From: a virus
DNA: 44,360 nt
Strand: one strand, 5' to 3'
IMG/VR virus record: IMGVR_UViG_3300042448_003117
Location: 1 to 44,360 of that record
A model generated the notes under the pieces. The model worked only from the letters and a program-made list of their open reading frames with translations. It was not told the origin of the DNA and did no database searches. The translations under genes were made by a program, and so were the position numbers. Positions 1 through 44,360 of the stretch are shown here, one piece after another. Position 1 is the stretch's first letter. The number at the start of each line of letters is the position of its first letter.

Positions 1-186
1 CGCCAGAAAAAGCGTGAATCTTGTGGTTGCTTCGCCCTGTCCGGCGTCAGCGCCTATGGACCAAATTGGCGAATTGAGTAACGGAGGAATCCTGGATCAT
101 CGTAGCCCTAAAGTCAGCGAGGATAAGCCAGCCTACTCAATTGAAGTATCATGGCGCGACCGGCTGTCCCGGCTGATGGCGGTATC
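1..186. other. Left flank, no gene supported
   Basis: This stretch lies beyond the stop codon of the tailspike gene, which is the last late gene. Open frames here are short or overlap the tailspike antisense and look like shadows. No clear terminator, tRNA or attachment-site repeat could be recognised. It may be the phage/host boundary, but the window gives no second copy of an attachment core to prove that. Confidence 0.4.
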
Positions 187-2022
187 TCACCCCACCCTTC
201 GCTTCACCACCTGCACATGCAGCGCCGCCGCGGGCAAATCCACCGTGGAAAGGCTGACATTCCGCGCTGTCACGCGCACCTTGTCATTCGACCAGACATG
301 GCAATCCAGCACAAACGCAATGCTGCTGGTATCGAGCGATGCATCCGCGAAATCCCCCCGACGCGCCCCGGGCACGGTCACGTCTGCATTGCTCGTCGCC
401 CCTGGCGGCATGCTTGGCAGATCCCAACTGGCGGAGACCATCAGCGTTCTGCTGCCAGCAGGCAGTGCGGGGCAGCCGGACAGGATTGCCGGCGCGTCCT
501 CCGGCAGGCCGTAAAGGCGCAGCGCCTCCAACTCAATCTGCCCGTCAAAGCCAATGATCCCGATTTGCGCAAAGGCGACCTCCGGCCCAAATCGCACGGT
601 CTGGCGGCGATTGAGGTCACTTTCCTGCATCACTGCGCCCGCCTGCCAGGATTTGGAGGTCGGCGCCCATTGTAGCGTGGTGCCGGATGCCAGCGCATCG
701 CCAGCGATATTCTCCCGCACAATGCCGGCACCATCAAAGCAGCGCAGACAAAGCCGCCCACCATCCGCACCGCCCACCAACCAATGCGCCAATGCGAACT
801 CCTTGGCGTGCGTCGTCTGCACGACAAAACCGATGCCGCGATTGGGATTCAGCAGCAGGCCCCGCGCGGTGGCGGTGATGCCATTCAGCCCATTCCAGGA
901 AAGCGCTGCCATGGTGGTCTCGGCCGTGGTCGAAGTGGCGATGATGCAGGCGCCCTCCACACCAATCTCGGTGCTGCTCTGCCAAAACGCGGCAGCGCGG
1001 ATATTCGGGATATGCGCCAGCAGCCGTGTCAGCCGCGATGTCGGCGCGCGGTGACGGTTGAATACGGCATTGCCGGCGCGGGTCGCGCTTGGCGTGTAGT
1101 CCACGCCAATCGCATAGCTCTGCGCCCAGGCCACATCATATTCGCAATCGGTCGCGGCCGCCGTGTGGCGCGCGGCAAAGGGCGAACACCCCTCCATCCG
1201 CATGTTCCGCGCGATGATGGCAGTGCCGTTTGTCTCATTCAAAAAGGGAATGGCGATATTGGGGTCAAGCTGGCGCAGCTCGAAATTCGGTGCGTCAAAG
1301 ACATGGCGATTGTGGTTGTTATAGGCATCGGCGGCGCCGCGCGAAAACCGCACGCCAAAGCGGTCCAGCGCCGGGTTGATGCCCGTGCCACAGGCAAAAT
1401 GCCCGCCATAGTATCGGATGGAAGTATTCCAGGCCGTCGCCGTCGCGGCATGCGCATCAATGCCGTAGCGGTTGTTGAGGATGCGCCCCAGGTTCAGCGT
1501 GCTATCCTCAAACCCGCGCCCATCGCCAAGCGTGCGCAGCCCAATGGTGAACCCGGACACCAGGCGGAGATCAAGCAGCGAGGAATCCAGGTTGCGCGCC
1601 AGGATGCCGATATCATTCTCATTGACCCAATCGGATTGGAACTGCCGCGTCACTTGCAGGCCGAGGTAGAGCTTTTCGCCATTGCGCGTGGTGCCACCAT
1701 CGCCCAGCGTCAGCACGGTGGCGGGTATATTGGTAGCGCCGGTATACTGGATCATCCCCTGCATGATCAGCCCGCGCGCGCCGCCACCAAGCGTGACACC
1801 AGCATCCACGCGCCAGGTGCCGGGAGGGATGACGGCGAATTTGCGATCCGCCGCCGCGCGATCAAAACACGCCTGGATGGCCGCGCGATCATTCGCCGCG
1901 CCATCGCCAAGTCCGCCGAAATCAAAGGGCAGCACGGCCTCGCGGTCGCGCAGATATTTTGCGAGATCGGTCTTCGAGATATTCTGACCCAGCACCAGCA
2001 GATCATCGATGCGTGCGGCCAT
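187..2022 (-). CDS. Tailspike / receptor-binding protein, right-handed beta-helix type
   Basis: A 611-aa protein. Residues of about 31-55 have the pattern of the pectate-lyase superfamily N-terminus (FDFGGLGDGAANDRAAIQ), which in phages opens a right-handed parallel beta-helix. The rest is rich in Gly, Asn and short beta-strand-like segments, with no signal peptide or membrane segment. It is the last gene of the tail module, directly after the tip protein, which is the usual place for the host-surface-binding or polysaccharide-degrading spike. The enzymatic activity, if any, cannot be read from the sequence. The ATG start lies 10 nt after the stop of the preceding gene. Such proteins are host-specific and fast evolving, so the C-terminal half is not assignable. 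Confidence 0.75.
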   Translation of the reverse strand: MAARIDDLLVLGQNISKTDLAKYLRDREAVLPFDFGGLGDGAANDRAAIQACFDRAAADRKFAVIPPGTWRVDAGVTLGGGARGLIMQGMIQYTGATNIPATVLTLGDGGTTRNGEKLYLGLQVTRQFQSDWVNENDIGILARNLDSSLLDLRLVSGFTIGLRTLGDGRGFEDSTLNLGRILNNRYGIDAHAATATAWNTSIRYYGGHFACGTGINPALDRFGVRFSRGAADAYNNHNRHVFDAPNFELRQLDPNIAIPFLNETNGTAIIARNMRMEGCSPFAARHTAAATDCEYDVAWAQSYAIGVDYTPSATRAGNAVFNRHRAPTSRLTRLLAHIPNIRAAAFWQSSTEIGVEGACIIATSTTAETTMAALSWNGLNGITATARGLLLNPNRGIGFVVQTTHAKEFALAHWLVGGADGGRLCLRCFDGAGIVRENIAGDALASGTTLQWAPTSKSWQAGAVMQESDLNRRQTVRFGPEVAFAQIGIIGFDGQIELEALRLYGLPEDAPAILSGCPALPAGSRTLMVSASWDLPSMPPGATSNADVTVPGARRGDFADASLDTSSIAFVLDCHVWSNDKVRVTARNVSLSTVDLPAAALHVQVVKRRVG

Positions 2023-2032
2023 GGCTACGACC

Positions 2033-4027
2033 CTAGATTGCGGTAGCGGTGACCGGCCCGATCAACGCGGAGACATTGCCCTCGGCCGAGACAGAGCGCA
2101 GCCAATACCAACGGGCTTGCCCCGCGCTGAGCCCAGTGCGGTTCCAGGGCAGCGCTGTCGGTTCTGTGGCCAGCTTCACCGCTTGGGAAAGATTGGCGCT
2201 GCTCGCCTCAAACACCTGCAACCGGGTGACCTCGGGCGGCAGGTTCCCCGAAAGCCGGACACCACCCGCAATGCCAAGCGCTACTGGCGCGGTGACGCCG
2301 CCTGGAATGGCGGCCTCCTGCCAGCCGGACACCGCGCCACTGCGGGCCACGGCGCGGAGCCTGAACGCCGTCGACTCGCTGGTGGCAATGGAGGCCGCAA
2401 TGGCACTCAACGCCCCGCCATAGCCCTGCCAGGCCGCCACAGAGGCCGGGCGGAATTCCAATTCATAGCCGGAGAGATACGCACTGCCGACCGCCGCCCA
2501 GGAAAGGCTGAGTGCGGTGAACGCACTGCCCGTTGGTGTTTCCACGTTGATCGTCGCCGGTGCGGCAATCACGCCCGGGTTGGGCAGCACCACCGATGGG
2601 CTATCGCCGGTCGCGCGTTCATCCACCGCCGGGTCCCAATCCCAAATCGCGGGATCTTCCTCGGCCAACGTCAAATCCACGCCACCATCGGGCGCCAGCC
2701 GCCAGCCCGTCACCCGCGCCGGAAATGGCCCCAGCCGATCCAGCGCCAGCGTCACGCTATCCCAGGGCCGCAGTCGCAGCGCGGAGAGATTAGCCGGGAA
2801 GGCCACTTCTCGCTGGCGACGATTGCGTTCCAATTCAGCCTTCATGATGCGCTGCACTGTCGCGACCGAAGTCGTCAGTGGAAATTCCATGCTGCGATAA
2901 ATCGCCTCGCCTCCGTCCTCGGCGACATAATTCGCGGCCAACAAGGGCGGCGCATCGGTTGGCTGCCAGTTTTTCGCAGGGTCCACATAGACCGCGCGCA
3001 CACCGTTAAAGAGGTCCCGGCGCGGGCGACTGCCCTGGATGGTGACATCGCCTCGCAGCGCATTGGCATTGAGCGTGGTGACAGGCAGCGCGGGTCCACC
3101 GGCATGAACAAAGAACCGCCCGCCCGAGACCACCAGCGCGCCAGCCATGGCGGCAACGAGCTTGCGGGTGATGGCGATCTTTCCCTCGCCGAGTGAGACC
3201 CGGCCATTGACCGTGTAGCGCTTTTCATAAACGCCGGCGCGCGTGCCGATCAGCTCGTCACAGATATTGGCGGCGGCGATCAAGGCGGGGATGTCGATAT
3301 CATCCCAGGATGCCTTCCAGCCAAAGGGCGCCGTGAGATACCAGGCAAGGCAGAGCGCAGGATTATCGGACCATCCCGTTGTATTGCTGCGCGGGTCCAG
3401 AATGGTGTTCGCGCCGTGCACAAGTGCTGCGATATTCGGCGGGCCTGAGGGAAAGGCCTGGGCGGTGATTTTGAGTCGCACCGCGACATAGGCTCGCCCG
3501 CGGCCGCGATGATTGGCGGTCCATTTGCCGGCTGTCTCGGCAATCAGATTTGCGTTGGCGGCCTGGTCCGCCGCGCCAAGATGGCGATCAATCCGGACAA
3601 GGCCAGAGAACTTTGCGTCGGTCGCCAGCGTATCGCCCAGCCAGACATCACCAATGGATTGCACGCGATGCCCGGCCAGCACGATGACGGTGTAGAAATA
3701 CCCATCGGCGCGGCCCTGATCATCGGTCGCGGAATGGATGAACACCATGGGCCCGCCGACCTTGATGCGGCCAAAGACGATCTGATGTTCCGTCAGTGGC
3801 TGGCGAAAGGATTGCGTGCGCCCTGCGCCGGGGGCGGTCGCGTTATCTCCAGCGCGCGCTGGGCTGACGGGGGATGAGGGCGGGCGTGAGGGAAAGACAG
3901 AACCGCCGACGCTGGTAATGGCGAAGGCAGTGCCGGCGCCAACCAAGGCACCGATGATGCCACCACCGACAGCGGCTGAGGCGACGGCACCGACGGCGAC
4001 GGCGATGATCGGGATGGCGACGGGCAT
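2033..4027 (-). CDS. Phage tail tip protein, gpJ-like (central tail hub/fibre)
   Basis: A 664-aa protein. It begins with a strongly hydrophobic Ala/Gly/Val stretch (about residues 5-45), then a proline-rich linker, then a region typical of gpJ-type tip attachment proteins (QHI-like 'LTEHQIVFGRIKVGGP', 'GDTLATDAKF', 'RSNTTGWSDNPALCLAWYL'). Around residues 500-600 there is a fibronectin-III-like stretch (LSLSWAAVGSAYLSGYELEF). The family sits at the distal end of the tail and contacts the receptor. The gene follows the NlpC/P60-like gene and precedes the tailspike, which is the lambda I-J order. At 664 aa it is shorter than lambda J (over 1100 aa), as is common in alphaproteobacterial siphophages with a separate spike. 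Confidence 0.82.
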   Translation of the reverse strand: MPVAIPIIAVAVGAVASAAVGGGIIGALVGAGTAFAITSVGGSVFPSRPPSSPVSPARAGDNATAPGAGRTQSFRQPLTEHQIVFGRIKVGGPMVFIHSATDDQGRADGYFYTVIVLAGHRVQSIGDVWLGDTLATDAKFSGLVRIDRHLGAADQAANANLIAETAGKWTANHRGRGRAYVAVRLKITAQAFPSGPPNIAALVHGANTILDPRSNTTGWSDNPALCLAWYLTAPFGWKASWDDIDIPALIAAANICDELIGTRAGVYEKRYTVNGRVSLGEGKIAITRKLVAAMAGALVVSGGRFFVHAGGPALPVTTLNANALRGDVTIQGSRPRRDLFNGVRAVYVDPAKNWQPTDAPPLLAANYVAEDGGEAIYRSMEFPLTTSVATVQRIMKAELERNRRQREVAFPANLSALRLRPWDSVTLALDRLGPFPARVTGWRLAPDGGVDLTLAEEDPAIWDWDPAVDERATGDSPSVVLPNPGVIAAPATINVETPTGSAFTALSLSWAAVGSAYLSGYELEFRPASVAAWQGYGGALSAIAASIATSESTAFRLRAVARSGAVSGWQEAAIPGGVTAPVALGIAGGVRLSGNLPPEVTRLQVFEASSANLSQAVKLATEPTALPWNRTGLSAGQARWYWLRSVSAEGNVSALIGPVTATAI

Positions 4028-4378
4028 TCAGCCGATCCTCCAAGCTATGCTGCATTCGGTAATCGGCGCGTGGGTCAGGCCGCGTGGCCCAACAAAAGCC
4101 GCGCGGCCTGCATCCACCACCACGCCAAGGCGCGGCGGATCGCCAGCCAGGACGATATCGCCGGGCCGCGCATAGGCGGGCGCGATACGTGGAAAGCCAG
4201 CGCTATCGGCTGATTCAGCAAGCGATGGATAGATCTGCACCTGCGGTCGTGCGCCGGTTGTGGCTTCAACGGCCGCGAGCGCGAAGCTGGCGCAATTCCA
4301 CTGCCGCGCATCGAATGGACGCGTTTCCGCCGCCGACAGCAGCGCCGCCAGCCGCAACGCCCAATCTTTTCGCCGCAT
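4028..4378 (-). CDS. Tail-tip cysteine hydrolase-like protein (NlpC/P60-like, DUF6950 type)
   Basis: A 116-aa protein, starting at the ATG that overlaps the previous stop (TGATG). The motif WNCASFALAAVEATTG places a cysteine and a following helix as in phage NlpC/P60-like (lambda gpK-type) and DUF6950 proteins. GDIVLAG and AFVGPRGL follow as expected for that small fold. In most relatives the cysteine is preceded by Asp (DC); here it is NC, and no clear catalytic His is obvious, so activity may be reduced or lost. It lies between tip-wedge proteins and gpJ, matching the lambda K position, where the protein helps tail-tip assembly or local peptidoglycan penetration. The DUF name is from recollection of the pattern. 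Confidence 0.6.
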   Translation of the reverse strand: MRRKDWALRLAALLSAAETRPFDARQWNCASFALAAVEATTGARPQVQIYPSLAESADSAGFPRIAPAYARPGDIVLAGDPPRLGVVVDAGRAAFVGPRGLTHAPITECSIAWRIG

Positions 4379-4953
4379 CACTGCGCCGGCAGGCGTATCT
4401 CCGCCTCCTGCAAGGCGGGCACATATTCGAAAAACCGGTCGCCCTGATATTCCGCCTGCTGATCGGCATCGGTGTAGCGCCGTACCTCAGCGCGTTCGAG
4501 ATCCACAAGGCGGCTTTCGCAGGTCAGTGAAATCCGGGCCTCTGTCCCGTCCGTCACTTCCATGACATCCATGAGCCCCGCCCAAAGCGGGAATGGATCG
4601 GCGACAAAAGCACCCTCAGCATCCAGAAGCACGCCCCATAGCCGCGCGGGACGCAGCCGAAAGCTGCGCTCGGCCAGCGCAATATCCACAACCTCCTGCG
4701 GCACAGGCGAAAGCGAGAGCGTCAACCGCACAGCACGCAATTCGACGGTTTCCTCAATTTCGCTGACGGCACCAATGGCGCCCAGCCCCTCGAATACCTT
4801 CCCCGCCCAATGCAGGGAACCAATCCCCGTCCATGCGCGGAAAAAGCCCGAGGCGAAATCAAGCTCCACCAGCACAACGGGTGCCGCGACCGGCGACGCC
4901 GCAGCGGCAATGGCGGCGGGCGTGAGGCGTGGCGATGGGTTGCTGCCTGACAT
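4378..4953 (-). CDS. Putative minor tail (tail-tip wedge) protein
   Basis: A 191-aa protein with no signal peptide or membrane segment. It has the composition of DUF2163-like and related alphaproteobacterial tail-tip proteins: a beta-rich region with 'GFFRAWTGIGSLHWAGKVF' and 'GAVSEIEETVELRAVRLTLS', then a domain rich in Arg/Glu. The start codon overlaps the stop of the upstream gene and its stop overlaps the next start, so translation is coupled across the tail-tip operon. The assignment rests mainly on position between the distal-tail-like gene and the NlpC-like gene. The exact structural role (wedge, baseplate ring) is not determinable by eye. Confidence 0.6.
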   Translation of the reverse strand: MSGSNPSPRLTPAAIAAAASPVAAPVVLVELDFASGFFRAWTGIGSLHWAGKVFEGLGAIGAVSEIEETVELRAVRLTLSLSPVPQEVVDIALAERSFRLRPARLWGVLLDAEGAFVADPFPLWAGLMDVMEVTDGTEARISLTCESRLVDLERAEVRRYTDADQQAEYQGDRFFEYVPALQEAEIRLPAQ

Positions 4954-5639
4954 TACAGCGCCTCCTCAAGCCGGATGGTGATGGCGGTAAAGCCGCCCGG
5001 GCGGGTTGGGTTCGCCGCCTCATCATCCGATACCAACCGCATCGGCACGCTGGGCTTGGTCAGCACCAGCGGCTGGTTCACCAGCAATGCCTCACGCAAG
5101 GGTGGTGCAATCGGAATGGTGGCGGTGCCAGTGCCGGATGCGGTGATGGCCTCGGTCGCGATGTAAAGCCGCCCGGCAAGGCCGATCATATCCCCTGCAC
5201 CAATCGCCAGCGCATTCGGATACCAACCCTGCGTCTGGATCGAAAGCGCGCCGCGCGGCGCACCCGCCGCCAGCGCTGGATTACCCGAGCCCACCACAAA
5301 GCCGGTACCATCGGTAAAGATCGTCGCATCATCAAAGGAGAATGGACCGCTTGGCACTTGGCCCTGGCTGCGCGGATCGCCACTGCGGAATTCTCTGCGC
5401 CAGTCATAGATCCTGACCGTATTGAGCGATCCCGCCAGTGCGGCCAGCAACCCCTCCAGAATGCCACCCCGCCTGCGATCCAGCGGTTCAAAACTCGCCT
5501 GCGCCACCCAGCGCGCGCCTTCGCGTCGCAGCACCTGCGCCTGGCGCGTGATGGGCGAGACAAAGCGCGTGGTATTGTGTTGCAGATAGAATGTCAGCCG
5601 CGTCGGGCGCAGCGCCTCCGGCCAGACATATTCAACCAT
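4953..5639 (-). CDS. Putative distal tail / minor tail protein
   Basis: A 228-aa protein, encoded just 5 nt after the tape measure gene. The N-terminal half contains 'LTFYLQHNTTRFVSPITRQ' and 'LAGSLNTVRIYDWRR', a pattern I associate with unnamed minor tail proteins that follow tape-measure genes in alphaproteobacterial siphophages. The protein appears beta-rich and soluble. Position directly after the tape measure corresponds to lambda M or to the Dit protein of other siphophages, which caps the tail tube and starts the tip. No catalytic motif is seen. The ATG start is supported by the short spacing and by the coupled stop with the next gene. Confidence 0.6.
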   Translation of the reverse strand: MVEYVWPEALRPTRLTFYLQHNTTRFVSPITRQAQVLRREGARWVAQASFEPLDRRRGGILEGLLAALAGSLNTVRIYDWRREFRSGDPRSQGQVPSGPFSFDDATIFTDGTGFVVGSGNPALAAGAPRGALSIQTQGWYPNALAIGAGDMIGLAGRLYIATEAITASGTGTATIPIAPPLREALLVNQPLVLTKPSVPMRLVSDDEAANPTRPGGFTAITIRLEEAL

Positions 5640-5644
5640 GGCTG

Positions 5645-7798
5645 TTACCCCCGCACTGTCTCATAAGCGCTGCCACCCCGGCGAATGGCATCCAGCGTCA
5701 TGCTTGATGACTGCCGCGCAATCTGCCCGGCCAAAATGCGCAGCCGCGCCTCCACCCCCGCATCGGCGCCGCGCGCATCAATGGCGATAGAGGTATTGAT
5801 CGTGGTGCCGGCTGGCGCGCTGCCGTTCGGCAGCACCGTGCCGGCCTGGTTCGGCACAAACCATTCCGGGCCGCGTTCGCCAACAATGTAGGGCTGGCCC
5901 GCTGCCACCGGGCCGCCATCGGCGCGGAACAAGCCGCCAATGGCGGTGCCGATATCATTCAGCCAATTCCCCGCGCCAATACTGGAAAGCCCGGCCGAGG
6001 CCGCATTGCCCAAAGGTTCAGTTATGGTGCGCCGGGCGATAATGCGCGTCATGTCCTGCAACAGGCCCTTGAGCACTTCAGACAGCCTGGCGCCGCGCAC
6101 AATCGCGTCCTCAAAGGCCGAGGAAAACGCAAAGCCCAATTCCCGCGCGGCGTCGCGCGTATTTTCCGTGCTGCGCTTGATGCGCTGCTCGGCCTCCTCC
6201 AATTCGCTCAAAGCGCGTTCGCCTTCGCGGGCGATGGTCTCGGTGGGGATGGGGCGGCCAGCGCGCTCGGCACGCTCCGCCAAATCTCCAAGCCGTTCCA
6301 GGCGCCGCTGATAGCGTTCATAGGCATTCTCATTATCCAGGATCAGCCTTTCGCGTTCGCGGAGCAGGTCATTCAACTCGCGTTCCGCCGCGCGATCAGC
6401 GGGCGGGATGGCTGCGACACGGCGGGTGGTGCCCTCAATGCGGCGCAGGGCCTCATCACGTTCTTGCAGCGCCAGGGTTTCAAGCTGGGTGCGATCCGCG
6501 GCGGTGATGCCACCGGCGGCCTCAGCCTCACGCAGGCGGCGGACGCGGTCCTCATATTCGCTATTAATGCGAAAGCGATCATCGAGCGCGCGGCGCAATT
6601 CCTCGGCATCCGCGCCGGCGCGGCGGCGGCGTGCATCGGCGGCCTGGGCGGCGGCGCTTTCCGCCTCGCGCTGCTGCCGTTCGCCGGAGGCCTGTTCGCC
6701 GCGCGTGATTTCCTCCGCGAGTTCCTGATACTGCCGGCGCAATTCCTCCAGCCGGGCGGCGCGGTCCACCCCGGCCTGTTGCTGCGCGGTGCCGACCAGG
6801 CCGCTGCGGATGGTGCCGCGCCGTGGTTCGGTGGGCAGGCTTTGGCCTTCGATTTCAGCCTCAAGCCGCGCGATTTGCGCGCGCAGTGCCGTAGCCTCTG
6901 CCCGGCGCGCGGCCTCCTGCTCGGTGGGCAGCAAAAGGCCGGAGCCACGCCGCACGCCATCCAGCACGCGCGCCGCGCCGGATAGCGCCTGGGCCAGCGT
7001 ATTGGAAAGGCCGATGGCCTGATCCAGCCGGGCGAGGAATTGATCCGTTGCGACGGTCAACTGCCCAAAGGCACGCCCCACCGAAAGCGGCGCGCGTTCG
7101 AATTCGCCATTCAGCTTTTCAACCGCACCCAGCAGCGCGGGAAACACCGTATCGGCGGTGAGTTTGCCCTCGGAGCCGAGCTTGCGGAGTTCACCGATGG
7201 AAACGCCAAGCTCGCGCGCCAGCGCCTGCGCCAGGGTGGGCAGGCCTTCCAGGATGGAGCGCAGTTCATCGCCTTGCAGCGTGCCCGAGGCAAGGGCCTG
7301 GGCCAGCTGCTGGGTGGCGGAGGAGATTTCCTGTTGCGAGGCGCCCGAGGCAATGGCGATGCGCTGCAAGCCGCCAACCAGAGTTGCGACCTGATCCGAG
7401 GTGGCGCCGATCTCCCGCGCGGCGATGGAAAACCGCGCGAAGGCGTCCACGCTTTCACGCACCGCGACGCCGGTTTGCAGGCTATCCTGATAGAGCCGGT
7501 CATAGATCTCCCCGGCGCGTTCCACCGAACCGAGCGCGGTATTCAGCCGGCCCATGGATTGCGTCAGCGCATCGCCGGCGATCACCACCGCGCGCAGCCC
7601 GGCAGCCAAGCCCGCGATCTGCACGCCGCGCACGGCGACATCCAGCAAATCCAGCGCGCGGGAGGCACGTTCCGCGCCGCCCTGGATGCGCGCGAGGGAG
7701 CGTTGGCCGGTTTCACCAACCTCACGCAATTCCTGTTTTACGCGCGCGGCGTCGTCCAAGGACAGGCGCACCGAGACGCGGCGGGTGGCGTCAGCCAT
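5645..7798 (-). CDS. Tail tape measure protein
   Basis: A 717-aa protein. Residues of about 60-280 match the conserved tape-measure domain (TIGR02675 type): an Ala-rich helical region with 'GAGD/LTQSMGRLNTALGS', 'DAFARFSIAAREIGATSDQV', 'LQGDELRSILEGLPTLAQALA' and 'VSIGELRKLGSEGKLTADTVFPALL'. Residues of about 310-560 are strongly charged coiled coil (Arg/Glu repeats). The C-terminus has the Gly-rich 'GGLFRADGGPVAAGQPYIVGE' tail found in many such proteins. It sets tail length and is ejected with DNA. It starts at an ATG overlapping the end of the T frame. Being only 717 aa, it predicts a fairly short tail. Confidence 0.93.
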   Translation of the reverse strand: MADATRRVSVRLSLDDAARVKQELREVGETGQRSLARIQGGAERASRALDLLDVAVRGVQIAGLAAGLRAVVIAGDALTQSMGRLNTALGSVERAGEIYDRLYQDSLQTGVAVRESVDAFARFSIAAREIGATSDQVATLVGGLQRIAIASGASQQEISSATQQLAQALASGTLQGDELRSILEGLPTLAQALARELGVSIGELRKLGSEGKLTADTVFPALLGAVEKLNGEFERAPLSVGRAFGQLTVATDQFLARLDQAIGLSNTLAQALSGAARVLDGVRRGSGLLLPTEQEAARRAEATALRAQIARLEAEIEGQSLPTEPRRGTIRSGLVGTAQQQAGVDRAARLEELRRQYQELAEEITRGEQASGERQQREAESAAAQAADARRRRAGADAEELRRALDDRFRINSEYEDRVRRLREAEAAGGITAADRTQLETLALQERDEALRRIEGTTRRVAAIPPADRAAERELNDLLRERERLILDNENAYERYQRRLERLGDLAERAERAGRPIPTETIAREGERALSELEEAEQRIKRSTENTRDAARELGFAFSSAFEDAIVRGARLSEVLKGLLQDMTRIIARRTITEPLGNAASAGLSSIGAGNWLNDIGTAIGGLFRADGGPVAAGQPYIVGERGPEWFVPNQAGTVLPNGSAPAGTTINTSIAIDARGADAGVEARLRILAGQIARQSSSMTLDAIRRGGSAYETVRG

Positions 7799-8117
7799 GG
7801 GGCGTTTCCTCCCTGCCGCGTGTGGCGATGCCTTCTGACATGCCGATGCGCAGTGCCATCAGCATTTCCGAAGCAGCCCAGCCCTGCGCGCCGAGATCAC
7901 GCGCGGCGGCAAGCGCATTGGCGATATTGAGCGTAATGCCGGCCATGCTGGCCTCAGCGCAGGCGGTGCCGGCGGCCCAGCAGGCATGGGCCTCGACGCT
8001 GAGCGGTGCGTGTGCCGTGTAGGGGCAGCTATCGCCGCAATCGCGCGCGATGGCCGCGCAGCCGCGACAATATTCGGGCCCGCTGCCGAAATGCCATGCG
8101 GCGCGGGCCCTTAGCCG
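7791..8117 (-). CDS. Tail assembly chaperone T domain, made by -1 frameshift as a G-T fusion
   Basis: A 108-codon open frame that continues from the G gene in the -1 frame and has no start codon with a ribosome site near its beginning. It runs to a TGA overlapping the tape-measure ATG, exactly where lambda T lies. The deduced G-T fusion is about 232 aa (124 codons of G plus 108 of T). The T part is unusually cysteine-rich in its first half (YCRGCAAIARDCGDSC, then two more Cys) and helical afterwards (NIANALAAARDLGAQGW), so metal binding is possible. By analogy with lambda gpGT, it would coat the tape measure and recruit tail-tube protein. It is invisible to a start-codon-based gene caller. 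Confidence 0.8.
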   Translation of the reverse strand, partial: RLRARAAWHFGSGPEYCRGCAAIARDCGDSCPYTAHAPLSVEAHACWAAGTACAEASMAGITLNIANALAAARDLGAQGWAASEMLMALRIGMSEGIATRGREETPHG

Positions 8118-8123
8118 TTTCCC
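8076..8123 (-). promoter_or_regulatory. Programmed -1 ribosomal frameshift signal
   Basis: On the minus strand, the in-frame heptamer G GGA AAC (8123-8117) fits the X XXY YYZ rule. It is followed by a 6-nt spacer that includes the G-gene TAA stop (8113-8111). A perfect 8-bp stem comes next: GGGCCCGC at 8110-8103 pairing with GCGGGCCC at 8083-8076, with a 19-nt loop. Slipping by -1 re-reads GGG AAA and enters the open T frame. Lambda uses the related GGGAAAG at the same gene boundary. Confidence 0.85.
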
Positions 8124-8488
8124 TCCATGGCCACGGCAACGACTGGTGAGGTTGCGCGGTCCCAGAAGGCAGCGGCGATATCGTCCAGGTCCATCAGGCG
8201 TTCCACCGCATCGGGGGAAAGCGGCAGGGGCTTGCCGGAGGTATCGCCGATGCCTTCCCAGGAGAGGATGGCGTGGCGGGCCAGGGCCTTGACCAGGAAG
8301 GCGAAGGCCATGCCGCGGGCCATGTCAGGGTCTAGCTCCGGCTCCGCCGCACGCAGCGCGCCGAGGCGGCGGGCGGAGGCTGCCTGGGCGGCGGCCATGA
8401 CGGCCGTGGTGATGGGGCGGATTTCCACGCGGACGCCGCGTGGGAGGGCGAGCCAATAGGGCTCGACGGGAAGGTCGAGGGTGAGCAT
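8111..8488 (-). CDS. Tail assembly chaperone, gpG-like
   Basis: A 125-aa product from the ATG at 8488 (N-terminus MLTLDLPVEPYWLALPRG). An in-frame extension to 8557 is possible but lacks support. The protein is soluble and mostly helical. It has the features of gpG-type chaperones: a short beta N-terminus, a central helix, and a C-terminal segment 'LSWEGIGDTSGKPLPLSPDAVERLMD'. It lies upstream of the tape measure. Ribosomes slipping near its end produce the longer G-T protein. It normally would sit directly after the tail-tube gene, but here a two-gene accessory insert separates them. Confidence 0.8.
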   Translation of the reverse strand: MLTLDLPVEPYWLALPRGVRVEIRPITTAVMAAAQAASARRLGALRAAEPELDPDMARGMAFAFLVKALARHAILSWEGIGDTSGKPLPLSPDAVERLMDLDDIAAAFWDRATSPVVAVAMEGNG

Positions 8489-8742
8489 GGGGTTCTCTAT
8501 GTTGGGAATGCTTAGGGTGTGGCCCGCGACAGCGTGGAGCGTTGAAGCGAGCTGCACAGGAGGCCCTCCTCAGCGTCATCCACGGCGCGAGCCAACCAAA
8601 GGGCGTAGGTCCCCTGGAGGGCGTTGGGACGGCCAACTTATGAGCGCGATCGTCGGGCCATCGGCATCGTTGAGCATCGACTAATGATGCGGATGTAGCG
8701 AACAGCCCGTACGGCGCGTTTTTTAGTCAGATCAAACAGAAT

Positions 8743-9372
8743 TCAGGGCGGGTACAACTGCCCATGAGGCGCTGCTTGCAAATTACCGTTTATGTCGATC
8801 TCCTTCAGGCAAGGGCCCATGAAAGTGTAGATACGCAGACATGGAAATCGTTTGCATGTCGCCGCTAGGCGCTCCCATTGCGCTTCAATCGCTGTAGGTT
8901 CCGCGAACGCATTTTCACCAGTGCTGGCGACAAATAGTCCGCGGATTTCGTACTCCTTGATTCCCCACTCGTTGTAAGCGGCGAGAGGTCCATACAGCAC
9001 CCCACGGCGCTCCATACTGGAACAGAGGTTGGCATAAGTGACTGGCTTCGGGGGGAAGTATCTCGCCCCATCAGATTGCAGTAGAGATCCCGCGTCGAAA
9101 TCACTTACAGCAAGCACAGACTCGTCGGTTAAAGGTCGCAGAATGAGACCAATCATGCCGGTCGCATTCCTCTTGTCAGAATGAGGACCAAATGAATCGC
9201 GTGGTTGTACAACAGAGCAAGATAGTTCAAGTTTATTGTCATTGATTACCGTGTATAAAGACAAAGGATAAGAGATTTGCTTTCCCGAAAGCAGTGGAAC
9301 GCTGGCAAAATGCACAATAAGGGCGTTTCTTTTATCAAGAAAAAATCGAACGCATTTTCTATCGATCGCCAT
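8743..9372 (-). CDS. Hypothetical protein beside the RES-domain gene
   Basis: A 209-aa protein that I do not recognise. The chosen ATG (9372) has GGAG about 10 nt upstream; an in-frame ATG at 9387 would add five residues. No membrane segment, signal peptide or obvious catalytic motif is visible. The sequence looks like a mixed alpha/beta soluble protein with several cysteines. Its base composition is clearly A/T-richer than the flanking tail genes, and it lies with the RES gene between two genes that are normally adjacent (tail tube and tail chaperone), so it is probably an acquired accessory gene. A partner, antitoxin or immunity role toward the RES protein is only a guess from the neighbourhood. 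Confidence 0.6.
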   Translation of the reverse strand: MAIDRKCVRFFLDKRNALIVHFASVPLLSGKQISYPLSLYTVINDNKLELSCSVVQPRDSFGPHSDKRNATGMIGLILRPLTDESVLAVSDFDAGSLLQSDGARYFPPKPVTYANLCSSMERRGVLYGPLAAYNEWGIKEYEIRGLFVASTGENAFAEPTAIEAQWERLAATCKRFPCLRIYTFMGPCLKEIDINGNLQAAPHGQLYPP

Positions 9373-9497
9373 TTCGCTGATCTCCATTCTTAACCATTAT
9401 TTCTTCGGTGTCAGCTTGGATGTCAACTCACTGGTCAAAAACGGTTGGCCATGGCAGTGCCGCTGGCGATCAGGGGAGACGCGCTTCTGCTCGGTTA

Positions 9498-9525
9498 TGT
9501 CTCGAAAGCCGCTTTACGCGAGACA
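9498..9525 (-). terminator. Possible hairpin between RES gene and neighbour
   Basis: TGTCTCG (9498-9504) and CGAGACA (9519-9525) form a 7-bp stem, with further AAAG/CTTT pairing inside the loop. It sits in the 258-bp gap downstream of the RES gene and upstream of the next gene. No long T tract follows on either strand, so it may equally be an operator or an incidental fold. Confidence 0.3.
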
Positions 9526-9630
9526 AGCCCGTTGTTCTACAAGTCGCAGCCAATGCCGCCGCAACGGTTAAGTTTCTTCTGATGGGAGCACGTAACACAG
9601 GGTGCTTCAGGTGATCTGCTTAGCGGTCGA

Positions 9631-10509
9631 CTACCTCCACTCTACGTGGCTGTTCTGCGAGGGTGTGCCAGTCTCCCAGCGAAAGCGCCCATCTACGAAA
9701 ATCCCATCCGCATGAGCCATGTATTCGAGCGCGAACATTCCAAATCCGAGTACCTCGCGCACTCGGACGACAGAGCTGGAAACTACGTGCCACCGTTCAG
9801 AGAAGGCGGCTGGCCTGATCGCGACGTTTCGTCCGCCCTTCTGTTTCACACTGAGGTATAATATCCCGTCTGGCGTAGCAGCCTTGGCGAACAGGCACTC
9901 TGCCAACAAGCCGGTCATGTCATGTTGACCGGGCTTGGAAAACTCGTCGTCTAACCAGGCGTCGACATACACGATTCCTTCCGCTGAGCCCCGGCTACTC
10001 GCGTTTAGTAGTCCGTCGATGATCCGCGCTCGTTCGGTGCTGCCCGTTAGGGATATGCCCGTTCTCTGGACATGAAACAGTTCTCCCAGTGGGATCAGGC
10101 GCGCCCGCGTGTCTGCCTGAATCCGAACGCCGACAAGCTGAAACATTTCTTCCCGCCTGGCATCGCACTCAGCCAGCGCTGTGTCACGCTTTGCGGCGAC
10201 GTACAGCATTGGTGTACCGTGCCGATGCGCGCGGCCTTGACCCGACGCCATTGGCGGCCAAAGCATTTCACGCTCGTGCGTGTAAGGCGTCTCACCTTCC
10301 ATTCGCCTGGCCCGCCAAAAGGTCTGCCCCGCTTCATATTCGTAGTTCAGAACCGGCTGATGCTCGAGGAGGCGCGCGGTGGCCATCGCCCTCGCTTCGT
10401 CGTCCTGTGCCGCCCGAAGGGTCTCCAGAACCGCACAGCAAGCGGCGGGCGGCATCTGAGGAAAGCGATCGGTGAGCCTCGGGGGCGTCGGGGGGGTAAC
10501 AATGCTCAT
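9631..10509 (-). CDS. RES-domain protein, putative NAD+-consuming toxin
   Basis: A 292-aa protein from the ATG at 10509 (an upstream GTG at 10608 is in frame but unlikely). It carries the three residues that name the RES domain, in order: Arg in 'TFWRARRM' (about residue 66), Glu in 'ALAECDARREE' (about 114), and Ser in 'GILYLSVKQKGGRNVAI' (about 220), the last matching the family's 'GIxYPS...GGxN' motif. Characterised RES toxins (for example Xre-RES systems) degrade or phosphorolyse NAD+ and are usually paired with a DUF2384-type antitoxin. No such antitoxin is adjacent here; the neighbour is an unrelated 209-aa protein. It is inserted between tail tube and tail chaperone, so it is probably a moron. 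A roughly 60-residue N-terminal extension precedes the RES domain. Confidence 0.75.
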   Translation of the reverse strand: MSIVTPPTPPRLTDRFPQMPPAACCAVLETLRAAQDDEARAMATARLLEHQPVLNYEYEAGQTFWRARRMEGETPYTHEREMLWPPMASGQGRAHRHGTPMLYVAAKRDTALAECDARREEMFQLVGVRIQADTRARLIPLGELFHVQRTGISLTGSTERARIIDGLLNASSRGSAEGIVYVDAWLDDEFSKPGQHDMTGLLAECLFAKAATPDGILYLSVKQKGGRNVAIRPAAFSERWHVVSSSVVRVREVLGFGMFALEYMAHADGIFVDGRFRWETGTPSQNSHVEWR

Positions 10510-10656
10510 AGCTACAGTTTGGTGGCGCAAGGGTCGCGCGTCGAGGTGCCTCTTAGCGGCGTCCGGAAGGCCCAGGATCACGCCAGGACGGCCGGCTGGA
10601 GAACCCACGGAGCCAGGTTTCTACCTCACACAAGGTCGAATCGCCCTCCACTGGAC

Positions 10657-11613
10657 TCACCCATACTCCGCCCCCGCCTGCTGGTTCCTGAGCACCACCG
10701 TCATCATCCGCCCCGCCGTCGCATTGAACGCCGCCCTGAAATCAAAGCTCGCCTCCACCCCCGCCGGTCCTTCGATCGGCGTCTTGGCCAGCGCCAGATA
10801 AACCTCATGCAGCGTGATCGTCAGGCTGCGATTGGCATCCATCGTGAAGGCCATGGCGAATTCCGCTGGCGTGCCGCCCTGCGCCTGCGCTAGCAGCACC
10901 GTATTCTCAAACCGTACCGTGATTTGTCCGGTGCAGCGTGCAATGCCGGGATCCACACCTTCCACCTTCCGGTCAGCGCGGATGGTGCGTACCGTCTCCA
11001 TCCCATTCGAAAAACTGATCCGCGCGCCAGTCACTTGCGCAAGCGCTGCACCAGCGCGGGTGATGGAACCCTGCGCCTTATTGAAGGCCGCAAAAACCGC
11101 GCCGCTTGGCGTACCGCCGGAACTCGCCGCACCGCGGAGTGAGCCCTGGCCCAGCAGCCCAATCGTCGCGCTGGCAGCACCGGTCGGCGTGAAGTCCATC
11201 TCCAGCGTATCAGCTCGCACGCCTGTACACACATCGAAATTTGGCACATCCGGATAGCCGATTTCAATACTGTTGGAAGGCAGTGCCGCTAGGCCCGAGC
11301 CAAAGCTATGGATGAAGTTCGGGCTCGTGCCGCTCGTGGTCGGCGGGCCGAATAGCAGCCGCAGCCAATGCCCGAAATTGATCAGGTCAATCGGCACCAC
11401 CGCCTGGCCTGCCACCGTGACCGTATCCAATAGCGGCGCGCCCGTATCGCGATTGCCGCCAATGCCAATCACATCCGCATCCAGCAGCGGCTGCTCCGCG
11501 CCCAGATTGCACGACAGAAAAGGCATGCGCCGCCAATTACCGCTTGGCGCGGTGCCATAGCTGGCCTCGGGAATCATCAGCAGGCGCGCATTCGCGCCAA
11601 TGGCACGGGGCAT
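10657..11613 (-). CDS. Major tail tube protein
   Basis: A 318-aa protein, with AGGAG 7-8 nt before the ATG. Sequence features fit the alphaproteobacterial tail-tube family: 'LLMIPEASYGTAPSGNWRRMPF', then a beta-rich core with 'SIEIGYPDVPNFDVCTGVRADTLEMDF' and a C-terminal 'SFDFRAAFNATAGRMMTVVLRN'. It polymerises into the tail tube that connects the portal end to the tip. It follows the tail-terminator-like gene. In lambda-type order the next gene should be the chaperone G, but here the RES pair intervenes. Confidence 0.88.
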   Translation of the reverse strand: MPRAIGANARLLMIPEASYGTAPSGNWRRMPFLSCNLGAEQPLLDADVIGIGGNRDTGAPLLDTVTVAGQAVVPIDLINFGHWLRLLFGPPTTSGTSPNFIHSFGSGLAALPSNSIEIGYPDVPNFDVCTGVRADTLEMDFTPTGAASATIGLLGQGSLRGAASSGGTPSGAVFAAFNKAQGSITRAGAALAQVTGARISFSNGMETVRTIRADRKVEGVDPGIARCTGQITVRFENTVLLAQAQGGTPAEFAMAFTMDANRSLTITLHEVYLALAKTPIEGPAGVEASFDFRAAFNATAGRMMTVVLRNQQAGAEYG

Positions 11614-11634
11614 GGGGTTTCTCCTGGAGGGCGA

Positions 11635-12063
11635 TCAGGCCAGCGGTGATCCGGTGGCAGTAAAGAACAAGGCAACAGGCAGGCTCGCGGCACGCGCGCT
11701 GGCCGCGCCTTCGAATTCAACATCTTCGATATCTGTGCTGCCGGGCTGGGCCCATTCCACCGCGCCACCCAGCATGGGATCGGCGGTGACGGCGGCGGCG
11801 ATGGCGACCAGCAGCGAATCCAGTAGCGCATTATCCGCTGCCAGCACTTCGATTTCCGCGCGGTGTTCGATAGCAAAGGCAAGCGGCGAGAGGATGGGCG
11901 TTTCTGCGACACTCTCCCCATCACGCAGCACCACCAGCCCACCCGAAGGCAGGCGCTGCGGCACGGTTTCATTGCGGCGTATCACGGGCGCCGGGTTGCG
12001 CGCGGCCAGGCTGGCGTTCAGGCGCGCGAACAGGGCGGTCAGGGCGGCTTCACGCAGGCTCAT
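11635..12063 (-). CDS. Tail terminator-like / minor tail protein
   Basis: A 142-aa soluble protein that starts at an ATG overlapping the stop of the preceding gene. It fits the small alpha/beta gpU-like tail completion proteins: an N-terminal helix 'LREAALTALFARLNASL', a beta pair 'PSGGLVVLRDG' and a C-terminal beta region. It lies exactly between the connector-type gene and tail tube, where the tail terminator is expected. Function is inferred largely from length and position; sequence identity to lambda gpU is not obvious. Confidence 0.6.
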   Translation of the reverse strand: MSLREAALTALFARLNASLAARNPAPVIRRNETVPQRLPSGGLVVLRDGESVAETPILSPLAFAIEHRAEIEVLAADNALLDSLLVAIAAAVTADPMLGGAVEWAQPGSTDIEDVEFEGAASARAASLPVALFFTATGSPLA

Positions 12064-12788
12064 CGCGGCCTCCCTGCCTCGGCGGCCCAGGCCGCCACAA
12101 AACGCCCGGGCAGGCGGCGCAGACCACGCTCCGCCGCGCCCTTTACGTCAAGCCGCTTGGTGAGCTTCACCTGCGGCAGCAGCAGAAACATCGGCACCAT
12201 GCCGCGCGCGAGTAGACCGCGCGCCCAGGCCTCTCGGCCCCGGCGATGGGCGGTGCCGATTTCTGCCACACCCCCGGCAATCAACCGCAGGCGTTGGCGC
12301 CGCCGCCCGGCCTGTTCCCCGGCGCGGAGTGGCAGGCACCAGACAAAGCCGCGCCCTGATTTGAAGGGCCGCAGAAACGCCTGGCCCGAGGCCACCATCT
12401 GCGCTGGCGTCACGCGCATGCCTTTCTCGCCCCGCCCGCGCCTGCCACGCGCGGCGTTAAAGCCGGTGGGGATAGCGAGGAATTTGCGCCCACCCTTGGC
12501 GCGGATCAGCGCGCCGCGCTCAAAGGCATCAATCACCTTGGGGACCTTGGTGAATACCAACCCGGCAGGCCGGAGAGATTGGCCCGTCCGAGGAAAAACC
12601 ATCGACCGCCAAGCATTGGCGATACCGCGCGCATTGCCGGCAAAGGCGGTGGTGACCTGCTGGCGGAGTTCGGCTTTGACCTCGGCGGTCTCGGTGCGGA
12701 TCGCAGCCATGGCGGCGCGTTCGCCCGCGCGCAATTCTTCGGCGAGCATCTTGCGAAGATCGCCGACCAGCTGCGCGCCAAGCCTCAT
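12060..12788 (-). CDS. Head-tail connector / minor tail component, DUF6441-type
   Basis: A 242-aa basic protein. The N-terminal half is helical ('LRKMLAEELRAGERAAMAAIRTETAEVKAELR'), followed by 'GNARGIANAWRSMVFPRTG' and an Arg/Lys-rich middle. The overall pattern matches the DUF6441 / HK97 gp10-like proteins that precede tail-terminator genes in alphaproteobacterial phages. Their role is in head-tail joining or tail completion. Both ends of the gene are tightly packed: 9 nt after the upstream gene and an overlap with the downstream ATG. The DUF assignment is from memory and should be confirmed by profile search. Confidence 0.65.
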   Translation of the reverse strand: MRLGAQLVGDLRKMLAEELRAGERAAMAAIRTETAEVKAELRQQVTTAFAGNARGIANAWRSMVFPRTGQSLRPAGLVFTKVPKVIDAFERGALIRAKGGRKFLAIPTGFNAARGRRGRGEKGMRVTPAQMVASGQAFLRPFKSGRGFVWCLPLRAGEQAGRRRQRLRLIAGGVAEIGTAHRRGREAWARGLLARGMVPMFLLLPQVKLTKRLDVKGAAERGLRRLPGRFVAAWAAEAGRPR

Positions 12789-12797
12789 GCTGCGTGC

Positions 12798-13106
12798 CTA
12801 TCGTTGGCAAAAGACGCGCCAGGCGGTGCCGGTGGCGTCGCGTTCGGCGTGGCGGACGGTGAGCACTCCGTTGCCAATCGAAAAACTATCGCCCGATGCG
12901 ATATCAGGCAGGGTGGCGATGGCGAGTGAGAGAATATCGCTGGCCGAAATTACCTCTGTGCCAAAAGCATCCGCCATGCGGTCGGGCGAGGAACGCAGCA
13001 CGCGCAGGCTGACCGGCGCGCCCGTGCCGCCCTGGCGATACTGCGCATCCACGCCAAGATGCGCATCAGCGATCAGGCTGGCCATGGCGGTATCGAAGGC
13101 GCTCAT
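12798..13106 (-). CDS. Head-tail attachment protein, gpFII-like
   Basis: A 102-aa protein. The pattern 'FDTAMASLIADAHLGVDAQYRQGGTGAPVSLRVLRSSPDR', followed by short beta strands and a C-terminal 'GTAWRVFC', matches the gpFII/head-tail stopper family that caps the portal and docks the tail. It overlaps the holin gene's stop by 4 nt. Its position downstream of decoration and lysis genes and upstream of the connector/tail genes is standard apart from the lysis genes placed in between. Confidence 0.65.
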   Translation of the reverse strand: MSAFDTAMASLIADAHLGVDAQYRQGGTGAPVSLRVLRSSPDRMADAFGTEVISASDILSLAIATLPDIASGDSFSIGNGVLTVRHAERDATGTAWRVFCQR

Positions 13107-13492
13107 CGCCTCAGCACCTCGACAATGCGCGGCAGTGTCTTTTCGGCGGAACGGCCAATGACATAGCCGCCGAGGCCGATCTCCACGATGTTCCAGAGCT
13201 TCAGCGCCTCGGCCTCACTTATCCCCGGCGCGGACCAGCCAAGCCAACGTGCGACGATCAACAAACCGAAGGTCAGCATCAGGATTGGCCGCCAGCAGGC
13301 GGCGAGCCAATGTTCCGATTGGGCCTCGGTCTTGATGATATCGGCGGCGGCTTTCTCCAATTCGCCCGCGCGCGCGAGGAGGGCAGCATTCAGTTCCGCC
13401 TCGGCACGCTGCCGCGCCTCGGCATCGGGGAATAGGCGTTTCAGCGCATCGCCCAGGATCGGTACCAGCGCGGGCAGCAAAGCGCCGATCAT
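13103..13492 (-). CDS. Holin, GTA-type three-transmembrane family
   Basis: A 129-aa protein starting at the ATG that overlaps the endolysin stop (an upstream in-frame start would add an Arg-rich tail and is rejected). N-terminal hydrophobic segment 'IGALLPALVPILGDAL', a charged helix with 'EAELNAALLARAGELEK', then the family signature 'SEHWLAACWRPILMLTFGLLIVARWLGW' and a third hydrophobic stretch 'LWNIVEIGLGGYVIGRSAEK'. This is the GTA_holin_3TM (PF11351) pattern. It permeabilises the inner membrane so that the endolysin can reach peptidoglycan. It forms a two-gene lysis unit with the preceding M15 peptidase, unusually embedded in the head-tail connector region. Confidence 0.85.
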   Translation of the reverse strand: MIGALLPALVPILGDALKRLFPDAEARQRAEAELNAALLARAGELEKAAADIIKTEAQSEHWLAACWRPILMLTFGLLIVARWLGWSAPGISEAEALKLWNIVEIGLGGYVIGRSAEKTLPRIVEVLRR

Positions 13493-13893
13493 GGGTATTT
13501 CCCCCGATCCAATTCGAAATGCGGCCCATCGGGAAAGCCTGGCCAATCGCCGCCCCAGATGATGGGCACGCCGCATTGCCGCGCGGCGGCTTTCACGGCG
13601 CTGGCGAGTTGTGCGTACAAAGGCCAGTCCCAACGGATTTCGCCATTCTCCGGCACGCCATCTCCATCATCGAGCCAATAGCCAAGATCAACCGCATGGC
13701 CTGTGAGGTGACGGCTGTTCATGGTGCGCGATGCACCAAGCGCGACAAGCTTTGCCTGGCGCTCGCGGGAGCGCAGCCCTTCCAGCACGATGAAGGGCGC
13801 GGCCTTACGCGCCTCGATCACCACACGCACCAGATGGGGATGCACGCCTTGCATGCGTTCGTGATCGCGCGCCAGCAGGTTCGTCATGCTCAC
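13489..13893 (-). CDS. Endolysin, M15-family D,D/L,D-peptidase (VanY-like)
   Basis: A 134-aa (GTG start at 13893, overlapping GTGA) or 132-aa (ATG at 13887) protein. It has the M15 zinc-peptidase motifs SRHLTGHAVDL (His and Asp ligands) and GPHFELD (third ligand His), plus the substrate-side 'LEGLRSRERQAKL'. It cleaves peptide cross-links of peptidoglycan and acts as phage lysin. There is no signal peptide, so export depends on the holin encoded next to it with a stop/start overlap. It follows the capsid decoration gene, an unusual but known arrangement in alphaproteobacterial siphophages and gene-transfer-agent-like loci. Confidence 0.88.
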   Translation of the reverse strand: MSMTNLLARDHERMQGVHPHLVRVVIEARKAAPFIVLEGLRSRERQAKLVALGASRTMNSRHLTGHAVDLGYWLDDGDGVPENGEIRWDWPLYAQLASAVKAAARQCGVPIIWGGDWPGFPDGPHFELDRGKYP

Positions 13894-14237
13894 GCCCCCG
13901 CCGCCGGAACGCGGTTGAGCCAGACGCGCACCGTGGCATCGGCAGCCAGCGCGGCCTGGGTGGAGATGCCCACCTGGAAATTACCAGCGGCGGTCGCGGT
14001 AATGCGGCGGTTGGTATTGTCCCAGAACACCCGCACACCGGCGCCGATGGCCAGCGCCGGTTCCTTGGTGAGGTCGAACACGCCCGTGGTCCCGGCCTCG
14101 ATCATGGCGTTCTGCACGCCGTCCACGGCCGCGACGCCGAACAAGGCGCCGACCAAGACGCCCTGGCCGGCGGAAACGCCGGTCGCATAGGGCACGGCAA
14201 TCGCCAGGCTATTGCCCGGCTGGATGAAGTTACGCAT
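13890..14237 (-). CDS. Capsid decoration / DUF2190-like protein
   Basis: A 115-aa protein with AGGAG 10 nt before its ATG. 'FIQPGNSLAIAVPYATGVSAGQGVLVGALFGVAAVDG' and 'VFDLTKEPALAIGAGVRVFWDN' fit the DUF2190 family of small beta-barrel capsid cement proteins, which follow major capsid genes. It stabilises the expanded head. The gene sits 81 nt after the capsid fusion gene, and that gap contains a strong hairpin. Its stop overlaps the endolysin start. Confidence 0.8.
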   Translation of the reverse strand: MRNFIQPGNSLAIAVPYATGVSAGQGVLVGALFGVAAVDGVQNAMIEAGTTGVFDLTKEPALAIGAGVRVFWDNTNRRITATAAGNFQVGISTQAALAADATVRVWLNRVPAAGA

Positions 14238-14256
14238 GGAAGGGTTCTCCTGAAAC

Positions 14257-14286
14257 GCAACAGGCGCCCCGAAGGACGCCCGTTGC
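14257..14286 (-). terminator. Hairpin between capsid and decoration genes
   Basis: GCAAC at 14257-14261 pairs with GTTGC at 14282-14286, and inside it GGCG pairs with CGCC and CC with GG around a GAA loop. The result is an imperfect but strong stem-loop in the 81-nt gap after the capsid gene. No long T run follows on the minus strand, so it is more likely a partial terminator or an mRNA-stabilising end that sets the capsid:downstream ratio. Confidence 0.45.
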
Positions 14287-14318
14287 GAAATTGCGATGAT
14301 GAAAGGGGTTGGGAGTGA

Positions 14319-16367
14319 TCAGGCGCCCGGATTGAACCAGGCCCCGCGCCAATCAATGGCGCCGACGCCGAAGTCGAAGATCACGCTGACCTCAACCCCA
14401 TCCACGCCCGAGACCGGGCCTGTGGTGACTTGCGGCCCCTCTGCGCCATTCAGATAGCCATAGACATAGACCGGCGCCGTCGGCGGATCGGCAAACAGGT
14501 ACCAGCGATTATTCGGGATCAGCGGTTCGACCAGCGGCTGGACAAAGCCGGCATAGATATTGGCGTGGCTGATCTGTGTGGCGCCAACACTCACCGTCAA
14601 TTGCCGCGCGGGCAATTCGAGGCTTGGGCCCACCAGCAGCTTCATGGCATTGCCGACGGAAATCGGCAGGCCGTCCAGCGTCTTTTGCCGCAGGATCGCA
14701 GCGCGACCATTGGCAAGGTTGTTGATGTCCAGCGCACTGCCCGCCGCCGCCTTATTCAATCGCGCGGCCGCCGTGCCAAAGACCGCAGCCGGGCCGTTCG
14801 TCAGTGTCGGACCATCGCCATTGGCCTGATTGAGTAGCGCATAGGCGGTGGCATTCTCGAAATCCGCCACGCGGCGGCCAATCGCTGCGGCGAAATCCGT
14901 GAAGGCGCCAAGGTCGTCATTCACCAGCATCGGCCGCGTGACGCGGATGCGCCGCGCGAAGGTTTGCAGCAGGACGATTTCCTGGCTTTCCGACATGGTG
15001 CCCGCCTGGATTTCACCATTCTCCATCAGCGGCATGAGGGTCGGGAAATCACCAACGCGCAGATGACGGTGCGGCTTGAAGTCGCGGAAATCGCGGCGGA
15101 GGAAGATCTGCCGATAGCTCGGCGCTGCCGGCTGATAGGCCGCGAGTAGCATCTTGTTCGCCGCAGCCGAGAGCAGCAGCGGAAAGTCGGAGGTGGTGTG
15201 AAAGGCACGTTCGGCCAACAGCGTCGGGTTGCGCGGCACATTGCGTTCGCCGCGGACCCGCAGCAATTCGCCGATCATGTCGGAAGGCCGCCAGCCCATA
15301 AATTCGGCGTGGCGCCCGGCACCCTGCGGCTGATAGCCAGGCATGCTGCGCGCGGCGAGCGCTTCCGCCATGGCGTCCAAGATTTCGGATGGCGAGTCAT
15401 GTCCCGGTCCGGTTTCAGGTCGTGCTGGAATGGCAGGCGGTACAGCGCTTTTCACCATGGCGTCGAACAGGGAGCGGCGCGCCTGGTCCGGGTGCCAGCC
15501 ACGCTCGACAGCCTCACGCCGGATATGTGCAGCGGTTTCCGTGCCGACCAGGGCGCGGGCGGCCTCGATGGCGCTATCAATGCCAGAGATACGCTCACGC
15601 TCGGCACGCTGCGCCTCGCTGCGCAGTGCCTCAAGATCAGGCGGTGTTTCCACCGTGGTGGTTGCGGGCGGCGACGCGGCAGGCGGCGCCGAAGGGGCTG
15701 CCGGGGTTTCCGGCGTCGTCTCAGTCATGGGTGGTTCCTCATCAGCCAGGGCAGGTTCAATGGCGAAGGACGGCGCGCCCTGCGGCGCCGCGCCTCGCAC
15801 TTGCGCATCCCGATCCACCGGGATGGGCACGATCGAAATCTCGAAAGGTTCCCAATCTACGGCGCGGTAGATCATCTCGCCGCTCACCGGATCGGGGCGC
15901 TGGTCGTAGCGATGCACGCGATAGCCGATGCTCACCGCGCGCAGCGTGCCATCGGCAATGCGCTGCCAGAGCGGTTCCACATCGGCAGCGGCAGAGAATT
16001 GCAGCCGCGCATGGCCGCGCCCGCCTTCAAGCCTGGCAGCAATCACACGGCCCAACACATCACGCGCATCACTGCTGCGATGGGTATTCAGCACAGGCGC
16101 ATTGCCGGAGCCGAGCTGCGCCATGCGGACCGCATTGGGCGACATATCCAGCTCCTCGGTGATGCCGCCAAGCGAGGGCACGAAGTTCCGCGCCCGCGCG
16201 CCGGTGGACCAAACGACCTCGACCGTGCGAGCGGCGCGATCGACGGTTGCGGGGGCCGTGATGGCACGGCGGGCGGTGATCGATGGCCCATCGGAGGGAA
16301 GTCGATCGGGCAAAGCGGGATCAACCGGCGCGGGATCGCTCCCGCCCGGGTCGGTGGTTTCGGTCAT
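14319..16367 (-). CDS. Prohead protease / major capsid protein fusion
   Basis: A 682-aa protein. Residues of about 30-195 are an HK97-type prohead serine protease: His96 in 'NTHRSSDARDVLGRV', Ser146 in 'LRAVSIGYR', followed by 'EPFEISIVPIPVD'. Residues of about 214-300 form a low-complexity Pro/Ala/Thr and helical scaffold-like (delta) region. The remainder is an HK97-fold major capsid ('FPLLLSAAANKMLLAAYQPAAPSYRQIF', 'MPLMENGEIQAGTMSESQEIVLLQTFARRIRVTRPMLVNDD'). Separate genes in most phages are fused here, a known alphaproteobacterial arrangement. An internal ATG at 15728 with its own ribosome site could yield capsid without protease. The ATG at 16367 has AAGGAA upstream. Confidence 0.9.
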   Translation of the reverse strand: MTETTDPGGSDPAPVDPALPDRLPSDGPSITARRAITAPATVDRAARTVEVVWSTGARARNFVPSLGGITEELDMSPNAVRMAQLGSGNAPVLNTHRSSDARDVLGRVIAARLEGGRGHARLQFSAAADVEPLWQRIADGTLRAVSIGYRVHRYDQRPDPVSGEMIYRAVDWEPFEISIVPIPVDRDAQVRGAAPQGAPSFAIEPALADEEPPMTETTPETPAAPSAPPAASPPATTTVETPPDLEALRSEAQRAERERISGIDSAIEAARALVGTETAAHIRREAVERGWHPDQARRSLFDAMVKSAVPPAIPARPETGPGHDSPSEILDAMAEALAARSMPGYQPQGAGRHAEFMGWRPSDMIGELLRVRGERNVPRNPTLLAERAFHTTSDFPLLLSAAANKMLLAAYQPAAPSYRQIFLRRDFRDFKPHRHLRVGDFPTLMPLMENGEIQAGTMSESQEIVLLQTFARRIRVTRPMLVNDDLGAFTDFAAAIGRRVADFENATAYALLNQANGDGPTLTNGPAAVFGTAAARLNKAAAGSALDINNLANGRAAILRQKTLDGLPISVGNAMKLLVGPSLELPARQLTVSVGATQISHANIYAGFVQPLVEPLIPNNRWYLFADPPTAPVYVYGYLNGAEGPQVTTGPVSGVDGVEVSVIFDFGVGAIDWRGAWFNPGA
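15726..15740 (-). promoter_or_regulatory. Internal ribosome-binding site and start inside the capsid fusion
   Basis: On the minus strand, GAGGAA (15740-15735) lies 6 nt before an in-frame ATG (15728-15726), which is Met214 of the fusion. The peptide starting here begins MTETTPETP, echoing the MTETTDPGG of the full-length N-terminus. Initiation here would give a 469-aa scaffold-capsid product lacking the protease, comparable in logic to the lambda C/Nu3 internal start. Confidence 0.5.
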
Positions 16368-16517
16368 GTGCTATTCCTTGACTATGTAATTTCTCACACT
16401 AGGATCTAGGTGAAAAAAATTTACTTAATTACAGATGCTTGAGGTATTTTTGATTATAACATAAGAATAGATTACATTATTTTAATGTGCTATTTTCGCT
16501 TAAAAAACTATTTCCGC

Positions 16518-16546
16518 TTGACGTGTTTATTCGGATTATCTATTCG
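16518..16546 (+). promoter_or_regulatory. Candidate sigma-70-like promoter of the plus-strand cassette
   Basis: TTGACG (16518-16523) is followed after 17 nt by TATTCG (16541-16546) in a markedly A/T-rich stretch. The -35 is near consensus and the -10 is weak. It points toward the three plus-strand genes and lies about 65 nt before the first start codon. Confidence 0.45.
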
Positions 16547-16553
16547 GTCTTCC

Positions 16554-16586
16554 GGGAATTGTTCCCTAGCGCGATCAAACCGCGCT
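16554..16586 (+). promoter_or_regulatory. Two palindromes downstream of the cassette promoter (possible operator)
   Basis: GGGAATTGTTCCC (16554-16566) is a 5-bp inverted repeat around a 3-nt centre. AGCGCG (16568-16573) pairs with CGCGCT (16581-16586). Both lie between the candidate promoter and the first gene, where a repressor or leader structure would act. The cassette's own 337-aa protein has a ribbon-helix-helix-like N-terminus and is an obvious, untested candidate binder. Confidence 0.4.
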
Positions 16587-16609
16587 CCACCTTGATAGGA
16601 GTTCCTCTG

Positions 16610-16714
16610 ATGAAATCGACTACTCTTCTAGACGAAGTAAAAGAGTTATTTGAAGGGATCACCGATCTACTTGCCATGTGTATCGGTGCTCTGTTTTTCG
16701 CGATCTGCCTTTGA
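16610..16714 (+). CDS. 34-aa membrane micropeptide
   Basis: A short ORF starting at ATG 16610, preceded by AGGAG about 8 nt upstream. The first 17 residues are polar and acidic (LLDEVKELFEGITDLL), and the end is a hydrophobic segment 'LLAMCIGALFFAICL' suited to one membrane span. It is the first gene of the plus-strand cassette, 16 nt before the next gene. No family recognised. Small toxic or holin-like membrane peptides have this shape, but function is unknown. Confidence 0.5.
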   Translation: MKSTTLLDEVKELFEGITDLLAMCIGALFFAICL

Positions 16715-16730
16715 TTGAAGGGGCTCAATC

Positions 16731-16934
16731 ATGAACAAGAAGAAAAGCCTCAGTCCCTCGAAGCAACAGTGGGGCGCAGTCGCTTCAGCAGCCGGCACGA
16801 TGGCGTATGTATCGGGTCCCTTGGGCGCCGCGGTCACGGCGATTGGTGCGACAACGGGATGTGTCATTGCGAACTGGATGACGTGGACTCCGGATGATGG
16901 GTCCAACGAGTCAAGCGCTCACCTCACCCCTTAA
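16731..16934 (+). CDS. 67-aa glycine/alanine-rich membrane peptide
   Basis: Starts at an ATG with AAGGGG 8 nt upstream. A basic N-terminus (MNKKKSLSPSKQQW) is followed by a long Gly/Ala-rich hydrophobic stretch, 'SAAGTMAYVSGPLGAAVTA' and 'IGATTGCVIANWM', with several GxxxG/small-xxx-small spacings typical of helix-packing membrane peptides. The C-terminus is polar. This composition resembles pore-forming or bacteriocin-like peptides, but no named family is recognised. It lies 18 nt before the 337-aa gene, so the three genes look like one operon. Confidence 0.6.
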   Translation: MNKKKSLSPSKQQWGAVASAAGTMAYVSGPLGAAVTAIGATTGCVIANWMTWTPDDGSNESSAHLTP

Positions 16935-16952
16935 TGTCAGGGCTCGAAAAAC

Positions 16953-17966
16953 TTGGAAAACCTTATTCCCTTGCAATGCAACATTCCCCTCTCTCTCTAT
17001 CAGCGCGTGACTGAAGCTGCCTCCGCGAGAGGCCTAAGCTTGCCAGCGCTGCTACGTCTATTGCTTGAGAAGGAGTTTTCTAAGGATCCCGGGCTCGTGT
17101 CGGCACCCGCCTATAAAATGGAGGAAGGGTATCGGTGGAAAACCGTTTTCCTGCCCAGCGGTACTCTTCTCTCCTTCCATCACACCCCAAAGGATGGTGG
17201 ACAAAAGCGTCGAAGCGAGATTGCAAAGGTTGTAAACAATAAGCTCATGTACAACGACCAAGAGACCACTCCCTCAGATTTTATCAATCAATTTTTTAAA
17301 TACCCAAAGAATGCCTGGCGTTCGATTTGGGTAAAGCGACCGTATGACACAGGCTGGACACCTGCAGAACAGATTCGCAAGGCCGTAGATCAAGCTGAAG
17401 AGCTTATTCAGGAACCCGCGCGTGAAAGAAACAATGTTCTGGAGCCTTTGAGTTTAGCCCCTCAGCTTGCTGAGCCTAGCGCTGCCCCAGAGCGCCCATT
17501 TCGTCGCTTCGGTAGTTTACCAATTTCCGACAAAATGGGGCCGAAGTATCTGTCTGCATGTTTGACAGTTTCACATCTTTTTGAAAATCCCATCAAGGAT
17601 ATTAATGATGAACGTCTTCTCATAAAAGACAAAGATTTCCATGAGAAAATCCTAGACCCGATAAGTGAATCCAAGGGGATGTTCAATAGGATTGTTCGTC
17701 GTGATCGTCATGACTGGGAACACGTGTCGCTTATCCTAGGGGCACCCGATGTTACCCTTTGTCGCCGCGCTGCGAATTGGCTAACGGAATTACGAGTAAA
17801 CTTGCTTGCCTTCAAAAAAATCGCCGATGGCGCACAGGAAAATCATGACGAGGTAACGCAAAAGCTTGACGGTCAACTCCAAGGTGACTTTGGTCTGATA
17901 CTCCGTCAGCGTTTAGAAACCGCTAGCCTTGCTCTCGAAGCTCTTGGCTATACACGCAGCGAGTAA
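16953..17966 (+). CDS. Hypothetical 337-aa protein with ribbon-helix-helix-like N-terminus
   Basis: The reading frame opens with TTG at 16953 (AGGG about 10 nt upstream); no ATG occurs for 55 codons. Residues of about 5-45 (IPLQCNIPLSLYQRVTEAA, then RGLSLPALLRLLLEKEF) have the strand-helix-turn-helix spacing of ribbon-helix-helix DNA-binding domains. Residues of about 55-120 may form a small beta domain. The C-terminal 150 residues ('ISDKMGPKYLSACLTVSHLFENPIKD' region onward) are predicted helical and unknown to me. Codon use and base composition are A/T-richer than the phage late genes. The gene is convergent with the portal gene, 30 nt apart. It is probably acquired; a regulator or effector of the two micropeptides is a hypothesis. 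Confidence 0.6.
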   Translation: MENLIPLQCNIPLSLYQRVTEAASARGLSLPALLRLLLEKEFSKDPGLVSAPAYKMEEGYRWKTVFLPSGTLLSFHHTPKDGGQKRRSEIAKVVNNKLMYNDQETTPSDFINQFFKYPKNAWRSIWVKRPYDTGWTPAEQIRKAVDQAEELIQEPARERNNVLEPLSLAPQLAEPSAAPERPFRRFGSLPISDKMGPKYLSACLTVSHLFENPIKDINDERLLIKDKDFHEKILDPISESKGMFNRIVRRDRHDWEHVSLILGAPDVTLCRRAANWLTELRVNLLAFKKIADGAQENHDEVTQKLDGQLQGDFGLILRQRLETASLALEALGYTRSE

Positions 17967-17996
17967 TCGCCTGCTCTTGTCTAGTTTATTGATACA

Positions 17997-19454
17997 CTAC
18001 GTGCCCCCGGCCGCCCCGGTCGCGGCGATTTCCACCGCCGCCATTTGCGCTGCATCCTGCGCGCCGCCGGATTTGGCGACACGGCGCGGATCGGTATCAA
18101 GTGAGATGCCCGCCGCATCGAGCGCTGCATTAGCTTCGCGGATCATCTCGACCGCCGAGCGGAAATCATAGCCGAAGGCGCCGGCGGCTTCGGGCTGCGG
18201 CACAAAGCCCGCACGCACCTGGGCGATCAGCGCGGTCGTGTCCTTCAGTGGATCAATCATTTCATGCGCTGGCGGCACATGCGCGACGCCCTTCGGCATG
18301 GCATCCGCCCAAAGCCCGAGCAGCGCGCCTTGCGCGTGAAAGCGCTCGGCAATGGGCCGCACCAGCATCGGGATCAGCATCCCGTATTGCACCTGTTCGC
18401 ACAGCCGCCGGAATTCGATCTTGCCGGCGCGCAGGCTCGAGTAATTCGCCTGGGTTAGATCGCCGGAGACCTGGTCGTAGGTCAGGCCCGCGCCGACAGC
18501 AGCGGCTTCAAGCGAACGCCGCGCAAAAGCAGTATGCGACCCACCGCCGGAAGGGTTCACCACACTTACATCACCCTGGCCGCGCCGATAGAGGATCATC
18601 CCAGGCTCGAAGCTTTCCACCGCGCGGCCTTGCGCATCTCGAAGCAGGCCAGGGTTGCTATCGCTGGGCTTGGTGAGGGTTTCCTCGCCATCATCGGTGA
18701 CCACCGCGGCGAGGCAGGCCTCGATCTTGGCCTTCATCAGCAGCGCGGCTTCGTAATCGCCAAGATCACGCAACCGGAGCAGTACGGGCGCAAGCCAGGA
18801 GACATCGCGCAATTGCCCAGGGCGGCGCTTGCGAAAGATATGCAGCACATCGCGTGCGGGGATGAAGTTACTCGCCAGCCGCGCACCCGGCAGCATCCAG
18901 GCGCCGGGATGGGTTGGGAAAAGCCAATAGCCAATCGGCTCGCCTGCCGATCCAAGCGCGATGCCTTGAATGGTCGGCGCGCCATTCACCACGCCATTGC
19001 GCGCGGTATCCAGATGATCGCTTTCCAGCACCTGCAGGCTGAGGCCGATCGGGTTCCGCGGCGATGTAGGCACGCTCAACAGCCGGATGAAGCATTCGCC
19101 GCTTTCGACGACCGCGCGCATGGCCAGCGCTTGCAGGCCATAGAGATCGAGTTTGCCCTCAGCATCGCAAGCAGCGCTATCTGCCCAGGCCTGCCAGGCA
19201 GCGCCGTGCGCCGTCTCTGGCCAACGCGTCGTGATGCCAGCACCGATAGCATTGCCGGTCCAGAGATCCACGATGCGCGCGGCATAGGGGTCATTGCGCA
19301 CAGCATCGCGCGCGCGGCGTGCAACGCTGGCAGCGGCCATACCGACTTCGCCATTCGCGCTGCCGCCTGAGGGCGACCAGGCCGAGGCACGGTTCTCCTG
19401 CGCGGCAGCGTAACCCCGGAGAGCGTTCCAGGCAGCGCGCAGGTGAAGCTTCAT
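17997..19454 (-). CDS. Portal protein, lambda gpB family
   Basis: A 485-aa protein with the lambda-family portal pattern (PF05136): 'RRARDAVRNDPYAARIVDLWTGNAIGAGI', 'WADSAACDAEGKLDLYGLQALAMRAVVESGECFIRLL', 'GVVNGAPTIQGIALGSAGEPIGYWLFPTHPG', 'ARDVLHIFRKRRPGQLRDVSWLAPVLLRL' and 'GLTYDQVSGDLTQANYSSLRAGKIEFRR'. It forms the dodecameric DNA gate at the capsid vertex. The start overlaps the stop of the small gene upstream. In lambda-type order the protease/capsid gene should follow directly, but the plus-strand cassette intervenes. Confidence 0.93.
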   Translation of the reverse strand: MKLHLRAAWNALRGYAAAQENRASAWSPSGGSANGEVGMAAASVARRARDAVRNDPYAARIVDLWTGNAIGAGITTRWPETAHGAAWQAWADSAACDAEGKLDLYGLQALAMRAVVESGECFIRLLSVPTSPRNPIGLSLQVLESDHLDTARNGVVNGAPTIQGIALGSAGEPIGYWLFPTHPGAWMLPGARLASNFIPARDVLHIFRKRRPGQLRDVSWLAPVLLRLRDLGDYEAALLMKAKIEACLAAVVTDDGEETLTKPSDSNPGLLRDAQGRAVESFEPGMILYRRGQGDVSVVNPSGGGSHTAFARRSLEAAAVGAGLTYDQVSGDLTQANYSSLRAGKIEFRRLCEQVQYGMLIPMLVRPIAERFHAQGALLGLWADAMPKGVAHVPPAHEMIDPLKDTTALIAQVRAGFVPQPEAAGAFGYDFRSAVEMIREANAALDAAGISLDTDPRRVAKSGGAQDAAQMAAVEIAATGAAGGT

Positions 19455-19687
19455 GCGGCGGGGGCCGTGACGCTATCCAGCAGCGCACCGGCAGCCTCAG
19501 CGATTGCGCCATGACAAGCCGCGCGATCCGCCGCGACCCAAGCGAGGGCGAGGCTTGCGGCTTCGGGAGGCGAGAGTTCCTTCTCCCAGGCGATCTGGCG
19601 CAGCCGGGCGAAGGCGCGGAAGGCCTCCTCCGGCACGCCAAGTGCAACCGCCAGCGTGGCGGGTTGCCAATGCGTCTGTTCCATCAT
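19451..19687 (-). CDS. Small hypothetical protein between gpW-like and portal genes
   Basis: A 77-78-aa, mostly helical soluble protein (two adjacent ATGs at 19687 and 19684). 'LPPEAASLALAWVAADRAACHGAIAEAAGALLD' is an Ala-rich amphipathic region. It overlaps both neighbours, so it is translated with the head genes. I recognise no named family. A morphogenetic or connector-related function is inferred only from location. Confidence 0.6.
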   Translation of the reverse strand: MMEQTHWQPATLAVALGVPEEAFRAFARLRQIAWEKELSPPEAASLALAWVAADRAACHGAIAEAAGALLDSVTAPAA

Positions 19688-19914
19688 GCGTTCCTTGTGA
19701 AACTGGCGAGTGTCACACCCGGCCGCCGCGCAGTGGCATTCTCCGCGCCGTAAAGCGCGGCGATGGCGCGGCCCAATTCATCCAGGCTGCGATATTCGAC
19801 GGTGCGGCCTTCGAAGGTCACGCGCGTGACGCCGCCGGTATAGGCTGATGCCAGCACGGCCGCGCGGCTTCCTACGGGTTGCGCCAACGCCCAAGCGAGG
19901 GTTGAGGGGTCCAA
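19684..19914 (-). CDS. Head-tail joining protein, gpW-like
   Basis: A 76-aa protein beginning at TTG (7 nt after the upstream stop, GGTGGG upstream); no ATG is available. 'VTRVTFEGRTVEYRSLDELGRAIAALYGAEN' matches the gpW/gp6-type signature in which a beta hairpin (V-T-F-x-G-R-x-V-x-Y-R) is followed by a helix. gpW completes the portal channel after packaging. It lies between terminase and portal, its lambda position. Confidence 0.8.
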   Translation of the reverse strand: MDPSTLAWALAQPVGSRAAVLASAYTGGVTRVTFEGRTVEYRSLDELGRAIAALYGAENATARRPGVTLASFTRNA

Positions 19915-19920
19915 GGCAGA

Positions 19921-20151
19921 TCACCCACCCGCACCACGCGCGAGGGCACGCAGGATCGGCAGGATCTGCGCGCCACCCGCGCCAAGCGCAATAAGCACAG
20001 CAACGATGCCCCAGATCGCGCCCTCAATCCGGCGTGTCTGCTTGCGCAGGCCGCAGATCTCGGCACGCACCGCCGTGTAGCGCTCGGCACACCGCTCGAC
20101 ATGCAGCGAAAGATCCTCGCGCTCACGCGCGTGGAGTTCCCCGTTACTCAT
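19921..20151 (-). CDS. Small coiled-coil membrane protein, possible XhlA-like
   Basis: A 76-aa protein from the ATG at 20151, which has GGAGG 6-7 nt upstream (the longer frame from 20190 is rejected). Residues 3-42 are charged and heptad-like (REREDLSLHVERCAERY, ICGLRKQTRRIEG), followed by one hydrophobic span 'AIWGIVAVLIALGAGGAQI'. That is the architecture of XhlA-type accessory lysis proteins and of many small phage membrane proteins. It lies between terminase and gpW rather than in the lysis pair, so the role is open. Confidence 0.6.
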   Translation of the reverse strand: MSNGELHAREREDLSLHVERCAERYTAVRAEICGLRKQTRRIEGAIWGIVAVLIALGAGGAQILPILRALARGAGG

Positions 20152-20170
20152 GATTTCCTCCCGAAAGTAA

Positions 20171-22084
20171 TCAGCGCAGCCAACCGCCACGCGGCGCCAG
20201 CCAACCGGGCCGGCGCATCATTGGCGGTGTTTCAGGGTTTGGCGCCGCAAGCGGCGCCGCAGTCTCCGCTACCTGACTTTCCACCGGCGCATTCGCGATG
20301 TCCTCACGCAGCCTGTGCCAAAACCGCTCGCCATACCGATCGGCGCCCAGCAACCACAGCGCCGCGCGCGCCAGGACCGCGCAATCCAGCGCCTCATTCC
20401 GATCCCGCAGCTTCGCCCATTCCTGGCGCACAAAGCCGCGCCTGTCCTTCACCTGATGCAGTTGCTCCGCCACCAACTGCTTGACCCATTCAACCTCGAT
20501 CCCCTGGGGCAAATGCACCCAGCCGGGCGGGAATTCCGCTGCCTCGCCACGCCCGAGCCAAAGCCGCCGATAGAGATCAACCTTCCAGGTGGAGACCGAC
20601 ACCGTCCAAAGCTTCAAGCCGCGCCGCAGCTTGCGCCCATCCACCAGCGCGTCAACGGGCGTCGGGCCCTGCACTGGCTGAGCCCTATTCCAACCATCGA
20701 CCCCCTTGGTCGGCGCAATGCGCGGGTCGCGCAGCCGGCGCAGATGGCCATAGACTGCCGCTGTATCGCGACCACCCGTATCAACACAGGCCTTGGCGAT
20801 GCGGATTGCGCCGCCATTGGCGCGCGGCCAATCACGTGCCAGCAATTCCGCCAGCGCATCCCATGGCGCCCGTTCACGCGGGCTGCCGGCGATGACGATG
20901 TGATCAACCAGCCAGGAGGAATAACCTTCTGCCCAGGCCCAGATATCGCATTCCAGCCGATCATCCTGCACATCGACGCCCGCCGTCAGCACCAGTGCGT
21001 CCTGCGCCACAACACCAAGGCGGAAATCCTCGCGCCGTTCCACCAGGCGTTCCCAATCCGGCGCCTCACCACGATCCTGCCAGGTCTCGCCCAACACCGT
21101 GTTGCGGAAGGTCTTCAGGTCCTCGGCCTTGCCTTGCGCGGCATCCCAATCGCGCGCGATCTGCTCCCAGGACAGCCAGCCAACCGGGGAATAAAGCGCC
21201 GAGATGTGAAAGCCGATGGTGTGCGGGTTTTCCGCTGCCGCAGTCGGCCGCCATTCGCCGGCAGCGAGCATCGCGGTCTTGTGATGTTCCTCAATCGGCG
21301 TGTCGCAATCCTCGCAATGATAGCGCACGCTGCGCGGGTCGCCCTTCTCCCAGATCAGGCTTTCGAATTTCAGCCATTGCATTGCGCCGCACTGCGGACA
21401 GGGCAGGAAAAAGCGTCGCTGGTCGGAGGCAGCATATTCCCGTTCAATCCGGCTGCGCCCGGCAATGGTTGGCGTTGAGACCAGAAAGGCTTTCCTGCGC
21501 CAGCCGAATGTGCGCGCCCGGGCCTCGGCCAATGCAATCGGATCGCCTTCGCCTTCGATGTCACCGGGATAGGCGTCTACCTCGTCCAGAAACAGAAACC
21601 TGGCCGGCATGGAACGCAGCCCGACCGCACTATTTGCGCCGGTAAGTACCAGAATGCCGCCAGGGAATTCCTTGGACAGCATCGTATTGCCGCTGTCCCG
21701 CGCGCGGGCCGGCGCCACGCGTTCCCGCAGCGCCGGTGTTTCCTCCAGCAATGGGTCAATGCGTTGGCGCGAGAAGCGCTTGGCCAATTCCACGGTCGGC
21801 TGCACCGCCAGTATCGGTGCGGGAACGTGATGCAGAATGTAGCCAAGCCAGTTATTGCCTGCCTCAGAACCTCCGGTCTGCGCGCCTTTCATCAAAACGA
21901 TCCGCCGCGCCGGATGCATGGCGGAAAGCGCATCCATTATGTCGCGCAGATAGGGCGTGCGGCTCGTGCGCCAGGGGCCGGGTTCGGATGACGCGCGGCT
22001 GCCCAGGATACGATGCTGTTCCGCCCAGGCAGATACCGTGAGTTGCGGTGGCGGGCGCAGCATGGCCCCGGCACGGCGGCGCAC
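20171..22084 (-). CDS. Terminase large subunit, lambda gpA family
   Basis: A 637-aa protein (GTG at 22084; an ATG at 22063 would remove seven residues). Walker A-like 'LMKGAQTGGSEAG' at about 65-76 and Walker B 'RFLFLDEVDAYP' with Asp-Glu at 168-169 form the packaging ATPase. A Cys4 zinc site follows ('PCPQCGAMQW', 'HCEDCDTPI'). The nuclease half has 'LTAGVDVQDDRLE' and 'CVDTGGRDTAAVYGHL'. It cuts concatemeric DNA and powers packaging through the portal. The small subunit gene lies directly upstream. gpA-family members normally make cos ends, so cos-type packaging is expected. Confidence 0.95.
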   Translation of the reverse strand: MRRRAGAMLRPPPQLTVSAWAEQHRILGSRASSEPGPWRTSRTPYLRDIMDALSAMHPARRIVLMKGAQTGGSEAGNNWLGYILHHVPAPILAVQPTVELAKRFSRQRIDPLLEETPALRERVAPARARDSGNTMLSKEFPGGILVLTGANSAVGLRSMPARFLFLDEVDAYPGDIEGEGDPIALAEARARTFGWRRKAFLVSTPTIAGRSRIEREYAASDQRRFFLPCPQCGAMQWLKFESLIWEKGDPRSVRYHCEDCDTPIEEHHKTAMLAAGEWRPTAAAENPHTIGFHISALYSPVGWLSWEQIARDWDAAQGKAEDLKTFRNTVLGETWQDRGEAPDWERLVERREDFRLGVVAQDALVLTAGVDVQDDRLECDIWAWAEGYSSWLVDHIVIAGSPRERAPWDALAELLARDWPRANGGAIRIAKACVDTGGRDTAAVYGHLRRLRDPRIAPTKGVDGWNRAQPVQGPTPVDALVDGRKLRRGLKLWTVSVSTWKVDLYRRLWLGRGEAAEFPPGWVHLPQGIEVEWVKQLVAEQLHQVKDRRGFVRQEWAKLRDRNEALDCAVLARAALWLLGADRYGERFWHRLREDIANAPVESQVAETAAPLAAPNPETPPMMRRPGWLAPRGGWLR

Positions 22085-22103
22085 ATGCTCACGCGTGCGG
22101 CCT

Positions 22104-22604
22104 TCATTCGCCGCCGATGCCGGGAGGGTCGAAGCGATCGGAAGCCTCCGTCAGAAGCTCATTGATGTGTTGCTGAAGGATGGTTTGCAGCAAATGGGGT
22201 TCGACGCCGAGTTCGGCGGCGATGACGCCCGACACGCGCGCGGGCCAATTCAGCAGAGCGTCGCGCATAGTGCTGGCGATTTCATCAATCGTCGCATTGG
22301 CGGTCGCGACATCCAGCAGCCGGCCCTTGATTTCATCAAGTGCCAGGCGCTGGGCTTCCACCTTCAGCGCGAGTTGCGCGACCTTGAGGCGGGCAAAGGG
22401 CGTGCCCTCGGCCGCCGCGCTGCCAGCGAGGGCGGAACGCTGCGGGTCGGCGGTTTCCAACAATCTGGCGCGGGTTTTGGCGATGTCCCATTGACCATCC
22501 GGCTCGCGCGCGATGCGCCCCGTGCGTTCGGCTTTGTGCATGGTGGTATCGCTGACGCCGAGGCGTCGCGCGGCTTCGCGCGTGGAGGATGTCAGTTCAG
22601 CCAT
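22104..22604 (-). CDS. Terminase small subunit, Nu1-like
   Basis: A 166-aa protein. N-terminal winged-helix/HTH of the Nu1 type: 'TSSTREAARRLGVSDTTMHKAERTGRIAREPDGQWDIAKTRA'. A long helix follows ('FARLKVAQLALKVEAQRLALDEIKGRLLDVATANATIDEIASTMRDALLNWPARVSGVIAAELG') that is typical of terminase small subunits. It recognises the cos/packaging site and recruits the large subunit, encoded 20 nt downstream. Confidence 0.9.
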   Translation of the reverse strand: MAELTSSTREAARRLGVSDTTMHKAERTGRIAREPDGQWDIAKTRARLLETADPQRSALAGSAAAEGTPFARLKVAQLALKVEAQRLALDEIKGRLLDVATANATIDEIASTMRDALLNWPARVSGVIAAELGVEPHLLQTILQQHINELLTEASDRFDPPGIGGE

Positions 22605-22645
22605 GGCGGCGACCTCCCGCCGCGCGTTGGTGAGGGTTCAGGGTG

Positions 22646-22924
22646 TCACTGTGTGGCGCGGCGGCGCGCTGCGTGGAATGCGGCAAGGGCGGCTTGCCAA
22701 TCGGCGTTATGCGCAATGCCGATGCGCTGGAGGGGTTCGAGCGTTACCTTGCGCCGGCTGTAGTATTCACCCTGCATGCGCGCGAGCCATCCGGAAAGCC
22801 CCTGCGCGGCAAGGGTGTTACTGGCGACCAAAACTTCTGCCTCGCTCGGCTCGGTGCGTCCGAGGGAAACATGCCGGCCATCAGTGCCCAGTACGATCCA
22901 TCGGGTTTCAGTTTCTGCGTGCAT
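22646..22924 (-). CDS. Small hypothetical phage protein
   Basis: A 92-aa protein from the ATG at 22924, which has GGAGA at a good distance (ATG 22930 is too close to it; the longer frame from 23023 runs through a repeat and is rejected). 'RWIVLGTDGRHVSLGRTEPSEAEV' suggests a small beta/alpha domain. No family recognised. It lies downstream of copy C of the intergenic repeat, like two other small genes further right. Confidence 0.6.
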   Translation of the reverse strand: MHAETETRWIVLGTDGRHVSLGRTEPSEAEVLVASNTLAAQGLSGWLARMQGEYYSRRKVTLEPLQRIGIAHNADWQAALAAFHAARRRATQ

Positions 22925-22937
22925 CGTCATTCTCCGT

Positions 22938-22990
22938 CTCGCGTGACGGATGCTTCGCGCTGTGTTTCGCGCGAGCCAAGGCAATAAAGC
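22938..22990 (-). repeat. Intergenic repeat, copy C
   Basis: A shorter, more diverged third copy of the repeat at 24315-24410 and 24685-24781. The plus-strand blocks GCGTGAC, TTCGCGCTGTG, GAGCCAAG and AATAaAGCG occur in the same order. It lies immediately upstream of the 92-aa gene, ending a few nt before its ribosome site. Confidence 0.65.
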
Positions 22991-22991
22991 G

Positions 22992-23014
22992 CCAGGGATC
23001 GCGATGATCCCTGG
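22992..23014 (-). terminator. Perfect 9-bp inverted repeat (terminator or operator)
   Basis: CCAGGGATC (22992-23000) pairs with GATCCCTGG (23006-23014) around a 5-nt loop. It follows the DUF3489 gene on the minus strand by 38 nt. The tract after it on that strand is CGCTTTATT, a weak T run. It could end the DUF3489 transcript or act as a protein-binding palindrome for the small gene next to it. Confidence 0.5.
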
Positions 23015-23051
23015 GCTTGGCAATCATTCATGCCGCTGTGGCTGGGCAGCT

Positions 23052-23819
23052 TCATTCAGCGACGCGGTAGACGGTGTAGGAGCCTTTTGCGCCCTGCTTG
23101 TTCGGACCGACTTGGCGAATGCGCTCGGCAATCTCTACCGTGATCCCTTGGCGCTTTTTCAGCCCGGCGAAAAACCCGCGCACCGTATGCTGCGCCCAGC
23201 CGGTGGCCTCGGCGATTTGCGCCACCGTCGCGCCCTCAGGGCGGCGGAGCATGGCTAGCACCACTTCCTGCTTCGTGCCCTCGCGTGGCTTGCGCGGCGC
23301 GCCCGTGGCACGTGTGCCGCGGCGGGAGAGCACTTTGCGCAGCATGTCCATCGCGCGCGTGATGGGGTCTTTGTCAGCATTCGCGGGCGGTGTTTCCTCC
23401 CAGGCTGCGAGCAAGCGTTCGGCGGCTTCGCGCAGGTTCACGCTTCCCATGTTGGGCGTGTCTGGCGCGGGTTCGGCGGGTTGTTCTGCCTGCGCGTCGT
23501 CCTGCTGCGGCGTCTTCTCTTCCCCGCCCTGCGGCGCCGTGTCGCGCGCCGCGCGCCCCTCATTCGGGTCAATGCCAATGGCGCGCAGCCCTTCATCCGT
23601 CACTTGGATCAGGATCGGCGTGCCATCCCCATCCTTGCGCCACACCATCGCCAATTGATCGCGCGGTGCGGCAACCTCAATCAGCAGGCGGCTTTTGATC
23701 AGGCTGTTTACCACCGCGCGGCAGGCAGCGACTGGCAAATGCTTCGGCGCAATCGCCAGCAATTGCGGGTGCTGCGCGCCATGGCTCAATACAATCCGCT
23801 GCGTGTCAGAAAGTTTCAT
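23052..23819 (-). CDS. DUF3489-domain protein, putative DNA-binding
   Basis: A 255-aa protein with an N-terminal winged-helix-like region ('LSDTQRIVLSHGAQHPQLLAIAP'), a middle low-complexity acidic/Pro/Gln linker, and a C-terminal domain 'GTKQEVVLAMLRRPEGATVAQIAEATGWAQHTVRGFFAGLKKR' that is the DUF3489 signature. This is a winged-helix resembling plasmid/phage regulators. Such genes are common on alphaproteobacterial mobile elements. Function is not established; binding of DNA is likely from the fold. It is flanked by hairpins on both sides and so may be a monocistronic unit. Confidence 0.8.
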   Translation of the reverse strand: MKLSDTQRIVLSHGAQHPQLLAIAPKHLPVAACRAVVNSLIKSRLLIEVAAPRDQLAMVWRKDGDGTPILIQVTDEGLRAIGIDPNEGRAARDTAPQGGEEKTPQQDDAQAEQPAEPAPDTPNMGSVNLREAAERLLAAWEETPPANADKDPITRAMDMLRKVLSRRGTRATGAPRKPREGTKQEVVLAMLRRPEGATVAQIAEATGWAQHTVRGFFAGLKKRQGITVEIAERIRQVGPNKQGAKGSYTVYRVAE

Positions 23820-23925
23820 CGTCTCGGTCTCCGGTTGCGGGCGCCGACCATCGGCCCCTACTGCCGGGAGCCCCGCGGGCGGACCCTGCGGGGCAGTGCG
23901 GCGCCGCCTTGCGGCGGGCTGCGCT

Positions 23926-24282
23926 TCAGTCCTGCACTTCGGCGGCGATGCCCTCGTTGATCACGAAGCCCGTCAGGTAGGGCAGGCCGGCGGGGATGCC
24001 CGTCTCGCGGCTGGTGCGCTGCGTGATGCGCCAGCCCATCCATTCCGCAGTGGTCTTGGCGATGGCATCCGCGAGGCTCGCGCCGTGATGCATCTGGCTG
24101 TTCACCCCATCCGCGAAGTGGCGCCCGTAGCGGCTGTCGAGGAAGGCGCGCACCGAGGCGGGATCCGTGCTGGTTGCGTTGTGGATCGCGGTGAAGGCGA
24201 TCGGCCAGGCGGGCGCTGCGTGTTCGCGCATGGTGCCCCAGAAACCCCAGTCTTGGTTTTCGGTGGGAAGGATTGTGCTCAT
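23926..24282 (-). CDS. Conserved mobile-element hypothetical protein
   Basis: A 118-aa protein from the ATG at 24282 (GGAGA 8-9 nt upstream). Notable segments: 'QDWGFWGTMREHAAPAW', 'VRAFLDSRYGRHFADGV', and 'GIPAGLPYLTGFV'. I associate this pattern with short uncharacterised proteins of alphaproteobacterial plasmids and prophages near ParB and DUF6900-type genes. It appears soluble with no catalytic motif. Copy A of the intergenic repeat lies in its leader, about 50 nt from the start. Confidence 0.7.
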   Translation of the reverse strand: MSTILPTENQDWGFWGTMREHAAPAWPIAFTAIHNATSTDPASVRAFLDSRYGRHFADGVNSQMHHGASLADAIAKTTAEWMGWRITQRTSRETGIPAGLPYLTGFVINEGIAAEVQD

Positions 24283-24314
24283 CTGTTTGTCTCCGTCATC
24301 GGCGGGGGAAATCC

Positions 24315-24410
24315 CCTGCGCGTGACAGACCATTCGCGCTGTGATGGGGGCTGAGCCAAGCGAAATAGAGCGTTATTTCATTGCTATGTTCAGCAGGGTT
24401 TGATCATGAT
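24315..24410 (-). repeat. Intergenic repeat, copy A
   Basis: About 96 nt that align nearly base for base with copy B at 24685-24781. Shared blocks (plus strand) are CCCTGCGC, GACCATTCGCGCTGT, GAGCCAAGCGA, GAGCGT, TTGCTATG and ATCATGAT. It occupies the gap between two small genes, with its TTCGCGCTGT core 50 nt upstream of the 118-aa gene start. Confidence 0.8.
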
Positions 24411-24454
24411 GTGAGGGCCAGAAGCTGCTGCTATCTGGCCCCCGATCGCCATGA

Positions 24455-24652
24455 TTAGCGGCGCTTTTTGCTGCGCTTCGCGGCGGCTTGGCCGGCTGCG
24501 TATGCCTCCGCGAGTGAATTTCGGATGGACCAGACGGCGACATCGTGAAAATCAAGCGCGTCGCGGTTTCTGGTTTCCAGCGTTTCAACCGATGGCATGT
24601 GCCGCTTGGCGATTTCCAGGAAAAGCTGGGTGGTGTCGATGGTGTCGTTCAT
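24455..24652 (-). CDS. Small DUF6900-type protein
   Basis: A 65-aa protein with a good AAGGAG before its ATG. 'FLEIAKRHMPSVETLETRNRDALDFHDVAVWSIRNSLAEAY' matches my recollection of the DUF6900 domain: a short helical module of unknown function found on alphaproteobacterial mobile elements. A basic tail (KRSKKRR) suggests nucleic-acid contact. It is framed by repeat copies A and B. Confidence 0.7.
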   Translation of the reverse strand: MNDTIDTTQLFLEIAKRHMPSVETLETRNRDALDFHDVAVWSIRNSLAEAYAAGQAAAKRSKKRR

Positions 24653-24684
24653 CTTGGTCTCCTTGCTGCGGCGCCGGGGTTATT

Positions 24685-24781
24685 CCCTGCGCCTGAGGGA
24701 CCATTCGCGCTGTAGCGGGGGGCGAGCCAAGCGAGATTGAGCGTAATTTCGTTGCTATGATTGGAGAGTTTCAATCATGAT
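24685..24781 (-). repeat. Intergenic repeat, copy B
   Basis: The counterpart of copy A. It begins within the last codons of the methyltransferase gene and fills the gap before the DUF6900-type gene. Its TTCGCGCTGT core is 51 nt upstream of that start codon, nearly the same spacing as copy A, which suggests a shared promoter or leader RNA rather than random duplication. Confidence 0.8.
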
Positions 24782-26040
24782 CTATTGGTTGCGCGTGCTG
24801 CAGTGATATCCGCGAAGGTTCGGTCCTCGCCATCCAGTATCGCGGGCTGGCCCGTCATGGCCTCAAACCGCGCAATCGTCACATCGCAATAGCCGGGATC
24901 AATTTCCATCGCATAGCAGATGCGCTCGGCAGTCTCGGCCGCGATGATCGCCGTGCCGCTACCGCAGAAGGGTTCGTAGATCACATCGCCGGGTTCGCTA
25001 TTGTTCAGCATCGGGCGGCGCATGCATTCCACCGGCTTCTGCGTGCCATGCACCGTTGCCATATCCTCGGGACCGGCGCCGATCGGCCAAAGTGTCGTCT
25101 GGTCGCGCGCGCCTTGCCAATGACCGGTGGCACCCTTGCGGACACCATAAATGCACGGCTCATGCTGCCAGTGATAATCGCCACGCCCGAGCACAAGGCG
25201 CGGCTTGGCCCAGACGATCTGGCTGCGAACGACAAAGCCTGCGGCCTCCAGGCTTTCGATCACCGTGCGCGCATGCACGCCGGCATGCCAGATGTAGGCC
25301 ACATCGCCGGGGAACAGCGCCCAGGCTTCGCGCCAATCGGCGCGGTCATCATTGGCAACCTTGCCCGTGCGCGCGGTGGACGAGACGCCAGCCTCGTTGC
25401 GCCAGGCGGGATCGTAGCCAACCCCGTAGGGCGGGTCGCTCACCATCAAATGCGGCTTCGCGCCACCGAGCAGGCGGAGAACATCGGCGCGATTGGTGGC
25501 GTCGCCACAGAGCAGCCGATGGCGACCAAGGCGCCAGAGATCGCCGGGTCGCGTGACTGGCTGCGCGGGTGGTTCCGGCGCCGGTGCGTCCGGATCACCT
25601 TGCGCGGGCGCGTCACCATTGGCGTCGATGCTGGCCAGCAAATCCTCAAGCGCTTCGGCGGAAAAGCCAAGCACGTCCAAATCCACCGAGGCATCATCAC
25701 GGATGCGCGCGATCTCAGCCGCGAGCAGTGCCTCGTCCCAGCCGGAATTGAGCGCAATTTGATTATCCGCAAGCCGCAACGCACGTGCCTGAGGCTCGGT
25801 GAGATGGGCGAGCCGAATAGCAGGCACGCTGGCCATCCCAAGCCGCTTGGCCGCCATGACGCGGCCATGGCCTGCGACCAGAACACCCGCGCCATCCACC
25901 AGCACCGGGTTCACAAAGCCGAATTCGGCGATCGATGCAGCAATCTGCGCTACCTGCGCTGGCGAATGCGTGCGCGCATTTTCGGCATAAGGCACCAGCG
26001 CCGCCACAGGCAGCGATACAACGGCAAGCTCAGGCTGCAT
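24775..26040 (-). CDS. ParB-domain/DNA methyltransferase fusion (DPPY type)
   Basis: A 421-aa protein from ATG 26040, overlapping the end of the previous methyltransferase gene. Residues of about 5-95 are a ParB/Srx-like domain ('YAENARTHSPAQVAQIAASIAEFGFVNPVLVD', 'VAGHGRVMAAKRLG'). Residues of about 165-415 are an N4/N6-amino-methyltransferase (PF01555): catalytic DPPYG at 202-206 and SAM-binding 'EPFCGSGTAIIAAE' near the C-terminus, i.e. beta-type motif order. It methylates adenine or cytosine amino groups in phage and perhaps host DNA. No restriction enzyme is adjacent, so it is an orphan methylase, typically anti-restriction. The second such enzyme lies immediately upstream. Confidence 0.9.
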   Translation of the reverse strand: MQPELAVVSLPVAALVPYAENARTHSPAQVAQIAASIAEFGFVNPVLVDGAGVLVAGHGRVMAAKRLGMASVPAIRLAHLTEPQARALRLADNQIALNSGWDEALLAAEIARIRDDASVDLDVLGFSAEALEDLLASIDANGDAPAQGDPDAPAPEPPAQPVTRPGDLWRLGRHRLLCGDATNRADVLRLLGGAKPHLMVSDPPYGVGYDPAWRNEAGVSSTARTGKVANDDRADWREAWALFPGDVAYIWHAGVHARTVIESLEAAGFVVRSQIVWAKPRLVLGRGDYHWQHEPCIYGVRKGATGHWQGARDQTTLWPIGAGPEDMATVHGTQKPVECMRRPMLNNSEPGDVIYEPFCGSGTAIIAAETAERICYAMEIDPGYCDVTIARFEAMTGQPAILDGEDRTFADITAARATNRS

Positions 26041-27481
26041 GGGCAACCTCCGCCCGCGCTGCTGCTACCGCATCGAAATCGCGCCCTTCGCCCGCAAGTG
26101 TCACCGGCTGATCAGGATACAGCATTCGCCAGCGCGCAATCGCCAAATCTACATAGGCCGGCGCCAATTCAATGCCGCGCACAACGCGGCCCGTGCGTTC
26201 GCCGGCAATCAGCGTCGTGCCGCTGCCGGCAAAGGGCTCAAACACCACCTCGCCAGCCTCGGTGTAGGCGCGCATCAGGAAATCCGGCAGTGCCACCGGA
26301 AACACCGCCGGATGCTCCGTCTCAATCCCGCGCCCCTTATGGCGTGTGATACGCAGCACCGCGTCAGGAATGCGCATGTCCTGCACCGGCTGGCCGATAT
26401 GCGTGTAGGCCTTCACCTCGCCATCGGCGGCGCGCAGCCCACTGCCCTTATTTGGCGTACCGGCCCATTTGCAGGGGATGATCTTGTTAGCTTGCCGCGC
26501 TGTCCGGTTGAAGTGAAACACGAGTTCGAAGGCCGGGGCTAAACGCCCGTTCCAATCGCCCGGCAATCCCGGCCCCTGGTCCCAGGTATAGAGGCCAAAG
26601 CGGCGCCAGCCACGCGCGCGCATCCATTCCAGCCAACCCTGCCAATAGGGCAGCCATTCATTCTCGCGATGGATCAGGCCAAGATTGACCAGTGCTTGAC
26701 CATCCGGCCGCAGCGCTGCGTCCAGATGCTGGAACACGCCCTGCATGAGCGCATCCCAATCGGAAACACCGCCGGTCGTGTAATCGCGCTGGTTCCCATA
26801 GGGCGGCGAGGTGAACAGCATCGCGGCGCGATCGCTTTCCATCACGCGCGCCACCGTGGCTGCGTCGGTAGAATCACCGCACAAGAGCCGATGCGCGCCC
26901 AGCAACCACAAATCGCCTGGGCGAGAGACCGCCTGGCGCGGTGCCTCAGGTTCAGCATCGGCAGGGTCGTCGGCATCTTCGGCAATTGCCGGCGCGGCAG
27001 GGTTCTCGGCGGTGTGTGCGGGCAGGGCTTCGGGCGCATCGCCGTCGGACACGGCCTCTCCAGCCGCCGCGAGGATGCCCGCAAGTTCATCCGCCGAGAA
27101 ACCGAGCGCAGCCAGGTCAATCTCCGCCGCCTGGACGCTGGCCAAAGCATCTCGCAGCAGCGCCTGGTCCCATGTTGCGTTCTCTGCGATGCGATTATCG
27201 GCAAGCCGCAGCGCTTCCTTTTGCGCGGGCGCGAGGTGCTTCAGCACAATCACCGGCACCTTGGCGATGCCGAGCGCTTCCGCCGCCGCCAAGCGGCCAT
27301 GGCCCGCGATCACCACGCTATCCTCGTCCACCAGCAGCGGGTTGGTGAAGCCGAAGGCCTGCATGCTGGCCATGATCTGCGCGAGCTGCGCTGCGTCGTG
27401 CACGCGCGCATTGCCTGCATGCGGGCGCAGCGAAGCGATAGCGCGGAGTTGGATCCGCTCGGCCATCCAGGGAAGCGTCAT
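26030..27481 (-). CDS. ParB-domain/DNA methyltransferase fusion (SPPY type)
   Basis: A 483-aa protein. ParB-like N-terminus ('HAGNARVHDAAQLAQIMASMQAFGFTNPLLVD', 'VIAGHGRLAAAEALG', residues of about 20-75), an acidic Ala/Pro linker (about 140-185), then a methyltransferase with TSPPYG (225-229) and a later 'FEPFAGSGTTLIAGERTGR'. The SPPY catalytic motif is usual for N4-cytosine and some N6-adenine enzymes, so it likely has a different base or site from the DPPY enzyme downstream, with which it overlaps by 11 nt. No strong ribosome site is visible before the ATG. The upstream gap holds a cluster of GGTGCAAACC sites. Confidence 0.9.
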   Translation of the reverse strand: MTLPWMAERIQLRAIASLRPHAGNARVHDAAQLAQIMASMQAFGFTNPLLVDEDSVVIAGHGRLAAAEALGIAKVPVIVLKHLAPAQKEALRLADNRIAENATWDQALLRDALASVQAAEIDLAALGFSADELAGILAAAGEAVSDGDAPEALPAHTAENPAAPAIAEDADDPADAEPEAPRQAVSRPGDLWLLGAHRLLCGDSTDAATVARVMESDRAAMLFTSPPYGNQRDYTTGGVSDWDALMQGVFQHLDAALRPDGQALVNLGLIHRENEWLPYWQGWLEWMRARGWRRFGLYTWDQGPGLPGDWNGRLAPAFELVFHFNRTARQANKIIPCKWAGTPNKGSGLRAADGEVKAYTHIGQPVQDMRIPDAVLRITRHKGRGIETEHPAVFPVALPDFLMRAYTEAGEVVFEPFAGSGTTLIAGERTGRVVRGIELAPAYVDLAIARWRMLYPDQPVTLAGEGRDFDAVAAARAEVAHAA

Positions 27482-28041
27482 GGGGGGTATCCGGGAAGGA
27501 GTGGGCTGGGATGCGCGGCGCTATGCGCTGAGGTTTGCACCTAAGCTGCTGAAATCACGCCGAATTGGTGCAAACCATGCGGGGGTTGGGTGCAAACCAG
27601 GTGCAAACCTGGGGGGCCTAGGTTTGCACCTAAGTCATTGAATTCATGTGGCTATAGTGCAAACTGCAACCCATATTTTTATTCTGACGCTAGAGGGGTC
27701 GGGCGCTTCCGCCCCCCGCATACGACATGGCCAGGAAGGAACCATCAGGTTCACTCTTGGTTTCGCTATTTCTCTCTGGCCTTCAGGAACGTGACCTGCG
27801 ACGACCTCACGATCAATCGCGATCACAATTCTTTAAGGTGAAGGCATAATAGCCGAAGCGAATTCCGCTGTGCAACACGACATTTTTTCGCTGCGTTGCG
27901 TTTGTTTTCGTCCACCGAATTTTTTTGTGACTCGCCCAAGATCGAAACCTTATTGGGCCCACTATTGCAGGTTAGCGACCAGACACTTACGCTTTCAGTA
28001 AGCAGGGCTCATGAGCCATCATCAAGCGGGAGCTTCCTCGA
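27482..28041. other. 560-bp divergent intergenic region
   Basis: No credible gene; the open frames here are short shadows. It separates the minus-strand methyltransferases from the plus-strand Bug receptor, so it should hold both promoters. It contains the six-site GGTGCAAACC cluster (27532-27665). It also has a small GGGCG-CTTC-CGCCC hairpin near 27701-27714. An A/T-rich half follows, with runs such as AATTTTTTTGTGAC near 27919, the likely promoter area for the Bug gene. Confidence 0.6.
27532..27665. repeat. Iteron-like cluster of GGTGCAAACC sites
   Basis: Five exact copies of a 10-bp element in both orientations: GGTTTGCACC at 27532-27541 and 27621-27630, and GGTGCAAACC at 27567-27576, 27589-27598 and 27600-27609. 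A degenerate AGTGCAAACT lies at 27656-27665. The two reverse copies sit in a longer direct repeat, AGGTTTGCACCTAAG. Spacing among the middle sites is 22 and 11 bp, about two turns and one turn of helix, favouring cooperative protein binding on one face of DNA. Confidence 0.85.
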
Positions 28042-29016
28042 ATGCTTAGTCGTCGATCCATTGTCGCTTTGCTGACGGGTACCTCTGCCCTTACCTCGCC
28101 GAGCTTTGCTCGCGCTCAAAGCTTCCCAAGCCGCCCAGTGCGTATCATTGCCCCTTACCCGCCAGGTGGCGGAATCGACACGGTCGCACGTCTGATCGCC
28201 GGTCCGATGTCTGAGGTTCTTGGGCAGTCAGTTGTGGTGGAGAACCGCGCTGGAGCTGGTGGTTCGATCGGTGCTGCCGCTGCCGCACAGGCTCAGCCCG
28301 ATGGGCATACGCTTCTTCTCGATGCCTTGGGGCACGTGATCAATCCGCTTTTGATCCGTGATTTATCCTTCGATTACGCGCGCGCCTTTGCCCCTGTCTC
28401 GTTGGTCGTGAGCCAACCGATCATTGTTGTCTGCAATCCAAACTTACCTATGCGTTCGCTCGCACAGCTGCTCGAGCGCCTGAAGCAGCCCGGCGCAGAT
28501 TTTTCATATGGCTCGTCGGGCAATGGAACGGGCCCTCACATCGCGGCTGAAAGCCTGCTTCGGCAAGCGGGCGTTCGCGCTACTCACGTGCCGTATCGCG
28601 GTGCTGCACCAGCGTTGCAGGACGTGATGTCTGGCAACCTAGCATTCGCAGTCGTGACTGCGGGTTCGACGGTCGCGCTTGCCCGTGAAGGAAAGGTCAT
28701 ACCCCTTGGCATACTGAGCTCGGAACGAATGGCATCTCTGCCAGATGTTCCCACAGCCAACGAAGGGGCGGTGCCAGGCTTTGTTTTTCAGGAGTGGAAT
28801 GGTTTGTTTGTTCCGGCCGGTACGCCTGAAGGCGCTATAGCGCGGCTTCATCAAGCGGCGCAGCATGCCGTAAACCAACAAGCGGTGCGTGATCGTCTTG
28901 CGACACTTGGTGCTGTGCCAGTGGGCTCGTCGCCGGGTGCGTTTGCCAGCTTTCTATCCGCGCAAAGGGAGACCATTGCGCGGACGGTGGCCGCTGCGGG
29001 TATCACTGGAAGCTGA
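28042..29016 (+). CDS. Bug-family (TctC-like) periplasmic solute-binding protein
   Basis: A 324-aa protein. The N-terminus is a signal peptide (MLSRRSIVALLTGTSAL... ARAQ, cleavage likely after FARA), including a twin-arginine-like RR. The mature part shows the Bug signature: 'FPSRPVRIIAPYPPGGGIDTVARLIAGPMSEVLGQSVVVENRAGAGGSIG', 'YGSSGNGTGPHIAAE', 'HVPYRGAAPALQDVMSGNL' and 'LPDVPTANEG'. These receptors bind small carboxylates or similar solutes for tripartite tricarboxylate transporters; many are orphans. No TctA/TctB membrane partner is present. A full-length, intact member inside a prophage, on the opposite strand to its neighbours, indicates cargo acquired from a host chromosome. Confidence 0.9.
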   Translation: MLSRRSIVALLTGTSALTSPSFARAQSFPSRPVRIIAPYPPGGGIDTVARLIAGPMSEVLGQSVVVENRAGAGGSIGAAAAAQAQPDGHTLLLDALGHVINPLLIRDLSFDYARAFAPVSLVVSQPIIVVCNPNLPMRSLAQLLERLKQPGADFSYGSSGNGTGPHIAAESLLRQAGVRATHVPYRGAAPALQDVMSGNLAFAVVTAGSTVALAREGKVIPLGILSSERMASLPDVPTANEGAVPGFVFQEWNGLFVPAGTPEGAIARLHQAAQHAVNQQAVRDRLATLGAVPVGSSPGAFASFLSAQRETIARTVAAAGITGS

Positions 29017-29043
29017 GTGGGTAGGCAATGGTCGTGGCGCGCC

Positions 29044-29592
29044 TCACGCCGCCCTCTGCCGCCCCACCAGCCCGAAATGCCCCGCCAGCACGCTGAGTGT
29101 GGCCACAAGCATCCCCTGCGCTTGCGGCGGCGGTACAGGCCGCCCGCCCCAGCCTTGCCGCATGGCCCATTCCCGCACCGACATTTCCAGCCCAACGACG
29201 TACCAGGCACAGGAGCCCGCCGCGCTGTCATGACCGCCCAGCGCATTCAGCGCAGCCGCCACCCGTCGCCGCGCGTCCAGGCTGCGTTCGGAAAGGTCAT
29301 CGCTGATGCCTCCAGGCAGGCGCAGCAGGGCTGACCGCGTCACGCCATCCAGCGCGGCCACGTAGAACAGCGCGCGGAACGTAGCGCCGGCGTCGTGCAT
29401 CTCCTGCGTGATCGTCCCGTTGGCCAGCATCATGCCCAGCGTATCCACCGCACGGCGATGCTGCACCGGCCTTCCGGTCTCGGGATCCGCCTCGCGGATC
29501 GGCGGCGTGAAGTCGCCATGTTGCAGCCGCCATTGGGACGGGCCCATCGTATCCGGCGTCTTGGTGCGTTTTTGCTTGCGCTTAGCGGCCAT
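29044..29592 (-). CDS. DUF6456-type phage protein
   Basis: A 182-aa protein from ATG 29592 (AGGAG 8 nt upstream; the longer frame from 29679 is rejected). The basic N-terminus is followed by 'RRAVDTLGMMLANGTITQEMHDAGATFRALFYVAALDG' and 'MRQGWGGRPVPPPQAQGMLVATLSVLAGHFGL', a pattern I associate with DUF6456 proteins of alphaproteobacterial phages. It seems helical and may bind DNA; function is not established. It is the last gene of the early operon, converging on the Bug gene 27 bp away. Confidence 0.65.
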   Translation of the reverse strand: MAAKRKQKRTKTPDTMGPSQWRLQHGDFTPPIREADPETGRPVQHRRAVDTLGMMLANGTITQEMHDAGATFRALFYVAALDGVTRSALLRLPGGISDDLSERSLDARRRVAAALNALGGHDSAAGSCAWYVVGLEMSVREWAMRQGWGGRPVPPPQAQGMLVATLSVLAGHFGLVGRQRAA

Positions 29593-29812
29593 GGTTCTTC
29601 TCCTGCTGCCGAGGCCCCCAGCGGCGCACGGCTTCGTTCTGGACCGCCTGGCGCAGCCAGGGGTCGTGGATGTCCTCAATCGCGAGTGAGACCACTCCCT
29701 GCTGCTGCCAGACGCGGCGGCGGAGGGCTTCCATCTCGGGTGTGGTGGTGGGGCTGCGCGTGCCGCGGTTCAGGGACGAGCGCGGCGGCGCTGGAGAGCC
29801 AGGGAGGGTCAT
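29582..29812 (-). CDS. Small hypothetical early protein
   Basis: A 76-aa protein, Pro/Ser/Arg-rich at the N-terminus, then helical ('EMEALRRRVWQQQGVVSLAIEDIHDPWLRQAVQNEAVRRW'). Its ATG overlaps the previous stop and its end overlaps the next gene, so it is embedded in the operon and likely genuine. No family recognised. Confidence 0.6.
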   Translation of the reverse strand: MTLPGSPAPPRSSLNRGTRSPTTTPEMEALRRRVWQQQGVVSLAIEDIHDPWLRQAVQNEAVRRWGPRQQEKNHGR

Positions 29813-30252
29813 GTCGGCATCAACAGGCTGTCAAACGACTGAGGCCGTTCCTTGCCCTCCAGAACGGCTTCTGCGAGGGCCTCGTAGACCGCGACGCCGT
29901 GAGAGTGCAGCCAGTCTAGTTTCCACTGCGGCGTAGCGTTGGTTTTCACGACCTCGATCGCGGTCGTCACCTTTTCGCCTTCGATCAGCACCAGATCGCA
30001 GATGCAGATCACGGCTCCCCAGCGCTTGCGGAGAGTTTGGCGTGTTGGCTTGCGCTCAAAGCCACTCTGATCCCAGGCGATGATACCGCCGCCACCCTCC
30101 GTGAAGGGATACTCGACCACCACGCGAAAGTCTGGGGTGTGGGCCTCGGCCGCAAATGCGCTGAGCCACCTGGCGAGACGATGCTTTGCGCGCATATGCT
30201 CGGCGCTTTCGCTCGAGGCAAGGCGACGGAGGGGCGGAGAAAGTCGGGTCAT
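29809..30252 (-). CDS. Hypothetical protein, possibly CoiA-like / PD-(D/E)XK
   Basis: A 147-aa protein from ATG 30252; a TTG at 30270 with GAGGAG upstream would add six residues. 'SAEHMRAKHRLARWLSAFA' is a CoiA-like N-terminal helix. 'ICICDLVLIEGEKVTTAIEVVKTNATPQWKLDWLHSHGVAVYE' has the D...E-x-V spacing of a PD-(D/E)XK-like core in which the lysine is not in the classic place. It could be a nuclease or a degenerate one. It is the first gene after the A/T-rich inverted-repeat gap. Confidence 0.5.
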   Translation of the reverse strand: MTRLSPPLRRLASSESAEHMRAKHRLARWLSAFAAEAHTPDFRVVVEYPFTEGGGGIIAWDQSGFERKPTRQTLRKRWGAVICICDLVLIEGEKVTTAIEVVKTNATPQWKLDWLHSHGVAVYEALAEAVLEGKERPQSFDSLLMPT

Positions 30253-30292
30253 GCACAAAACCCGAGGCAATCACAGAATCGCTCCTCTATCC

Positions 30293-30416
30293 CTATGATA
30301 TATATATAAAAAATAATATTGTTACTTTTGTTATTATGTACAGGGATTAGCCAGTGCGTGCCCGCACACGTGTGGGGTTGCGCCTTACCCCCGCGCACGC
30401 GCACATAATAACAAAA
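30293..30416. other. A/T-rich, inverted-repeat region: candidate replication origin
   Basis: An A/T run (about 30293-30340) is followed by a G/C-rich segment. TTTTGTTATTATGT (30326-30339) and ACATAATAACAAAA (30403-30416) are perfect 14-bp inverted repeats. The palindrome CACACGTGTG (30365-30374) and a GGGG/CCCC pair lie between them. It sits directly downstream of the primase-polymerase gene, a frequent place for phage origins. It could instead be a large terminator/attenuator. Confidence 0.45.
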
Positions 30417-30465
30417 CCCACAAAAGCCTATTTTCAATAGCTTGGCGACGACGCAAAAAGTATTG

Positions 30466-32805
30466 TTATTCATCGCTCGCGGCCTCCCCGGCGACTTGTT
30501 CACCGATCGGCTGCGCCAGGATGTAGCGCGGCCCAAGCGGGCGGCCAGCAGTCTTGGAGGGGCCGAACTGGATCTCAGTGATCGCACCGTTTGACACCAA
30601 GGTTTCGATCAACTCGGCGAACTCGCGCGCGGTCAGCTTCAAGCCCCTGTGAAACATCTCGCGCCGACTGCATGGCCCATGCGTGCCGATAATTTCGAGG
30701 GCCTTGTTCAGCCGCTTCTCAAAGGGGCTTTCCGCCAGGAATCGCTGCGCATCGCGCAACACGCTGCGGGCGGAATGCTCGGCAAGCGCCCAACCCCAGG
30801 ACACATCAGGCGCGGTAATCTCTGGCCGCGAAGGATTGCGGCTTATGGCGCTGATCAGCGCGAGCTTACTGGCATTCTCACCAAGACGGTTGACGATCGC
30901 GGCTTCGTGGCTACCGGCGACTTTCCTTGCCCAGGCATCCTCCTCGATAAGTTTGCTGTCATGAAGCGCGGCAGCGGGGGCGCTCATCTGGATGGTCTCA
31001 GGGGTGGCATCCTCGGTCGCGACCATCGGAGCAATATGCAGCGCGGGCAGGTTGCCAGCTGGCGGCGGCTCGCCCGGGCCGCAAGCGATCAGCCGAAGCG
31101 CGTCGAGCAGCGCTGGCGATGGGGCAATGATACCGGCATTCCGGTTTCGCTCCGGCCGATTGATGTCAGTGGCAAAGACCAGAAAGCGCGCGAGGGAGCC
31201 ATCCACCATGGCGCCGTGCTCAAGCGCCTTCCAGAAGGTGGAGGGTGTGGTGGTGCCGTAAAAGCAGACGCAGGGCTGGTGGATATCAATCCGCGGCGCG
31301 TCTTTCTTGTTGGCATATTCGGTGCCCCGGTAGACGCCCTTTGCGCGGCTGTAGAGCTTGAGCAGCTCCGACCAGATTTCGGCCTTATGGGCCGGTGCCC
31401 TGCCGCCGGCGACGGAATTTAGGAACAACCCGAATTCGTCGATCTGGAAAAGCTTGGCCGGGTGCTGTTCCAGGGAAGAGAGCATTCCGCGTCCGGAGGC
31501 GATCGTCTCCCCGCCGAGGAAGCATTCGAGCTTCGCAAGATCAAAGCAGCGCCGAATGACTTCTGGCGCGTGATCCTTGCCGCCGCCGCTCTCAGCAATA
31601 GCTGCGGCGTAGATATTGGTTCGAAGATCTGTCGGCGTGCGGTACTTTCGCCCGGCAAGAACGCCGACGGCACAGATGGCGGCACCGAGCGCCAAGAATG
31701 GCTGCGGCCGCAGCGCGGTTCTGACGCATTCATCCATCAGCATTTGCAGAACACCGCCCGGGCGGAGCACTTCCTCCGGCACTGGCAACGGTGTGATGTT
31801 TTCCGGCTTGCTGCGCTTGGCTTGCAATTTTTCCAACAGCCCCGCCGCCGGATGCGGCATTGCCATTTGCTCCGCCACATTCCCATTCAGGATGATTTCA
31901 GGCGGCGGAAGCCAGCCACGCTTTTCCGCCAGCCAATAGATCTTTCCCGCACCTGCGCTATGCGGCTTGAGAGTGGCCCAGCGCCGTTCTGGTGTGTCGC
32001 TGCGGCCCGATTGTCCGGACTTGCTCGCATTGCGTGACCAGTCGATCCAAAGCTGGCGGCCTTCCTCGCCAATCGCGGCTTTGATCGCAGCGCCGATGGT
32101 GATCCATTCATTCCCCGGCAGATCATCATTCGGCAGATAGGCCAGCGCGGCAGCGACGGCTTCTGGGGTGCCACGCGGATCGGATGGCCCGCGCCAGGTG
32201 TCGCTCGGGCTATCCATGTGCAGTGTTGTCTTGCGCAGCGCCGCCGGCACCATGTCCCACGCGGCGTCCAGGAAGGCGTCGCAGGCCGCTTCTGTAATCT
32301 CCGGCAGGTCGGCAAGCGGCGTGTCGGTCAGGCCGTCCTCTGGCCAGGCATAGGGCTGCCCGGTGACGGGATGGATGGCATAGGCGACGAATTGCTGCCC
32401 GCGTGCCAGCACTTCCAGCGGATGACGCTTGCGCCCGCGAAAGGCAGTGGCAGCGCGATAGACCAGCAAGCGCTTGGGCGCCTGGCCAATGCGCAGGCAT
32501 GGCGTCTCGCCCAGCATGCGCTTCGCCCGATCGGTGAGCGCGACCGCGACCGAGGCATCAGGGACATCAATGTCGATGCCCACCACCGCACCGCAGGCGA
32601 TGCCCACCGCGCAATCGGGCCAGCGACGCCAGATGTCGATCTCAAAGCTTTTGGTCGCCCGGTCGCAGTGCCGCGTCCAATCCGGATAGGCCGCCCAGGC
32701 GCCCTTGCGGAAGTGGCCCGGCACCTTGGCGCCTGGCATGATGGGAATGACGGGATAGCCATTATCTACCAGCCGCGCGCCGAATTGGGCCATGAAATCC
32801 TTCAT
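30466..32805 (-). CDS. Primase-polymerase / DUF3987 helicase-like replication protein
   Basis: A 779-aa multidomain protein. Residues of about 1-190 are a PrimPol-type bifunctional primase-polymerase (PF09250): 'GYPVIPIMPGAKVP' and 'VGIACGAVVGIDIDVPD', in which the D-x-D binds metal. Residues of about 205-310 fit a PriCT-2 domain ('RGTPEAVAAALAYLPNDDLPGNEWITIGAAIKAA'). The C-terminal half is a DUF3987/P-loop region with 'AAAIAESGGGKDHAPEV' as Walker A-like loop and 'LFQIDEFGLFL' as Walker B-like segment. It synthesises primers and probably unwinds DNA at the phage origin. The ATG overlaps the previous stop. A candidate origin lies immediately downstream. Confidence 0.88.
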   Translation of the reverse strand: MKDFMAQFGARLVDNGYPVIPIMPGAKVPGHFRKGAWAAYPDWTRHCDRATKSFEIDIWRRWPDCAVGIACGAVVGIDIDVPDASVAVALTDRAKRMLGETPCLRIGQAPKRLLVYRAATAFRGRKRHPLEVLARGQQFVAYAIHPVTGQPYAWPEDGLTDTPLADLPEITEAACDAFLDAAWDMVPAALRKTTLHMDSPSDTWRGPSDPRGTPEAVAAALAYLPNDDLPGNEWITIGAAIKAAIGEEGRQLWIDWSRNASKSGQSGRSDTPERRWATLKPHSAGAGKIYWLAEKRGWLPPPEIILNGNVAEQMAMPHPAAGLLEKLQAKRSKPENITPLPVPEEVLRPGGVLQMLMDECVRTALRPQPFLALGAAICAVGVLAGRKYRTPTDLRTNIYAAAIAESGGGKDHAPEVIRRCFDLAKLECFLGGETIASGRGMLSSLEQHPAKLFQIDEFGLFLNSVAGGRAPAHKAEIWSELLKLYSRAKGVYRGTEYANKKDAPRIDIHQPCVCFYGTTTPSTFWKALEHGAMVDGSLARFLVFATDINRPERNRNAGIIAPSPALLDALRLIACGPGEPPPAGNLPALHIAPMVATEDATPETIQMSAPAAALHDSKLIEEDAWARKVAGSHEAAIVNRLGENASKLALISAISRNPSRPEITAPDVSWGWALAEHSARSVLRDAQRFLAESPFEKRLNKALEIIGTHGPCSRREMFHRGLKLTAREFAELIETLVSNGAITEIQFGPSKTAGRPLGPRYILAQPIGEQVAGEAASDE

Positions 32806-33152
32806 GCGGCCCTCCCTGGCAGAGGCGGTGCGGGATGGCTGCCGCTATCCAGGCGTTGCGCCAACGCGTCCTGATAGGCGGTGACGATTACCTCCAGCAG
32901 CGTCAGCCATTCGGCATCGCTCAGCACCGCAAGATCGGTCTTGCCGATGCTCTCCAGATACTCGCCCGCCATGGGGCTCGCGGCCTGGATGGCGGCGATT
33001 TCGTGTTCATCGGGATCAATCACGCCCCACCTCCGACGCATGGCATGCATGCAGCGCATGGAGCAGACCCAGCGCGGAGCGCCGGTCTTGCGCCGCGGAT
33101 CGAACCAGCCAAAGCAGCGCGTAGTGCGCAGGCGACAGGCAGCGCATTTCAA
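32802..33152 (-). CDS. Small cysteine-motif protein, DUF6511-type
   Basis: A 116-aa protein starting at TTG within TTGA overlapping the helicase stop; relatives I recall begin MKC, which supports this start. Cysteines in 'MKCAACRLRTTRCFGWFDP' and 'WVCSMRCMHAM' suggest a zinc knuckle. The remainder includes 'EHEIAAIQAASPMAGEYLESIGKTDLAVLSDAEWLTLLEVIVTAY', the segment I associate with DUF6511. It lies between helicase and primase, so an accessory replication role is plausible. Confidence 0.65.
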   Translation of the reverse strand: MKCAACRLRTTRCFGWFDPRRKTGAPRWVCSMRCMHAMRRRWGVIDPDEHEIAAIQAASPMAGEYLESIGKTDLAVLSDAEWLTLLEVIVTAYQDALAQRLDSGSHPAPPLPGRAA

Positions 33153-35785
33153 ATGAACCTCACTGCAGTGATTTCGGTGTATTGGCCGGTGGGCCGGACT
33201 TGGATGGCGATGGGGCGGCGCAGATGCTGCTGTTGGGCCAGCGCCTCATTCACCGTCATGGGCGGCGGCAGATTGCCCGCACGACGCCGCCACCAGGACA
33301 GCGCCTTGTCGCGGGGAAATCCGGTGTGCTCGAAGCAAACCCATTCGCTGTGCTGGATAAGGCCGCATTCATAGGTGACGCGCAGCGACGCCGGCTTGCC
33401 GGCCTTTTCATGCCGCGAGTAGCCAATATCCGTGACATCGCACCAGGCTGCCTGGATCTGCGTCGACAGCAGCGCGTCCGACGCTGCCTTCGGCGCCACC
33501 TTCACCACCGGCGGTGGGAATTCATAATCGCACTCAACGCAATGCCGCGCGCTCGCGTGGTTGATGGTTTTGCATTCGGGGCAGGTTTTGATCGGCGCCT
33601 TACCGTCCTCTGCGGGTTCCTTTTTGCGACCATCCACGGTGTCTATCGGGCCGTGCCGCGCGGTGTTGCCGGCGAAGTCCAGCACCAGGCAGTCATCCTT
33701 GCCCTCGGCAAGGCGCGTGCCGCGACCAACCATCTGGACATAGAGCCCGACGCTCTTTGTCGGGCGCAGCAGCGCGATCAGATCAGTGCCCGGCGCATCA
33801 AAGCCGGTGGTGAGCACATTGGCGTTGGTGACGCAGCGCAGCCTTCCGGCCTTGAATGCGGTCAGGATGCCATCGCGTTCGGGCCCGGGTGTGTCGCCCG
33901 TGACTGTCTCGGCGCTGATGCCGTGCTCGCGGATCGCGTCCCGCACATGGCGCGCATGGGCAACGCCCGAGCAGAACACCAGCCAGGATCCGCGGTCAGC
34001 TCCGTGCTCGACAATTTCGGCCACAGCGGCGCGCGTGACCTCATCGCGATCAACTGCGGCCTCAAGGTCCTTGGCGATGAATTCGCCGCCGCGCGTGCCA
34101 ACACCACCGACATCAAGCTGGGTCGTGGTCTGCTTCGGGACGACCGGGCAGAGATAGCCTTGCTGGATCATCTCCAACACCGGCACCTCATAGGCAATGT
34201 CGGTAAAAAGCCGATCCTCGCCCTCGTGCAACAGGCCGCTATCCAGCCGGTAAGGTGTAGCGGTGAAGCCAACCACCTTGGTGAGGCCGGCATTGATCTC
34301 CTTGAGTTGCGTGAGAAAGCGGCGATACATGCCGCTGTCATTGCGGCCGAGCAGATGGGCTTCATCGATCAGCACCAGATCGCAGCGCTGCACCTTGTAT
34401 GCGTGGCGGTGGATGGATTGAATGCCGGCAAAGAGGATCTGCGCGTGAATGTCGCGCCGCGACAACCCAGCCGAATAGATACCGGCTGGTGCATCAGGCC
34501 AGCCGCGCAGCAGCGCCATGAAGTTTTGCTGGATCAGCTCCTTCACATGGGTGAGGACCAGAACACGAGTGTCGCCATAGGCGGCGATCGCCTCCTGCGT
34601 GAATCCTGCGATGCAGAGGCTTTTGCCCGTATTGTGATGAACAGTGAAATCGGCAGTCAAATAGAGATGATTGCCATCAAGCGAGAAGCCATAGAAAAGG
34701 CCCTCCGGCAGCGGTTGTAAATCGAAACCGGTGACCAGCGGGTTCTTCTTTTGGCGGCGCGGCGCAGCACGTTTCCGTACGACGCGGGTCGGGATCATAT
34801 CTGTGTGGCCGGAGATAGTCACACGCCAGTATGTGCCGCCAACGCCGTTCTGATCGAATTTCTGGCAGGGCACGCATGACGCGCAAAGGCCGAGGCTACG
34901 GGCAACAAAAGTGGTGTCCCTAGCCAGCTGCTCTGACTTGCTGATGTAGTCAAAGCCAGTCCCACCGAAAAGGTGACCATCAGTATCGAGTAGGCCAGCC
35001 AGAACCTCTAAGCGAACATCACGGCTACCCACCTTGTAGCACTCGGGAATGAACTTCTCCGAAGCGTCGTGACCGGCAAGGCCAAGCTCACGGAGGATGG
35101 CTTTCACGCGGTTGGGCTTTCCACGCTGAGCGAGGGTATTTGAAAACACAACCCCCCAGCAGGTACCGCGGCTATTCTCCCGCGCCCTGTAGTGAAGCCC
35201 GTATCGTTCCATCTCAGCCCAGAGGCCGTCGAGTACTTCTATATCCGGGTTGCTGACCGCCACACCATGCGTCAGGCATCCATCACCGAGCAGCACACCA
35301 AGCGCCCAGGGATCAAACGGCGGTGCCGGGCGGACCGGGAAGTCTACGGCAACCCGCCGCAGCTTCCGAAGGTGACGCCATGATTTCGACTTTGTGATAT
35401 ATTCACGGATGGAGATATTATCGATCCTGCTGCCATCTTGAGTGCAGCGATAGGGCTTTCCTTCATTGGTTGTCGCAAGAGACAGAATGTGGCCCTCGTT
35501 GACGGCGAAGGCATGACCGCCACGCTTCGGGGTTACTTGCCACATACGCTCGTGGCCGCGGGCCAGCTGCAGAACGCGACGTGGTTTACTGTCTGGCCCC
35601 ATGAGCAGGTCACCTGGCACCACGTCTTCGACCGATTTTGTAGAACCGTCATGCATCAGGATCAGAGTCCCAGCCGCATGGCAGCCGGTTGGGAGCACGA
35701 CCAGCGGATTTCCTGCGCTGGCGGAGAAATATTCGTATAGCGCCTCGATGGCCGAGCGCTGATAGGGGCGGAGGGAGAGGGTCAA
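33149..35785 (-). CDS. Superfamily II DEAH helicase interrupted by an intein
   Basis: An 878-aa precursor starting at TTG in a TTGA overlap; 'LRPYQRSAIEALYEYF' immediately matches the Q-like motif of phage SF2 helicases, fixing the start. The Walker A is split: LPTG (31-34) then an intein (35-385), then TGKS (386-389); spliced, it reads LPTGTGKS. Motif II is DEAH (474-477) in 'LVLIDEAHLLG', motif III 'GFTATPYR', motif VI region 'GLYVQMVGRGTRL'. A Cys4 site ('CPECKTINHASARHCVECDYEF') lies near the C-terminus. The mature extein is 527 aa and should unwind DNA during replication or recombination. Activity is expected only after splicing. Confidence 0.93.
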   Translation of the reverse strand: MTLSLRPYQRSAIEALYEYFSASAGNPLVVLPTGCHAAGTLILMHDGSTKSVEDVVPGDLLMGPDSKPRRVLQLARGHERMWQVTPKRGGHAFAVNEGHILSLATTNEGKPYRCTQDGSRIDNISIREYITKSKSWRHLRKLRRVAVDFPVRPAPPFDPWALGVLLGDGCLTHGVAVSNPDIEVLDGLWAEMERYGLHYRARENSRGTCWGVVFSNTLAQRGKPNRVKAILRELGLAGHDASEKFIPECYKVGSRDVRLEVLAGLLDTDGHLFGGTGFDYISKSEQLARDTTFVARSLGLCASCVPCQKFDQNGVGGTYWRVTISGHTDMIPTRVVRKRAAPRRQKKNPLVTGFDLQPLPEGLFYGFSLDGNHLYLTADFTVHHNTGKSLCIAGFTQEAIAAYGDTRVLVLTHVKELIQQNFMALLRGWPDAPAGIYSAGLSRRDIHAQILFAGIQSIHRHAYKVQRCDLVLIDEAHLLGRNDSGMYRRFLTQLKEINAGLTKVVGFTATPYRLDSGLLHEGEDRLFTDIAYEVPVLEMIQQGYLCPVVPKQTTTQLDVGGVGTRGGEFIAKDLEAAVDRDEVTRAAVAEIVEHGADRGSWLVFCSGVAHARHVRDAIREHGISAETVTGDTPGPERDGILTAFKAGRLRCVTNANVLTTGFDAPGTDLIALLRPTKSVGLYVQMVGRGTRLAEGKDDCLVLDFAGNTARHGPIDTVDGRKKEPAEDGKAPIKTCPECKTINHASARHCVECDYEFPPPVVKVAPKAASDALLSTQIQAAWCDVTDIGYSRHEKAGKPASLRVTYECGLIQHSEWVCFEHTGFPRDKALSWWRRRAGNLPPPMTVNEALAQQQHLRRPIAIQVRPTGQYTEITAVRFI
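34631..35683 (-). mobile_element. Intein with LAGLIDADG homing endonuclease
   Basis: A 351-residue in-frame insertion, Cys35-Asn385 of the helicase precursor. Splicing blocks are visible: block A 'CHAAGTLILMHDGSTKSVED', block B-like 'MWQVTPKRGGHAFAVNEGHILSL' with His, block F 'GLFYGFSLDGNHLYLTADF' and block G ending VHHN followed by Thr386 as the +1 nucleophile. Two dodecapeptides of a LAGLIDADG (DOD) endonuclease are present: 'LGVLLGDGCL' and 'LAGLLDTDGHL', each with the acidic residue. The element looks complete and active in both functions. Insertion in the P-loop is a classic intein site. Confidence 0.93.
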
Positions 35786-36405
35786 CGTTGCGCCCCTTCC
35801 ATTCCATCCTCAAGGAGCGGCGCGCAGCGCCGGCGCAGATCGAGCCTCGGGGCCGAAAGTAGAAGCTGGGACCGGAGCACGATCTGCCGCACTCGGTTCT
35901 TGCTGATATTGAACGATTGTCCGATGTCTTCGAATGTTTGTGGCGCGTCGCCATTCAATCCGAAATACATCTGCATGATGCGCTGCTCGCGCGGGCGCAG
36001 GGTGGCCAGCGCGGCGTCGAGCGCACTGACGGCGTCGCCCACGGAGATCGCTCGTTCCGGATCGTAGGCAATTGAGGTGGTCGCGCTACCAACAAGTGCC
36101 GGTAGATCCTCTGCGTCGACTTCCCGCGTAACGCGGTTGGTATCCAGCGCCCGTCGTATGAAGGGCGCGGGGAAGAGATCCTCGGGCAGCCTGCATAGCG
36201 TCTTCGAGATGGCGAGGATGCAGCTGCGCCATTCTCCGTCCTGGCGCAGCGGCGCGATCTTGAGTTTCAGGTAGTCGCTGACGCGCGTATAGGAGACGCC
36301 ACTGTCGCGTGCGAGTGCCGCTGCAGTCTCACATCCTGCAGCGCGCATCGCCGTCAGCAGCGCATTGTTTTTGATGGTGACGATCACCAGGAGATCGCGG
36401 TTCAT
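35782..36405 (-). CDS. Sigma-70 region-4-like regulator
   Basis: A 207-aa protein. The N-terminal part has an HTH-like segment ('RAAGCETAAALARDSGVSYTRVSDYLKLK'). Residues of about 125-180 read 'ALATLRPREQRIMQMYFGLNG', then 'TFEDIGQSFNISKNRVRQI', the sigma-70 region 4 pattern that contacts the -35 box. Regions 1-3 are absent, so it is not a full sigma factor; it may bind RNA polymerase or act as a promoter-specific adaptor. It is located in the replication operon with overlaps at both ends (ATGA upstream, TTGA downstream). It is the best candidate for controlling the middle/late switch. Confidence 0.8.
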   Translation of the reverse strand: MNRDLLVIVTIKNNALLTAMRAAGCETAAALARDSGVSYTRVSDYLKLKIAPLRQDGEWRSCILAISKTLCRLPEDLFPAPFIRRALDTNRVTREVDAEDLPALVGSATTSIAYDPERAISVGDAVSALDAALATLRPREQRIMQMYFGLNGDAPQTFEDIGQSFNISKNRVRQIVLRSQLLLSAPRLDLRRRCAPLLEDGMEGAQR

Positions 36406-37502
36406 GCCGCCACCCCCATCGTTACCGCATCTGCCTTGCTGAGCCAGCGACCACCGCGCTCACAGCCTGTGCAGATCAATTCAGCGATATGCGGCCCCTT
36501 GCCGGGCGCCACGAGGAACATGGTGCCGTCGCAGGTAAGGCAGGGGCTTCGCGCGATAACTCTTTGGGATTGCGCTTCCGGCACGCCGTCGCGCCACTCT
36601 GTACCGTCGCGCAGCCGATAGCTTACCCAATCCTCGCCAGCATCCTCCTGCTCACCCGCGATGAAGTCCGGGATAAAGAGATGCGCGACGCAGCCGGCCT
36701 CCTGGTCGCGCCGGCCAAGCTGATGGTCGTGCCGCGCGCAATGCCAGGCGCCGTCATTGGTGGGCGAGGCATGCAGGCAGGATCGGCAATGCCGCTCCGG
36801 CGTTGCACCGTCATGGCAGATCGCGTGATGCTCGCAAAAGCGGCATTGCCACCATGCGGGATCATCACTGATCCGTGCCGGGGGGCGCGGCGCCGCGATG
36901 ATGCGCGCGGCTTTCGCCATGATGCGCAGCGCGGCCTCGGCATCGTAGCGGATGCGTTCCTGGTAGAGCTCATCGGTGTTCTTGTTCACCGCGAGGTAAA
37001 AGGCGCGCTCCAGGCCGGCGAGATGCATGTAACTTTGCATCTGTGCCCAGTGCAGCGGCTTGGCCTTCGCGACGCCATCGCGTTTCAGGGCGAGGAATGA
37101 TTTCTCGCTATGCGTCTTGAACTCACAGACATGCCAGGCGCGGGGCGCTTCGGGAAAACCGATCGCCACCGCATCCATGCTGCCGCCGAAATGCCCGCCC
37201 TCATCGCGTAGCTGCCATTGGCGCCCGGTGGCTGGATCGAGATCCAGCACCGTGACACCGATGCGGCGGAGATCAGCGACAAAGCGTGGCTCCGCCAGAT
37301 TGCCAGTATCAAATAGCCGCAGCAGGCGGCCCGTATGCCTAGCGCGCGTGGTCCAGCGAAAGCCGTACCAGATGGCGCGCTCGCATTCGGTGCCGATCAG
37401 TGACGCGCCCAGATGTTCCCGAAAGCCGTGATCGGCCGCCGCCTCATAGGCGGTGTAGATGGCCGATACGGTGGGCGTTGGTGGGATTGGCAAGCAAACC
37501 AT
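36402..37502 (-). CDS. Cas4/RecB-like PD-(D/E)XK exonuclease
   Basis: A 366-aa protein. 'GGHFGGSMDAVAIGFPEAPRAWHVCEFKTHSEKSF' contains the D...E-x-K active site (Asp in SMDAV; Glu and Lys in CEFKT). 'LHWAQMQSYMHLAGLERAFYLAVNKNTDELYQERI' is the following QxxxY helix of RecB-type nucleases. Several cysteine clusters follow ('CRFCEHHAIC', 'CRSCLHA', 'CLTCDGTM', 'ICTGCERGGRW'), which may hold an Fe-S cluster or zinc. Adjacent to a DUF669 protein and a Sak4-like ATPase, it probably resects DNA for phage recombination. Confidence 0.85.
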   Translation of the reverse strand: MVCLPIPPTPTVSAIYTAYEAAADHGFREHLGASLIGTECERAIWYGFRWTTRARHTGRLLRLFDTGNLAEPRFVADLRRIGVTVLDLDPATGRQWQLRDEGGHFGGSMDAVAIGFPEAPRAWHVCEFKTHSEKSFLALKRDGVAKAKPLHWAQMQSYMHLAGLERAFYLAVNKNTDELYQERIRYDAEAALRIMAKAARIIAAPRPPARISDDPAWWQCRFCEHHAICHDGATPERHCRSCLHASPTNDGAWHCARHDHQLGRRDQEAGCVAHLFIPDFIAGEQEDAGEDWVSYRLRDGTEWRDGVPEAQSQRVIARSPCLTCDGTMFLVAPGKGPHIAELICTGCERGGRWLSKADAVTMGVAA

Positions 37503-37516
37503 GGCAGCCTCCGCGC

Positions 37517-38047
37517 TCAGGTGCGCCGCCAGGGGGGCGTGCTGCCGGTGCCTGGGCGTGCAGCAGGCGGGGGCGTTGTCGCGGGGCGGGGCGGCGGCGC
37601 TGCTTGGCTAGGCGCAACACTGGTGCTCCCTGCTTTGGCGGCGGAATAGCCAGACACCTTGTTCCGCGCCTCGCGGTACACGCCGTATTTGTCGGTACCG
37701 GCAGGCTCGACCTTCAGCGTCACGAACAGCGGTTTGAAGTGAAGCTGCTCGCTGTCGCCGACATGCATCTGGCCCACCGCGTGGCAGATGGCCGACAAGG
37801 TGCGCTGCGCGATCTCCACCGTCTGCTCGTTGCGGTTCACCAGGTTCAGCTGATCGAAGATCTTCCGCCGTGCGGAGGGGCCTTCCAAGATCTCGAAGAC
37901 CAGTTTCAGCAGCTGCCCGTCGCCCGCCTTGGTCGGTGCCATTTCACTCTTGATCAGATGCGCGAGGTATTTGCCGGGCGGCAGTACTTCAAACGGAACG
38001 GCGGGGGCGACTTCCGTCGCATCAAAAGTACCATTGAGGGAGGCCAT
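37517..38047 (-). CDS. DUF669-type single-strand DNA-binding protein candidate
   Basis: A 176-aa protein from ATG 38047, placed 5 nt after the upstream stop. 'SLNGTFDATEVAPAVPFEVLPPGKYLAHLIKSEMAPTKAGDGQLLKLVFEIL' and 'FDQLNLVNRNEQTVEIAQRTLSAICHAVG' match the DUF669 family. A Pro/Ala/Thr-rich tail ends in an acidic-free 'GTGSTPPWRRT'. DUF669 proteins accompany phage recombinases and are thought to bind ssDNA. It lies between the AAA ATPase and the exonuclease, forming a recombination module. Confidence 0.85.
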   Translation of the reverse strand: MASLNGTFDATEVAPAVPFEVLPPGKYLAHLIKSEMAPTKAGDGQLLKLVFEILEGPSARRKIFDQLNLVNRNEQTVEIAQRTLSAICHAVGQMHVGDSEQLHFKPLFVTLKVEPAGTDKYGVYREARNKVSGYSAAKAGSTSVAPSQAAPPPRPATTPPPAARPGTGSTPPWRRT

Positions 38048-38051
38048 GAGA

Positions 38052-38843
38052 TCAGTTCCCTGTTTCTTGGGTGGGGATGACGGAGGCGCTTGGCGCTGCC
38101 GCGTAAAAGGGAATGCCGGCAGCAAGATCGGCCCAAGCGAGAGGGATGGTCTCCTCAAGCCCGAAGCGGTTCTTGGCGAGAAAGGCCGGGCGTTCGATCG
38201 TATGCAGCAGCCGATCGCCACCACTCACGCCGCGCACCACCTTCTTGTTAAAGCCGACATCGGATTTCAGCGTGCTGACGCGATAATTCGCGAACAGCAC
38301 GCCATCGACATGCTCCTGCACCAGAGCAGAGGCACCCTTGTGCAGCTTTGGCTGATAGCGGTCGTAAGGCTCTGTCTCCGGGCTATCAAAGCGCCGGATT
38401 TCTGCATGCGCGATCAGTAGAACGCCCATGCCGCATTCATCGCGGAGTGTATTCACCGCATCCAGAAAGGTCCGCCAGGTATCCAGCGCGGCCTGATAGC
38501 CCTTGCCATAGCCGAAGGCTTCAATATCGCGCTGATTGTGCTGCTGCGCTGTGTGCTGCCAGATCAGCGGTTCCAGCCAATCAAGGCTATCAATGACGAG
38601 CGTCTGGAACTCATGCGCTTCGGAATAGAGGCTACCCAGCGCTTCCATGACGGCGTCAAAGTTGCGCAGCAGCCCAAAGGTTGCGGCATCAATGCGCCCG
38701 AAGCCGTCCTCGGTTTGCAGAAAGATCGGGTTCGGCGCATCCGCGGCAAGCTTCGTTTTGCCGACGCCGGCAACACCATAGATCAGCAGGCGTGGGGGAC
38801 GCGTGTCCCCACCACGACGGAGTGATGCGAGTGAGATAGCCAT
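38052..38843 (-). CDS. Sak4-like AAA/RecA-core ATPase (phage nucleotide-binding protein)
   Basis: A 263-aa protein from ATG 38843, which has AAGGAGG 8 nt upstream (the long frame from 39071 overlaps other small genes and is rejected). Walker A 'LIYGVAGVGKTKLAAD' at about residues 20-35, 'IFLQTEDGFGRID', Walker B 'FQTLVIDSLDWLEPLI' and 'MGVLLIAHAEIRRF' are the AAA_24 / Sak4 pattern. Sak4 proteins are RecA-like single-strand annealing recombinases that work with a partner SSB. The start overlaps the stop of the 58-aa gene upstream. Confidence 0.88.
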   Translation of the reverse strand: MAISLASLRRGGDTRPPRLLIYGVAGVGKTKLAADAPNPIFLQTEDGFGRIDAATFGLLRNFDAVMEALGSLYSEAHEFQTLVIDSLDWLEPLIWQHTAQQHNQRDIEAFGYGKGYQAALDTWRTFLDAVNTLRDECGMGVLLIAHAEIRRFDSPETEPYDRYQPKLHKGASALVQEHVDGVLFANYRVSTLKSDVGFNKKVVRGVSGGDRLLHTIERPAFLAKNRFGLEETIPLAWADLAAGIPFYAAAPSASVIPTQETGN

Positions 38844-39019
38844 TACGCGGCCTCCTTCGCTTCGAGGGCGTAGGAGGCGCGGCCCGTGGCCATCTCGCGC
38901 AACTGCGCCGGTTGGGTGCGATTGCTCATGTGTGTCTCGTTGGAATGGGTGATGTCCGGCTCTGGCTTGCATGGCGACGGCCGGACGGGCGTTGCCATTT
39001 TCATGGGGTTGGGCGTCAT
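38843..39019 (-). CDS. 58-aa microprotein, translationally coupled
   Basis: A 58-codon ORF whose ATG overlaps the stop of the 42-aa gene (ATGA) and whose TAA overlaps the ATPase ATG (TAATG). Two more in-frame ATGs (residues 6, 8) and one at residue 31 exist. The C-terminal part 'LREMATGRASYALEAKEAA' is helical. No family recognised. Overlaps at both ends support that it is translated, at least to couple downstream genes. Confidence 0.5.
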   Translation of the reverse strand: MTPNPMKMATPVRPSPCKPEPDITHSNETHMSNRTQPAQLREMATGRASYALEAKEAA

Positions 39020-39144
39020 GGCAGCACCAGCAGTTCCGCGATCCAGCAGAGCGCGATGAAACCGCCGGCAAAGACAGCGCCGATGGAGAGGCTGCGCAGC
39101 AAGTGGCCGAGGCGACGGAGCCGACGCATGGAACGGCGCGTCAT
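39016..39144 (-). CDS. 42-aa single-span membrane microprotein
   Basis: Begins at an ATG overlapping the nuclease stop (ATGA) and ends overlapping the next ATG. An Arg-rich N-terminus (MTRRSMRRLRRLGHLLRS) is followed by a hydrophobic span 'IGAVFAGGFIALCWIAELLVLP'. That is the topology of a cytoplasmic-anchored inner-membrane peptide. Function unknown; it may be a membrane effector or simply serve translational coupling. Confidence 0.55.
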   Translation of the reverse strand: MTRRSMRRLRRLGHLLRSLSIGAVFAGGFIALCWIAELLVLP

Positions 39145-39491
39145 GACTTCACCTGCGGTGGCGGCAGGCCGCGACCAATCAGTTCCAGCCAGACATGCAG
39201 CGGCACGACCACGAGCGGTGCGGCACGGTCGCGCCAGAGAAACAGCGCATCATGCGTGCCGAGCCAGCGCTCCAGCGTCTTGAAGCCCTCGCCGTCACCG
39301 CGGGCTTTGACTTCGGCGACCAGCGGCGGTTCGGCCGCGCCGCGCGCATAGATGTCGATGTCGGCACCATTGCCGCGATAGTGCGTGGCACCGGATAGCG
39401 GGACACGCTCGGCGGCGATGCCGCTTTGCTTGTGGATCTCCACCAGCGCGCGTTCGCGCCGGAGGCCCTTGTCGCGAGAGGCTTTACCCAT
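39141..39491 (-). CDS. PD-(D/E)XK nuclease, Holliday-junction-resolvase-like
   Basis: A 116-aa protein from ATG 39491; ATG 39503 is an alternative. 'SRDKGLRRERALVEIHKQSGIAAERVPLSGATHYRGNGADIDIY' followed by 'LVAEVKARG' gives the E...D...E-V-K active site of archaeal-type resolvases and related putative PDDEXK endonucleases. 'FKTLERWLGTHDALFLWRD' is the following helix-strand. It would process recombination or replication intermediates. Its start overlaps the HTH gene's end. Confidence 0.8.
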   Translation of the reverse strand: MGKASRDKGLRRERALVEIHKQSGIAAERVPLSGATHYRGNGADIDIYARGAAEPPLVAEVKARGDGEGFKTLERWLGTHDALFLWRDRAAPLVVVPLHVWLELIGRGLPPPQVKS

Positions 39492-39702
39492 GACGCGCAC
39501 CATCTGATGGAGCGGTAGCGCCGGTTGCCTCACGGACTTTCGCTTGCTCAAAAGCGTGAATATCTTCAAGCCGGTAGGCCACGCGGCCGCCCAGTTTCAG
39601 GAACAGGGGGCCCTGACCCAGCCACCGCCAACGCTCGAGTGTGCGGGGGCTTACATTCCAGCGAAGCGCCAGATCATTCTGATTCAAATGCCGCGTAGTC
39701 AT
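39484..39702 (-). CDS. Small HTH protein, AlpA/excisionase-like
   Basis: A 72-aa protein with AAGGAGG 6-7 nt before the ATG. 'LNQNDLALRWNVSPRTLERWRWLGQGPLFLKLGGRVAYRLEDIHAFEQ' is a MerR-type winged helix as in AlpA and Xis proteins. It is the first gene of the early operon, just past the terminator of the accessory pair. It may act as excisionase for the serine recombinase or as an early regulator. Confidence 0.8.
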   Translation of the reverse strand: MTTRHLNQNDLALRWNVSPRTLERWRWLGQGPLFLKLGGRVAYRLEDIHAFEQAKVREATGATAPSDGARHG

Positions 39703-39804
39703 TCGGACCTCCTTCGGCTGCCGAGCAACCGTGAGGGAACCTTGCCTGACCAGGTGGAAGGAGCAGGGAAGGAGGAAGGAAGGAGAAACGGAAGGAGAGC
39801 GTCA

Positions 39805-39836
39805 AAAATGAAAAAGCCGCCTCAAGGGCGGCTTTC
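39805..39836 (-). terminator. Rho-independent terminator of the accessory gene pair
   Basis: On the minus strand AAAGCCGCC (39835-39827) pairs with GGCGGCTTT (39821-39813) around a 5-nt loop and is followed by T-rich sequence (TTCATTTTT). It lies 20 nt after the stop of the 311-aa gene and isolates that transcript from the early phage operon. Confidence 0.85.
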
Positions 39837-39856
39837 GGATAGGGGAAGAGCGTGGA

Positions 39857-40792
39857 TCAGAACTCAATCCAGCAGTTTCCGGCCTTTTCTTTTATGAATT
39901 TGTGCCAATCCGCATTTTTGCTGAAGGCTCTAGCCAGGGAGTTGGTCTTGCCACGCGCTCCAGCATCTTCCAGCACCTGGGAGGTCCGACACACCGCATC
40001 GTTCCGATTATATGCATCCACTAGGATTTTCAGAATTTGGCGGTGCAAATCACCTCGGAAAATGAAGGTCTGATGCCCGATGCGGATTTGCCCATAGTCC
40101 GCTGAATGGCCAATCGGCTTTAGCTGGGACGCTGGTACCATTTTCATGCGCTTGGCGAGAATGATAGGATCAACGCTGATGCTCGCCGCAGCTTCGCCTA
40201 CGTCCCGTAAGGCCACGATCATATGGCCCGGTAAATCCACATCCAAAGCATCTGTGGTTGACGTGATGATAACACGCATACCGACTGCCGGGCGCCTCAA
40301 TGCTAATGCCTCAAGGCTTTTCAAATGCTCCGAGTCAAAAAGCCTTCGAGCAAACCAAACAGATACCGGTTGCCCGCGGCTTTCCAGCTTCACTGAACCA
40401 AGATCCCAGGCTACCTCTGGTATCAACACCTCATCACGCTGCGCTGAACCGCGTTCACAGCGTACAAGAAGCTGCGAAAAGAATATGGGCATCGTCACTT
40501 TGTAGAAAGCAAGGTCTTCTGCTGGTACGGCGGACCATTGGCCCGAACGAGTGAAATAGCCATAGGATTCCTGCTCAGCCGACCACTCCACCCGCACCGG
40601 GTCGTCCTCATAATCATCCATCACAGAAAATATGTCAGTCTGGCCGGTACTCAATAAGAGTTTGGATTCGACCAGCCTCCTGCCAGCTTCGCCGAAGCTG
40701 GCGTGCATCACCGCGCCACTAATCCTACCGGATTTGGTCTCCAGGATTCGCAAAAGCAGATCGACTGCGCCCTTATGTGCGATCAGCGCCAC
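39857..40792 (-). CDS. Hypothetical protein, accessory pair gene 2
   Basis: A 311-aa protein starting at GTG 40792, inside the end of the upstream gene (20-nt overlap). I recognise no named domain over most of it. The N-terminal 200 residues are mixed alpha/beta. The last 80 residues ('YGQIRIGHQTFIFRGDLHRQILKILVDAY', 'SQVLEDAGARGKTNSLARAF') resemble a winged-helix output or DNA-binding domain: strand, helix, helix, wing. There is no signal peptide or membrane span. Overlap with gene 1 implies equimolar, coupled expression and probably a complex. Followed by a strong terminator. Confidence 0.7.
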   Translation of the reverse strand: MALIAHKGAVDLLLRILETKSGRISGAVMHASFGEAGRRLVESKLLLSTGQTDIFSVMDDYEDDPVRVEWSAEQESYGYFTRSGQWSAVPAEDLAFYKVTMPIFFSQLLVRCERGSAQRDEVLIPEVAWDLGSVKLESRGQPVSVWFARRLFDSEHLKSLEALALRRPAVGMRVIITSTTDALDVDLPGHMIVALRDVGEAAASISVDPIILAKRMKMVPASQLKPIGHSADYGQIRIGHQTFIFRGDLHRQILKILVDAYNRNDAVCRTSQVLEDAGARGKTNSLARAFSKNADWHKFIKEKAGNCWIEF

Positions 40793-41981
40793 TAGTGTCC
40801 GCTCCGCCCTTCAAAATACCCCATTCACGAAGGTATTTTTCTCCAATCAGTCGCTCTCCTGCTGTCATCCCCTTCAGATTGCAGCCGTTTGGTACGGTGA
40901 TCATCAAGCTGAGGGTCTTCGCGCGGCGCGATCTTCCATGAGGTACAAATTTAACCACGAGGCGCGCGCGCGTGATGGTCCAGTCAGCACGTCGCAAAGC
41001 TACCGGTCCGATATGCCGATCTGCCATTTCCCAGATCGTTTCACCATCATTCTCGCTGCATTCCAACGTGACCCGCTGGCTTGGCCGATCCAATGCTTGA
41101 AATCGGAGTTCCCTTATATTTACTGAATCTATTCTTTGCTCGATAGGTGCACTTGCGTCGGTCGCAAAGACAAAGGGCTCGACCAATACACTGAGGTCAT
41201 ACTCGCGCGCAGCGATCTTTTCACCCCGGAAAGGAATGCCCAATAGATGATGCCCCATGAGGCCAGCCAAAGACTCGCGGATATTCTTATCGCTCGCGAT
41301 GACTTCAAGCACGCCGTCTGATGGCTCGTAGGTGATGCAGGCCTCATAGACCGGCTTTACGATGCGGCGATGCAGCTTTCCGTTCCCATCGAACCCCAGA
41401 GCATCATCGGGACTACCTTCGCGATAAATCGCAACCTGGACCAGCTGATGGGTGGCGCCATCGAAAGTTACGCGGTGGCGATCGAAAACATCCACATGGA
41501 CCTTATCCGTGCCAAACTTGGCCCTGATCGCGGCGGTGAAAGCATCGATTGAGAGCTGATCTTTACGAATAAGCTTTTGTCTTTCGACGACATAGCCTGA
41601 CCACATTCTGCCACGTCGCCTCTCGTCATTGTATCTGACCTCCTCGGCCAGCTGAAACGCACGGGGCTCATGCATGAGCATCCAGAGGGCGCGGTTATGC
41701 CCCCCTGCCACCAAGTCAAACTGACGGCGATTCTGAACGACATCCAGCAGGGCGTTCTGCCCAGGCTCGTCAGCGAGAGCGATGATCCGCCCAACTTCTA
41801 GGATCAATGCCTCGCGGTCCGCTTCTGCCAATGAATCAAGCGCAGCAATCAGGGCCGAGGCGACATCACTTTCGGACTCTGTCCAAACAACCGAGGGGGG
41901 AAGGTTGAAGGATTTGGTTTCAAAATAGGCCTGAAGGCTTGGCACAGGGGTTTTGCGAAAAAACGACGTAATTGTTGCCAT
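40773..41981 (-). CDS. Hypothetical protein, accessory pair gene 1
   Basis: A 402-aa soluble protein I cannot assign. The N-terminal half is helical with 'ADREALILEVGRIIALADEPGQNALLDVV' and 'RALWMLMHEPRAFQLAEEVRYNDERRRGRMWSGY'. The C-terminal half is beta-rich with 'LVQVAIYREGSPDDALGFD' and 'ACITYEPSDGVLEVIASD', ending in a compact motif 'NGCNLKGMTAGERLIGEKYLREWGIL'. The wording of these segments looks conserved, i.e. like a real family rather than random coding. It is the first of two genes between the integration module and the early operon, the typical niche of prophage defence loci. No nuclease, NADase or kinase motif is evident. Confidence 0.7.
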   Translation of the reverse strand: MATITSFFRKTPVPSLQAYFETKSFNLPPSVVWTESESDVASALIAALDSLAEADREALILEVGRIIALADEPGQNALLDVVQNRRQFDLVAGGHNRALWMLMHEPRAFQLAEEVRYNDERRRGRMWSGYVVERQKLIRKDQLSIDAFTAAIRAKFGTDKVHVDVFDRHRVTFDGATHQLVQVAIYREGSPDDALGFDGNGKLHRRIVKPVYEACITYEPSDGVLEVIASDKNIRESLAGLMGHHLLGIPFRGEKIAAREYDLSVLVEPFVFATDASAPIEQRIDSVNIRELRFQALDRPSQRVTLECSENDGETIWEMADRHIGPVALRRADWTITRARLVVKFVPHGRSRRAKTLSLMITVPNGCNLKGMTAGERLIGEKYLREWGILKGGADTSGADRT

Positions 41982-42295
41982 ACAAAGCCCTTTCTCGATC
42001 GGGGGGGAGGGACAATCGCAATATAGAACAGACCAAGAACACGGAAAAGAGGAAAAACCGGTATTTCTACCAGCCGTTGTGCTGGAGCATTCGATGCATT
42101 GAGCTTAATGGGACCCGAATCGACGTCTCAAAATTGAACCAACCAAACCACTCAAAGACAGAGAAACGTCGGTTTGCAGGATTTCGCAGCCCTTCGCAGC
42201 AGTTGCTAATTTTTCTCAAGCTGTTGTTTTTACTTGTTTTTACTCGACGCCTACCGCATCTCTCGGCCAACCGCCCCCAATCGCGAACGGTCTCA
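41982..42295. other. Divergent intergenic region between accessory pair and integration module
   Basis: 314 bp without a credible gene. It is A/T-richer than the surroundings and must carry promoters for the minus-strand accessory pair and the plus-strand recombinase genes. Visible items: a -10-like TATATT toward the accessory pair (around 42022), the direct repeat TTCGCAGC at 42183-42190 and 42193-42200, and the tandem TTGTTTTTAC at 42224-42243. An attachment or recombination site could also reside here. Confidence 0.5.
42224..42243 (+). repeat. Tandem 10-bp repeat TTGTTTTTAC
   Basis: Two exact adjacent copies, TTGTTTTTAC at 42224-42233 and 42234-42243, 52 nt before the first gene of the integration module. 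The phasing of about one helical turn suits a dimeric regulator or the recombinase itself; the A/T content also suits a promoter. Confidence 0.6.
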
Positions 42296-42520
42296 ATGCG
42301 CAACGCTCTCTCCGGCCCCAATCCCCTACCTGCCGAGTGCCTCTCCGGACCGGAGCGCCTGGATGAAGTTGCGCACATCCTAGCCGCCGGCCTGAGGCGA
42401 ATTCAGGCTCAGGACGCAAGTTCTTTATCTGCCGAAAACAGAGAAAGTTCATTCGACATTCTCGCCTTCAAACGCCGTGTTGGTCGTCGCAAACCAACCA
42501 TTCGCGTCGGAGAAAGTTGA
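42296..42520 (+). CDS. 74-aa protein of the recombinase operon
   Basis: Starts at ATG 42296 and stops at TGA overlapping the next ATG. 'ERLDEVAHILAAGLRRIQAQDASSLSAENRESSFDIL' is a pattern I recall from short proteins encoded directly before DUF2924 genes in alphaproteobacteria. Function unknown; it may be a recombinase accessory or directionality factor, which is a hypothesis from the conserved neighbourhood. The open frame extends upstream to 41972 but without support. Confidence 0.7.
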   Translation: MRNALSGPNPLPAECLSGPERLDEVAHILAAGLRRIQAQDASSLSAENRESSFDILAFKRRVGRRKPTIRVGES

Positions 42521-43026
42521 TGTCAGCACTGAAGAAAAAACCTGAAGCAGAACCAGTTCGAATGAACGCCGGCCCCAGTGATGCCAGCGTCGTCGCGCAG
42601 CTGACAGCGCTGCGGAGAATGAGCGTGGTCGAACTCAAGCAAAGATGGGAAACGCTCTTTGGCACGCCTGCGCCGAACAATAGCCGAAGCTACCTGGAAG
42701 TGCGCCTCGGCAATCGCATCCAGGAACTCATGCTGGGCGGGCTTTCGCGCGACACGCGCCGCGTGCTCGATCTGCTGGTCAAGGAGCTTGAAGGCAAGAA
42801 TACCCGAAAGGCGATCATGACCGACCCGCGCAAGCCCATCCCCGGCACGCGCCTGCTGCGCGAATGGGAGGGCGCCGAGCATAGTGTGACAGTGCTGCGC
42901 GACGGCTTCGATTGGCAGGGCAGGAGATTCAAATCGCTCTCGGCCGTCGCGCGCGCCATCACCGGCACGCAATGGAACGGCTATCGCTTTTTCGGCCTGC
43001 GTGAGGCCGGGCGGGATCCACGATGA
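42520..43026 (+). CDS. DUF2924 protein, recombinase partner
   Basis: A 168-aa protein from ATG 42520 (the TTG at 42517 is unnecessary). 'LTALRRMSVVELKQRWETLFGTPAPNNSRSYLEVRLGNRIQEL' and the C-terminal 'PGTRLLREWEGAEHSVTVLRDGFDWQGRRFKSLSAVARAITGTQWNGYRFFGL' are the DUF2924 signature; the second part resembles a DNA-binding RAMA-type domain. The gene overlaps the recombinase start by 4 nt (ATGA), as is usual for this pair. It may assist site selection. Confidence 0.9.
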   Translation: MSALKKKPEAEPVRMNAGPSDASVVAQLTALRRMSVVELKQRWETLFGTPAPNNSRSYLEVRLGNRIQELMLGGLSRDTRRVLDLLVKELEGKNTRKAIMTDPRKPIPGTRLLREWEGAEHSVTVLRDGFDWQGRRFKSLSAVARAITGTQWNGYRFFGLREAGRDPR

Positions 43027-44360
43027 ACCGCGCACCAGGATCCACATTGCAGATACCGCGGCGCCTGCGCTGTGCCATCTACACGCGTAAGTCGAGCGAA
43101 GAAGGGCTCGACATGGAATTCAACTCCCTCGATGCGCAGCGCGAAGCCTGCGAGGCCTATATCGCGAGCCAACGCTCAGAAGGCTGGGCCGCCATTCGCG
43201 AGCCCTATGATGATGGCGGTGTTTCTGGCGGTACGCTGGAACGCCCCGCGTTGCAGCGCCTGCTGGCCGATGTCGAAGCCGGGCTGATTGATGTGATCGT
43301 GGTCTATAAGATTGACCGGCTGTCACGCTCGCTGATGGATTTCGCCAGGCTGGTCGAGATTTTCGATCGCAACCAGGTCACCTTCGTTTCCGTCACGCAA
43401 TCCTTCAATACCACCACCAGCATGGGGCGGCTCACGCTCAACATCCTGCTGTCCTTCGCGCAATTTGAGCGTGAGGTGATTGGCGAGCGCATTCGCGACA
43501 AATTCGCGGCCTCTCGCAAGCGGGGCATGTGGATGGGCGGCTATGTGCCGCTGGGCTATGACGTGCGCGACCGCAAGCTTCTGGTGAATGAGGCCGAAGC
43601 CGCGACGGTGCGGATGATTTTCAAGCGCTTCGTGGCCATCGGGTCCGCCACCAAACTCGCCAAGGCGCTGGTGTCGGAAAGCGTACGCACCAAGTCCGGC
43701 AGGCCGGTCGACAAGGGCTATATCTATCGGCTGCTGAATAGCCGGGTCTATCTGGGCGAGGCCACGCATAAGGACGCTTCCTACCCCGGCGAGCATGCGC
43801 CGATCATTGACCGCAGCCTGTGGGACAAGGTGCACAGCATTCTCCAAACTAGCCCGCGGCTGCGTGCCGCCAATGCCAGGGCGCGCACGCCGGCCTTGCT
43901 GAAGGGGCTGATCTTTACGGAGACCGGCTGCGCCATGACGCCTGCTTTCACCAAGAAGGGCACTCGGCTGTATCGCTACTATGTTTCGATGGATGTGATC
44001 CGCAACCGGGCGCTGGACGAAAACCCTGGCCCTCTGCGGCTGCCGGCACCCATGGTGGAGGACGCGGTGATTGGCGAAATCCACCGCATGATCCGCGCCC
44101 CCGAAATCACCGCCCGCACCATTGCCGCGCTGCGCCACGAAGGCGCGGCAGTGGAGGAGGCCGCCGTGGTCGCAGCCCTTGCCGGGTTTGAGCGGCTTTG
44201 GGGCGCGCTGTACCCGGCCGAGCAGGCGCGCATCGTCCAATTGCTGGTCGAGCGCATCACTGTCAGCACCAATGGCATCGCGGTTGATCTGCGCAAGGAA
44301 GGGCTCGGCCTGGTCCTGCGGGACATGCTGCTGCCCGCGAAAGAGGACGCCTTTGCATGA
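43023..44360 (+). CDS. Serine recombinase / integrase
   Basis: A complete 445-aa protein. The resolvase catalytic domain begins 'RCAIYTRKSSEEGLDMEFNSLDAQ' with nucleophile Ser24. Further conserved parts are 'DDGGVSGGTLERPALQRLL', 'DVIVVYKIDRLSRSLMDF', and 'LTLNILLSFAQFEREVIGERIRDKF' (long E helix). A recombinase domain follows ('GYVPLGYDVRDRKLLVNEAEA'), with a helical C-terminus. It catalyses site-specific integration and excision through a phosphoserine intermediate. It is somewhat shorter than many large serine integrases. It is on the plus strand, at the outer edge, and is the only integrase in the window. Confidence 0.92.
   Translation: MNRAPGSTLQIPRRLRCAIYTRKSSEEGLDMEFNSLDAQREACEAYIASQRSEGWAAIREPYDDGGVSGGTLERPALQRLLADVEAGLIDVIVVYKIDRLSRSLMDFARLVEIFDRNQVTFVSVTQSFNTTTSMGRLTLNILLSFAQFEREVIGERIRDKFAASRKRGMWMGGYVPLGYDVRDRKLLVNEAEAATVRMIFKRFVAIGSATKLAKALVSESVRTKSGRPVDKGYIYRLLNSRVYLGEATHKDASYPGEHAPIIDRSLWDKVHSILQTSPRLRAANARARTPALLKGLIFTETGCAMTPAFTKKGTRLYRYYVSMDVIRNRALDENPGPLRLPAPMVEDAVIGEIHRMIRAPEITARTIAALRHEGAAVEEAAVVAALAGFERLWGALYPAEQARIVQLLVERITVSTNGIAVDLRKEGLGLVLRDMLLPAKEDAFA

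Follow-up and report, generated by a model that had tools for sequence, protein, structure and literature searches.

Lambda RexA, an immunity-region protein of the RdgC/IML3/CHL4 fold group (PDB 8twq), is a DNA-binding protein that excludes T4rII and tips the switch towards lysis (PMC11077077). CapH and CapP are known controllers of immune operons: CapP senses single-stranded DNA, whereupon the CapH+CapP pair derepresses adjacent operons (PMC13373217). Gifsy phages encode the LexA-controlled antirepressors GfoA and GfhA (PMC3121763), and the LexA motif of Alphaproteobacteria is GTTC-N7-GTTC (PMC3323433). Regulators of the OmpR/PhoB family use direct repeats at 11 bp as sites, often three to five in the case of ArcA (PMC3798270). 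Here we compare a two-gene phage locus, A-B, with these systems. Judged from sequence, A-B is rather likely to be a DNA-damage-controlled lysis/lysogeny element that turns on the early operon via iterons.

A and B lie within 44,360 nt of DNA that were analysed as a whole (the window; IMG/VR virus record IMGVR_UViG_3300042448_003117). Since it carries terminase, portal, head, tail, primase and other phage genes, the window represents a phage or prophage. The features of the locus are listed in Table 1. The original prediction, made from the letters alone, had described a self-contained, A/T-rich unit of two overlapping genes with its own terminator, located between the recombinase module and the early genes, and all of these points were borne out, including gene lengths, overlap and the GTG start of B. 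The G+C content is 0.542 in A and 0.530 in B, whereas the window has 0.624 overall and the early genes and recombinase have 0.63. The terminator, a hairpin followed by a T-run, is conserved as well: one was found within 130 nt of B in 62 of 112 homologous B genes versus 5 of 560 shuffles. Two elements had been missed, namely the iteron array and the LexA-box match. Elsewhere in the window, a lone gene for a TctC-family solute-binding receptor (28042-29016, + strand; PF03401, E 2.9e-55) lies mid-phage on the strand opposite to the structural genes and is probably host-derived cargo, while one protein (26030-27481, - strand) combines a ParB-like nuclease/partition domain with a DNA methyltransferase (phrog_620, phrog_498).

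Table 1. Features of the A-B locus and its surroundings (window coordinates)
Feature	Position	Strand	Remarks
Sak4-like ssDNA-annealing protein	38052..39071	-	early operon; phrog_124, AAA_24
AlpA-like small HTH gene	39484..39702	-	first early-operon gene, downstream of the iterons; also present behind the slot in related phages
Iteron array	39756..39797	-	four copies of CTCCTTCC (read on - strand), spaced 11-12 bp, starting at 39756, 39767, 39778 and 39790; predicted B site
Intrinsic terminator	39805..39836	-	3' of B; hairpin and T-run
Gene B	39857..40792	-	311 aa, GTG start; 20-nt overlap with A; obligate partner of A
C-terminal winged-helix domain of B	39860..40102	-	residues ~231-311; predicted, OmpR/PhoB-like
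Predicted recognition helix of B	39917..39949	-	residues ~282-292, KTNSLARAFSK; covaries with iteron class
Gene A	40773..41981	-	402 aa, ATG start; helical N-terminal domain ~1-122, then predicted RdgC/CENP-N-L-like alpha/beta part
GTTCTTGGTCTGTTC	42026..42040	-	exact LexA-motif match (GTTC-N7-GTTC), 45-59 nt upstream of A
DUF2924-like gene	42517..43026	+	flanks immunity region; name as annotated in a relative
Recombinase/integrase	43023..44360	+	flanks immunity region; relatives annotated 'recombinase family protein'

The two genes form a real and inseparable pair. Of 163 loci, 160 have B after A, and the reading frames overlap in nearly every one; the three exceptions are two copies of A at contig ends and one short contig. 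Furthermore, two distant homologues are single-gene A-B fusions of 721 and 724 aa (L212, L219). Based on this pairing, the fusions and the conserved terminator, A-B is one functional and transcriptional unit, which supports the earlier view of a co-transcribed two-protein phage unit with a DNA-binding-type second protein. A Roseicitreum plasmid protein (L014, 8899-10152) matches A weakly and best over its N-terminal half; the C-terminus of this protein is unrelated to A and no B was found alongside.

Iterated searches found 87 viral loci and 151 loci in species genomes, of which 80 each were kept, the latter nearly all from Alphaproteobacteria. The sole family match of A is phrog_37634 (E 2.7e-77), whose function is unknown, and neither A nor B belongs to a Pfam, NCBIfam or PADLOC family, although PADLOC was searched at E <= 10. 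That A bears no catalytic family signature, as stated originally, was confirmed by these and by PHROG-type profile searches. PDB sequence searches with A and B delivered nothing useful, while tblastn of A gave one match against plasmids and none against phage records. The family is common (A is present in 32 of 398 genomes of a phylum-wide sample, and 80 of the 87 viral loci were fetched) yet nameless.

Protein A is predicted to adopt the RdgC/CENP-N-L fold, which is also that of lambda RexA. With its AlphaFold model (pLDDT 87), the best PDB structural matches obtained by Foldseek were CENP-N, CENP-L and RdgC. The RdgC match reached an E-value of 2.4e-3 and a prob of 0.96 in the PDB and a prob of up to 1.00 for phage RdgC models, and several RdgC proteins of phages are among the top named matches in BFVD. 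The TM-scores of these fold matches are low (0.2-0.4), and the RexA structure 8twq was not among the 50 structural matches of A listed. Profile comparison of A by hhalign gave a probability of 0.1% for RdgC, with no match to PF04381, and of 0.3% for lambda RexA, while RdgC and RexA are equally undetectable to each other (0.1%). Because of the low TM-scores and the negative profile comparison, the likeness of A to RdgC and RexA is a fold-level lead only. The AlphaFold model of protein B (pLDDT 88) points to an OmpR/PhoB-like winged helix at the C-terminus, which agrees with the winged-helix-like domain proposed before. Its fold matches belong to the OmpR/PhoB family, each being weak alone (E 0.05 or more). 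The same domain also ends p229, a protein of the CI-type relatives discussed below (hhalign 98.7%, E 1.6e-16 for the p229 family).

The slot occupied by A-B is the immunity region of the phage and not a cargo slot. Its usual order is recombinase, DUF2924 and, in most relatives, an ImmA/IrrE protease and an XRE repressor, then across a gap A, B, the terminator, the AlpA-like gene and the early recombination/replication operon. We surveyed phages with this backbone, gathered via DUF2924 and not via A, and the slot was intact in 59 of them. It held A-B plus a CapP-type gene in 24 phages, A-B without such a gene in 8, an S24 CI-type repressor plus the ~229-aa protein p229 in 17, the S24 repressor alone in 1 and neither in 9. 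An S24 CI-type repressor was found alongside A-B in none of the 32 A-B phages (dereplicated Fisher p 1.5e-5). By this survey, A-B shows what is expected of a switch: it sits in the immunity region and is exclusive with the CI-type repressor module. The phage L256 illustrates the exchange. It is almost a twin of the phage in the window (identities: recombinase 79%, nuclease 97%, Sak4 89%, helicase 95%, primase 97%), but in place of A-B it carries an S24 CI repressor together with a Cro-like gene. Consequently, ordinary cargo beside a repressor was rejected as an explanation of A-B, since the pair was never seen together with CI. Of the 'defence-island position' claimed at the outset, the location stands, while cargo of a defence slot is not supported, given this exclusivity and the iterons before the early operon. 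Other contents of the slot were also noticed. In L256, a gene judged by eye to be sulfatase-modifying-factor-like (7354-8106) adjoins the CI repressor within the immunity region, and two phages without A-B and CI (L262, L273) carry another unnamed module, a pair of genes for 620 aa and 262-278 aa.

The iteron array separates the A-B terminator from the early operon. At least three iteron copies at 10-12 bp spacing are present in 63 of 111 loci versus 4 of 555 shuffles, so that ~43% of the A-B loci are without three clean iterons by this spacing test. The period is exactly 11 in 48 loci and in 0 shuffled ones, while other periods gave 0 or 1. Arrays also occur in 16 of 17 p229 phages (2 of 170 shuffles), yet their sequences differ from those of the A-B arrays, and L256, being without A-B, has no CTCCTTCC iterons. 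If pairs of B proteins with 70-90% identity outside the predicted recognition helix are compared, the helix identity is 0.95 for pairs with the same iteron and 0.39 for pairs with different iterons. The partial correlation between helix and iteron is 0.52 against a permutation maximum of 0.15, whereby phylogeny is not fully removable in this test. Covariation peaks at B residues 280-292 and fades almost to zero at the C-terminus, the end that is physically nearer to the iterons. Since residues nearer to the iterons covary less, linkage alone does not explain the covariation, and mere physical linkage was rejected as its cause. On a Candidatus Tenderia plasmid, the gap after B contains four CACACC iterons (0 of 500 shuffles), a class shared with the phages L021 and L023, whose B helix resembles that of the plasmid B. 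Because the plasmid pair has iterons of the L021/L023 class in front of a Bub-like operon, iterons follow B and not the downstream genes.

This last point bears on the idea that A-B is a replication-initiation complex, with the iterons as phage origin, B as iteron-binding initiator and A as DNA clamp, beside the helicase and primase genes. We regard it as quite unlikely. While the iterons of the phages adjoin the replication/recombination operon and the RdgC-like fold is tied to replication restart (PMC11077077), those of the Tenderia plasmid precede a ubiquitin-like operon instead of replication genes. In addition, the iterons are about as far from the first early gene as a promoter would be, and the locus alternates with CI/Cro-type switches.

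The region upstream of A suggests how the pair might be controlled. In most relatives, the ImmA/IrrE protease and the XRE repressor before A match CapP (E 2.2e-56) and CapH (E 2.1e-28), respectively, as determined by PADLOC for representatives. A CapP-type gene is present in 135 of 163 A loci and, after dereplication, in 13 of 14 A loci versus 0 of 19 non-A loci (p 2.4e-8). The gap between CapH and A is short (median 63 bp) and carries a CapH-like palindrome, TTCGRTATATATCGAA. Such palindromes were located near the A start in 68 of the 163 loci, whereas 2.3 Mb of sequence yielded just 5 at other places. Given this clustering near A, the target of CapH appears to be A-B and not the early operon. 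Candidate CapH sites after B from a loose TTCG-N8-CGAA search were dropped, since they coincide in part with the ribosome-binding site of the gene that follows, and no words of note are common to the region upstream of A and the gap after B.

In the window, no CapH, CapP, XRE2 or ImmA2 homologue of the kinds found in relatives was detected. Upstream of A it contains GTTCTTGGTCTGTTC, its only GTTC-N7-GTTC match, with 0.85 matches expected by chance in 44 kb; the match is therefore notable only through its position and its conservation in two relatives, L101 and L031, which are both without CapH/CapP and have the same box in the same place. Going by the relatives, the host should belong to the Alphaproteobacteria. 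Among the 135 CapP-containing loci, only 1 has a LexA-box match at the A promoter. Two further A loci without CapH/CapP, L175 and L006, have no LexA-box match either, and in L028 and L030 a fused XRE-ImmA protein takes the place of CapH/CapP. Since LexA box, CapH/CapP and fused XRE-ImmA alternate at A-B, different damage sensors appear to be wired to one output. The GTTC-N7-GTTC motif was also found in 10 of 17 gaps between p229 and S24, where no convincing palindromic operators were seen. In four loci, the divergent p229-S24 promoter region comprises the DnaA-box-like TTATCCACA and repeated ATCCACA words.

One might take A-B itself for the repressor or a Cro-like negative regulator, whose B would sit on the iterons, block early transcription and keep lysogeny: the pair occupies the place of the repressor, and the window is devoid of CapH, CapP or any other XRE/ImmA homologue of the relatives' kinds. 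We nevertheless consider this very unlikely. Most relatives have CapH in that role, and the A-B promoter bears the operator or box of damage-sensitive repressors, which implies production at induction, so that A-B would be poorly timed as a lysogenic repressor. Should A-B indeed be made only after LexA or CapH has gone, activation would suit it better than repression.

The survey of homologue neighbourhoods that had been proposed to check a defence role placed A-B beside recombinase and DUF2924 genes, replacing the CI module, and revealed some links to defence as well. On the Candidatus Tenderia plasmid (CP013100.1; locus L006, 1700-5418 and 8989-13670), A-B precedes a Bub-like operon of the type Multi_ubiq-JAB-ThiF. 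Nearby are a DUF499 gene and another gene with a weak likeness to PglZ, and the region looks like a defence island. A constant link to Multi_ubiq/E1/JAB genes was not observed, as the Bub-like operon was seen only beside this copy; A-B as a constant part of a Bub system was rejected on the basis of this single case. In eight loci, B is immediately followed by AbiEii on the other strand, in some of them together with AbiEi. A prophage-expressed pair for anti-phage defence or superinfection exclusion, for example RexAB-like and under damage-responsive control, would accommodate these neighbours (the Bub-like operon and the PglZ/DUF499-type genes on the plasmid, the AbiEii/AbiEi genes elsewhere). 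It would likewise suit the CapH/CapP matches beside A-B, these being known immune-operon controllers (PMC13373217), and the fold class shared with RexA, which acts in exclusion and is encoded in the immunity region of lambda (PMC11077077). However, A and B have no PADLOC match, A-B replaces the CI module instead of accompanying it, and a pure effector is not expected to show early-operon iterons that covary with the B helix. Thus we judge defence as the main function to be unlikely. Exclusion may still be a side activity of A-B, by analogy to lambda RexAB.

Because A-B sits at the repressor site of its relatives and the sequence evidence points to a damage-controlled, iteron-reading pair, it is most likely a sleep-or-wake switch and not a passenger defence system. 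The computational support consists of the inseparability of the pair, its immunity-region position, the exclusivity with CI, the iterons, their covariation with the B helix and the operator or LexA-box match at the A promoter. We envision the following scenario. In the lysogen, a damage-sensitive repressor would hold the A-B promoter off, here most likely host LexA and in most relatives CapH. DNA damage would remove this repressor, either by self-cleavage of LexA or by the CapP protease cutting CapH, and A-B would then be made from its own short transcription unit. B might dock with its OmpR/PhoB-like winged helix on the 11-bp iterons that immediately precede the early operon, while A, with its predicted RdgC/RexA fold, might clamp or bend the DNA together with B. 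Both proteins would thereby switch on the early operon, which comprises AlpA, a Holliday-junction nuclease, Sak4, SSB, an exonuclease, a helicase and a primase. The inferred parts of this scenario are that A and B form a physical complex, that A binds DNA, and that the pair is damage-induced and acts by activation instead of repression. The original prediction of a 'two-component sensor/effector or defence pair' came near to such a regulator pair, while its cargo in a defence slot is not supported. A lysogeny regulator, which it had set against its own reading, is approached by position and proposed mechanism, with no family match.

A-B is real and coherent, ordinary in its place as a phage switch and unusual in its parts. 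Tentatively, and with some doubt, one might go further and regard it as a portable control module that is new in kind, in which a bacterial/phage relative of the CENP-N/CENP-L/RdgC fold teams up with a winged-helix protein that reads iterons. Via interchangeable sensors (LexA, CapH/CapP, a second XRE/ImmA pair or a fused XRE-ImmA protein), it would be wired to damage, serve as phage induction switch and, outside phages, control a ubiquitin-like immune-type operon. If the switch reading favoured above is right, a large group of alphaproteobacterial temperate phages would possess a second type of immunity region, a code would exist between the recognition helix of B and the iteron sequence, the puzzling fold of RexA would have a wider role in phage switches, and one output module would be plugged into different damage sensors. 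It would also caution that CapH/CapP beside unknown genes need not signal defence.

Compared to RexA, A is encoded in the same region of temperate phages, the immunity region, and both proteins belong to two-gene units. IML3 and CHL4 of RexA's fold class RdgC/IML3/CHL4 are orthologous to CENP-L and CENP-N, which together with RdgC are the best structural matches of the A model. In contrast, a sequence relationship to RexA is undetectable, and the helical N-terminal domain of A is an addition. Whereas RexB is a membrane protein, B is a soluble one with a winged helix, and in most relatives A-B and the repressor gene point away from each other, while RexAB is co-transcribed with its repressor. 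With RdgC (PF04381), a bacterial recombination-associated DNA-binding protein, A shares structural matches; RdgC is normally chromosomal and has no B-like partner. B resembles OmpR/PhoB regulators such as PhoB and ArcA in the modelled winged-helix C-terminus and the predicted 11-bp direct-repeat sites, but no receiver domain was found in B and its N-terminal part is unrelated. A-B shares with CapK/CapS the two-gene layout, the winged helix at the C-terminus of the second protein and, in one plasmid, a place before a Bub-like operon, yet neither a GHKL nor a STAS domain was found in A-B. While CapH+CapP, CapK+CapS and CapW are controllers of immune operons, A-B appears to be the controlled operon behind CapH/CapP. 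Finally, as with the Gifsy antirepressors GfoA and GfhA, a phage gene under a LexA box would couple host damage to induction, which is putative for A-B. GfoA and GfhA, however, are small, bind the repressor and lie outside the immunity region, whereas the A-B proteins are large, are predicted to bind DNA as a pair at predicted sites of their own and are encoded within that region.
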